A stretch of DNA of 37,979 nucleotides. Origin: Bacteroidota bacterium. Lineage in GTDB: Bacteria; Bacteroidota; Bacteroidia; Flavobacteriales_D; Sanyastnellaceae. The translations under genes were made by a program, and so were the position numbers. The notes below the pieces were generated by a model. That model was given only the letters and a program-made list of their open reading frames with translations, was not told the DNA's origin and did not search any database. Of the stretch, positions 1-37,979 are shown one piece after another. The stretch covers positions 1-37,979 of the forward strand of contig VGFR01000006.1 of the NCBI GenBank assembly GCA_016868835.1. The letters run 5' to 3'. Each line of letters opens with the position of its first letter. Within the stretch, counting starts at the first letter, position 1.

Positions 1-1065
1 TGTATCTAGTCTAGTGAAAAGCTGTTCACCCGCATCGTCAAATTCATCGTGAACATCCCCAACTATTTCCTGTAATATGTCCTGTAAGGTCACCAAACCA
101 ACGGTAGTTCCATACTCATCCACAACCAAAGCCATATGCTTTTTCGTTCGTTGAAACTCCTCAAGTAAATCATCTATCTGCTTCGTCTCTGGAATGAAAA
201 AAACATCTCGGGCGAATTCCCACCAAACACAATTTTCATCATCCAATTGACCCAGTAAATCCTTTGTATGTAAAATACCAACAACCTCATCTTGCGACTC
301 GGTATATACCGGAATTCGCGAAAATCCTGAATCTAAAATGACCCGTTTTACCTCATGTATATTCCATGCCCGATTGAGAAAAACAATGTCTGTTCTCGAG
401 GTCATAATTTGAACCACTTCCTTCTCACCGAATGTAACTATTCCTTCCAAAATTCGATTCTCCTCTTCACTTCTATTTTCATCTTGCGTTAATTCCAACG
501 CATGACCCAATTCATCAACGGAAATGTTCTCCGACTTCTCTTTATTTGATCGATCAAACCAACGGTTTATTCCTAATAGCAGCCATATAAATGGACTAAA
601 TACACTATCCAAAGCGAGAAAAAGAGACGCAACACGTCTCGTAATCCTCAGATTATTCGTGGTGGCATACACCTTTGGAATGATCTCTCCAAAAAGCAAT
701 ATCAAAGTTGTCACGCCAACAACATTGAATAAAAACACCACCCATTCTTCCCAATTCTTTTGACTTAACCATGAATTCACCAACTCCGAAGTAAGAATCA
801 CTACTGCAATATTCGCTAAATTATTTCCCACTAAAATTGACGCTATGAGACGCTTCGTTGCTAATTCGGCATTGGGAGATCGAAGTAATTTCAACACATT
901 TTTAGAACTCACATCTTCACTTTCTTCCAACTCCTTCAACTGTGCCGGGGTCAATGAAAATAAGGCCACTTCAGAAGCACTCATAACAGCACTTCCCAAT
1001 AAAAAAAGCAGCACAAGCGCCCAAGGGCCTGTGCTGCTGAGGAATGCTATAACTTCAGATGACAT
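1..1065 (-). CDS. gldE: Gliding motility-associated protein GldE, CNNM/CBS family (C-terminal part beyond the window)
   Basis: The reverse strand is open from an ATG at 1065 to the left edge, giving 355 residues without a stop. The N-terminus holds several hydrophobic segments of a DUF21/CNNM transmembrane domain, including one with the FGEIIPK motif. A pair of CBS domains follows at about residues 205-325, with the CBS-type motifs SRIPVYTES and LVVDEYGT. The CorC/HlyC C-terminal domain should lie outside the window. An in-frame stop about 30 bases upstream of the ATG fixes the start. In Bacteroidota, a protein of this architecture next to ssb and mutY is GldE, an inner-membrane protein needed for gliding or T9SS function, probably working with GldD. 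The name rests on architecture and gene order; a general CorC-like ion transporter is the alternative. Confidence 0.88.
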   Translation of the reverse strand, partial: MSSEVIAFLSSTGPWALVLLFLLGSAVMSASEVALFSLTPAQLKELEESEDVSSKNVLKLLRSPNAELATKRLIASILVGNNLANIAVVILTSELVNSWLSQKNWEEWVVFLFNVVGVTTLILLFGEIIPKVYATTNNLRITRRVASLFLALDSVFSPFIWLLLGINRWFDRSNKEKSENISVDELGHALELTQDENRSEEENRILEGIVTFGEKEVVQIMTSRTDIVFLNRAWNIHEVKRVILDSGFSRIPVYTESQDEVVGILHTKDLLGQLDDENCVWWEFARDVFFIPETKQIDDLLEEFQRTKKHMALVVDEYGTTVGLVTLQDILQEIVGDVHDEFDDAGEQLFTRLDT

Positions 1066-1118
1066 TTTGCTGAAAAATTTCAGTAAAGGTAATCAATCCA
1101 AATTAGCAGAACTTCGGT

Positions 1119-1484
1119 CTAAGCCGCAGCAACCTCTTCACTCTTCTTCGCAGACTGAAGAATACTCACTTCGTCAGCTACAATCTCAGTCACGCTTTTT
1201 TCCTCGCCAGACTTCGACTTGTAAGACTTCGACTTCAACCTCCCTTCTACATACAACAGCATACCCTTCTTCACGAATTGCTCCATGTAATTTACACCGG
1301 AACCCTTCCTAACCACAACCTGATGCCACTCCGTTTGTTCCTGTTTCGCTCCAGCGGCATCTTTCCAGGTTTCTTTTGTTGCAAGAGACACTTGCACAAG
1401 TTTTCCACCATTTTCAAATGATTTTACTTCGGGGTTTTTGCCCACGTGACCAACTAAGATCACTTTGTTTACATTGTTTGACAT
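1119..1484 (-). CDS. ssb: Single-stranded DNA-binding protein
   Basis: The 121-residue product is a single OB-fold domain. It starts NKVILVGHVGKNPEVK, has the core TEWHQVVVRK and continues YVEGRLKSKSY, all typical of bacterial SSB. It coats single-stranded DNA during replication, repair and recombination. The gene lies between mutY upstream and gldE downstream on the same strand, the usual Bacteroidota order. The C-terminus is odd: it ends KKSEEVAAA about 10 residues after the OB fold, with no disordered linker and no acidic DDDxPF-like tip, which in most SSBs recruits partner proteins. No in-frame continuation past the stop restores a tip. This may be a short or accessory SSB; the OB-fold identification is firm. 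Confidence 0.93.
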   Translation of the reverse strand: MSNNVNKVILVGHVGKNPEVKSFENGGKLVQVSLATKETWKDAAGAKQEQTEWHQVVVRKGSGVNYMEQFVKKGMLLYVEGRLKSKSYKSKSGEEKSVTEIVADEVSILQSAKKSEEVAAA

Positions 1485-1508
1485 AAAAAATTGTTTTTGA
1501 TTTGAAGG

Positions 1509-1540
1509 CGAAACTAGACCGCTTCAGAACCACCCACAAT
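1509..1540 (-). promoter_or_regulatory. Candidate promoter of ssb
   Basis: On the reverse strand, ATTG (1537-1540) is followed after 20 bases by TAGTTTCG (1509-1516). This resembles the Bacteroidota sigma-A pattern TTTG-N19-TAnnTTTG with one mismatch in each box. It lies in the 62-base gap between mutY and ssb, with its 3' edge 24 bases before the ssb ATG. Confidence 0.4.
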
Positions 1541-1546
1541 TTCTGC

Positions 1547-2584
1547 TTATGCAACAACCGTATAGCGTTTTTCCAGATAATTTTTCAGAAGTGTACTAAT
1601 ACCCAACACCTTCAATTCATTCAAGGTTATCCACTGAAATTCATTGCTTGGCATATGTTCACATAACACTTTGTAGAACCGAGCCTGAATTTTTCTGTGA
1701 CTCAACAAATGCCGCGTTTCATGGCAAAACTCCAATTCACCTTGAACCCCCCAATCACGCAGTTGATTCACAATTTCATCTATTGTCATTTCCTGTTCAG
1801 TAGAACAAGAAGGCAGGTCGTAAAGCCCGGCCCATATGCCATTATTCGAACGTCTCACGAAAGCTACTTTTCCAGCTACATGAAGTTCGAAATAAGTCAA
1901 AGCCATTGCACTCACTTTCACTTTCGTTTTTTTAACAGGATAATTAGTTGCATTACCCTCTGCGTTGGCCTTACATGAATTTTGTAAGGGACATTCTTCA
2001 CATTTCGGAGATTTTGGAGTGCATACCAAGGCTCCCAATTCCATCATACTTTGATTGAAAATATCTGGAGAATCTGCCGGTATCCATTGATTCAAAAGCG
2101 CTTGAAATTCATTTCGAGTTGAAGCAGCATCAATCGGAAGATGGCTTCCCAACCACCGACTTAAAACACGGAAAACGTTGCCGTCCAAAACGGCCACCTG
2201 TTCTTGATATGCAAATGAGGCAATGGCCGCCGCTGTATACGGACCCACTCCCTTCAATTTCAAAAGTGCCTCATATGTAGAAGGGAACCCTCCTATCTCC
2301 GTTACATGCAAAGCGGTTGCATGTAGGTTTCTTCCCCTGCTGTAATAACCCAACCCCTGCCACATAGCCAAAACCTCGTCTAAGTGGGCTTTCGCCAAAT
2401 CTTGAACCCGCGGAAAAGCTTCTACAAACTTGTAATAATAAGCCAAGCCTTGATCAACCCTGGTCTGCTGCAGAATGATTTCTGACAACCAGATGCAATA
2501 GGGATCTCGGCTATTTCTCCAAGGCAAATCCCTCTTGTTGCCCCCGTACCAGAATAAAAGAGATTGAATGTCAGCGTTTTTCAT
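1547..2584 (-). CDS. mutY: A/G-specific adenine glycosylase MutY
   Basis: This 345-residue base-excision repair enzyme removes adenine mispaired with 8-oxoguanine. Visible features are the helix-hairpin-helix LKGVGPYTAAAIASFAY near residues 109-126, the catalytic Asp134 in AVLDGNVFR, Glu35 in SEIILQQTRVDQ, and a [4Fe-4S] ligand set C188-x6-C195-x2-C198-x5-C204. The C-terminal 120 residues fit the NUDIX-like domain that recognises 8-oxoG and include a conserved-type HLLSHRKI segment. The length matches the family. It is transcribed divergently from the HU gene across 84 bases and precedes ssb and gldE on the same strand. Confidence 0.97.
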   Translation of the reverse strand: MKNADIQSLLFWYGGNKRDLPWRNSRDPYCIWLSEIILQQTRVDQGLAYYYKFVEAFPRVQDLAKAHLDEVLAMWQGLGYYSRGRNLHATALHVTEIGGFPSTYEALLKLKGVGPYTAAAIASFAYQEQVAVLDGNVFRVLSRWLGSHLPIDAASTRNEFQALLNQWIPADSPDIFNQSMMELGALVCTPKSPKCEECPLQNSCKANAEGNATNYPVKKTKVKVSAMALTYFELHVAGKVAFVRRSNNGIWAGLYDLPSCSTEQEMTIDEIVNQLRDWGVQGELEFCHETRHLLSHRKIQARFYKVLCEHMPSNEFQWITLNELKVLGISTLLKNYLEKRYTVVA

Positions 2585-2593
2585 TGGAAAGGG

Positions 2594-2623
2594 TTTGTTT
2601 TTAAGATTTTAGCCGTATATTCG
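2594..2623 (+). promoter_or_regulatory. Promoter of the HU operon
   Basis: TTTG at 2594-2597 is followed after 18 bases by TATATTCG at 2616-2623, one base off the Bacteroidota -7 consensus TAnnTTTG and within the usual spacing. The start codon of the HU gene is 45 bases downstream, leaving an AT-rich leader of about 40 nt. Confidence 0.6.
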
Positions 2624-2668
2624 CGCTCCCAAATTTGAGGAAAATTTAGCAAATAAATAAGGATTAAG

Positions 2669-2968
2669 ATGACGAAAGCAGATATTGTTACAGAGATTTC
2701 GAACAAAACTGGAATTGATCGAAACGACGTGTTGGCTATAGTAGAAGGCTTTATGGGAACGGTTAAGAAATCAATGGAAGCCGGAGAAAATGTGTACTTG
2801 CGTGGTTTCGGGAGTTTCATAGTTAAAAAGCGTGCAGCGAAGTTGGGAAGGAACATTTTGGCAAAAACAACCGTTTCCATTCCTGCTCACTACATTCCAG
2901 CTTTCAAACCAGCGAAAGAGTTTGTAGATTCAGTGAAGGAAAAGGTGAAAGTTGCGGGAAATGCGTAA
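2669..2968 (+). CDS. HU/IHF-family DNA-binding protein
   Basis: The 99-residue product is a histone-like nucleoid protein that binds and bends DNA as a dimer. The N-terminal helices (MTKADIVTEISNKTGIDRND) and the core ENVYLRGFGSFIVKKR are characteristic of the family. The arm region carries the GRN and IPAHYIPAFKPAKEF motifs, the last like the P-x-FKP-x-K signature of HU/IHF. It is about nine residues longer than E. coli HU at the lysine-rich C-terminus. It opens a plus-strand operon with a TPR gene whose start overlaps its last codons and a 31-residue basic protein. HU and IHF subunits cannot be told apart with confidence here. Confidence 0.95.
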   Translation: MTKADIVTEISNKTGIDRNDVLAIVEGFMGTVKKSMEAGENVYLRGFGSFIVKKRAAKLGRNILAKTTVSIPAHYIPAFKPAKEFVDSVKEKVKVAGNA

Positions 2969-3545
2969 ATCCTATGTAATAGGGCTATTGATGTTACTGA
3001 GCAGTATGCTCATCGTTCTTTTTTTATTACTTCCAAAACACCCGCCTTTAACGGAAGATCTGCGTTTAAAGCAAGCTGTGAATATTGTAAGCAGCGGACC
3101 CATGAACAGCATGGAATCTCCTATGGTTGGTATTGGAATTCTAAAGGATTTGGTGGAAGAAAATCCTTCAAATGATAAGGCGCTATTCCAACTCGGAAAA
3201 TTTGCGCATCAATCAGGGCAGTATGATAAAGCCATTGAATGGTTCAATAAAGTACTTGCTGTAAATTCCAACCATTTACCTTCTTGGGTGTTGAAGGGAG
3301 AGAGTGAATTGAACACCGGTAAAACCAGTGAAGCACTACAGTCTTTTGAATCGGCATTACGCATAGATTCAACCGAAACCAATGCTTTGTTTTATGCGGG
3401 AAGAGTTTATGAGTTCGAAGGGAATTTAGCCATGGCCAATGCGCGCTACAAGCAGTTCCTTCGAAACAACAAAGAAGAAAGTGAGATCAATGACAGTGTG
3501 AAAGTGTTTGTAAAACGAATAGATACTAAATTAAATAATAAGTAA
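2961..3545 (+). CDS. Membrane-anchored TPR protein
   Basis: The product has about 194 residues, starting at the ATG that overlaps the last 8 nt of the HU gene. An upstream in-frame TTG at 2952 is possible, but the ATG preceded by GCGGGAA is a better start. A hydrophobic N-terminal segment (VIGLLMLLSSMLIVLFLLLP) looks like an uncleaved signal anchor, which would leave the rest in the periplasm. Residues from about 75 to 175 hold tandem tetratricopeptide repeats (for example ALFQLGKFAHQSGQYDKAIEWFNKVLAV), which usually bind partner proteins. A TPR gene directly after HU and before RNase G is common in Bacteroidota, but its specific role is unknown to me. The TPR assignment is firm; function is not assigned. 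Confidence 0.88.
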   Translation: MRKSYVIGLLMLLSSMLIVLFLLLPKHPPLTEDLRLKQAVNIVSSGPMNSMESPMVGIGILKDLVEENPSNDKALFQLGKFAHQSGQYDKAIEWFNKVLAVNSNHLPSWVLKGESELNTGKTSEALQSFESALRIDSTETNALFYAGRVYEFEGNLAMANARYKQFLRNNKEESEINDSVKVFVKRIDTKLNNK

Positions 3546-3546
3546 T

Positions 3547-3642
3547 ATGCCTTGCGGTAAAAAAAGAAAGCGCCATAAAATGGCCACGCACAAAAGAAAG
3601 AAGCGTCTAAGAAAGAATCGTCACAAAAAGAAGACTCGCTAG
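3547..3642 (+). CDS. Small basic protein of the AURKAIP1/COX24 family
   Basis: This 31-residue ORF begins 1 nt after the TPR gene stop and ends at TAG 3640-3642. It is extremely basic: MPCGKKRKRHKMATHKRKKR followed by LRKNRHKKKTR. This sequence type recurs in Bacteroidota at this position and is annotated as an AURKAIP1/COX24-domain protein, the family of mitochondrial ribosomal protein mS38. The likely role is a small ribosome-associated protein; that is inference from family membership and composition. It is easily missed because of its length. An alternative of no coding function is unlikely given the tight fit after the TPR gene and the matching residues. Confidence 0.88.
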   Translation: MPCGKKRKRHKMATHKRKKRLRKNRHKKKTR

Positions 3643-3650
3643 TCTTCTTT
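3627..3650 (+). terminator. Stem-loop at the end of the small basic protein gene
   Basis: AAAGAAGACT (3627-3636) and AGTCTTCTTT (3641-3650) form a perfect 10-bp stem with loop CGCT; the TAG stop spans the loop and the second arm. The stem is AT-rich and has no strong U tract after it, so it may be an RNA-stabilising or attenuating hairpin rather than a full terminator. Confidence 0.4.
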
Positions 3651-3673
3651 ATGAAGATAATCTTGTACGACAC

Positions 3674-3700
3674 GGAAGGTTCCTTCGGGCTCCTTCCTTG
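3674..3700 (+). terminator. Second stem-loop before rng
   Basis: GGAAGG (3674-3679) can pair with CCTTCC (3692-3697), followed by TTGTTGTGCTT. With the hairpin at 3627-3650 it forms a tandem structure in the 80-base gap between the small basic protein gene and rng. It may end the HU operon or modulate read-through into rng. The loop is long and the U tract interrupted. Confidence 0.3.
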
Positions 3701-3722
3701 TTGTGCTTAATTCTACTCAAAC

Positions 3723-5276
3723 TTGAACGCTGAACTCGTTATTCACTCATCAGCCAAGGGCATTGAGATTGCCTTGTTACATGATAAAATTCTTGTTGAA
3801 TTGCATCGTGAAGAAAGCAACACTCAATTCGCTGTGGGCGATATTTATTTAGGTCGAATCCGTAAGATGGTTCCCCACCTCAATGCCACATTTATTGATG
3901 TAGGTTATGATAAGGACGCTTTCTTGCATTTTTTGGACCTAGGCCCTCATTTTCCAACCGTAAACAAATTTGTTCGTCGGGTCTTAGGTGGTGAGAAAGT
4001 GAATGCCGATTTATCTGGTATTTCAAAGGAGCCGGAACTTAAAAAAGACGGTGTTATCAAAGACGCCATTGGACAGGGTAATGCCATTCTTGTGCAAATT
4101 GCGAAGGAACCCATCTCGGCGAAAGGTCCTCGATTGACAGCCGAAATTACCTTGGCAGGAAGGTACCTGGTTCTTGTTCCCTTCTCGAATAAAGTTTCAC
4201 TTTCCAGTAGAATTACAAACGAAGAAGAACGTGACCGCTTGAAGAAGCTCATGCAAAAAATTCGCCCACAAAACATGGGTGTTATTGTGCGCACTCAAGC
4301 TGTTGATACCAGTGTAGCCGAATTAGATCAAGATTTAACAGATCTCCTGCATCGTTGGGAAGAGATGGTGAAAAATCTAAAAAACCAACAGCCTCCGAAG
4401 CGTATTTTAAGTGAGATTAAGAAAACATCTTCTGTTCTTCGCGATCTTTTGTCAGATCAGTTCACTGCCATTCATGTGAACGACGAAAAGATGTATCATG
4501 AAATTCGCAACTATCTGAAAAGTATTGCGCCAGAGCAAGAGGGGATTGTGAAGCTTCACAAGTTGAATGACTTGTTCGACGCGTTTAATATTTACCGTCA
4601 ATTAAAATCAGGTTTCGCGAAACAAGTCAATCTAAAATCTGGAGCCTACCTAATTGTTGAGCATACCGAGGCCATGCACGTCATTGATGTGAACAGCGGG
4701 AATAGAAAAAGTGCTTCAGCGAAAGACCAAGAAGAGAATGCGCTTCAAACCAACATGGAATGTGCGAAAGAAATAGCTCGATTGCTTCGTCTACGCGACA
4801 TGGGAGGGATTATTTGTGTTGATTTCATAGACATGCAGCAGAAAGAGAATCAGAAAAAGCTGCATGATGCTCTGAAAGAATTCATGAAGGGTGATAAAGC
4901 GAAGCACAATGTTTTGGCTCCAAGTAGATTTGGAGTAGTTGAAATTACCCGCGAGCGTGTTAAGCCCGTGACCGAGGTTGAGACCACCGAAAGTTGTCCG
5001 TCTTGCAATGGAACAGGAAAAGTTGAATCGGCTTTGCTTTTCGAAGATGAAATCGAAAACAGCATTCGTTTAATTATACAGAATTCCGGACTGAAGCACA
5101 TTCAGGTTGCGGTTCACCCCATATTGGCAGCATACCTTACGAAAGGTTGGTGGTTCAACACCATTTTAGCCAAATGGAAAAAACGTTTTGCAATCAAAAT
5201 TGATTTGATATCATCAAGTAACAACGCATTACTTGAAGTTCAGTATTTCGATTCGAACGGAGAGGCAATTAAGTAA
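3723..5276 (+). CDS. rng: Ribonuclease G (RNase E/G family)
   Basis: The 517-residue endoribonuclease acts in rRNA maturation and mRNA decay, cutting single-stranded AU-rich sites with 5'-monophosphate preference. An S1-like domain covers about residues 36-130 (VGDIYLGRIRKMVPHLNATFIDVG). Catalytic metal ligands are Asp322 in HVIDVNSGNR and Asp367 in IICVDFIDM. The Zn-link motif CPSC is at 425-428, followed by NGTGKVES. There is no long C-terminal scaffold, so it is RNase G rather than RNase E. The start is a TTG; the first residues MNAELVIHSS align with the family and no ATG is nearby, so a weak start codon seems real. The HD gene follows after 13 bases. Confidence 0.96.
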   Translation: MNAELVIHSSAKGIEIALLHDKILVELHREESNTQFAVGDIYLGRIRKMVPHLNATFIDVGYDKDAFLHFLDLGPHFPTVNKFVRRVLGGEKVNADLSGISKEPELKKDGVIKDAIGQGNAILVQIAKEPISAKGPRLTAEITLAGRYLVLVPFSNKVSLSSRITNEEERDRLKKLMQKIRPQNMGVIVRTQAVDTSVAELDQDLTDLLHRWEEMVKNLKNQQPPKRILSEIKKTSSVLRDLLSDQFTAIHVNDEKMYHEIRNYLKSIAPEQEGIVKLHKLNDLFDAFNIYRQLKSGFAKQVNLKSGAYLIVEHTEAMHVIDVNSGNRKSASAKDQEENALQTNMECAKEIARLLRLRDMGGIICVDFIDMQQKENQKKLHDALKEFMKGDKAKHNVLAPSRFGVVEITRERVKPVTEVETTESCPSCNGTGKVESALLFEDEIENSIRLIIQNSGLKHIQVAVHPILAAYLTKGWWFNTILAKWKKRFAIKIDLISSSNNALLEVQYFDSNGEAIK

Positions 5277-5289
5277 ATACCTTTACAGC

Positions 5290-6507
5290 ATGTTAAAGCG
5301 GAAAATGATCAATGATCCAGTTTATGGATTCGTCACCATTCGACATGGGTTTGTGTTGGACTTGATAAACCATCAATATTTCCAGCGCCTTCGTAGAATT
5401 ACACAATTGGGGCTCTCTCATTTGGTGTATCCTGGTGCTGGACACAATCGCTTTCAACATGCTATGGGTGCTATGCATTTGATGCAGAATGCCATTGACG
5501 AATTAAGGTTGAAAGGACATTCTATTTCCAATGAAGAAGAGGTGGGTTTGCTTTGTGCCATTTTACTTCATGACATTGGCCATGGGCCATTCAGTCATGC
5601 TCTTGAGAGCTCAATTGTGAATGAGGTTCATCATGAACACATTTCTTCATTCGCCATGGAGCGTTTGAGTCAGAAGTTTAAAGGGAAGCTTGATCTTACT
5701 CTAGAAATATTCAACGGAACCTATCCGAGAAAATTCATGCATCAATTGGTAAGTAGTCAGCTCGACATGGATCGGTTAGATTATTTAGCTCGCGACAGTT
5801 TTTTCAGTGGCGTAGTTGAGGGTCAGGTTGGAAGTGAGCGATTGATTAAGATGCTTGATGTGGTGAATGATCAGTTGGTGGTGGAAGAGAAGGGCATTTA
5901 TTCCATAGAGAAATTCATTGTTGCGCGTAGGTTCATGTATTGGCAAGTGTACTTGCACAAAACCGTTTTAAGTGCCGAATACATGTTGGTGAATGCCTTA
6001 CGCAGAGCGAAGCAGTTGGCAGATCAGGGTGAACAGTTGTGGGCGTCACCGGCATTGCAATATTTCTTGAACAACAAGATCTCGTTGTCGCATTTTGAAG
6101 AAGGTGACGAAGCGTTCGAGATGTTTATGAAGTTAGATGACATTGACATTTTGGGGGCTTTGAAGGTGTGGACTTCGCATTCCGATTTTGTTTTGAGTCA
6201 ACTGTCAACGCGCATTGTCGAGCGCCGGCTTTTCAAGATTGAGATTTCGCGCAATGAAATTCCTGAGAGCAGCATTCAGCAAGCTATTCAGAATATTCAA
6301 AATCAGTATAGCATCTCAGCTGAAGAAGCTCGCTATTTCGTGTTGAATGGAAAAGTCGACAACCGTGCATACAACAGCATGAATGAGGGCATTTTGGTGA
6401 AAATGAAAAACGGCGAAATCATTGATGCTGCTAAAGCAAGTGATCATGATAATCTTTCGGCGCTTAGCGCACCGGTAGAAAAATATTTTCTAGCGAAGGG
6501 GATTTAG
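5290..6507 (+). CDS. HD-domain phosphohydrolase
   Basis: The product has 405 residues from the ATG at 5290 (MLKRKMINDPVYGFV). An upstream in-frame start at 5233 would overlap rng and add 19 residues unlike the family, so I reject it. Metal-binding HD residues are His57 in RFQHAMG, His94-Asp95 in LLHDIGHGPFSH, and a later Asp in the DMDRLDYLARD segment. This is the arrangement of the SAMHD1/dGTPase-like superfamily, which hydrolyses nucleotides or related phosphates. The substrate is not known. It sits 13 bases after rng in the same direction, so the two are probably cotranscribed. Confidence 0.93.
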   Translation: MLKRKMINDPVYGFVTIRHGFVLDLINHQYFQRLRRITQLGLSHLVYPGAGHNRFQHAMGAMHLMQNAIDELRLKGHSISNEEEVGLLCAILLHDIGHGPFSHALESSIVNEVHHEHISSFAMERLSQKFKGKLDLTLEIFNGTYPRKFMHQLVSSQLDMDRLDYLARDSFFSGVVEGQVGSERLIKMLDVVNDQLVVEEKGIYSIEKFIVARRFMYWQVYLHKTVLSAEYMLVNALRRAKQLADQGEQLWASPALQYFLNNKISLSHFEEGDEAFEMFMKLDDIDILGALKVWTSHSDFVLSQLSTRIVERRLFKIEISRNEIPESSIQQAIQNIQNQYSISAEEARYFVLNGKVDNRAYNSMNEGILVKMKNGEIIDAAKASDHDNLSALSAPVEKYFLAKGI

Positions 6508-6516
6508 TTAACTGGC

Positions 6517-6558
6517 ATTGCTTTTCGGTAAACGTTCGAAAAACCTTCGTAAAGCAAT
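6517..6558. terminator. Stem-loop between convergent genes
   Basis: ATTGCTTT (6517-6524) and AAAGCAAT (6551-6558) form an 8-bp perfect stem enclosing a 26-base loop with a further GGT/ACC pairing. It occupies the 50-base gap between the HD gene (plus) and the T9SS protein gene (minus). Position suggests a shared terminator; the stem is AT-rich. Confidence 0.45.
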
Positions 6559-8798
6559 TACTCTTTAACCAATCGAAGCGTTGTTCCGCCAACACGAACC
6601 AAATACAATCCCGTTTGCCACTTAGCAACATTCAACTGCATCTGTTCTGTTGTTACCTTTTCAGTGTGAACGATTCTTCCCGTTAAATCTAAAACCTCCA
6701 ATAACATTCCTTTCTCCAAACCCTTAATTGTAATTTGCGTTCTCGCCGGATTCGGATACAACTGAATTTCATTTTTACCTTCAGCGATGGTCTCACCAAT
6801 ACCAACTCCACATGCCATGGTGTAAACCGGACTAGTCATTGCCGTTTGCATGTTGTTACCCATGTCATGAACGGTAAACTGAACCTCAGTTCCACAGGCA
6901 TATGGTCCTTTCAATGTTTGACCCGTTGTACTCATTACAGCCGCCGGCTCATTCAATGATGACATGACTCCGTATGGTCCTCCTGTACCCATTGAGGCCA
7001 GATCCATGAGTACATAAAATTGGTTATTTGCAGGGTCCTCCATCAACATCATTCCCATGTTAGGCAAATCAGTCGTATACACACAACTGCCATCATCAAA
7101 CTGCGCTTGATCGCTGTAATTGGCTGCCATAGGGTCAACACAACCTCCGCAGTAATACAAACAACTTCCAACGTCGCAGGTGGCAGTACTTTCGTAATTA
7201 CAAGCCATTGGATCTATACAGCCCGCAATTTCATTCGCTGATGATACGTAAGCCTGCAAATACCCAAAGTCTGCTAAATTTCCCTCCAATACCACTTCAC
7301 CTTGCGCGTTTGAAACAGTTACGTTGTTATTCTCTGGCGAGAATGAATAAAGTACCAATTGGTAGCACGAAGTCGCACTCATACAATATCCGCTCACATA
7401 TGGAAATTCATTGAAGTCGCCTTCACCCGTATTCGGATTAAAAGCATAGAATACAACCTGTTCTGTTGCACTTATGGTGTTCCAATTTGAAGCGTCACAG
7501 CATGAACCATCATCCACTGTTGCACTCGAATCATAGTTCGGTGCTGATGCATTCGTGCAGCCAAAACACGAGTAATCGCAAAGATTGTAATTCGCACAGG
7601 TTGCATTCGGATTGTAGTTACAAGCAAATGGATCTGTACAACCAATTATTTCACCAACCGAAAAATATTCATTGATGTACGGATTGGGGTTATTTGTTGT
7701 CTGATAAAAAATACTTCCATCAGGGCCATAAATAGTCAGGTTGAAAGGAGCAACATTCAAACTCCAAACGTTCAATGAGAAACAGTTTTGTTCCATGCAA
7801 AATCCTTGAAGCATGTTGTTGTATCCGCCTTGTTGGTAAAGTTCATCTGACGAAGTAACATACCACTCAATCCAGGTGGAACACTCAACCGTGTACCAAT
7901 TATTGAAACAACAGGTTCCATTATCAACGGTTGCATTCGGATCATAATTGGTTGCAGTTGGGTCTGTACATCCGCTGCAAGAAGCATATTCGCAAGAGCC
8001 GTCATTGCAGGTGGTTCCAGGATTGTAATTGCAGGCATTGAAATCGGCGCAACCGTAAATGGGATTTAATGAAACGGTCGTGTAGAGGTAGTTGGAATCT
8101 ACAATTCCAGAGAGCCAAGTTGATCCATCTTCTAACACTACAGTGTAGTTTTGATCCACTGCAGAATTATTGAACGAATAAACTTGCAAGCTGTAACAAC
8201 CGTCCTTCACACAAAATTGGTTATTCACCAAATTATCTCCTCCTGTCATGAAATATTGCTCACTGTATAACCAAATGCCCGCTTCACCATTATCAACTTG
8301 AAACGTGGCCCAATGGTCTATACAACATGTACCGTTATCTGCAGTTGCATTCGGATTGTAGTTAAATGCTTCTGGATTCGTGCAGCCGAGACATGAGTAG
8401 TCGCAACTTATGTAATCGAAACACGTTGCATTCGGGTTGAAATTGCAGGCGCTTGGGTCGGTACACCCTGTAACACCATTGTTTGAAAGGAATCCGATGT
8501 AGTAAAATTCGTTTCCTTGATTTTCAATATTTAATACATTCCCCGAAGCGTCTGAAACACTTACTAACAAAGGAAGTGGATTCATGGCCATAGATTCAAC
8601 ATAGACTTGAAAACAGCCGTCTGAAACACAAAAAGTAGTGGCTTCAGGAGATGTACCTTGCGCTGCAGTCTCACCTGTGCTGCTGTAAACAGTCCAGCTC
8701 GAAGGTTGAAAGATACTTAATGAATAGCAGTTTACATTTTGCGCAAATATGCTTGTTGTAAGTGCTGAAAAAATTAAGAATAAGAGGGCTTTGTTCAT
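6558..8798 (-). CDS. Secreted T9SS protein with four composite Cys-rich/beta repeats
   Basis: The product has 746 residues. A signal peptide (MNKALLFLIFSALTTSIFAQ) is followed by four composite units with a period of about 138 residues. Each unit has a beta-rich module carrying an FCVxDGC-like motif (residues 57-62, 195-201, 333-339, 471-478) and a Cys-rich double motif of the type GCTDPxACNYNPxATC...GCTDPxAxNYDPxATxDDGSC (111-158, 249-296, 386-433, 527-572). A non-repeated segment follows, then a type A T9SS sorting domain from about 676 (LYPNPARTQITIKG to GLYLVRVGG). It should be exported by T9SS to the surface or medium. The repeat motif resembles those of large Bacteroidota surface proteins. 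Function is unknown; adhesion or matrix binding is a guess. Confidence 0.9.
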   Translation of the reverse strand: MNKALLFLIFSALTTSIFAQNVNCYSLSIFQPSSWTVYSSTGETAAQGTSPEATTFCVSDGCFQVYVESMAMNPLPLLVSVSDASGNVLNIENQGNEFYYIGFLSNNGVTGCTDPSACNFNPNATCFDYISCDYSCLGCTNPEAFNYNPNATADNGTCCIDHWATFQVDNGEAGIWLYSEQYFMTGGDNLVNNQFCVKDGCYSLQVYSFNNSAVDQNYTVVLEDGSTWLSGIVDSNYLYTTVSLNPIYGCADFNACNYNPGTTCNDGSCEYASCSGCTDPTATNYDPNATVDNGTCCFNNWYTVECSTWIEWYVTSSDELYQQGGYNNMLQGFCMEQNCFSLNVWSLNVAPFNLTIYGPDGSIFYQTTNNPNPYINEYFSVGEIIGCTDPFACNYNPNATCANYNLCDYSCFGCTNASAPNYDSSATVDDGSCCDASNWNTISATEQVVFYAFNPNTGEGDFNEFPYVSGYCMSATSCYQLVLYSFSPENNNVTVSNAQGEVVLEGNLADFGYLQAYVSSANEIAGCIDPMACNYESTATCDVGSCLYYCGGCVDPMAANYSDQAQFDDGSCVYTTDLPNMGMMLMEDPANNQFYVLMDLASMGTGGPYGVMSSLNEPAAVMSTTGQTLKGPYACGTEVQFTVHDMGNNMQTAMTSPVYTMACGVGIGETIAEGKNEIQLYPNPARTQITIKGLEKGMLLEVLDLTGRIVHTEKVTTEQMQLNVAKWQTGLYLVRVGGTTLRLVKE
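7083..8732 (-). repeat. Four composite coding repeats, about 414 nt period
   Basis: The Cys-rich double motifs begin at residues 111, 249, 386 and 527 of the T9SS protein, spacing 138, 137 and 141 residues. The beta modules between them are diverged in sequence but keep the FC-x4-CYSL-like motif, showing old tandem duplication of the whole unit. The repeat is clear at protein level and weak at DNA level. Confidence 0.85.
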
Positions 8799-8801
8799 CT
8801 G

Positions 8802-8830
8802 GTTGTCTTTGGTTCTCGAATAAAGACAAC
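8802..8830 (-). promoter_or_regulatory. Perfect inverted repeat at the start of the T9SS protein gene
   Basis: GTTGTCTTT (8802-8810) and AAAGACAAC (8822-8830) are perfect 9-bp arms separated by 11 bases, ending three bases from the ATG at 8798. On the reverse strand a -7-like box (TTTATTCG) overlaps the upstream arm, with TTTG 17 bases further upstream. It could be an operator or a leader hairpin controlling translation. Confidence 0.5.
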
Positions 8831-8877
8831 TGAACCTTAAACAAAGTTCGCTCGGTAGTATAACTACTTCGAAAGAA

Positions 8878-8893
8878 GGCGAAATGCTTCGCC
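8878..8893 (-). terminator. Terminator of the CoA-transferase operon
   Basis: GGCGAA (8878-8883) and TTCGCC (8888-8893) form a 6-bp stem with loop ATGC. Read on the reverse strand it is followed by TTCTTTC. It lies 8 bases beyond the stop of the CoA-transferase beta gene at 8901. Confidence 0.55.
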
Positions 8894-8900
8894 CTCGTGG

Positions 8901-9530
8901 TTACACCACCAATTTCCCTGCTGTCTTCGCCACAACTTCTTCCAACGATACTTCCGGAGCCAATTCAACCAAATGGAACGCTTCATCACGAATGTCGAAT
9001 ACACCCAAATCAGTAACTACTTTTTTAATGCAATGAATACCGGTTAATGGCAAGGTACATTGAGGTAACAATTTAGAATTACCCGCCTTGTCGCAGTGTT
9101 GCATGGCTACAATAATATTCTTCGCGCTTGCCACCAAATCCATGGCGCCACCCATTCCTTTCACCATTTTACCAGGAACCTTCCAATTGGCGATGTCGCC
9201 ATGCTCACTTACCTCCATTGCACCCAAAATGGTGAGGTCTACTTTCTGTGCGCGAATCATTCCGAAACTCATGGCACTATCGAAGATGGAAGATCCATCG
9301 CGCAAGGTTACCGTTTGCTTTCCCGCATTAATTAAATCAGCATCTTCTTCTCCCTCAAATGGAAAAGGCCCCATACCCAAAATTCCATTTTCACTTTGCA
9401 GCTCAACTTCCATTCCCTCTGGAATGTAATTCGCTACCAAGGTGGGAATACCAATACCTAAATTCACATACGTTCCATCTTGCACTTCCTGTGCAATGCG
9501 CTTCGCGATTCCAATTTTATCCCAAGCCAT
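8901..9530 (-). CDS. scoB: 3-oxoacid CoA-transferase subunit B
   Basis: The 209-residue product is the beta subunit of a class I CoA-transferase that moves CoA from a donor such as succinyl-CoA to acetoacetate or a related acid. The family segment VNLGIGIPTLVANYIP is near residues 22-37. The catalytic glutamate is Glu47 in SENGILGMGPFP, which forms the glutamyl-CoA intermediate. Its ATG is 2 nt after the subunit A stop, so the subunits are made in step. The donor/acceptor pair (SCOT type or AtoDA type) cannot be fixed from sequence alone; the SCOT type is usual in this phylum. Confidence 0.94.
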   Translation of the reverse strand: MAWDKIGIAKRIAQEVQDGTYVNLGIGIPTLVANYIPEGMEVELQSENGILGMGPFPFEGEEDADLINAGKQTVTLRDGSSIFDSAMSFGMIRAQKVDLTILGAMEVSEHGDIANWKVPGKMVKGMGGAMDLVASAKNIIVAMQHCDKAGNSKLLPQCTLPLTGIHCIKKVVTDLGVFDIRDEAFHLVELAPEVSLEEVVAKTAGKLVV

Positions 9531-9532
9531 AG

Positions 9533-10237
9533 TTATATTTTTTGGCGAACAGTGCGCTGCTCAATTCGTTTTTCATAATTCGCACCCTGAAAAATGCGAT
9601 GCACATAAATACCCGGTGTATGAATGTGATCGGGGTCTAATGCGCCTAAAGGAACCAATTCTTCCACCTCAACAATGGTTGTTTTTCCTGCCATGGCCAT
9701 CATGGGGTTGAAGTTGCGTGCTGTAGAACGAAAAACTAGGTTTCCCATGGCATCTCCTTTCCAAGCTTTCACAAGAGCGAAGTCTGCATTGAATGCTTCT
9801 TCCATCAGATATTTCTTCCCGTTGAATTCACGAACTTCTTTTCCTTCCGCCACTTCGGTACCCACGCCCGCAGGTGTAAAAACAACTGGCATTCCGTATC
9901 CGGCTGCCATGCATCGGGTAGCCAATGTTCCTTGAGGTATTAACTCTACTTCCAATTCACCGCTCAACATTTGTCGTTCGAATTCGGCATTTTCGCCCAC
10001 ATAAGAACTAATCATTTTCTTGACTTGTTTTTGTTGAAGCAGTAGCCCTAAGCCAAAGTCATCTACGCCGGCATTGTTTGAAATGCATGTGAGATCTTTT
10101 ACTCCCATTTTTACCAATTCAGAAATGCAGTTTTCTGGAATACCGCATAGCCCGAATCCGCCTACCATGAGTGTCATGCCAGAGGTTATTCCTTCACATG
10201 CTTCTGCAGCAGAAGCTCTTACTTTATTGAATCCCAT
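9533..10237 (-). CDS. scoA: 3-oxoacid CoA-transferase subunit A
   Basis: This is a 234-residue alpha subunit of a class I CoA-transferase. The glycine-rich CoA-binding motif [12 protein letters not shown] is at residues 25-36, and the GVDDFGLG and [20 protein letters not shown] segments are typical of the family. The ATG is 2 nt after the stop of the PBP1A gene, and subunit B follows after another 2 nt, so the three genes look like one translationally coupled operon. It works with subunit B in ketone-body or short-chain acyl metabolism. Confidence 0.94.
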
Positions 10238-10239
10238 GC

Positions 10240-12660
10240 TTATGGTGTTTGATTTTCAATATTCGATTTTCCATCATCGCCGTCAAATTCCAATTCCCCA
10301 TTTAGTATTTCTTCTCCTTCTTCCCACCAGTCTTCAGAGAATAGTGCGCCCATTTCACCTACACATTCAAATTTTTTGGGATCATAGTTTTCTGGCTTTT
10401 TGAAATCTTCTGTTGAAATTTTAATTTTTGGATCACGGTACACTTTATTCATGAAGTATCCGAAAATAGGTAATCCTGTATTTGCACCTTGTCCGTAGAA
10501 GGTTGAAGAGAAGCGGATTGTAGGATCTTGTGCTCCAACCCAAACAGCAGTAACTAAGTCTGGAGTCATACCTACAAACCAACCGTCTGTGTTGTTCTGC
10601 GTGGTTCCTGTTTTACCTGCAAGTGGATGTTTTATTCCTCCGTACTTCGGGTGACTTCGAATACGCGAAGCTGTTCCGTGTTCGCATACTCCTTTCATGA
10701 GCTTTACCGTCTCATATGCAATATCTGGATCTAACGCTTGATCTATGACAGGGTCTGCTTCGTAAATTAAATTTCCGTTTCTATCTTCCACACGCATGAT
10801 GAACGTTGGCTCTATGTACAATCCTTGATTAACCAGCGTGGCTTGTGCGCCTAATAATTCAAACAACGAAATATTCGCGGCACCCAGCGCAATGGAATAC
10901 ATCATAGGAATATCACTCTTCACACCCATGTGTCTGAGCATGGCAATAACGGGCTCGGGACCAAATTTTGAAATGAGTGTTGCTGCGGCGGCGTTTATGG
11001 AGCCTGCCAGTGCCCTGGCCATGGTGTAAGTACCGCCGCCGCCACCTTTCGGACACCACTGTCCGCCCGTAGGTAAATCAATACATCCCCCAGAGCAAAC
11101 AATGGGTTCGCATGGATTAATTCCCATACGCATGGCTGTGGCATACACGAACGGCTTGAAAGTTGACCCTACTTGCCTTTTCGATAACCAAACATTGTCA
11201 TATTTGAAATACTTGTAATCAATACCACCTACCCAGGCCTTCACAAATCCGTTATTGGGATCTACAGACATGAGAGAAGCATGCAAAATGGTCTTGTGGT
11301 AAATGATGCTGTCATATGGACTAAGAAGCGTATCTCTGTAGCCTCTGTGCGAGTATACTTTCATTTTTGCGGGCTTGTACATGGCCTGATCCATTTCCCC
11401 TTCGTCTAGAATTGGCCAACGGTGACCGCATCCGCCCTGATCTTCTTTGCAATGGTGTTGTCCGTTCACTTGTTCAATGAATCCTTTTGGTCTTTGGCAG
11501 TCGGGACACATGTGCCCTGACATCATTTTATATCGATCGCTAGATTCTACAGCCTGACGAATAATATGGTTTCTATCCTCCTCGGAGATACCATTGTAAA
11601 AAGGATATTTTTCTTTTTTTCTGTATTTCAGATCTCGCGTAAAGGCCGGTTGAAGTTCACGTTTCAAATGTTCTTCTACCGCATATTCAGCGTGATGCTG
11701 CATGTTTAAATCCAAGGTGGTGTATACACGCAACCCGTCTTCATAAATGTTGAATGGGGTGCCATCAGATTTTTTGTATTTGTATTCACCCTTCTCATCT
11801 TTCTCTTCAAAGATTTCAGTCAGTTTTTGTCTCACTGCTTCGCGGAAATAAGGGGCTTCACCGGTTTCGTGACTCACCGCGGTATACTGCAGACCAAGGG
11901 GTTCAACACGCAATTTTTCGTATTGCGCTTCTTCCAATTTTCCGTACTTCACCATTTGATCCAATACCACCTCTCTTCTCTTTCGAACCAATGAATCGCG
12001 TTTAATTGGATTATATAGCGATGAGTTTTTTAGCATACCAACCAACATGGCACCTTGATTTACGGTTAATGAATCTGGTGAAGTATTGAAATAAATTTGC
12101 GCCGCACTTTTGATACCTACTGCTTGATTCAAGAAATCATATTGGTTGAGGTACATGGTTAGAATTTCTTCTTTGGTATACAAACGTTCAAGACGAAGTG
12201 CAATGACCCATTCTTGAAATTTCTGACCTACCCGGGTTAACATACTTACATTTTCAAAATCTCTGGTAAATTGTAGTTTTGCCAGCTGCTGTGTTATTGT
12301 GCTTCCGCCGCCGTCTGATCCCATGGAAAACAACGCGCGAGCTAAGCTCCGAAAATCTATTCCACTGTGTTCATGGAAACGCACGTCTTCCGTAGCTAAC
12401 AGAGCATCTTTCACGTACTGCGGAATTTCTTCATACGTAATATCTGAGCGGTTTTCTTTGTAGAAAGTACCCATAAGTGTGCCGTCTGCAGCATAAATCT
12501 GAGAAGCTAAACCCACCTTAGGGTTGGCTAAGCTGGCGATGTCTGGGAGACCACTGTTCAAGAGAACAATGAGGCCAACAGAAAATAAAATCCAAGGTGA
12601 CATGGCTGTCCACCAGATAATTTTCAAATACCTTTTTTCTAAGGGAAACTCATTTTGCAT
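10240..12660 (-). CDS. mrcA: Class A penicillin-binding protein 1A with Cys-rich inserts
   Basis: The 806-residue bifunctional peptidoglycan synthase has an N-terminal membrane anchor (about residues 20-37). The glycosyltransferase domain shows Glu91 in [13 protein letters not shown] and [15 protein letters not shown] at 117-131. In the transpeptidase domain the active Ser is S499 of STFK, SIN is at 554-556 and KTGTT at 683-687. Two cysteine clusters are unusual: CPDC (385-388) with HHC and GGCGH (402-413), like a zinc ribbon, in the linker; and four Cys at 517, 522, 526 and 536 after the STFK motif. It builds and cross-links the wall in the periplasm. It follows uvrC by 43 bases and leads the CoA-transferase genes. 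Confidence 0.95.
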
Positions 12661-12703
12661 GCGTCAAATTTCAGATTACTAAATTAGATACAAAGTGTGC
12701 TTT

Positions 12704-14509
12704 TTATTCATTCAAATGAAAATATTGATAGACCTTTTTAGCTATCGATTCTGAGACGACATGTCTCAAATTTTCTATGGTTTGCTGCTTTATTTTTGCA
12801 ACCGAACCAAAGGAACGCAGCAGTTTTTCTCGAGACATTTTTCCAACCCCTTGAATCAAATCCAATTCAGAACCTATGGCACCTTTACTTCTTCTGTTCC
12901 TATGTTTACTTAATCCAAACCTATGGGCTTCATTTCTGAGGTGTTGAATGAGTTTCAAAGATTCACTTCTTTTGTCGAGATACAGCGGTATTTCATCACC
13001 GGGAAAATAAATTTCTTCCAATCGTTTAGCGATACCAATGATGGTTATTTTACCTCTTAAATCAAGTGCTTCCAGTGCTTTCATGGCGGCAGACAGCTGA
13101 CCTTTTCCACCGTCAATAATAAGCAATTGTGGAAGTGGTTGACCTTCGCGAAGCAAACGAGAATATCGCCTACCTACTGCCTCGGTCATGGAGGCAAAAT
13201 CATCGGGTCCTTCCACCGATTCAATGTTAAAAATGCGATAATCTTTTTTACTTGGCTTTGCGTCTTTAAACACAACGCATGCACTCACCGGATTTGTTCC
13301 TTGAATATTTGAATTATCAAAACACTCTATGTGCTCGGGTAGTGCATGCATGCGCAAGTCTGCTTTGAGCGTCTCTAAAATGCGACGCGTGTTTTTTTCA
13401 GGGTCAAGGAATGCTTCTCGCTTCTTGGACTCTATTAAGAAAAATTGTGCATTTTTTTCTGACAATTCCAGCAGTTTTCTTTTGTCGCCTCGTTGAGGAA
13501 CCATCCAGGAAATTCCTTGTATTTCATCTTCAATTTCAACGGCAGTTATAATTTGTTTGACCTGGTGAGAGGTTCTTTCTAAACAATTCTGGGCAATGCT
13601 ATAAATAACCTCTTGCTCATCTTGCTCTTCTGCACGCACCACCTCAGCCGTGTATACTTGTACAATGCTCCCTCTGTTGACAACCATCCAATTTGCAAAA
13701 CACGACATGCCGTCTCTTGCGATTGTTAAAACACCCACCTGATCTATTTCAGGATTTACAATGGTTGATTTTACCTTGAATTGTTCAAGCGAATGAATTC
13801 TTTCCTTGAGGCGTTGAGCCTTTTCAAATTCAAGTTGATCTGCACATTGAATCATTTCTTCGCGCAGCGATTTCATTACTTCCACAATTTCACCTTTAAT
13901 CACGCGTCGAGCGTAATCTATTCCTTGCAAGTAATCAGATTCTTTTTGTTTGCCCTCACAAGGGCCTAAACAATTGCCCAAATGGTATTCCAAGCAAACT
14001 TTAAATTTCCCTGCTTTTATATTGGCAGGCTTCAAATCAAGCGTGCAGGTGCGCATGGGAACAACCTCTTTGATTACATCTAGCAACGTGTATAACGCCT
14101 TACCGTTCGTGTACGGACCGAAATATTTCGAGCCGTCTTGAAGAACTTGTCTTGTCGCAAATACCCGCGGAAAGGGCTCGTTCTTTATAACAATACTGGC
14201 GTATGATTTATCGTCTTTGAGTAAAATGTTGTAACGCGGTTTGTGCGATTTTATCAATGTATTTTCCAGCAGAAGTGCATCTGATTCTGACTCTACAACG
14301 GTGTAGCGGATATCCGCAATTTTTTCAACCAACCGCTTAGTTTTAACCTGATCAAATTGTTGTTTAACGAAATAGCTTGAAACCCTATTCTTGAGATTTT
14401 TAGCTTTCCCTACGTAAATCACCACCCCCTGTTGATCGAGATATTGGTATACCCCGGGTTTAACAGGCAATGCTTTCAAAATACTTTTTATGTGGCCGTT
14501 CACATTCAC
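12704..14509 (-). CDS. uvrC: UvrABC system protein C
   Basis: The nucleotide-excision repair nuclease has 601 residues from the GTG at 14509 (MNVNGHIKSIL). A longer reading from a TTG at 14560 would run into the divergent epimerase gene and lacks family similarity, so the GTG is preferred; a second GTG at 14503 is possible. Domains are GIY-YIG (PGVYQYLDQQG to IYVGKAKNL, residues 16-40), a central UVR motif (LEFEKAQRLKERI), an RNase H-like nuclease with ECFDNSNIQGTNPV near residue 395, and C-terminal HhH (LIQGVGKMSREKLLRSFG). It makes both incisions around a lesion bound by UvrB. Its start codon is 29 bases from that of the divergent epimerase. Confidence 0.95.
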   Translation of the reverse strand: MNVNGHIKSILKALPVKPGVYQYLDQQGVVIYVGKAKNLKNRVSSYFVKQQFDQVKTKRLVEKIADIRYTVVESESDALLLENTLIKSHKPRYNILLKDDKSYASIVIKNEPFPRVFATRQVLQDGSKYFGPYTNGKALYTLLDVIKEVVPMRTCTLDLKPANIKAGKFKVCLEYHLGNCLGPCEGKQKESDYLQGIDYARRVIKGEIVEVMKSLREEMIQCADQLEFEKAQRLKERIHSLEQFKVKSTIVNPEIDQVGVLTIARDGMSCFANWMVVNRGSIVQVYTAEVVRAEEQDEQEVIYSIAQNCLERTSHQVKQIITAVEIEDEIQGISWMVPQRGDKRKLLELSEKNAQFFLIESKKREAFLDPEKNTRRILETLKADLRMHALPEHIECFDNSNIQGTNPVSACVVFKDAKPSKKDYRIFNIESVEGPDDFASMTEAVGRRYSRLLREGQPLPQLLIIDGGKGQLSAAMKALEALDLRGKITIIGIAKRLEEIYFPGDEIPLYLDKRSESLKLIQHLRNEAHRFGLSKHRNRRSKGAIGSELDLIQGVGKMSREKLLRSFGSVAKIKQQTIENLRHVVSESIAKKVYQYFHLNE

Positions 14510-14525
14510 GGTGCAAATATCGGTA

Positions 14526-14533
14526 TATCTTCG
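14526..14533 (+). promoter_or_regulatory. -7 box of the epimerase gene, very close to its start codon
   Basis: TATCTTCG matches the Bacteroidota -7 consensus TAnnTTTG at all but one base. It ends 5 bases before the ATG at 14539. On the other strand GATATTTG, also one mismatch from the box, ends 4 bases before the uvrC GTG. No -33 TTTG is obvious for either. Confidence 0.35.
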
Positions 14534-14538
14534 CGAGC

Positions 14539-15546
14539 ATGATGGTGGTAACTGGAGCAACGGGAATGGTTGGAAGTCATTTATGTCTTCGACTTGCCGA
14601 GATGGGCGTTCCTGTTAGGGCTTGTTATCACAAAGAAAAAAAGAAAAAGCATCTCAAATCGTTATTTCAATTTTATAAAAAAGAGCATCTCTTGTCTTTC
14701 CTTTCTTGGGAGAAATTGGATATAACCGATTTTGAAAATGTATTGGAGATCACTGAAAATGCCACCCATGTTTTTCATTGTGCGGCAGTGGTTTCTTACC
14801 ATCCGAAAGACGCGAAGGCATTAATGGAAACGAACGTTGATGGTACTGCTCATGTAGTGAATGCGTGCATAGAAAACAAGGTAGAACATCTCATTTATGT
14901 GAGTTCAATTTCTGCTTTGGGGAAAAATGACAAGGAAACCATAAATGAAGACACGCCTCGAGACATGGCTTTGTATTATACCAATTATTCGAGAAGTAAA
15001 TACCTTGCAGAGCTCGAGGTTTGGAGAGGCGTTGAAGAGGGATTGCCCTGCACCATTTTCAATCCCGGAGTTATTCTTGGGCCAGGTGTATTCAGTCAAA
15101 GTTCTGGAACATTGTTTCTACGCATACAAAAAGGATTACCGGCAATGCCCGCAGGTGGAACCGGACTTGTAACCGTGCACAATGTTGTGCAGGCCATGCT
15201 TGCAGCATATACGCGAGGAGCAACCAATGAACGATTTGTTTTAGTGAGTGAAAATTGGAGTATGGCGCAACTATTTTCAACAATAGCGGCGGCACTTCAG
15301 GTAAAAATAGGGAACGGCATAGCGAAAAAATGGCAGCTTAACCTAGTTTATATGCTTGAACGTATTACCGAAATGTTCACAGGAAAAAAAGCAAGCGTAA
15401 CAAAAGAAATCATTCGCAATTACGGCGAAACGAATACATACAACGGATCCAAAGCCATTGACTTTTTTCAATTTCAATACGGTTCGTTAACAGAAGCCAT
15501 TCAGGAAACAGTTGAGTTCAAAAACGAAACGGCCTCATTCGAATGA
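14539..15546 (+). CDS. NAD-dependent epimerase/dehydratase family protein
   Basis: The product has 335 residues from the first of two adjacent ATGs (MMVVTGATGMVG). Reading further upstream to 14470 would overlap uvrC, so that start is rejected. It is an extended short-chain dehydrogenase: Rossmann motif TGATGMVGSHLCLRLAE at the N-terminus, a VFHCAAVVS strand, the SSISALG segment, and the active-site YSRSK (Y-x3-K). Substrate is unknown; relatives act on nucleotide sugars or dihydroflavonol/cholesterol-like ketones. It is transcribed divergently from uvrC. The 3' end forms part of a strong hairpin at 15526-15559. Confidence 0.9.
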   Translation: MMVVTGATGMVGSHLCLRLAEMGVPVRACYHKEKKKKHLKSLFQFYKKEHLLSFLSWEKLDITDFENVLEITENATHVFHCAAVVSYHPKDAKALMETNVDGTAHVVNACIENKVEHLIYVSSISALGKNDKETINEDTPRDMALYYTNYSRSKYLAELEVWRGVEEGLPCTIFNPGVILGPGVFSQSSGTLFLRIQKGLPAMPAGGTGLVTVHNVVQAMLAAYTRGATNERFVLVSENWSMAQLFSTIAAALQVKIGNGIAKKWQLNLVYMLERITEMFTGKKASVTKEIIRNYGETNTYNGSKAIDFFQFQYGSLTEAIQETVEFKNETASFE

Positions 15547-15559
15547 ATGAAGCCGTTTC
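15526..15559. terminator. Strong stem-loop spanning the epimerase stop codon
   Basis: GAAACGGC (15526-15533) pairs with GCCGTTTC (15552-15559), and after one mismatch TCATTC (15535-15540) pairs with GAATGA (15545-15550), leaving loop GAAT. The TGA stop (15544-15546) is in the loop and inner stem. There is no U tract on the plus side; on the minus side GTTTTT follows, so it could act against transcripts coming leftward. Confidence 0.45.
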
Positions 15560-15699
15560 AACCAATTAACCCAACTAACCAAAACCAATTTTTTAATCTG
15601 CGTAGACCCAAACGCCTACTGAGTTTATTTCTCTTTCCATAGGGCTTTATTTTTAATAAAGATGTTTTATTCGTACAAGTCAAGCTGAACGAAAAAAGA

Positions 15700-15732
15700 A
15701 AAGGCGCCAATTCCTATTGGAACGGCGCCTTT
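15700..15732 (-). terminator. Intrinsic terminator of the OmpA gene
   Basis: AAAGGCGCC (15700-15708) and GGCGCCTTT (15724-15732) form a 9-bp GC-rich stem. Inside, TTCC and GGAA can also pair. Read on the reverse strand it is followed by TTTTCTTTTTTCG. It begins 20 bases beyond the OmpA-family stop. The 206-base gap between the epimerase and this gene otherwise holds only the hairpin at 15526-15559 and AT-rich sequence. Confidence 0.8.
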
Positions 15733-15752
15733 CTATTCAGTAACGGAATCGT

Positions 15753-18371
15753 CTACTCTACAATAAGCATCTCAACCCTTCTATTCAAAGCTCTTCCCTC
15801 CTCAGTATCATTCGGAGCAATGGGCTGATCTGGTCCGAAGAATAAGACTTCAAATTTAGAATCAGGCAATCCCTTAGTCATGAGGTAGCGTTTTACTGCA
15901 TCCGCTCTTTTCTTTGACAAAACAAGATTGGTTTCACGTTTTCCTTTGTTATCTGTGTGACCGCTGATGCGTAACTTCCAGTTCGGGTAGGTTACTAAAA
16001 GATTTGCTAATTCATTGAGACTAGCGAGTGATTCTGGCTTAATTACATCTTTTGCTGTTTCGAACTCTAGATTATTAAACGCTTTTTTAATTACTTCTTT
16101 TTCTTCTTCCTTTAAGACAACCGCCTCAGCTTCTTTCGGGAATCTGAAGTAACCATCTTTTTCTTTATACGCATTCTTGCCACGAAGATTTGGAGCGCTT
16201 ACATAGACAACGGTAACAGTGTCAATTCCGAAACCAGCCAATTTGAATTGAGCTTGTTTGGTGTCTACATCTTTGGTGTATGCAAAAACATCTGCTGTTT
16301 GTCTAACCGTTTCTATTTCTGTTCCACCAACGAATTCAGTTAATGAAGGCGCAGGACAACCTCTACGAGCAGCTATTCCAAATTCAGTTGGACACAAGTC
16401 ATCTTGGTCAATAATTCCATCACCATCTTGGTCTGGACAACCGTTGAGTTGAACCAATCCTTTCACATCTGGACAATTATCTGCTTTATCCATTACACCA
16501 TCTTCATCACGATCAGGGCATCCGTTGAACTGCACCAATCCTTTATCATCTGGACAATCATCATTTTTATCCATGATACCATCACCATCACGATCTGGAC
16601 ATCCGTTAAATTGGGCTAACCCGGTTTCTGTTGGACAATCGTCTTTTCCGTCTGCAATTCCATCATTGTCTTGGTCTGGACAACCGGCCAATGATTTCAA
16701 TCCGGGAACATCTACACAATCATCTTTCAAATCTGTAACTCCATCACCGTCCTTATCTGGGCATCCTTGTAATTCTTTTAACCCATAAACATCTGGACAA
16801 GCATCTTCTTCATCTCTGATGTGATCGTTATCGCGATCACTACACCCCATGAATTCCCAAGTACCAGGAACGTCTGGGCAATTATCTTTTCTATTCGATA
16901 CTTTATCTTTATCACTATCCTTCACTCGTTTGTATGCAATAGGAATGTGCACACTCATGTAGAAATCTGCACCATAAATATCTTTCGAACCTTCACCATC
17001 GGCACGCAAGAATCGCGTGTACGGATACAAACTGCTTGCACCTGCAGTGATTGGACCAAATCTCAGCGCCAATCCTGTTCTTAAACCCATCAACGGGCTG
17101 TAGGAAATTGGAACAGATACACCAGCAACTCGATGATCCCATCTTGGAATAATTGCGAAAACTGAGTGTTCTATCACTTTATTCGGATTGTTTGAAAATC
17201 CGAAGGCTATCATATTGGTCTGACTAATGTATAAATCTCTCCAGATTTGAAAGTCAATGTTTGTATTCAACGCAGTAGGCAAGTTCATTTTGAAATAATC
17301 ACTTGTGCTTGGAATACCAAATCTATTATTGAGTGTATCAGTTAAATCACTGACAGCGGTAGTGTCACCAAGTACAATGTTGTTAATATCCCAATTCACT
17401 ACGTTGGCAGTGAAATCGCCTGAACCATTTCCTTTTTTGAATTTAATTCCCCCTAAATCATTCAAGGAAACACCTACCTTCAATTTGTATTTATTCTTCT
17501 CTCTTCTCCAAAGATTTGTCTCACCATCCATGTCATACCTGTAATCTAAATGTTTTGGTCTCCATTCATAAACGGCTCCAAAATCAAAACCCAATCCCAT
17601 TCGAGAAATCCAATCAAACTTCACATTGTTTTGATTGAATTCGAAGTTCTGTGCAACACCGTAACTGGTCGCGCTGCTTACAAGTGTTATTGTAGTATCT
17701 GAAGTGACTTCAAACTTAAAGTCATTGCTGTAGAGGTATGCCGCTGTAAGTCCGAACAGCGCTTTCATCTTTCCACCTACCTTAACAAAATGCTCGCCTC
17801 CGTCATGAACAACCGCACCAAATCCAAATCCATACTCCATCCAACTCATGGCTTGTACGCTCAGTTTATCATTTGTAAAAGCAATGTTTTGAAGAGAGGG
17901 AAGGTCAAGAGAATTGAATGCCAATTCATATAATTGTCTATCCACCCCGTCAATGTTCAAATAATTGCGCTGTTTACCACTAATGGAAAACCCATATTTA
18001 TCTGAAATTGCGATATACAAACTAGGCAATTGAATTTGGCCTGTAACTATTGCACTTCGATTGTCTTTAAATTGTGGGCTAGTAAAATCCAAAGTTGGTG
18101 GCGTTGGATCAAGCAACGGATAGGTTGAACTGGTAATTCCGCCATCACGAACCAAATATTGGGGCTTGAAACCAATGAAATTTTGGCCCACATTGTACCC
18201 AAGGCCAAACAATTGTAAATCAAACTTCAAACGATTGTCTGCCATGTTCGCTGGATTGTAATCTATGCTATACAATCCGCCATAGTTGCTTGTTGAAGCA
18301 CCGAAGAAATCTTGTGATTGCACTTTCAATACACATGCACAAGCCAAAAAGAGGAATAGGATTTTTTTCAT
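15753..18371 (-). CDS. OmpA-family outer-membrane protein with thrombospondin type-3 repeats
   Basis: The product has 872 residues from the ATG at 18371 (MKKILFLFLACACVLKVQSQ, a signal peptide); an ATG two codons upstream is equally open. The N-terminal 450 residues are beta-rich and fit the DUF5723-type barrel domain. Residues about 485-675 hold seven Asp-rich thrombospondin type-3 repeats (DxDxDGxxDxxDxCPDxxG, period 27), which bind calcium. The C-terminal 90 residues are an OmpA peptidoglycan-binding domain with SGHTDNKGKRETN and NRRVEM. The protein should span or line the outer membrane and tether it to peptidoglycan. A terminator follows at 15700-15732. Confidence 0.93.
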   Translation of the reverse strand: MKKILFLFLACACVLKVQSQDFFGASTSNYGGLYSIDYNPANMADNRLKFDLQLFGLGYNVGQNFIGFKPQYLVRDGGITSSTYPLLDPTPPTLDFTSPQFKDNRSAIVTGQIQLPSLYIAISDKYGFSISGKQRNYLNIDGVDRQLYELAFNSLDLPSLQNIAFTNDKLSVQAMSWMEYGFGFGAVVHDGGEHFVKVGGKMKALFGLTAAYLYSNDFKFEVTSDTTITLVSSATSYGVAQNFEFNQNNVKFDWISRMGLGFDFGAVYEWRPKHLDYRYDMDGETNLWRREKNKYKLKVGVSLNDLGGIKFKKGNGSGDFTANVVNWDINNIVLGDTTAVSDLTDTLNNRFGIPSTSDYFKMNLPTALNTNIDFQIWRDLYISQTNMIAFGFSNNPNKVIEHSVFAIIPRWDHRVAGVSVPISYSPLMGLRTGLALRFGPITAGASSLYPYTRFLRADGEGSKDIYGADFYMSVHIPIAYKRVKDSDKDKVSNRKDNCPDVPGTWEFMGCSDRDNDHIRDEEDACPDVYGLKELQGCPDKDGDGVTDLKDDCVDVPGLKSLAGCPDQDNDGIADGKDDCPTETGLAQFNGCPDRDGDGIMDKNDDCPDDKGLVQFNGCPDRDEDGVMDKADNCPDVKGLVQLNGCPDQDGDGIIDQDDLCPTEFGIAARRGCPAPSLTEFVGGTEIETVRQTADVFAYTKDVDTKQAQFKLAGFGIDTVTVVYVSAPNLRGKNAYKEKDGYFRFPKEAEAVVLKEEEKEVIKKAFNNLEFETAKDVIKPESLASLNELANLLVTYPNWKLRISGHTDNKGKRETNLVLSKKRADAVKRYLMTKGLPDSKFEVLFFGPDQPIAPNDTEEGRALNRRVEMLIVE
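16356..16919 (-). repeat. Seven thrombospondin type-3 coding repeats, 81-nt period
   Basis: Within the OmpA-family gene, seven units of 27 codons follow each other, each with an Asp ladder ending in D-x-CPD and a GCPD near the end of the unit. The middle units (such as DRDGDGIMDKNDDCPDDKG and DRDEDGVMDKADNCPDVKG) are closely alike at DNA level, suggesting recent duplication or gene conversion. Confidence 0.9.
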
Positions 18372-18508
18372 AAGCATTTGAAATTCACCATAAAGGTAAA
18401 TTGTATTTCTAGTTCATGGCCCTACATTTTTTTAATTCATACCCAATTCATTGTTCAAAAAGTACTCAACCGAGGTAACCTAATTCCTGAATACTCGTAA
18501 TTTGCAAC

Positions 18509-19354
18509 ATGATCCGAATTGGCATCTTCATTTTATTTTCCCTGCTCACAAACCACGTTTTCACACAAATCATTGTGCAGGCCGAACAAGCCTATGATTC
18601 TGGAAGATATGATGAGGCTTTGGCACTTGCCGTGCAGGCCGATTCTACACAATTCTCAGGGTGTGATTGGTTTGTATTTGGGAATATTTTATTCAAAAAC
18701 GGATTTCTTGAACGCGCCGATCTTGCTTATCAATCCGCAAGTCTTGATGCCTGTGCTGGTGCCTCTGAATTGGCATTGAACAGAGGAATATGTAACTACC
18801 AAATGGGAAATTACCTTACTAGTCAGGAGCTGTTGTTGTTACACTCGCATCAATTCCCACAAGATTACAAAGGTCATTATTGGCTAGCTGCCAATTACTA
18901 TTCTCAAGGCAAAAACAAACAAGCCGTGCTTGCGTTGGAACGAAGCCTTGAATGCAATGACCATTACGCACCTTCGTATTTTTTAGAAGGCGCCATTTTA
19001 TTCAGCAAAAAACAATATAGTGCAGCTTTAAATAGCATGGAAGAGGCATTGCATGTAGATTCTAACCTAGTGGCAGCCAAATTGGAATATGGAATAATTC
19101 TATTGCAATTGAATCAATTAAACGAAGCTATGCAAACGTTTCAAGATATCATACTTGGAGTAAATGACTACCGCGATCAAGCCTTTTATTTCGCAGGTGA
19201 AACTGCTTACTTAATGCATGAGAAAGATAAAGCTTGCGAGTATTGGAAACAAGGTGAAAATTTGGGTGATTATTATTCCGCAGAGAATTGGAAACGACTT
19301 TGTGTTGAAGGTAAAAAACCAAGGGTAAGAAAAAATACCAAAGTTGCGTTTTAG
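18509..19354 (+). CDS. Exported TPR-repeat protein
   Basis: The product has 281 residues with an N-terminal signal peptide (MIRIGIFILFSLLTNHVFTQ). The rest is tetratricopeptide repeats, for example AYDSGRYDEALALAVQAD, ILFSKKQYSAALNSMEEALHVDSN and LLQLNQLNEAMQTFQDI. It should lie in the periplasm or at the outer membrane and bind partner proteins; no enzymatic motif is seen. It is divergent from the OmpA-family gene, so the two may share the 137-base control region. A box TAATTTG ends 5 bases before its ATG. It meets the lipoprotein gene convergently with a 4-nt stop overlap. Role not assigned. Confidence 0.85.
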   Translation: MIRIGIFILFSLLTNHVFTQIIVQAEQAYDSGRYDEALALAVQADSTQFSGCDWFVFGNILFKNGFLERADLAYQSASLDACAGASELALNRGICNYQMGNYLTSQELLLLHSHQFPQDYKGHYWLAANYYSQGKNKQAVLALERSLECNDHYAPSYFLEGAILFSKKQYSAALNSMEEALHVDSNLVAAKLEYGIILLQLNQLNEAMQTFQDIILGVNDYRDQAFYFAGETAYLMHEKDKACEYWKQGENLGDYYSAENWKRLCVEGKKPRVRKNTKVAF

Positions 19355-20916
19355 AGTTTCACTTTCATTTGCCAATTGGCTTTCACAATGACAGGTGTTG
19401 ACGCCACCTCAGTATATTCCGCAACCTGCCTGCTCCCAAAATTGTTCACATCCCACCGACCATTTTGATTTTCATCCCAAACAACACGAATAAAATATTT
19501 ACCTGGTAACAAATCTGCGAACTCCATTGCCGCAACAGACAGCGATGCCTGCTGTACCAACGCCCATTTTTCATTTCTCAGTTCTACAAAGCAAGAGGCG
19601 TAAGGTGATCCAAATTTTTCAAATTGAAGGAGCAGTGAACCCAGTTTCTCTTTCGATGTAAAGGTTCCTTTGAAGTTGAGAGTATCATTGGAAGTACCAT
19701 AAGCGGTTTCAAAAACACCGGGTAAAATTTGCACTTGTATTTCTCCTGTTAACTCTTCTTTTTCAGCGTCTAACTGAACTGCAAAATGCAACGGACTTCC
19801 TGTTTCAATGATAGAAGCCTGAGCCTGAATACCATGAAAATTTACCTGTGCTTTGGCTCCTTGTTTCAATATGCTGTAGCAAGGTGCTTCAATGAGAAGT
19901 ATTTGTTCAGGATTCTTTTGCAATCGATCGTGAAACTTGAATTCGGGAAGTTTGGCTCGTTTGGAAAAAAAACTAGAAAGCGTGTCTATGCATGTTTCGC
20001 CGTACGCCATTCGAACACCTACAAAATCATTGGTTACCTCACCCCCCAAGGCAAAGTAAAGTGTGTCTACAATGTCATCTACCGCTCCATATCTAAATGG
20101 TCTATTAGCCTCTGCCTCTGCCAAACGAAGTGGTTTATTCATGCCGGGCTTGCGAACAATGAAACCTGTGCCTAATGAATCGGTTACAAATTGATCTAGA
20201 GACAAGCAGGAGATAGTTTGTGGTGCAGTTTGTATTTTTAGGGGTGTGACGCGTTGGGGTTCATTCGGCTTAACATCATTCGATTGAAAGGCACCCTTTT
20301 CATTTTCGTCCCACAAACCGTTGCCGTCTTCATCAACTAAAACCGCTAATTTGAAGGGGGCGTTGGGCAAATATTTAAAAGCAAAACTACCATCATTTTT
20401 AAGTGGTTGTGAATATGCAATTTTTCCAAATAGTGAATCGGAATAGAGCAAAACAACGGCCTTTTCGGGAATTGCACCTGTCAATGCATCACGCACTATT
20501 CCCTGAATTTGCAAACTGTCTAAACTAAATCCAGTAGAAAAAATAAAATTAGCCGAACAAAAATTATTCTCCGTAACGTCTGAAATTGCTTTCGAGAAAT
20601 CTACCTGATAAGTGGTGTTTTTTTGCAACGTATCTGTCCAAGAAAGCGTGACTGTCTTTCCTTTTAATTTAAGTAGTGGGGGCTGTTTCAAAGAAGGTGT
20701 AAACAATACTTCAGATGCACTGCCTATTTGCACCCACTCATTGAACGTCATAGCTATGGAATTCCCTTGAAAATGGGTTGAAATGGTGTCTAGACTCGCT
20801 TGAACCACTTTGGGAGCAGTGGTGTCTTTTTCACCACCCTTTATTCCGCGCTGCTGAGCGCATGCAAGAACAACCAATGAAACACCAATACCGAACAGAC
20901 GACTAAAAAACTTCAT
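19351..20916 (-). CDS. Ig-like domain lipoprotein
   Basis: The product has 521 residues from the ATG at 20916 (MKFFSRLFGIGVSLVVLACAQQ), chosen over an upstream in-frame start because the lipobox VLAC then sits at residues 16-19, and C19 would be lipidated. The first domain (DTTAPKVVQASLDTISTHFQGNSIAMTFNEWVQI) is the Big_5/SbsA Ig-like domain found in many Bacteroidota lipoproteins. The rest is beta-rich, and the motifs DEDGNGLWDENEKG and DENQNGRWDVNNFG resemble calcium-binding loops. The start overlaps the upstream GAF gene by 14 nt, so the two are probably cotranscribed. Function unknown; it is probably on the periplasmic or surface side. Confidence 0.85.
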   Translation of the reverse strand: MKFFSRLFGIGVSLVVLACAQQRGIKGGEKDTTAPKVVQASLDTISTHFQGNSIAMTFNEWVQIGSASEVLFTPSLKQPPLLKLKGKTVTLSWTDTLQKNTTYQVDFSKAISDVTENNFCSANFIFSTGFSLDSLQIQGIVRDALTGAIPEKAVVLLYSDSLFGKIAYSQPLKNDGSFAFKYLPNAPFKLAVLVDEDGNGLWDENEKGAFQSNDVKPNEPQRVTPLKIQTAPQTISCLSLDQFVTDSLGTGFIVRKPGMNKPLRLAEAEANRPFRYGAVDDIVDTLYFALGGEVTNDFVGVRMAYGETCIDTLSSFFSKRAKLPEFKFHDRLQKNPEQILLIEAPCYSILKQGAKAQVNFHGIQAQASIIETGSPLHFAVQLDAEKEELTGEIQVQILPGVFETAYGTSNDTLNFKGTFTSKEKLGSLLLQFEKFGSPYASCFVELRNEKWALVQQASLSVAAMEFADLLPGKYFIRVVWDENQNGRWDVNNFGSRQVAEYTEVASTPVIVKANWQMKVKL

Positions 20917-21388
20917 TGGCCAAAATATTTGCAATTTCTTCCAATCCGTCTACATCATCTTCGTCGAAGAAATCAAGGTGTTCACTATCTACATCCAGAA
21001 TAGCAATAACTTCATTGTTCTTTATAATGGGAACTACAATTTCACTTTTCGAAGCGCTGCTGCAGGCAATGTGACCCGGAAACTCATCCACGTTTGGAAC
21101 TATAATGGAAGCTGCATTTGCCCAAGCGGTTCCACAAACTCCTTTACCGTGTTCAATTTCGGTGCAGGCAACAGGACCTTGAAAAACGAAAAGGTTCAAC
21201 AAATTGTTATTCACGATATAGATTCCCACCCACAGAAAATCGAAATTTTCCTTCAACAAGGCCATCACATTCCCAGCGTTGGCAATAAAGTTGGGCTCGC
21301 CATTGCACAAAGCAAAAGCCTGAGCGCACGCGGCTTTGTAGCGTTTTTCCTTCGAAAGCTCTTTCGAGATAGTTGGTAATTCAGACAT
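20903..21388 (-). CDS. msrC: Free methionine-(R)-sulfoxide reductase, GAF-domain type
   Basis: The 161-residue cytoplasmic GAF protein carries the fRMsr signatures: WVGIYIV, FVFQGPVAC with Cys75, GKGVCGTAW with Cys85 and FPGHIACSSASKSEIVVP with Cys109. These correspond to the three redox cysteines of E. coli MsrC (84, 94, 118), so it should reduce free Met-(R)-sulfoxide with thioredoxin. Only the GAF domain is present, with no kinase or sensor parts, which argues against a signalling role. It precedes the Ig-like lipoprotein on the same strand with a 14-nt overlap, and is divergent from gcvP. Confidence 0.9.
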   Translation of the reverse strand: MSELPTISKELSKEKRYKAACAQAFALCNGEPNFIANAGNVMALLKENFDFLWVGIYIVNNNLLNLFVFQGPVACTEIEHGKGVCGTAWANAASIIVPNVDEFPGHIACSSASKSEIVVPIIKNNEVIAILDVDSEHLDFFDEDDVDGLEEIANILANEVF

Positions 21389-21428
21389 AGAAGTTCAAAA
21401 GTACAACACCTTGATAAAAATCTTGTGA

Positions 21429-21457
21429 TTTGTACTGAAAGCCGTTACTTATATTTG
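21429..21457 (+). promoter_or_regulatory. Promoter of gcvP
   Basis: TTTG at 21429-21432 is followed after 17 bases by TATATTTG at 21450-21457, an exact match to the TAnnTTTG box. The ATG is 20 bases downstream. The leader is too short for a glycine riboswitch. Confidence 0.7.
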
Positions 21458-21477
21458 CTACCCTAAAGACAAAATGT

Positions 21478-24309
21478 ATGTCATCTACTAATTTCAGAGA
21501 TCGCCACAACGGCCCACGTCAAGAAGAAGTATCACACATGTTGCAAACCATTGGTGTAAATTCCATTGACCAATTAATTAACGAGACAGTTCCTGCTCAC
21601 ATTCGCTTGAAAGCTCCGTTAAATGTGTCTAGCGCATTAAGCGAAGACGAGTACTTGAGCCACGTGTGGGAACTTGGAAAAATGAACGTGGTTGCCAAAA
21701 ACTATATTGGATTAGGTTATCACCCAACATTAACTCCAACGGTAGTTCTTAGAAATATTTTCGAAAATCCAGGATGGTATACGGCCTACACGCCTTACCA
21801 AGCAGAAATTGCTCAAGGACGTTTAGAAGCCTTATTGAATTTCCAAACCATGATTACCGATCTTACTTCATTGCCTATTGCCAATGCAAGTTTGTTAGAT
21901 GAAGGAACTGCTGGTGCGGAAGCCATGATTTTGTTCTTCCACAGTCGTTCAAGAGCGAAAGAGCAAGCGGGTGCAAACAAATATTTTGTTGATGCGAAGA
22001 CATACCCTCAAACCATTGATGTATTGAAAGGACGTGCCTTCCATTTAGGCATTGAGTTGGTGATTGGCGATTACAAGACACACGTATTTACTCCAGAGTT
22101 TTTCGGTGCTTGTGTTCAATTCCCGAATGCTGAAGGAAGTGTTGAAGACTATTCATTGTTCTGTGAGGGTGCGCATGCAAACGATGTTTACGTTTCTGTA
22201 GCATCTGATTTAATGGCGTTGGCTACCTTAACACCTCCGGGTGAGTGGGGTGCTGATTTGTGTTTTGGTAACTCGCAACGTTTCGGTGTTCCTATGGGAT
22301 TCGGCGGACCACACGCTGCCTTCTTCGCAACGAAAGAAGACTTCAAGCGTAACATGCCAGGACGTATCATTGGTGTGTCGAAAGATCGTCACGGAAATAC
22401 TGCTTATCGCATGGCGCTTCAAACACGTGAGCAACACATTCGCAGAGAGAAAGCAACTTCAAACATTTGTACTGCGCAAGCCTTGTTGGCTGTAATGGCC
22501 TCTATGTACGGTGTGTATCACGGACCAAAAGGAGTGAAGATCATTGCTACACGCATTCATACCTACACACACTCGTTGCGTAACGCGTTGGTAAGTGCGG
22601 GAATGAATGTGGTTAACGCTTCGTTCTACGACACCCTAACTGTAGCATCAACAGATGGCGGCATTCAGGAACGTGCTGCTGCAAAGCACGTAAACTTAAA
22701 CTTCCACGCTAACGGTGTTAGTCTCTCCTTGAACGAAACAACGAAGCCAGCTGACCTTAATGAATTGTATTTCATTTTAACTGGAAAAGAGGGATCGGTA
22801 AGTTTGACTACCGAATGTTCATTCGGTTCAATGGCGAGAACATCAGCATACATGACACATCCGCATTTCAATTCACATCACAGTGAAACCGAAATGTTGC
22901 GTTACATGAAGAAGCTAGAGAATAAAGATTTGTCGTTGGCACACGCAATGATTCCTTTGGGATCATGTACCATGAAATTGAATGCTACAAGCGAGATGAT
23001 TCCATTGTCTTGGCCAGAGTTCAATAGCATTCATCCTTTCGCGCCAGCCAGTCAGACGGCAGGATACCAAAAGATGTTGGTTGAACTTGAGAAAGATTTG
23101 TGTGAGTGTACTGGTTTCGCTGGAGTGTCTCTTCAACCGAACTCGGGTGCACAAGGTGAGTTAGCAGGATTGCTTGTTATTATGGCTTACCACAGAAGTC
23201 GCGGTGATCATCACCGTAACATTTGTATCATTCCATCTTCTGCACACGGAACAAATCCAGCGTCTGCAGTAATGGCTGGGTTAACAGTTGTTGTAACGAA
23301 ATGTGACGAAAACGGAAACGTAGATGTTGCAGATCTTCGCGAGAAAGCAGAATTGCACAAAGACAAACTTGCTGCATTAATGGTGACTTATCCTTCAACA
23401 CACGGTGTATTCGAAGAAGCCATTAACGAGATTACAGATATTATTCATGCCAACGGCGGACAAGTATACATGGACGGTGCGAACATGAACGCTCAGGTTG
23501 GTCTTACCAATCCGGGTAACATTGGCGCAGACGTTTGTCACTTGAACTTACACAAGACCTTCGCTATTCCTCACGGAGGTGGTGGTCCTGGCATGGGTCC
23601 TATTGGTGTTGCTGCTCACTTGAAACCTTTCCTTCCATCTAATGCATTTGTGAAAACAGGCGGTGAGCACGGAATTAATGGTGTGAGTTCTGCTCCATTC
23701 GGAAGCGCACTAATCTTATTGATTTCATACGGATACATTAAGATGTTAGGATTTGATGGATTGGCAGACGCAACTAAAGTTGCAATCTTCAACGCCAACT
23801 ATATGAAGGCACGTTTGAAAGAACACTACGATGTTCTTTATACTGGAACGAACGGACACGTTGCACACGAAATGATTTTGGATTGTCGTGCATTTAAATC
23901 TTTCGGGATTGAAGTGGAGGACATTGCGAAGCGTTTAATGGATTACGGTTTCCACGCGCCAACTGTTTCTTTCCCTGTGGCCGGGACGGTAATGGTTGAG
24001 CCAACCGAGAGTGAACCGTTGGTTGAAATGGATCGTTTCTGCGATGCGATGATTCAAATTAAAAAAGAGATTTTAGATGTTGAAAGCGGTGCTGCCGACA
24101 AACAAGACAACTTGTTGAAAATGGCTCCGCACACAGCGCAAGAATTAACCGCCGATGAATGGAACCATTCTTACTCTCGTAGCGAAGCGGCTTATCCGAT
24201 GACAGGACTTCGTGAAAATAAATTCTGGACAAGTGTTGGTCGTGTAGACAATGCTTATGGCGACAGAAACTTGGTTTGTACGTGTCCGCCTATTGAGTCT
24301 TTTGCGTAA
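21478..24309 (+). CDS. gcvP: Glycine dehydrogenase (decarboxylating), P protein
   Basis: The 943-residue PLP enzyme of the glycine cleavage system decarboxylates glycine and passes the aminomethyl group to the lipoyl H protein. It is the single-chain form (two fused homologous halves), not the split GcvPA/GcvPB type. The PLP lysine is Lys693 in [16 protein letters not shown], and the glycine-rich [12 protein letters not shown] follows. Other family segments are [11 protein letters not shown] at the N-terminus and [11 protein letters not shown]. The ATG at 21478 is used; another ATG 4 bases upstream is out of frame. gcvT and gcvH are not in the window; lpdA at 34596 could supply the L protein. 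Confidence 0.98.
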
Positions 24310-24328
24310 TATTTTTCATTTATATTTG
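24301..24328 (+). promoter_or_regulatory. Promoter of the small outer-membrane protein gene
   Basis: TTTG at 24301-24304 (inside the last codons of gcvP) and TATATTTG at 24321-24328 are separated by 16 bases. The second box is an exact TAnnTTTG match and lies 17 bases before the ATG at 24346. The gene can therefore be expressed apart from gcvP. Confidence 0.55.
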
Positions 24329-24345
24329 GCAAATAACCAATACTA

Positions 24346-25017
24346 ATGAAAAAACTATTTCTTTCTTTTTGCATTACTCTTGCTGCTACAGCTAGTTATG
24401 CTCAGTTGGCAATTAAAGTAACTCCACTTACTTTGCTTCGCAACATGAAATTTACGGGGCATATAGAGTATTTAATTCCAGGAACACCCAATGTATCTGT
24501 TGCCATTGGTGTTAGTCCTAACCTGTTTCCAAAGTCTTCTGGTTTAGAGGACCAAGCGGGTGGCTTGTATTATGACATTGATTTCGATAATAGCAAAGCT
24601 GGAATTTCCATTGATCCGGAAGTTCGCTATTACTTCAACAAACCCATGGAGGGCATGTACGGTGGATTCTATTCATCTCAGCGTTTCTCAAGTGCAACGT
24701 TAAATGAATATCAAGATTACTTAATGGATCCCGCCGATTCTTCATATTACTATGCGAATCCAACTGGAGGAACACAAGGATTAAGAACCCACGTTGGGGT
24801 GTATGGCCTCCAGTTGGGCTATCAAAAATGGTTGGGTCCAGATGACCGCATAATCTTTGATTTCTATGTAGGCGGAGGAACCGCTATAACTACTAGAACC
24901 TATGACATGGGTGAAAACCTTGGCGGACCTGGGTTTGAAACTGAAATTACACAACGTATTGCCTTGCGTGGCAACGTATCCATTGGAGTACTCTTATTCA
25001 AGGGACATGATGAATAG
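24346..25017 (+). CDS. Outer-membrane beta-barrel-like protein
   Basis: The 223-residue product has a clear signal peptide (MKKLFLSFCITLAATASYAQ). The mature part has alternating beta-strand patterns such as HIEYLIPGTPNVSVAIGVSPN, YYFNKPMEGMYGGFYSS and LGYQKW, typical of small Bacteroidota outer-membrane barrels. It lacks enzyme motifs. It follows gcvP in the same direction with its own promoter and ends 3 bases before the convergent ald gene. No specific role can be assigned. Confidence 0.75.
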   Translation: MKKLFLSFCITLAATASYAQLAIKVTPLTLLRNMKFTGHIEYLIPGTPNVSVAIGVSPNLFPKSSGLEDQAGGLYYDIDFDNSKAGISIDPEVRYYFNKPMEGMYGGFYSSQRFSSATLNEYQDYLMDPADSSYYYANPTGGTQGLRTHVGVYGLQLGYQKWLGPDDRIIFDFYVGGGTAITTRTYDMGENLGGPGFETEITQRIALRGNVSIGVLLFKGHDE

Positions 25018-25020
25018 CCA

Positions 25021-26235
25021 TTAAATAGCTTCAATAAGAAGCTCAAGTGGTTTCCACGATAAATCGAAGTTTTTAGCTATATCCTCATTGGTCAGGGTTC
25101 CGTGATAGAGGTACACTCCGTTACGGAACCCTTTCTGATTTCGAATCAAATTCACAATTCCGCCTTCGTCACCCAAGTCAAGAATAACAGGTGCAAAAAT
25201 ATTTGAAAGTGCATACGACGCCGTTCTAGACACGCGTGCAGCAATATTCGGAACACAGTAGTGAATAACACCGTGTCTTCTGTAAACCGGGTTTTCATGA
25301 TAGGTTACCTCTGAAGTTTCAAAGCACCCGCCACGATCTATACTCACATCAATAATAACACTTCCTTGCTTCATTTGCTGAACCATTTCATCTGAGACCA
25401 CTACGGGCGTTCTTCCCGTTTTAGATCGAATAGCTCCAATAACTACATCGGCATTACTCAAGGCCTTTTTTAACTCTGATGGCTGTATGGTACTGGTCCA
25501 AAGATGAATGCCCAAATCATTTTGAATTCGTTTTAGTTTGTAAATGCTGTTATCAAATACCTTAACACTTGCACCTAAACCCATGGCAGCTCTTGCAGCA
25601 TTTTCGCCCACAGTTCCTGCACCAATGATAACAACTTCTGTTGGTCGCACACCTGTAATTCCACCAAGCATTAAACCTCGTCCGCCTGTATGTTGACTCA
25701 GATATTCAGCAGCTAACATAATGGATGTATTTCCTGCTATCTCCCCCATAGCACGAACAATGGGATAAATACCCTGCTTGTCTTGAATATAATCCCAGGC
25801 AATGGCCGTGATTTTTTTGTTGCTCATTTGAACAAAACTTTCTTTCGACTGCACCGGTAAATTCAGCGCGGAAATAATGGTTTGCTTCCCGGGCATCATT
25901 TCTATTTCTTCCAAACTTGGTGGAGAAACTTTCATGATAATATTCGACTTAAACACTTCTTTCTTATCATAAACCACTTTTCCCCCATTTTCACTGTAAT
26001 CATGGTCGGTGAAATTGCTTTCCGCACCGGCGCCCGATTCAATAATCACATCATGCCCTCTACTAACCAATAGCGCCACACTTTCTGGAGCTAAAGCCAC
26101 GCGGCGCTCTTGAAAGGAAGTTTCCTTTGGCATACCAATAACAAGCTGTTGCATGCTTTTTCCAACGTGCAACATTTCCTCTTGGGTAGCCAATGCCGCC
26201 TCTCTGGCCAACGAATGGAAGTGTTTTTTAGACAT
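25021..26235 (-). CDS. ald: Alanine dehydrogenase
   Basis: The 404-residue NAD-dependent enzyme interconverts alanine and pyruvate plus ammonia. It has the GMPKETSFQERRVALAPESV segment common to alanine dehydrogenases and the N-terminal part of transhydrogenases, and the NAD-binding VVIIGAGTVGENAARAAMGLGA. It has about 30 residues more at the N-terminus than the B. subtilis enzyme, a form seen in Bacteroidota. The arrangement porX-tsaE-ald on one strand is a known neighbourhood in the phylum; here a small orphan gene lies between tsaE and ald. Confidence 0.95.
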   Translation of the reverse strand: MSKKHFHSLAREAALATQEEMLHVGKSMQQLVIGMPKETSFQERRVALAPESVALLVSRGHDVIIESGAGAESNFTDHDYSENGGKVVYDKKEVFKSNIIMKVSPPSLEEIEMMPGKQTIISALNLPVQSKESFVQMSNKKITAIAWDYIQDKQGIYPIVRAMGEIAGNTSIMLAAEYLSQHTGGRGLMLGGITGVRPTEVVIIGAGTVGENAARAAMGLGASVKVFDNSIYKLKRIQNDLGIHLWTSTIQPSELKKALSNADVVIGAIRSKTGRTPVVVSDEMVQQMKQGSVIIDVSIDRGGCFETSEVTYHENPVYRRHGVIHYCVPNIAARVSRTASYALSNIFAPVILDLGDEGGIVNLIRNQKGFRNGVYLYHGTLTNEDIAKNFDLSWKPLELLIEAI

Positions 26236-26297
26236 AAGCGTGGTTCTTAATTTCTAGCCCGAATTTACGCAATAGCAATTTGATATTCCTCATAAAT

Positions 26298-26328
26298 TTT
26301 GATAGTAGCAAGCATTCCACTATTTTTG
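26298..26328 (+). promoter_or_regulatory. Promoter of the 95-residue membrane protein gene
   Basis: TTTG (26298-26301), 19 bases, then TATTTTTG (26321-26328): an exact match to the TTTG-N19-TAnnTTTG pattern. The ATG at 26351 is 22 bases further on. Confidence 0.7.
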
Positions 26329-26350
26329 GCCATCAAAATTTGAAAAACCT

Positions 26351-26638
26351 ATGGCGAATCAAAATTCTAAAGAAGGCTCTTTTTTCTTATGGCTCATAGC
26401 ACCTTTAGGTGTAGCGTTAACTTTGTTGTTCGTGAATGTGAACGGCAACGTAGCCGCTAAACGTAAAACATTAGATGCTGCAATTCCTACTGCAGAAATG
26501 AAGCATAACGTTGATGTGAAAGAGCATGCAGATAGCACTGCTAAAAAAGACACCTTAACAATAGAGCCCGCTGTGAAGGATGTTAAAATGCAAGAGCTTC
26601 CTGCTGAAACCAACCCTATGCAGGACAATAAACACTAA
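26351..26638 (+). CDS. Hypothetical small membrane protein
   Basis: The 95-residue product has one hydrophobic helix near residues 11-29 (FFLWLIAPLGVALTLLFVNV) and a charged, Lys/Asp/Glu-rich tail without motifs. The tail would most likely face the periplasm. I do not recognise a family. Reality is supported by a consensus promoter upstream. It is divergent from ald and convergent with tsaE, with the stop codons overlapping by 3 nt. An antisense reading frame of 89 codons over the same bases lacks a promoter and is judged a shadow. A role cannot be given. Confidence 0.65.
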   Translation: MANQNSKEGSFFLWLIAPLGVALTLLFVNVNGNVAAKRKTLDAAIPTAEMKHNVDVKEHADSTAKKDTLTIEPAVKDVKMQELPAETNPMQDNKH

Positions 26639-27039
26639 AATTCAATGACTCTCATACCAGCAGCTTCGCGAATGCGAAGCTGTTTTGTTTTCTCTAAAAA
26701 CGGCGCCGCTTTCTCAGGCCATTCAATAAAAACGTATTTCGCTTCGCTATACAAGTAATCTTCAAAACCGAATTCAACGAGTTCGTTTGTGTCTTGAATG
26801 CGATACAAATCAAAGTGATAAACTACTTCTCCCGAAGCCAATTCATATTCATTGACTAAAGAATATGTTGGAGAGCTGGGCGACTCTTCTCCCAATTGAC
26901 GAACCACTTCAGAAATAAACGTGGTTTTACCGGCGCCCATTTCACCAATAACTTCAAATACACCAGACTCATGCGTTGCTATGAATAACTGAGCAACAGC
27001 TTCTATTTCAATAAGTGTACTAACGCTATATGCTTTCAT
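26635..27039 (-). CDS. tsaE: tRNA threonylcarbamoyladenosine biosynthesis ATPase TsaE
   Basis: The 134-residue P-loop ATPase works with TsaB and TsaD in forming the t6A37 modification of ANN-decoding tRNAs. Walker A is GEMGAGKTTF (residues 32-41); family segments SPTYSLVNEY and YHFDLYRI follow, and the C-terminal part has FIEWPEKA. The length is usual. Its ATG overlaps the porX stop by 4 nt (ATGA), pointing to translational coupling, a common arrangement in Bacteroidota. Confidence 0.95.
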   Translation of the reverse strand: MKAYSVSTLIEIEAVAQLFIATHESGVFEVIGEMGAGKTTFISEVVRQLGEESPSSPTYSLVNEYELASGEVVYHFDLYRIQDTNELVEFGFEDYLYSEAKYVFIEWPEKAAPFLEKTKQLRIREAAGMRVIEF

Positions 27040-28586
27040 GATTTTGGAACTAACTGAACAAAAGGTATCATCATTTCTTCCATACTTACCCCTCCATGTT
27101 GAAAGGTGTTTTGGTAATAATTTACAAACTGATTGTAGTTATTCGGATACACAAAGAAATCATTGTGTTGTGCAAAAATGTAGGTGGTGCTCACATTGAT
27201 TTTCGGTAGATGAAAATCACTTGGCGTTTTCACTTCAATCACTTCTTTGGCATTGTAATTCAGATTTCTTCCCGCTTTGTAACGCAGGTTGGTATTGGTT
27301 GATTTATCGCCAACCACCTTAACCGGATTTTCTACGCGCACAGTACCGTGATCTGTAGTAATTACAACGCGAACTTTTTTCTCTGCCAACTGCTTCAACA
27401 TTTCCAATAAAGCGCTGTGTTCAAACCAAGATTCTGTTAATGACAAATACGCGGGCTCATCATCTGCCAATTCTTTAATTACGTCCATTTCTGTTCTGGC
27501 GTGACTAAGCATATCTACAAAATTGTATACAATCACATTCAATTTATTGGCAAGTAAATTCGAAAATGAATCGGCAAGTTTCTTACCTGCGTGGTAGTTT
27601 GTGATTTTGTTGTAACTCCATTTCACATCTATTCCCAAGCGTTTCAATTGTGCTCCTAAAAAATCTTCTTCATGCATGTTTTTCCCCCCTTCATCGTCTT
27701 CGTTCTTCCACCACTGCGGATGCACTTTCTCCATCTCCGAAGGCATTAATCCGCTGAACAGGGCGTTTCTTGCATAATGCGTTGCCGTAGGAAGTATACT
27801 GAAAAACAATTCTTCTTCTTCAATTCGGAAATAGTTTTTAATGTGAGGTGCCAACATTTTCCATTGATCAAAACGCAGATTATCAATGACCAAGACGAAT
27901 ACTGATTCGGGCGATTTTTGAATGACTGGTGCAATTTTATTTCGAAACAAGGTGTTGGAGAGCAACGGTGCCTTTGAAAAATCTTTCATCCATTGCGGAT
28001 ACTCTTGCTTTATGAATTTTACAAATTGTTCGTTTGCCTCTTTTCGCTGTGTTTGAAAAATTTCCAATAGACCTTCATCTCCGCTCACCCGAAGCTTTTC
28101 TGACCACATCACCATTTTTGAAAAGAATGTTTTCCATTCCTCTGTGGACATACGCTGACTCAATTGCATGGAAATCTCTCTGAACTCTTGCCTATAGTCA
28201 TTGGTGGTCTTTTCACTGATCAATCGCTTCTCATCCAAATTCTTCTTAATGGTAAGAACAATTTGACTTGGGTTCACCGGCTTAATGAGGTAATCTGAGA
28301 TTTTCGATCCAATAGCAGATTCCATAATGTGCTCTTCCTCACTTTTCGTAATCATAACTATTGGTAGGGTAGAGTCTATGGCCTTCAGGCCCTGAATAAC
28401 ATCTAAACCCGAGAGTCCGGGCATATTCTCATCTAAAAAAACAATGTCGAAAAATTCATTTTTAGCTACATCAATCGCTGACCGGCCGTTATTAACTGTA
28501 TGTACCGTATGGCCTTTCTGTTCCAGATACATGATGTGTGGCTTCAACAACTCAATTTCATCGTCTGCCCATAAGATTCTCGCCAT
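27036..28586 (-). CDS. porX: Response regulator/PglZ phosphatase PorX
   Basis: The product has 516 residues from the ATG at 28586 (MARILWADDEIELLKPH). The longer in-frame start at 28622 is rejected because the receiver domain begins at this Met. Receiver domain: DDE at 8-10, phospho-acceptor Asp52 in VFLDENMPG, Thr80, Lys102. A helical linker follows, then a PglZ/alkaline-phosphatase-superfamily domain (VFVLVIDNLRFDQW, ITTDHGTVRV). In Porphyromonas, PorX with the kinase PorY and the sigma factor SigP controls T9SS genes, and its output domain hydrolyses cyclic or linear oligonucleotides. Its presence supports an active T9SS. It is coupled to tsaE downstream. Confidence 0.95.
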   Translation of the reverse strand: MARILWADDEIELLKPHIMYLEQKGHTVHTVNNGRSAIDVAKNEFFDIVFLDENMPGLSGLDVIQGLKAIDSTLPIVMITKSEEEHIMESAIGSKISDYLIKPVNPSQIVLTIKKNLDEKRLISEKTTNDYRQEFREISMQLSQRMSTEEWKTFFSKMVMWSEKLRVSGDEGLLEIFQTQRKEANEQFVKFIKQEYPQWMKDFSKAPLLSNTLFRNKIAPVIQKSPESVFVLVIDNLRFDQWKMLAPHIKNYFRIEEEELFFSILPTATHYARNALFSGLMPSEMEKVHPQWWKNEDDEGGKNMHEEDFLGAQLKRLGIDVKWSYNKITNYHAGKKLADSFSNLLANKLNVIVYNFVDMLSHARTEMDVIKELADDEPAYLSLTESWFEHSALLEMLKQLAEKKVRVVITTDHGTVRVENPVKVVGDKSTNTNLRYKAGRNLNYNAKEVIEVKTPSDFHLPKINVSTTYIFAQHNDFFVYPNNYNQFVNYYQNTFQHGGVSMEEMMIPFVQLVPKS

Positions 28587-28644
28587 AATTTCTATTTTTA
28601 CAAATGTCGTAACGCAAGCCACTATTTTTATTGCCTTGAACGCT

Positions 28645-28652
28645 TATTTTTG
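28645..28652 (+). promoter_or_regulatory. -7 box of the DUF3592 gene
   Basis: TATTTTTG matches TAnnTTTG exactly and ends 7 bases before the ATG at 28660, which would give a leader of only a few bases. No clear TTTG is seen at the expected -33 distance. Confidence 0.35.
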
Positions 28653-28659
28653 CAACATT

Positions 28660-28998
28660 ATGTTTGAAAACGTTCCCGAATTTATTCCATATACCATACT
28701 CATCTTGGCTGTCGCTGGAATTGGCCTCTGGATGTATAAAGATGAACTTCGATTTCAATTTAAATCTAAAACTACTGAAGGAACCATAGTGAATTGGATG
28801 GCTTCAACACAGGGTGGAAAAAAATATTTTTACCCCGTCATTGAATTTCAACCTGAGGGTGGACAGAAGCAACGTTTTCGTGTAGACGACAGATGTGAAG
28901 GTGCGCCACTTTATGATCAGGGCACAGCAGTAAAGGTGAAATACGACCCTTTGAATTTCACTAAAATCACGGTGCAATACCCTTCAAAAAAAATATAG
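28660..28998 (+). CDS. DUF3592-type small membrane protein
   Basis: The product has 112 residues from the ATG at 28660 (MFENVPEFIPYTI); a longer open frame upstream overlaps porX and is rejected. One transmembrane helix (ILILAVAGIGLWMY) is followed by a soluble beta-rich domain: KTTEGTIVNWMASTQGGKKYFYPVIEFQ, then QGTAVKVKYDPLNFTKITV. This pattern of a TEGxIV start and a VxVxYDPxNP-like end is typical of DUF3592 proteins. It is divergent from porX across 73 bases and is followed by the DedA gene after 29 bases. Function unknown. Confidence 0.85.
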   Translation: MFENVPEFIPYTILILAVAGIGLWMYKDELRFQFKSKTTEGTIVNWMASTQGGKKYFYPVIEFQPEGGQKQRFRVDDRCEGAPLYDQGTAVKVKYDPLNFTKITVQYPSKKI

Positions 28999-29027
28999 AA
29001 AAAATTCTTGACGTATCTTGCCGAACC

Positions 29028-29672
29028 ATGTGGGAACTTTTTCAAAGCATAACAGATCCGCATCAAATTGTTGCTTTTGGTGGCTTAGCGCTTATTCTCA
29101 TCATTCTCTTTGCTGAAAATGGGGTTATTGTTGGTTTTTTTCTGCCCGGAGATTCGTTACTATTTTTCAGTGGTTTAATCACCTCTACCAAACCCCACTT
29201 GCTTGAAACAGATATTGTAACGCTCATCATATCTATGATTATTGCCTCAATAGCCGGGTGTCTGTTTGGCTACTATTTTGGATATAAATTGGGCGCAAAG
29301 GCTCTTCAACGCAAAGAATCTTGGCTTTTTAAAAAAAAATACGTAGATGCTACACGAAATTATTACGAAAAGCACGGCGGCAAAACCCTTATTGTGGGTA
29401 AGTTTCTTCCATACATACGCACCTTCGCTCCCATCATAGCAGGGGTTATACGGGTTCCATTTAAGTCTTTCCTCATTTACAATATTATAGGTGCAGTTGC
29501 TTGGGTCATTTCACTTACGTTGTTCGGATTCTTCTTAGGTGAAATTATTCCCAATGCAGAATCTTACCTTGAATTTATTGTAATTGGATTCATTATTCTT
29601 ACCAATGGTTACGTCATTCGTACCTACTTGAAAGAGCGTAAGAAAAACAAAAAAGAAAATGCAGAGTCTTAA
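29028..29672 (+). CDS. DedA-family membrane protein
   Basis: The 214-residue integral membrane protein has several hydrophobic helices. The motifs ENGVIVGFFLPGDSLLFFSGLI and GKFLPYIRTFAPIIAGVIRVPFKSFLIYNIIGA are characteristic of the DedA/SNARE-associated (VTT) superfamily. DedA proteins are needed for envelope homeostasis; some flip phospholipids or the undecaprenyl-phosphate carrier. The last residues are Lys-rich and cytoplasmic. It follows the DUF3592 gene and is convergent with ddl, with which it shares a 4-nt overlap at the stops. Confidence 0.93.
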   Translation: MWELFQSITDPHQIVAFGGLALILIILFAENGVIVGFFLPGDSLLFFSGLITSTKPHLLETDIVTLIISMIIASIAGCLFGYYFGYKLGAKALQRKESWLFKKKYVDATRNYYEKHGGKTLIVGKFLPYIRTFAPIIAGVIRVPFKSFLIYNIIGAVAWVISLTLFGFFLGEIIPNAESYLEFIVIGFIILTNGYVIRTYLKERKKNKKENAES

Positions 29673-30634
29673 AGACTTGCGTCAATCACGGTTGTAATCA
29701 ACGTTGTTTTATCCATTCCCATTGCGGCTGCTTGTTGTGGTATGATAGACGCTGCACTGAATCCAGGTACCGTGTTTACTTCAATAACGCATGGTTCTTC
29801 ATCTGGCAATAAGAAATCTACGCGTATCATTCCGCCGCAGTTCAAATCGGAATAAATTCTTGCAGCTAAGTTCTGAACCCTTTCATAGTGCGCAGATGAA
29901 ATTGGGGCGGGTGTAATTTCTTGACTCTTCCCTTCGTACTTCGCTTGAAAATCAAAAAACTCATTTTCCGAAACAATTTCAGTAACGGGCAGGGCCGTTG
30001 GTTTTCCGTCAATGACAATGACTCCGCAGGTTACTTCGCGACCAGAAATAAATTCTTCTATCAAAATATCTTCGTCTTCATTTCTTGCTCGTTCAATGGC
30101 TGACAACAATTCATTCACATCCGAAACTTTCGATGTTCCAATGCTGCTTCCTCCGCAATTGGGCTTAACGAAACAGGGGAGTCCAACTTGCACAACCAAT
30201 GATTCGGCGCTGATTTCTTCTTCTTTTCGCACCACAACTGATTTTGCAACACGGTAACCCATAGCTCCTAAAGCTCGGGTGGTAGCCTTCTTGTTGAATG
30301 TAAGCGCCATATTTAAAACATCTCCGGTGGTGCAGGGCAGACCAATCATTTCGAAGTACCCCTGCATGAGTCCATTCTCTCCCGGAGTTCCGTGAATCAT
30401 CATAAAAACACCATCAAAACGAATGATGCCTTGTTGGATTTGAACACTAAAATCATTTCTATTCACGTCAAACTCTTGTTCGCCCAAACGTGCATACCAT
30501 CTTGATTCTTCAATAACTATTTGTGTAGGTTGAAATTTAGACCTGTCGATGTTTTCCATGACCATGGCCGCACTGCGCATTGAAACTACACGCTCTCCGC
30601 TATATCCGCCACAAACCACTGCAATATTTTTCAT
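29669..30634 (-). CDS. ddl: D-alanine--D-alanine ligase
   Basis: The product has 321 residues from the ATG at 30634 (MKNIAVVCGGYSGE); a TTG two codons earlier is unlikely. The ATP-grasp enzyme joins two D-Ala for the peptidoglycan stem. Visible are GGYSGERVVSMRSA with Glu14, the flap MMIHGTPGENGLMQGY, the ATP-binding LPCFVKPNCGGSSIGTSK, and IEVNTVPGFSAASIIPQQ near the end. It is cytoplasmic and feeds MurF. It is divergent from the exported peptidase gene across 45 bases. Confidence 0.96.
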   Translation of the reverse strand: MKNIAVVCGGYSGERVVSMRSAAMVMENIDRSKFQPTQIVIEESRWYARLGEQEFDVNRNDFSVQIQQGIIRFDGVFMMIHGTPGENGLMQGYFEMIGLPCTTGDVLNMALTFNKKATTRALGAMGYRVAKSVVVRKEEEISAESLVVQVGLPCFVKPNCGGSSIGTSKVSDVNELLSAIERARNEDEDILIEEFISGREVTCGVIVIDGKPTALPVTEIVSENEFFDFQAKYEGKSQEITPAPISSAHYERVQNLAARIYSDLNCGGMIRVDFLLPDEEPCVIEVNTVPGFSAASIIPQQAAAMGMDKTTLITTVIDASL

Positions 30635-30679
30635 AGACAAGAAGTTTTCTTTAGTAATTTTCCCAAAAATAAATGTAAC

Positions 30680-31741
30680 GTGAAAAGACTAAGTCTCCTT
30701 TTATTTTTTGTGCCAACTGTTCTATGTGCACAAACCTTTACCGTTGTCAAAGACAACGCACACGGCGAAATTGAAAATCAATGCATCACCGGAACATGCT
30801 GGAGTTTCGCTACGGTTTCATTCTTGGAATCTGAAATTATTCGCAAGGGGCACGAAGCGGTAGACTTGTCTGAAATGTTCAATGCTCGATACATCTATTC
30901 CAAAAAAGCAGACAGTTATGTTCGATTTCAAGGAAAGCAACAATTTGGTCCCGGTGGCTTAAGTCATGATGTATTGCAGGTAATTGATGAAGTAGGCATG
31001 GTTCCAGAAAGTGCGTATTCCGGATTCGTAGACGGAGCCACTACCTACAACCACAATGAGCTCGATTCACAACTGGAGATGATTGTTAAAGGCGCCGTAG
31101 AAAAAGGTGCAAAAGAAGGATACATGTGGAAAAAAGAATTGGAGGCGGCGCTTGACGCTGGTATAGGTCCTTTGCCAATTGCATTTGAATACAAGGGGAA
31201 GAAATATACGCCGGCTTCATTTCGCGATGAAATGAAAATCTATAGCAATGAATACGTTTGCCTTACTTCGTTCACACATCACCCATTCGATAAAGCATTT
31301 GTTTTGGAAGTTCCAGATAACTGGTCTAAAAAAGCATATCTCAATGTTCCTCTAGATGATCTTAAAGCAATTGTAGACAACGCCATTATTAATGGCTTTA
31401 CCGTTGCTTGGGACGCTGATGTAAGTGAAGATACTTTTGACGCGCGTAAGGGAGTGGCCTACATGGGCAAGCTTCAAGATGAAACTGCTGTAACACAAGC
31501 TTCACGTCAGTTGGGCTTCGACACCTACGCTACCACAGATGATCACCTCATGCACATTACAGGTATTGCGAAAGATGAAAAGGGCAATTCGTATTACATG
31601 GCAAAAAATTCATGGGGTTCTGCCATTGGTCAGAAGGGATATATCTACGCAAGTGCACCTTATTTCCTTGCAAAAACCATCTGTATTGTTGTTAGCAGAG
31701 AGGCTCTTCCTGCGGAGATTAAAAAGAGATTGGGACTCTAA
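30680..31741 (+). CDS. Exported C1-family cysteine peptidase (bleomycin hydrolase/PepC-like)
   Basis: The product has 353 residues from a GTG start; the signal peptide MKRLSLLLFFVPTVLCAQ begins exactly there and no ATG fits. The papain-type triad is Cys40 in TGTCWSFAT, His292 in DHLMHITG and Asn310 in KNSWGS. The arrangement (Cys very near the N-terminus and PxxAY, here VPESAY, downstream) matches bleomycin hydrolase/aminopeptidase C. It is about 90 residues shorter than cytosolic PepC and lacks its N-terminal arm. Likely location is the periplasm, where it would trim peptides. It is convergent with the outer-membrane gene. Confidence 0.9.
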   Translation: MKRLSLLLFFVPTVLCAQTFTVVKDNAHGEIENQCITGTCWSFATVSFLESEIIRKGHEAVDLSEMFNARYIYSKKADSYVRFQGKQQFGPGGLSHDVLQVIDEVGMVPESAYSGFVDGATTYNHNELDSQLEMIVKGAVEKGAKEGYMWKKELEAALDAGIGPLPIAFEYKGKKYTPASFRDEMKIYSNEYVCLTSFTHHPFDKAFVLEVPDNWSKKAYLNVPLDDLKAIVDNAIINGFTVAWDADVSEDTFDARKGVAYMGKLQDETAVTQASRQLGFDTYATTDDHLMHITGIAKDEKGNSYYMAKNSWGSAIGQKGYIYASAPYFLAKTICIVVSREALPAEIKKRLGL

Positions 31742-32319
31742 TTTTTAGGTTGAAGCGGAACAAGTAATCCGGCTCTAAAAATAATAGGGCCGTATGGTGA
31801 GCGCGTATCTTCTGTCATATCATAAAGCAAAGAGAAATAGGATCCAATTCCGTTTCCAATACCTTGTGAAATGCCTGCTCCAACCAAAAACAATGGAAAC
31901 GACTGTCGCTTCACATCATAAGATGCACCATTCCATGTATATACTGGGGCATTCATGTAATTCAATTCTGTTGTAGCATAAAATCCGCCTAGAATTCCCA
32001 TTCGGGTCCATGCTACAAGCGAGGTGTAAAAATTGGTTCGTCCGGCGGTGGAATAAACCATACCATCAACACCTGCTCCTGCTGAAAAGCGTTCAGTTAT
32101 CCGGTAACCGACCATGGGCATAAGCTGACCATAAAATACGCCTTGACCTTGATACGTGCTGAGTCCTAAACCCAAATTTCCACCTACTACAATGCGCTCC
32201 CGTTGCGAGTAATTTTGAAAATCACTCTTCGGTAATTCCGGTTGGGTTATGTAATCCTCATCCTGCGCCAAGCCCTGCAAGCTGAGCATTCCAAGAATAA
32301 CAAATAGAAAAATTCTCAT
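31738..32319 (-). CDS. Small outer-membrane barrel protein coupled to a T9SS protein
   Basis: The 193-residue product has a signal peptide (MRIFLFVILGMLSLQGLAQ) and a beta-barrel-like mature part with strands such as RIVVGGNLGLGLSTY, LMPMVGYRITERFSAGAGVDGM and IIFRAGLLVPLQP. Its ATG overlaps the stop of the upstream T9SS beta-propeller gene (ATGA), so translation is coupled. It is much shorter than PorP/SprF proteins (about 300 residues), so it is not that family on length. A role as partner or surface anchor of the propeller protein is inferred only from gene order. Confidence 0.78.
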   Translation of the reverse strand: MRIFLFVILGMLSLQGLAQDEDYITQPELPKSDFQNYSQRERIVVGGNLGLGLSTYQGQGVFYGQLMPMVGYRITERFSAGAGVDGMVYSTAGRTNFYTSLVAWTRMGILGGFYATTELNYMNAPVYTWNGASYDVKRQSFPLFLVGAGISQGIGNGIGSYFSLLYDMTEDTRSPYGPIIFRAGLLVPLQPKN

Positions 32320-33386
32320 CGCTCAAAATGCGTTGTAGCAAATTCTGCACCTGCTGAAACACGCACAAAATATAAGCCCGAAGCATTGGGTAATTCGGTT
32401 AAAACAATTTGGTGTTGACCTTGAGGAAGTGTTTGTGTAAAAGGGGTGTCAATCAATTTCCCCTGTACATCAAAGATTTCAATACGCACCAATTTCGCTT
32501 CTGGAAGAGTGAATGCCACCTGATATAAATCTGTTACCTGTGTTGGAAATCCTGATGCTTCAAACTTCTCAGTTTCCAAACTGCCAACATAGGACGGATT
32601 AAAACCCACGAATTTCACTTGATTATTTCCCGAGCAGGGAATGGCCAAAGTGTCTATTTCTTCAGCGTAACATATGTCTGCCGGACTACTTACACCACCT
32701 GTAACCGTGATGGTTTGCGACGTTGTGAATTCATTCGAGTATCGGGTAATTGCATTTGGTGACCACGAGGCTACGTAGTAGTTTCCATAGTTATCATTGT
32801 CTACACCATCTATATTTCCAAGGCTTGTGGTTACAATGGTGCTTAGCGTATTCGTTGATAAATCAATGGCTTTAATTGCAGCATTACTTCCCCATGAGAC
32901 AAGTACCAATCTGTTTTGAGTTGCATCATAACAAATGCCATTGGGAGTTGAGCCTGTTGCCGCCACAATGACTGTACTGGTTGGGTTTGCAAGATCAGCC
33001 ACATTCAGCTCATGTACTTTTTTTGCTGAGAAGTCGGTCACCCAAAGTTTATCAACTCCATTGCTTGCCATGCCATTCAAGAAAACCGCACCTGAAATGG
33101 TTTTGGTCATGACTTGAGCACCGGTTGTTACATCATATCCCTTCACTGCACTTCCCACAATAGAAAACAAAACACCGTTCATGACCTCCATGCCATAGTC
33201 AGCTTTAGCCACACCAAGTGTACCTTGCGGAATGGCATCGCTGTGCATGCGCACTACGTTATTACCGTTACTCACAAGAAAAATCTGATTGGTAGGATCA
33301 TACTCTACAGACTCAATTCCAGTTAATGACTGCGCTTGAGCGAAAAGGAATGGGAGACAAAAAAGAAGTGTAAATATTTGTTTCAT
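32316..33386 (-). CDS. Secreted beta-propeller protein with T9SS sorting domain
   Basis: The product has 356 residues from the ATG at 33386 (MKQIFTLLFCLPFLFAQAQ, a signal peptide). A longer frame from 33545 overlaps purK and is rejected. Residues about 20-275 show repeated strands of a six-bladed NHL/SMP-30-like propeller: NQIFLVSNGNNVVRMHSD, MASNGVDKLWVTDFSAKKVHEL, TPNGICYDATQNRLVLVSWGSNA, DGVDNDNYGNYYVASWSPNAITRY. The C-terminal 75 residues form a type A T9SS sorting domain (VRIEIFDVQGKLID to GLYFVRVSAG). It should be carried out by T9SS; ligand unknown. It is divergent from purK. Confidence 0.88.
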   Translation of the reverse strand: MKQIFTLLFCLPFLFAQAQSLTGIESVEYDPTNQIFLVSNGNNVVRMHSDAIPQGTLGVAKADYGMEVMNGVLFSIVGSAVKGYDVTTGAQVMTKTISGAVFLNGMASNGVDKLWVTDFSAKKVHELNVADLANPTSTVIVAATGSTPNGICYDATQNRLVLVSWGSNAAIKAIDLSTNTLSTIVTTSLGNIDGVDNDNYGNYYVASWSPNAITRYSNEFTTSQTITVTGGVSSPADICYAEEIDTLAIPCSGNNQVKFVGFNPSYVGSLETEKFEASGFPTQVTDLYQVAFTLPEAKLVRIEIFDVQGKLIDTPFTQTLPQGQHQIVLTELPNASGLYFVRVSAGAEFATTHFER

Positions 33387-33428
33387 AGTTGTGCAAATTA
33401 CAAGAAAGTTTTCAAATGAAACCACCTT

Positions 33429-33436
33429 TATCTTTG
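33429..33436 (+). promoter_or_regulatory. -7 box of purK, four bases before the start codon
   Basis: TATCTTTG matches TAnnTTTG exactly and ends at 33436, with the ATG at 33441. If this box is used, transcription would start at or within a few bases of the ATG. A -33 TTTG is not clear. Confidence 0.45.
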
Positions 33437-33440
33437 CAAA

Positions 33441-34583
33441 ATGGGAAAGGAACTTAATCCACAAACAAAACTTGGAATTCTTGGCGGTGGCCAATTGGGT
33501 AGAATGTTCATTCAGGAAGCCATAGGCTTGAATGTTTGCGTTCATGTTTTAGACCCTGCCGACAATGCACCCTGCGCTGCCATTGCCAATGTGTTTGTTC
33601 AAGGAGACTTTGCTGATTACGAAACGGTATTGAATTTTGGAAAAGAGGTTGACGTGATAACCATTGAGATTGAACACGTCAACATTGAGGCGTTGGAAGA
33701 GTTAGAGCGAATAGGAAAATTGGTATATCCGCGTCCGTCTGCATTGCGCACCATCAAAGACAAGGGACTACAAAAATTATTTTACGCAGCGCATCAAATA
33801 CCAACGGCACCTTTTGTCTTGGTTGAAAATAAAATGGAGGCTGCGTTGCATGTTTCTGAAGGTCCTTTCATGCAGAAGCTGCGCACGGGTGGATACGATG
33901 GAAAGGGTGTTACTCCCTTCCGGAATGAGGCAGATTTAGAACATGCTTTTGATGCTCCGAGTGTTTTGGAGGAAATGGTCCGTTTTGAGAAAGAACTAGC
34001 GGTTATTGTAGCCCGCAATGCATCTGGTGAATTGCGCGTTTTTCCGTTGGTTGAAATGGAATTTAATTCAGAGGCCAACTTGGTTGAGTTCATATTCTCA
34101 CCCGCTAATGTCTCTGTTGAAGTTGCTCATGAGGCCGCTGAAATTGCAAAAAAAATAGTTGAGCAATTGGATCACGTTGGACTTTTAGCTGTTGAATTAT
34201 TTTTAACAGAAACGGGGCAGCTCTTGGTGAATGAGGTTGCTCCGCGTCCGCACAACAGTGGACACCATACCATAGAGGCGTGTTATACATCTCAATACGC
34301 TCAGCACATGCGTGCCATCTTGAATTTACCTCTGGGCGATACGGCACTGCGAAGTGCGGGGGTTATGATTAATTTGTTGGGTGAAAAGGGATTTACGGGC
34401 ACAGCGAAATATGAAGGTTTAGAAGAGGTTCTTTCAACACAGGGTGCGTATGTGCATTTGTATGGAAAAGAAGAAACGAAGCCCTTCAGGAAGATGGGTC
34501 ACATTACCATTTGTCTTCCTGAATTGGAGCAGGCCAAACAGCTTGCTCGAAAGTTCTTGTCAACAGTTAAAGTCAAGGCTTAG
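33441..34583 (+). CDS. purK: 5-(carboxyamino)imidazole ribonucleotide synthase
   Basis: The 380-residue ATP-grasp enzyme of purine synthesis carboxylates AIR to N5-CAIR using ATP and bicarbonate. The N-terminus has LGILGGGQLGRMFIQEA; the central FMQKLRTGGYDGKGV and the C-terminal NEVAPRPHNSGHHTIEAC are family signatures. Length is usual. Its partner PurE is not in the window; purQ lies at the right edge. It is divergent from the T9SS propeller gene across 54 bases and convergent with lpdA. Confidence 0.97.
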   Translation: MGKELNPQTKLGILGGGQLGRMFIQEAIGLNVCVHVLDPADNAPCAAIANVFVQGDFADYETVLNFGKEVDVITIEIEHVNIEALEELERIGKLVYPRPSALRTIKDKGLQKLFYAAHQIPTAPFVLVENKMEAALHVSEGPFMQKLRTGGYDGKGVTPFRNEADLEHAFDAPSVLEEMVRFEKELAVIVARNASGELRVFPLVEMEFNSEANLVEFIFSPANVSVEVAHEAAEIAKKIVEQLDHVGLLAVELFLTETGQLLVNEVAPRPHNSGHHTIEACYTSQYAQHMRAILNLPLGDTALRSAGVMINLLGEKGFTGTAKYEGLEEVLSTQGAYVHLYGKEETKPFRKMGHITICLPELEQAKQLARKFLSTVKVKA

Positions 34584-34595
34584 GATGCATATCCC

Positions 34596-35999
34596 CTAAA
34601 TGTGAATCGCGCGTTTCGCAGTTGCATCGAGCGCTGCTTCGCGGAAACTTTCAGTAAACGTAGGATGCGCATGCGAAATTCGCGCTATGTCTTCAGCACT
34701 TGCCCTGAACTCCATAGCCACAACAGCCTCTGCTATCATATCTGCCGCACGTGGACCTATCATGTGAACCCCCAAGATCTCATCTGTCTGCTGATCTGCA
34801 AGAACCTTAATTACCCCTTCGGTATCCATACTTGCCCTTGCTCTTCCACTTGCCTTGAATGGAAAAGACCCCACTTTATACGCCTTTCCGTCAGCCTTCA
34901 ACTGTTCTTCCGTAAACCCTACACTAGCCACCTCTGGCCAAGTATATACCACTCCGGGTATTAAATTGTAATTGATGTGAGGCTTCTGTCCTGCGATCAA
35001 CTCAGCCACATATGTACCCTCCTCTTCTGCCTTGTGAGCCAACATAGCCCCTTTCACCACATCGCCAATGGCATAAATATTTGCGGCTGTGGTTTGCAAG
35101 TGACCATTGGTAAGCACCCGTCCGCGCTCATCAACTTGAACACCCGCCGTTTCCAAGCCTAAATTCTCTGTGTACGGCTTCCTTCCCACAGACACCAAAC
35201 AATAATCGCCTTCCAAAACCACCTCCTCACCTTTCGCATTGTCTGCCTTTACCACCACTCCCTTTCCTTTGGAAGTCACTTCCTTAACCTTGTGCGACAA
35301 GTAAAATTCAAAGCCAATATTTGACAACGATTTCTGTAATTCTTTCCCCATGGTTTTATCCATGGTGGGTATTATGCCGTCCATGTATTCAACCACACTC
35401 ACCTTTGAACCCAAACGAGCATATACACTTCCCAATTCCAAACCAATAACTCCACCGCCAATAACCACCAAATGCTTGGGCACTTCAGTCATGTGCAATG
35501 CCTCAGTACTTGTAATGACGCGTTTTTTATCAATGGTAATGAAAGGCAACGAAGCCGGTTTAGACCCCGTGGCGATGATGAAATTTTTCGATGCAATTGC
35601 AGTATCTCCCTGCTCACTTGCCACATGCAATGTAGTATTCGATGTGAAGGTGCCGTGTCCGTGAATAACCGTAATTTTATTCTTTTTCATCAAGTACTCA
35701 ATGCCCTTGGTGGTTTGGTCCACTACCTCATTTTTACGCTTAATCATTTGTCCTAAGTTCACCTTCGGTTTGGAACCCAATTCAATTCCATGCTGGTCAA
35801 AGGTGTGAACGGCCTGATGGTAATGCTCACTTGAATCTAAAAGCGCTTTAGATGGAATACAGCCCACATTCAAGCACGTGCCTCCCAATGTCTTATATCG
35901 CTCCACCAACGCCGTTTTCATACCCAATTGTGCACAACGTATTGCAGCTACATATCCCCCAGGACCAGCTCCAACTACTACCACATCAAAATTTTCCAT
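34596..35999 (-). CDS. lpdA: Dihydrolipoyl dehydrogenase
   Basis: The 467-residue FAD enzyme is the E3 component of 2-oxoacid dehydrogenases and the L protein of the glycine cleavage system; it reoxidises dihydrolipoyl groups with NAD+. The FAD-binding VVVVGAGPGGYVAAIRCAQ, the redox pair Cys42/Cys47 in GGTCLNVGCIPSK, the NAD-binding VVIGGGVIGLELGSVYARLG and the active-site His in SHAHPTFTES are all visible. It follows glyS on the same strand with a 6-base gap, so they are probably one transcript. The C-terminus keeps the interface domain, so it is complete. Confidence 0.97.
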   Translation of the reverse strand: MENFDVVVVGAGPGGYVAAIRCAQLGMKTALVERYKTLGGTCLNVGCIPSKALLDSSEHYHQAVHTFDQHGIELGSKPKVNLGQMIKRKNEVVDQTTKGIEYLMKKNKITVIHGHGTFTSNTTLHVASEQGDTAIASKNFIIATGSKPASLPFITIDKKRVITSTEALHMTEVPKHLVVIGGGVIGLELGSVYARLGSKVSVVEYMDGIIPTMDKTMGKELQKSLSNIGFEFYLSHKVKEVTSKGKGVVVKADNAKGEEVVLEGDYCLVSVGRKPYTENLGLETAGVQVDERGRVLTNGHLQTTAANIYAIGDVVKGAMLAHKAEEEGTYVAELIAGQKPHINYNLIPGVVYTWPEVASVGFTEEQLKADGKAYKVGSFPFKASGRARASMDTEGVIKVLADQQTDEILGVHMIGPRAADMIAEAVVAMEFRASAEDIARISHAHPTFTESFREAALDATAKRAIHI

Positions 36000-36005
36000 A
36001 GTTCT

Positions 36006-37541
36006 TTATTTAAAATACTGATTCAATCCGGTTACTTCACGAACCGCCTCATGCAATTGTGCAATTGGAATTCGTTCTTGTTTCATGCTATCTCTATGAC
36101 GAATGGTTACGCAATTGTCTTCCAAAGACGCATTGTCAATGGTCACACACAACGGTGTTCCAATGGCATCTTGCCTGCGATAACGCCTGCCAATGGCATC
36201 TTTATCATCATACTGCAAATTAAAATCTAACTTCAACAAATCCACAACTTCCTTCGCTTTTTCAGGAAGCCCATCTTTTTTCACCAACGGCAATACCGCC
36301 ACCTTCACAGGAGCCAATCCAGCAGGTATACGCAACACCGTGCGATCACTTCCGTCTTCCAACTTCTCCTCAACAAAAGATGAAGAGAGAACTGCTAAAA
36401 ACATGCGGTCTAATCCTACCGATGTCTCAACCACATAAGGCACATAGCTTTCATTGGTTTCCGGATCGAAGAATCGCAATTTCTTCCCACTAAACTCCTC
36501 GTGTTTTTTCAAATCGAAATCGGTACGTGAGTGAATGCCTTCAAGTTCTTTAAAGCCCATTGGGAAATCAAACTCAATATCGCAGGCCGCATTGGCGTAG
36601 TGAGCCAATTTAATGTGATCATGGAATTTGTAATTCTCATTTCCCAATCCCAACGCTTTGTGCCATTGTATGCGCGCATCTTTCCAGTAGTTGTACCATT
36701 CCATTTCTGTTCCTGGTTTCACAAAATACTGCATTTCCATTTGTTCAAATTCACGCATGCGGAAGATGAATTGACGTGCAATAATTTCATTTCGGAACGC
36801 CTTCCCAATTTGCGCAATTCCAAATGGAAGTTTCATTCTTCCTGTCTTCTGTACGTTCAAGAAATTCACGAAAATTCCTTGTGCTGTTTCCGGACGTAAA
36901 TAAATAATTCCAGCGTCGCCACTCACTGCACCCAACTCTGTTTTAAACATCAAGTTGAATTGCCTTACATCTGTCCAATTGCGCGAGCCTGTCTCTGGAT
37001 CAGCAATTTCACAGTCTTCAATCAACTGCTTCAAAGCAACTAAATCACTCGCCTCTAGCGCAGCTTTCATGCGCGCTTCAACGGCGTTAATTTTTTCTTG
37101 AGCGCGCAAGACATTCGGATTTGTTGCACGAAACTGCTCTTCGTTGAAGGCGTCTCCAAACTTGTTCTTCGCCTTCTCTATTTCTTTGGTAATCTTCGCT
37201 TCGCTCTTCGCCATGTATTCTTCCAACAACACATCGGCCCGATACCTTTTTTTGCTGTCTTTGTTATCTATGAGTGGATCATTGAACGCATCTACGTGTC
37301 CGCTCGCTTTCCAGGTGGTTGGATGCATGAAAATGGAGGCGTCTATGCCCACAATGTTCTGATGCATGCGCGTCATGGCGGTCCACCAATAGTTTTTGAT
37401 GTTGTTTTTTAACTCTACCCCAAGCTGACCGTAGTCATATGCTGCAGAGAGTCCATCATAAATCTCAGAAGATGGAAATACAAATCCGTATTCCTTGGCG
37501 TGAGAAATTACCGCTTTCAGTTTATCATCGTGTGCTGCCAT
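36006..37541 (-). CDS. glyS: Glycyl-tRNA synthetase, class II (homodimeric type)
   Basis: The 511-residue class II synthetase is of the alpha2 type shared with archaea and eukaryotes, not the alpha2beta2 GlyQ/GlyS enzyme. Family segments are YGFVFPSSEIYDGLSAAYDYGQLG at the N-terminus, LRPETAQGIFVNF (motif 2 region), FGIAQIGKAFRNEI, MREFEQMEMQYFV and VVETSVGLDRMF (motif 3). The anticodon-binding domain occupies the last 110 residues with RYRRQDAIGTPLCVTIDN. It charges tRNA-Gly. It starts a short operon with lpdA. Confidence 0.97.
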   Translation of the reverse strand: MAAHDDKLKAVISHAKEYGFVFPSSEIYDGLSAAYDYGQLGVELKNNIKNYWWTAMTRMHQNIVGIDASIFMHPTTWKASGHVDAFNDPLIDNKDSKKRYRADVLLEEYMAKSEAKITKEIEKAKNKFGDAFNEEQFRATNPNVLRAQEKINAVEARMKAALEASDLVALKQLIEDCEIADPETGSRNWTDVRQFNLMFKTELGAVSGDAGIIYLRPETAQGIFVNFLNVQKTGRMKLPFGIAQIGKAFRNEIIARQFIFRMREFEQMEMQYFVKPGTEMEWYNYWKDARIQWHKALGLGNENYKFHDHIKLAHYANAACDIEFDFPMGFKELEGIHSRTDFDLKKHEEFSGKKLRFFDPETNESYVPYVVETSVGLDRMFLAVLSSSFVEEKLEDGSDRTVLRIPAGLAPVKVAVLPLVKKDGLPEKAKEVVDLLKLDFNLQYDDKDAIGRRYRRQDAIGTPLCVTIDNASLEDNCVTIRHRDSMKQERIPIAQLHEAVREVTGLNQYFK

Positions 37542-37549
37542 AACGGCGG

Positions 37550-37557
37550 CAAAGATA
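37550..37557 (-). promoter_or_regulatory. -7 box of glyS
   Basis: On the reverse strand TATCTTTG, an exact TAnnTTTG match, ends 8 bases before the glyS ATG and lies in the 27-base gap after purQ. No TTTG is clear at the -33 position, which would fall in the end of purQ. Confidence 0.45.
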
Positions 37558-37568
37558 CGGGGCTATTT

Positions 37569-37979
37569 TTAGATTCTTGCTAATAGCGCCTCGAAGATTT
37601 CTCTTCCGTCTGTATTTTCCAATTCAAAATCAGAAGCCCGCTCTGGATGAGGCATCATTCCAAAAACATTTTTGGTTTTATTGGTAATTCCAGCAATGTT
37701 GTTCATGGATCCGTTCGGATTGAAATCCTCGCCTATGGTACCGTCTTCCGAGCAGTATCGGAATAAAACTTGGTCATTGTCTTCTATTTCTTTCATGGTA
37801 TCAGCACCTGCGAAAAAATTTCCCTCACCATGCGCTATTGGAATCTTGTAGCTCTTTTCAAAATCTAAACCTGCGGTAAGTGGGTTCGAAGTTGAAGCCG
37901 CTTTGAGGTGTACGTTTTTACAAATGAATTTTCGCGATGTGTTGTGCAACAGTGCTCCAGGAAGCAATTTCGCTTCGGT
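37569..37979 (-). CDS. purQ: Phosphoribosylformylglycinamidine synthase subunit PurQ (N-terminal part beyond the window)
   Basis: The last 137 residues of a class I glutamine amidotransferase are open to the right edge. They begin TEAKLLPGALLHN, right after the expected nucleophile-cysteine region, and contain FICKNV, PIAHGEGNFFAG and the catalytic His/Glu in GMMPHPERA near the end. These match stand-alone PurQ, which supplies ammonia to PurL. The nucleophile Cys and about 90 residues lie outside. glyS follows after 27 bases with its own likely -7 box. The fused PurL type cannot be fully excluded, but the sequence fits small PurQ best. Confidence 0.92.
   Translation of the reverse strand, partial: TEAKLLPGALLHNTSRKFICKNVHLKAASTSNPLTAGLDFEKSYKIPIAHGEGNFFAGADTMKEIEDNDQVLFRYCSEDGTIGEDFNPNGSMNNIAGITNKTKNVFGMMPHPERASDFELENTDGREIFEALLARI

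Follow-up and report, generated by a model that had tools for sequence, protein, structure and literature searches.

What does a bacterium build when it alternates beta modules with paired Cys-rich motifs in one secreted chain, and what are so many cysteines for? This locus raises the question in a stretch of DNA referred to here as the window, the 37,979 nucleotides of contig VGFR01000006.1 from a Bacteroidota bacterium that were analysed. The gene is an ORF at 6558-8798 on the minus strand that starts with ATG and encodes 746 amino acids, 43 of them cysteines. From N- to C-terminus, four repeat units are followed by an Fn3-like domain and a type A T9SS signal, with the following segments:

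6558..8798, minus strand: whole gene, 746-aa secreted protein (sequence)
8739..8798, minus strand: probable signal peptide, residues 1-20, ending ..SIFAQ (by eye; helix 2-17 in the model)
8469..8738, minus strand: beta module 1, residues 21-110, beginning with Cys24 (sequence, whole-chain model, congener comparison)
8388..8468, minus strand: Cys motif A1, residues 111-137 (sequence and congener comparison)
8325..8387, minus strand: Cys motif B1, residues 138-158; the adjoining Cys159 is the proposed N-end staple Cys of beta module 2
8055..8324, minus strand: beta module 2, residues 159-248 (sequence and whole-chain model)
7974..8054, minus strand: Cys motif A2, residues 249-275 (sequence and congener comparison)
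7911..7973, minus strand: Cys motif B2, residues 276-296, like B3 of congener L056 (congener comparison)
7644..7910, minus strand: beta module 3, residues 297-385, orthologue of congener module 4 (unit model, congener comparison)
7563..7643, minus strand: Cys motif A3, residues 386-412 (sequence and unit model)
7500..7562, minus strand: Cys motif B3, residues 413-433 (sequence and unit model)
7224..7499, minus strand: beta module 4, residues 434-525, orthologue of congener module 5 (congener comparison)
7146..7223, minus strand: Cys motif A4, residues 526-551 (sequence)
7083..7145, minus strand: terminal Cys motif B4, residues 552-572, with a single final Cys and no beta module after it (Cys rule)
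6807..7076, minus strand: Fn3-like domain, residues 575-664, conserved, with its own Cys pair 635/663 (fold and orthologue comparison)
6561..6761, minus strand: T9SS type A C-terminal sorting domain, residues 680-746 (PF18962, TIGR04183, fold)

Repeat architecture and predicted export

The original prediction described a four-fold repeat with a period of about 138 residues, and this repeat is real. Self-identity of the protein peaks at lag 138 (0.167), above the largest value reached by 500 shuffles over lags 20-399 (0.144; mean of the maxima 0.112). When cut after each second Cys motif, the units are 138, 138, 137 and 139 residues long and are 34-43% identical to one another. Each of the four beta stretches carries a C-x4-C or C-x5-C hairpin. 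Of the FCVxDGC-like hairpins assigned to the modules, those of modules 1 and 2 (FCVSDGCF at 56 and FCVKDGCY at 195) fit FCVxDGC itself, whereas those of modules 3 and 4 (FCMEQNCF at 333 and YCMSATSCY at 471) only resemble it. Eight GC-x-D/N motifs form four pairs, with starts at 111/138, 249/276, 386/413 and 526/552. Ten cysteines are used per unit. The first motif of each pair (motif A) and its linker contain five, and the second (motif B) contains two, plus a third when a beta module comes next. The conserved Fn3-like domain sits between unit 4 and the T9SS tail. We regard this architecture, a regular and genuine composite repeat that has no name in the libraries searched, as well supported; the function is what we infer below.

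The protein had also been called a T9SS client, and the evidence agrees. Its tail matches PF18962 at 47.1 bits (cut-off 27; E 3e-12; Pfam) and TIGR04183 at 44.3 bits (cut-off 23; E 1.3e-11; NCBIfam), and residues 672-746 resemble T9SS CTDs in VIA-align, with Z 10.3 to PorZ and 9.1 to the mirolase CTD. The N-terminus is hydrophobic and ends in AQ, as read by eye only. Our check of the T9SS machinery covered SprA and a C25 peptidase, and genes for both are found in the same genome (SprA_N, E 1.8e-162; Peptidase_C25, E 5.7e-91); we take the C25 gene to be PorU-type. The tail and these two genes support export of the 746-aa protein by the T9SS. Type A T9SS clients are anchored at the C-terminus, and by analogy the window protein would be held on the cell surface in the same way. 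It therefore shares with type A clients bearing a Por_Secre_tail both the tail and a genome encoding SprA and a C25 peptidase; what differs is the rest of the chain, which rises above no Pfam or NCBIfam family cut-off. Elsewhere in the window, the gene at 32319-33545 (minus strand) has a T9SS-tail match of 25 bits against the cut-off of 27 and an SGL match that likewise falls just below its cut-off.

Fold and kinship of the beta module

The original prediction had no described fold for this alternation, and no convincing match was found outside the T9SS tail in Pfam, NCBIfam, PHROGs or the PDB, nor did a search for a profile match to a well-characterised domain find one. PDB sequence searches returned mainly T9SS tails and weak single matches; Lmo1076 (5jqc, E 0.0096), the sole significant-looking match on a unit, was dropped as unsupported. 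The Pfam listing to E<=10, for which HMMER filters discard most matches above about 0.1, names two families only, and PLAT, C2, CUB, EGF and TSP3 are absent from it. CUB, EGF and TSP3 are also missing from the VIA rows displayed, which leaves room for such domains. The beta module and Cys motifs are similarly without a Pfam or NCBIfam name in the wider relatives L108, L080, L050 and L119. Literature searches for GCTDP with Bacteroidetes and for NYDPNAT gave no match within a scope that mostly omits subscription journals, and the occurrences of DDGSC and GDGWN, judged by title, were unrelated.

Structure prediction of a single unit was performed on one unit together with the preceding B motif, using 111 aligned units (alignment A3, 111 of 129 references; the 18 excluded by hand were mostly N-terminal units, together with some distant ones). 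The resulting model has a mean pLDDT of 93.2 and forms a beta-sandwich, with eight strands of at least four residues, flanked by small Cys loops. Foldseek returned nothing from the PDB at E<=0.001. The top match in VIA-align, where a Z below 8 possibly reflects just a common arrangement, was the C-domain of Clostridium alpha-toxin (Z 6.1, rmsd 2.9, 79 aligned); lipoxygenase (Z 5.8, rmsd 3.3, 81 aligned) and Bacteroides DUF4425 (Z 5.4, rmsd 3.3, 82 aligned) were also matched. We take the alpha-toxin C-domain and the lipoxygenase N-domain to be PLAT/C2-like sandwiches. The modelled sandwich may be weakly similar to such C2/PLAT arrangements, with a likeness in fold of Z 6.1 or less and no Pfam sequence match for the window protein. 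The whole-chain model (pLDDT 77.5, pTM 0.37) does not define the placement of the units relative to each other and does not support a straight rod. Because the full-chain VIA search rows fell mostly over residues 446-746, the unit model was used for the other modules. Residues 575-664 appear Fn3-like by single-domain rows with Z 7.3-7.4 and rmsd 2.6-3.0, also below a VIA-align Z of 8.

The beta module does not stand alone, as comparison with a second kind of module shows. GDG-type modules, which are fuller and contain a DSFGDGWN or similar loop, alternate with the same Cys motifs in large relatives and in the own-genome paralogue L050. Using the beta module only, with Cys motifs excluded, a profile of 97 GDG-free orthologue modules picked out 109 of the 127 GDG modules (E<=1e-3) and none of 762 control sequences made by reversal or shuffling. 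The opposite search, with the GDG profile, matched 63 of 103 orthologue modules; GDG text is present in 6 of the 103 and in none of the four window modules. The original prediction would have been refuted by unrelated folds between the Cys motifs, and instead all four window stretches match the one orthologue beta profile (E 9.5e-28 to 9.5e-16, each E<=1e-15). The GDG profile matched window modules 1 and 2 (E 2.2e-6 and 1.1e-4), while modules 3 and 4 (E 0.027 and 0.01) were not above the best of 204 controls (0.015). Judged by these two-way profile matches, the window beta modules are divergent relatives of a widespread, uncurated GDG(W)-loop module and lack that loop. The GDG-type module (C-x4-C and GDG loop; L050, L080, L104, L108) has the same flanking A and B motifs, of the form GCTDxxA..NY..DDGSC, and differs at the proposed clamp, which in the window would be CC plus ATC where the GDG-type has a Cys at the module end. 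In one such relative, L080 8591-13645, four GDG-type units are joined to a protease resembling lysyl endopeptidase (1arb, E 6e-39).

Proposed cysteine pairing

To describe how the cysteines might pair, we counted which of them occur together; the counts run over related sequences and are not independent trials, and repeated sequences were counted once, as they were for the GDG profiles and viral contigs. Of 483 motifs containing AC, 475 are followed by a linker Cys before the next motif begins, compared with 3 of 75 motifs without AC. This rule was also seen in viral-contig loci that were not used to derive it (6/6 with AC versus 15/473 without). Among 25 orthologues and the window, every internal B motif ends in CC (120/120), and B motifs with no subsequent beta module end in a single C (25/25). 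The one last B motif of 26 that has CC belongs to L079, where the contig end falls inside a following beta module.

The other end of the module obeys a matching rule. Where CC stands ahead of a 60-125 residue stretch (n=167), the next motif contains ATC in 116 cases and a Cys lies in the last 12 residues in 51, four of which contain an unrecognised motif; no stretch lacks a C-end Cys (0/167). We also chose stretches between B and A motifs by length alone (60-125 residues), yielding 293 distinct stretches, 243 with C-x-C hairpin text and 45 with motif-like text, and these are not all beta modules. Exactly one C-end Cys, either ATC or last-12, occurs in 291 of these; of the other two, one has both and one has neither. 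An N-end Cys is present in 249 stretches, every one of which also has a C-end partner; the remaining 44 of 293 have no N-end Cys within eight residues. The rule is weaker in viral-contig loci, where the C-end partner accompanies the N-end Cys in 19 of 23 stretches and is missing from 4. Column co-occurrence of Cys22 and Cys126 in alignment A3 (89/3/0/19) was given no weight, as it chiefly reflects a difference between clades.

Unit 1 has no preceding B motif, and Cys24 stands in place of the extra Cys. In the simplest map the staple pairs would be 24-126, 159-264, 297-401 and 434-541. Adding the hairpin, A and B loops and 635-663 of the Fn3-like domain, the predicted map has 21 pairs and uses 42 of the 43 cysteines; the odd one, Cys306, is Ser in congener L056. 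The co-occurrence counts are best explained by disulfides, as had been proposed for the Cys-rich units, including one staple per beta module. A disulfide is thus predicted to clamp both ends of every beta module, and the Cys rules fit such a clamp. In orthologues, the extra Cys follows a B motif only where a beta module comes next. With these rules, a repeat that had no name yields a disulfide map, 21 predicted bonds in all, that can be tested. That disulfides act in Bacteroidota surface machinery is indicated by the F. johnsoniae SprF protein, which is disulfide-bonded to GldK (PMC12635249).

Neither VKOR nor DsbB was matched in the window's own genome (96% complete), which counts against the disulfides. 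If the clamp is real, this raises the question of the oxidation route for so many cysteines. Several predicted exported proteins of this genome are Cys-rich, yet it has no DsbB/VKOR match.

Unit loss, tip variation and possible role

The orthologue records L055-L079 are MAGs, at a guess lake assemblies. They were compared in alignments A2 (19 of 24 orthologue references) and A4 (the window and 23 of 25 references, L079 and the second L063 copy being excluded); alignment A5 consists of 10 domains, two of which were trimmed, that passed a length filter out of 18 loci tried. The four congeners L055-L058 each contain five units versus four in the window, and window units 1-4 correspond to congener units 1, 2, 4 and 5 at 53-80% identity. 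Compared with L056, window A2 is like congener A2 through the linker and is then joined in frame to a B motif like congener B3. From this alignment, we conclude that the window lost one unit by an in-frame crossover, with the junction between A2 and B3 near 7974. A close relative, L077, shows another loss, in which beta 1 is directly joined to an A-B pair like that of unit 2. We conclude from these losses that the unit order is old and that copy number changes through recombination near the Cys motifs.

Divergence is also uneven along the chain. Between L055 and L056, beta modules 1-5 are 34, 81, 95, 99 and 96% identical and the unit 1 A and B motifs 83%, with a dN of 0.63 for beta 1 and 0.005 for beta 4. 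In five of the six congener pairs, beta 1 is far less conserved (31-54%) than any other module; the exception is L056-L058, at 88%. Against the window, congener beta 1 is 38-62% identical and the other modules 72-81%, and beta 4 is near-invariant among the four congeners (93-99%). Synonymous sites in these comparisons are often saturated; for L055-L057, dS is 0.27 in beta 2 and 1.85 in beta 1, and such uneven dS across the units of one pair is a sign of mosaic recombination. We extended the comparison to 19 proteins of L055-L076, leaving out contig-edge starts and non-strict parses, in pairs of 55-99.5% mean identity that share members and are not independent. Mean beta identities in 27 five-unit pairs, N to C, are 54.1, 57.5, 67.4, 72.7 and 70.3, with the lowest module at position 1 in 7 pairs, position 2 in 10, position 3 in 3 and position 4 in 6 (all with L062), and one tie. 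No gradient is seen in the six six-unit pairs (88.2, 88.5, 92.0, 84.5, 86.0 and 86.3), and beta 1 is strictly lowest in none of them. Beta module 1 is presumably the tip; by these identities a variable tip is true for the window's genus and is not general.

In L055-L058 the gene is downstream of homologues of the window genes at 8901-12660 and 12704-14560, and in L064, L073, L074 and L075 the last two of those homologues flank it. We take these window genes to be scoB, scoA, PBP1A and uvrC, and they give no hint of function for the 746-aa protein. Between the homologue of 8901-9530 and the gene, L055-L058 and L077 contain ~1 to 5.5 kb of variable DNA (L058 8067-9011, L055 6450-9098, L057 7174-9822), for which the window counterpart is 102 bp (8799-8900). 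This gap encodes an 883-aa secreted-type protein in L055 and L057, and a presumably transposase-like ORF in L058.

The profile search for the unit across genomes that had been suggested matched 192 of 399 sampled genomes of the order, the window's family included, part of these matches being to Cys motifs only; among good genomes of the order the count is 97 of 238. Thus the unit is common and yet nameless in the curated libraries searched. Matches at E<=1e-10 occur in 112 of the family's 114 genomes, many low scorers covering mostly Cys motifs. Used as a marker of orthologues within the window's family, the Fn3-like domain has matches in 38 of 114 genomes, spread over 14 of 21 genera, the weaker ones being in other proteins. 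In the window's genus it occurs in six of nine genomes, with one match each. The protein is not essential, since the marker is missing from one 96%-complete congener genome.

At about even odds (roughly 0.5), we favor a surface-anchored stalk or adhesin whose modules are clamped by disulfides and whose tip is variable. Export would go through SprA, directed by the type A C-terminal domain, and unit 1 would end up outermost once a PorU-type sortase had anchored the C-terminus. In each unit, a beta-sandwich would come first and then the A and B motifs as two small Cys loops closed by disulfides. The ATC Cys of an A motif would be bonded to the extra Cys that follows the B motif of the previous unit (in unit 1, to Cys24). 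The beta module would then be clamped where both ends meet, so that a pulling force bypasses the fold through the disulfides. Inner modules would serve as conserved extenders, and the probable role of the variable tip module would be contact with a ligand, particle, prey or phage. Stiffness and adhesion are what we infer for the protein on this reading. More tentatively, such proteins may form a distinct mechanical class of bacterial surface fibre with swappable tips, in which a disulfide staple joins the ends of every domain; a Cys would be added after the B loop only if a module is next, its partner being supplied by the following A loop or by the module's own end. As described in PMC8382745 and PMC5380327, isopeptide- or ester-bonded Gram-positive surface proteins and Ca-clamped adhesin extenders have domains likewise braced against pulling. 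The window's proposed clamp differs in being a disulfide that joins module ends in a T9SS client, as read from sequence. If true, the stapled fibre would be a Bacteroidota counterpart of isopeptide-clamped pili, and T9SS bacteria could make force-resistant surface fibres without isopeptide chemistry.

The same disulfides could instead serve four beta modules on a flexible string that bind ligands, glycan or particle, multivalently, with rigidity and force bearing irrelevant. Orthologues differ in unit number but not in the order of their distinct modules, the modules of the window protein are dissimilar enough (34-43% identical) that they could bind different ligands, and the fold may weakly resemble C2/PLAT-like domains. 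However, multivalent binding alone needs no staple on every module, and the constancy of beta 4 among congeners is more like that of a structural part; we consider this alternative rather unlikely. Less probable still is a protease-resistant cell-coat or matrix protein, in which repeats and cysteines give durability and N-terminal variation is escape from phage or grazers. The dense Cys pattern, the divergent N-terminal module, the uneven dS across units in one pair of congeners, the abundance of unit profile matches in family and order, and the absence of the protein from some congeners are all compatible with a coat. Self-assembly has no supporting evidence, though, and a single marker match per genome (six genus genomes) at a conserved congener locus suggests a specific role. 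Binding of metal (Ca, Fe, Zn) by the Cys- and Asp-rich motifs in place of disulfides, to which the Asp/Asn-rich motif B (DDGSC, NYDP) and the unmatched VKOR and DsbB might point, is very improbable given cysteines in even, position-coupled sets, an extra Cys after B only before a beta module in orthologues, and an extracellular location, which favors Cys oxidation. Asp residues may nevertheless bind Ca alongside the disulfides of the clamped stalk that we favor.

The Cys motifs also occur in other settings. On contig 18 of the window's own genome (L052), a 1405-aa frame cut by the contig contains 13 tandem DDGSC-type motifs with a period of ~24 residues and no beta modules between them. On contig 110 (L054 1-332), A and B motifs are followed by a tail that we take to be dockerin-like; similar tails are present in L045, L047, L048 and L049. 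B-type motif arrays are abundant in viral contigs (L136-L215; at least 600 matches), some of which may be bacterial, and 27 of 86 viral-contig ORFs have PNP text near their end. Lastly, Synechococcus phage S-CAM3 has a weakly matching protein (E 7e-3) with a virion structural annotation.
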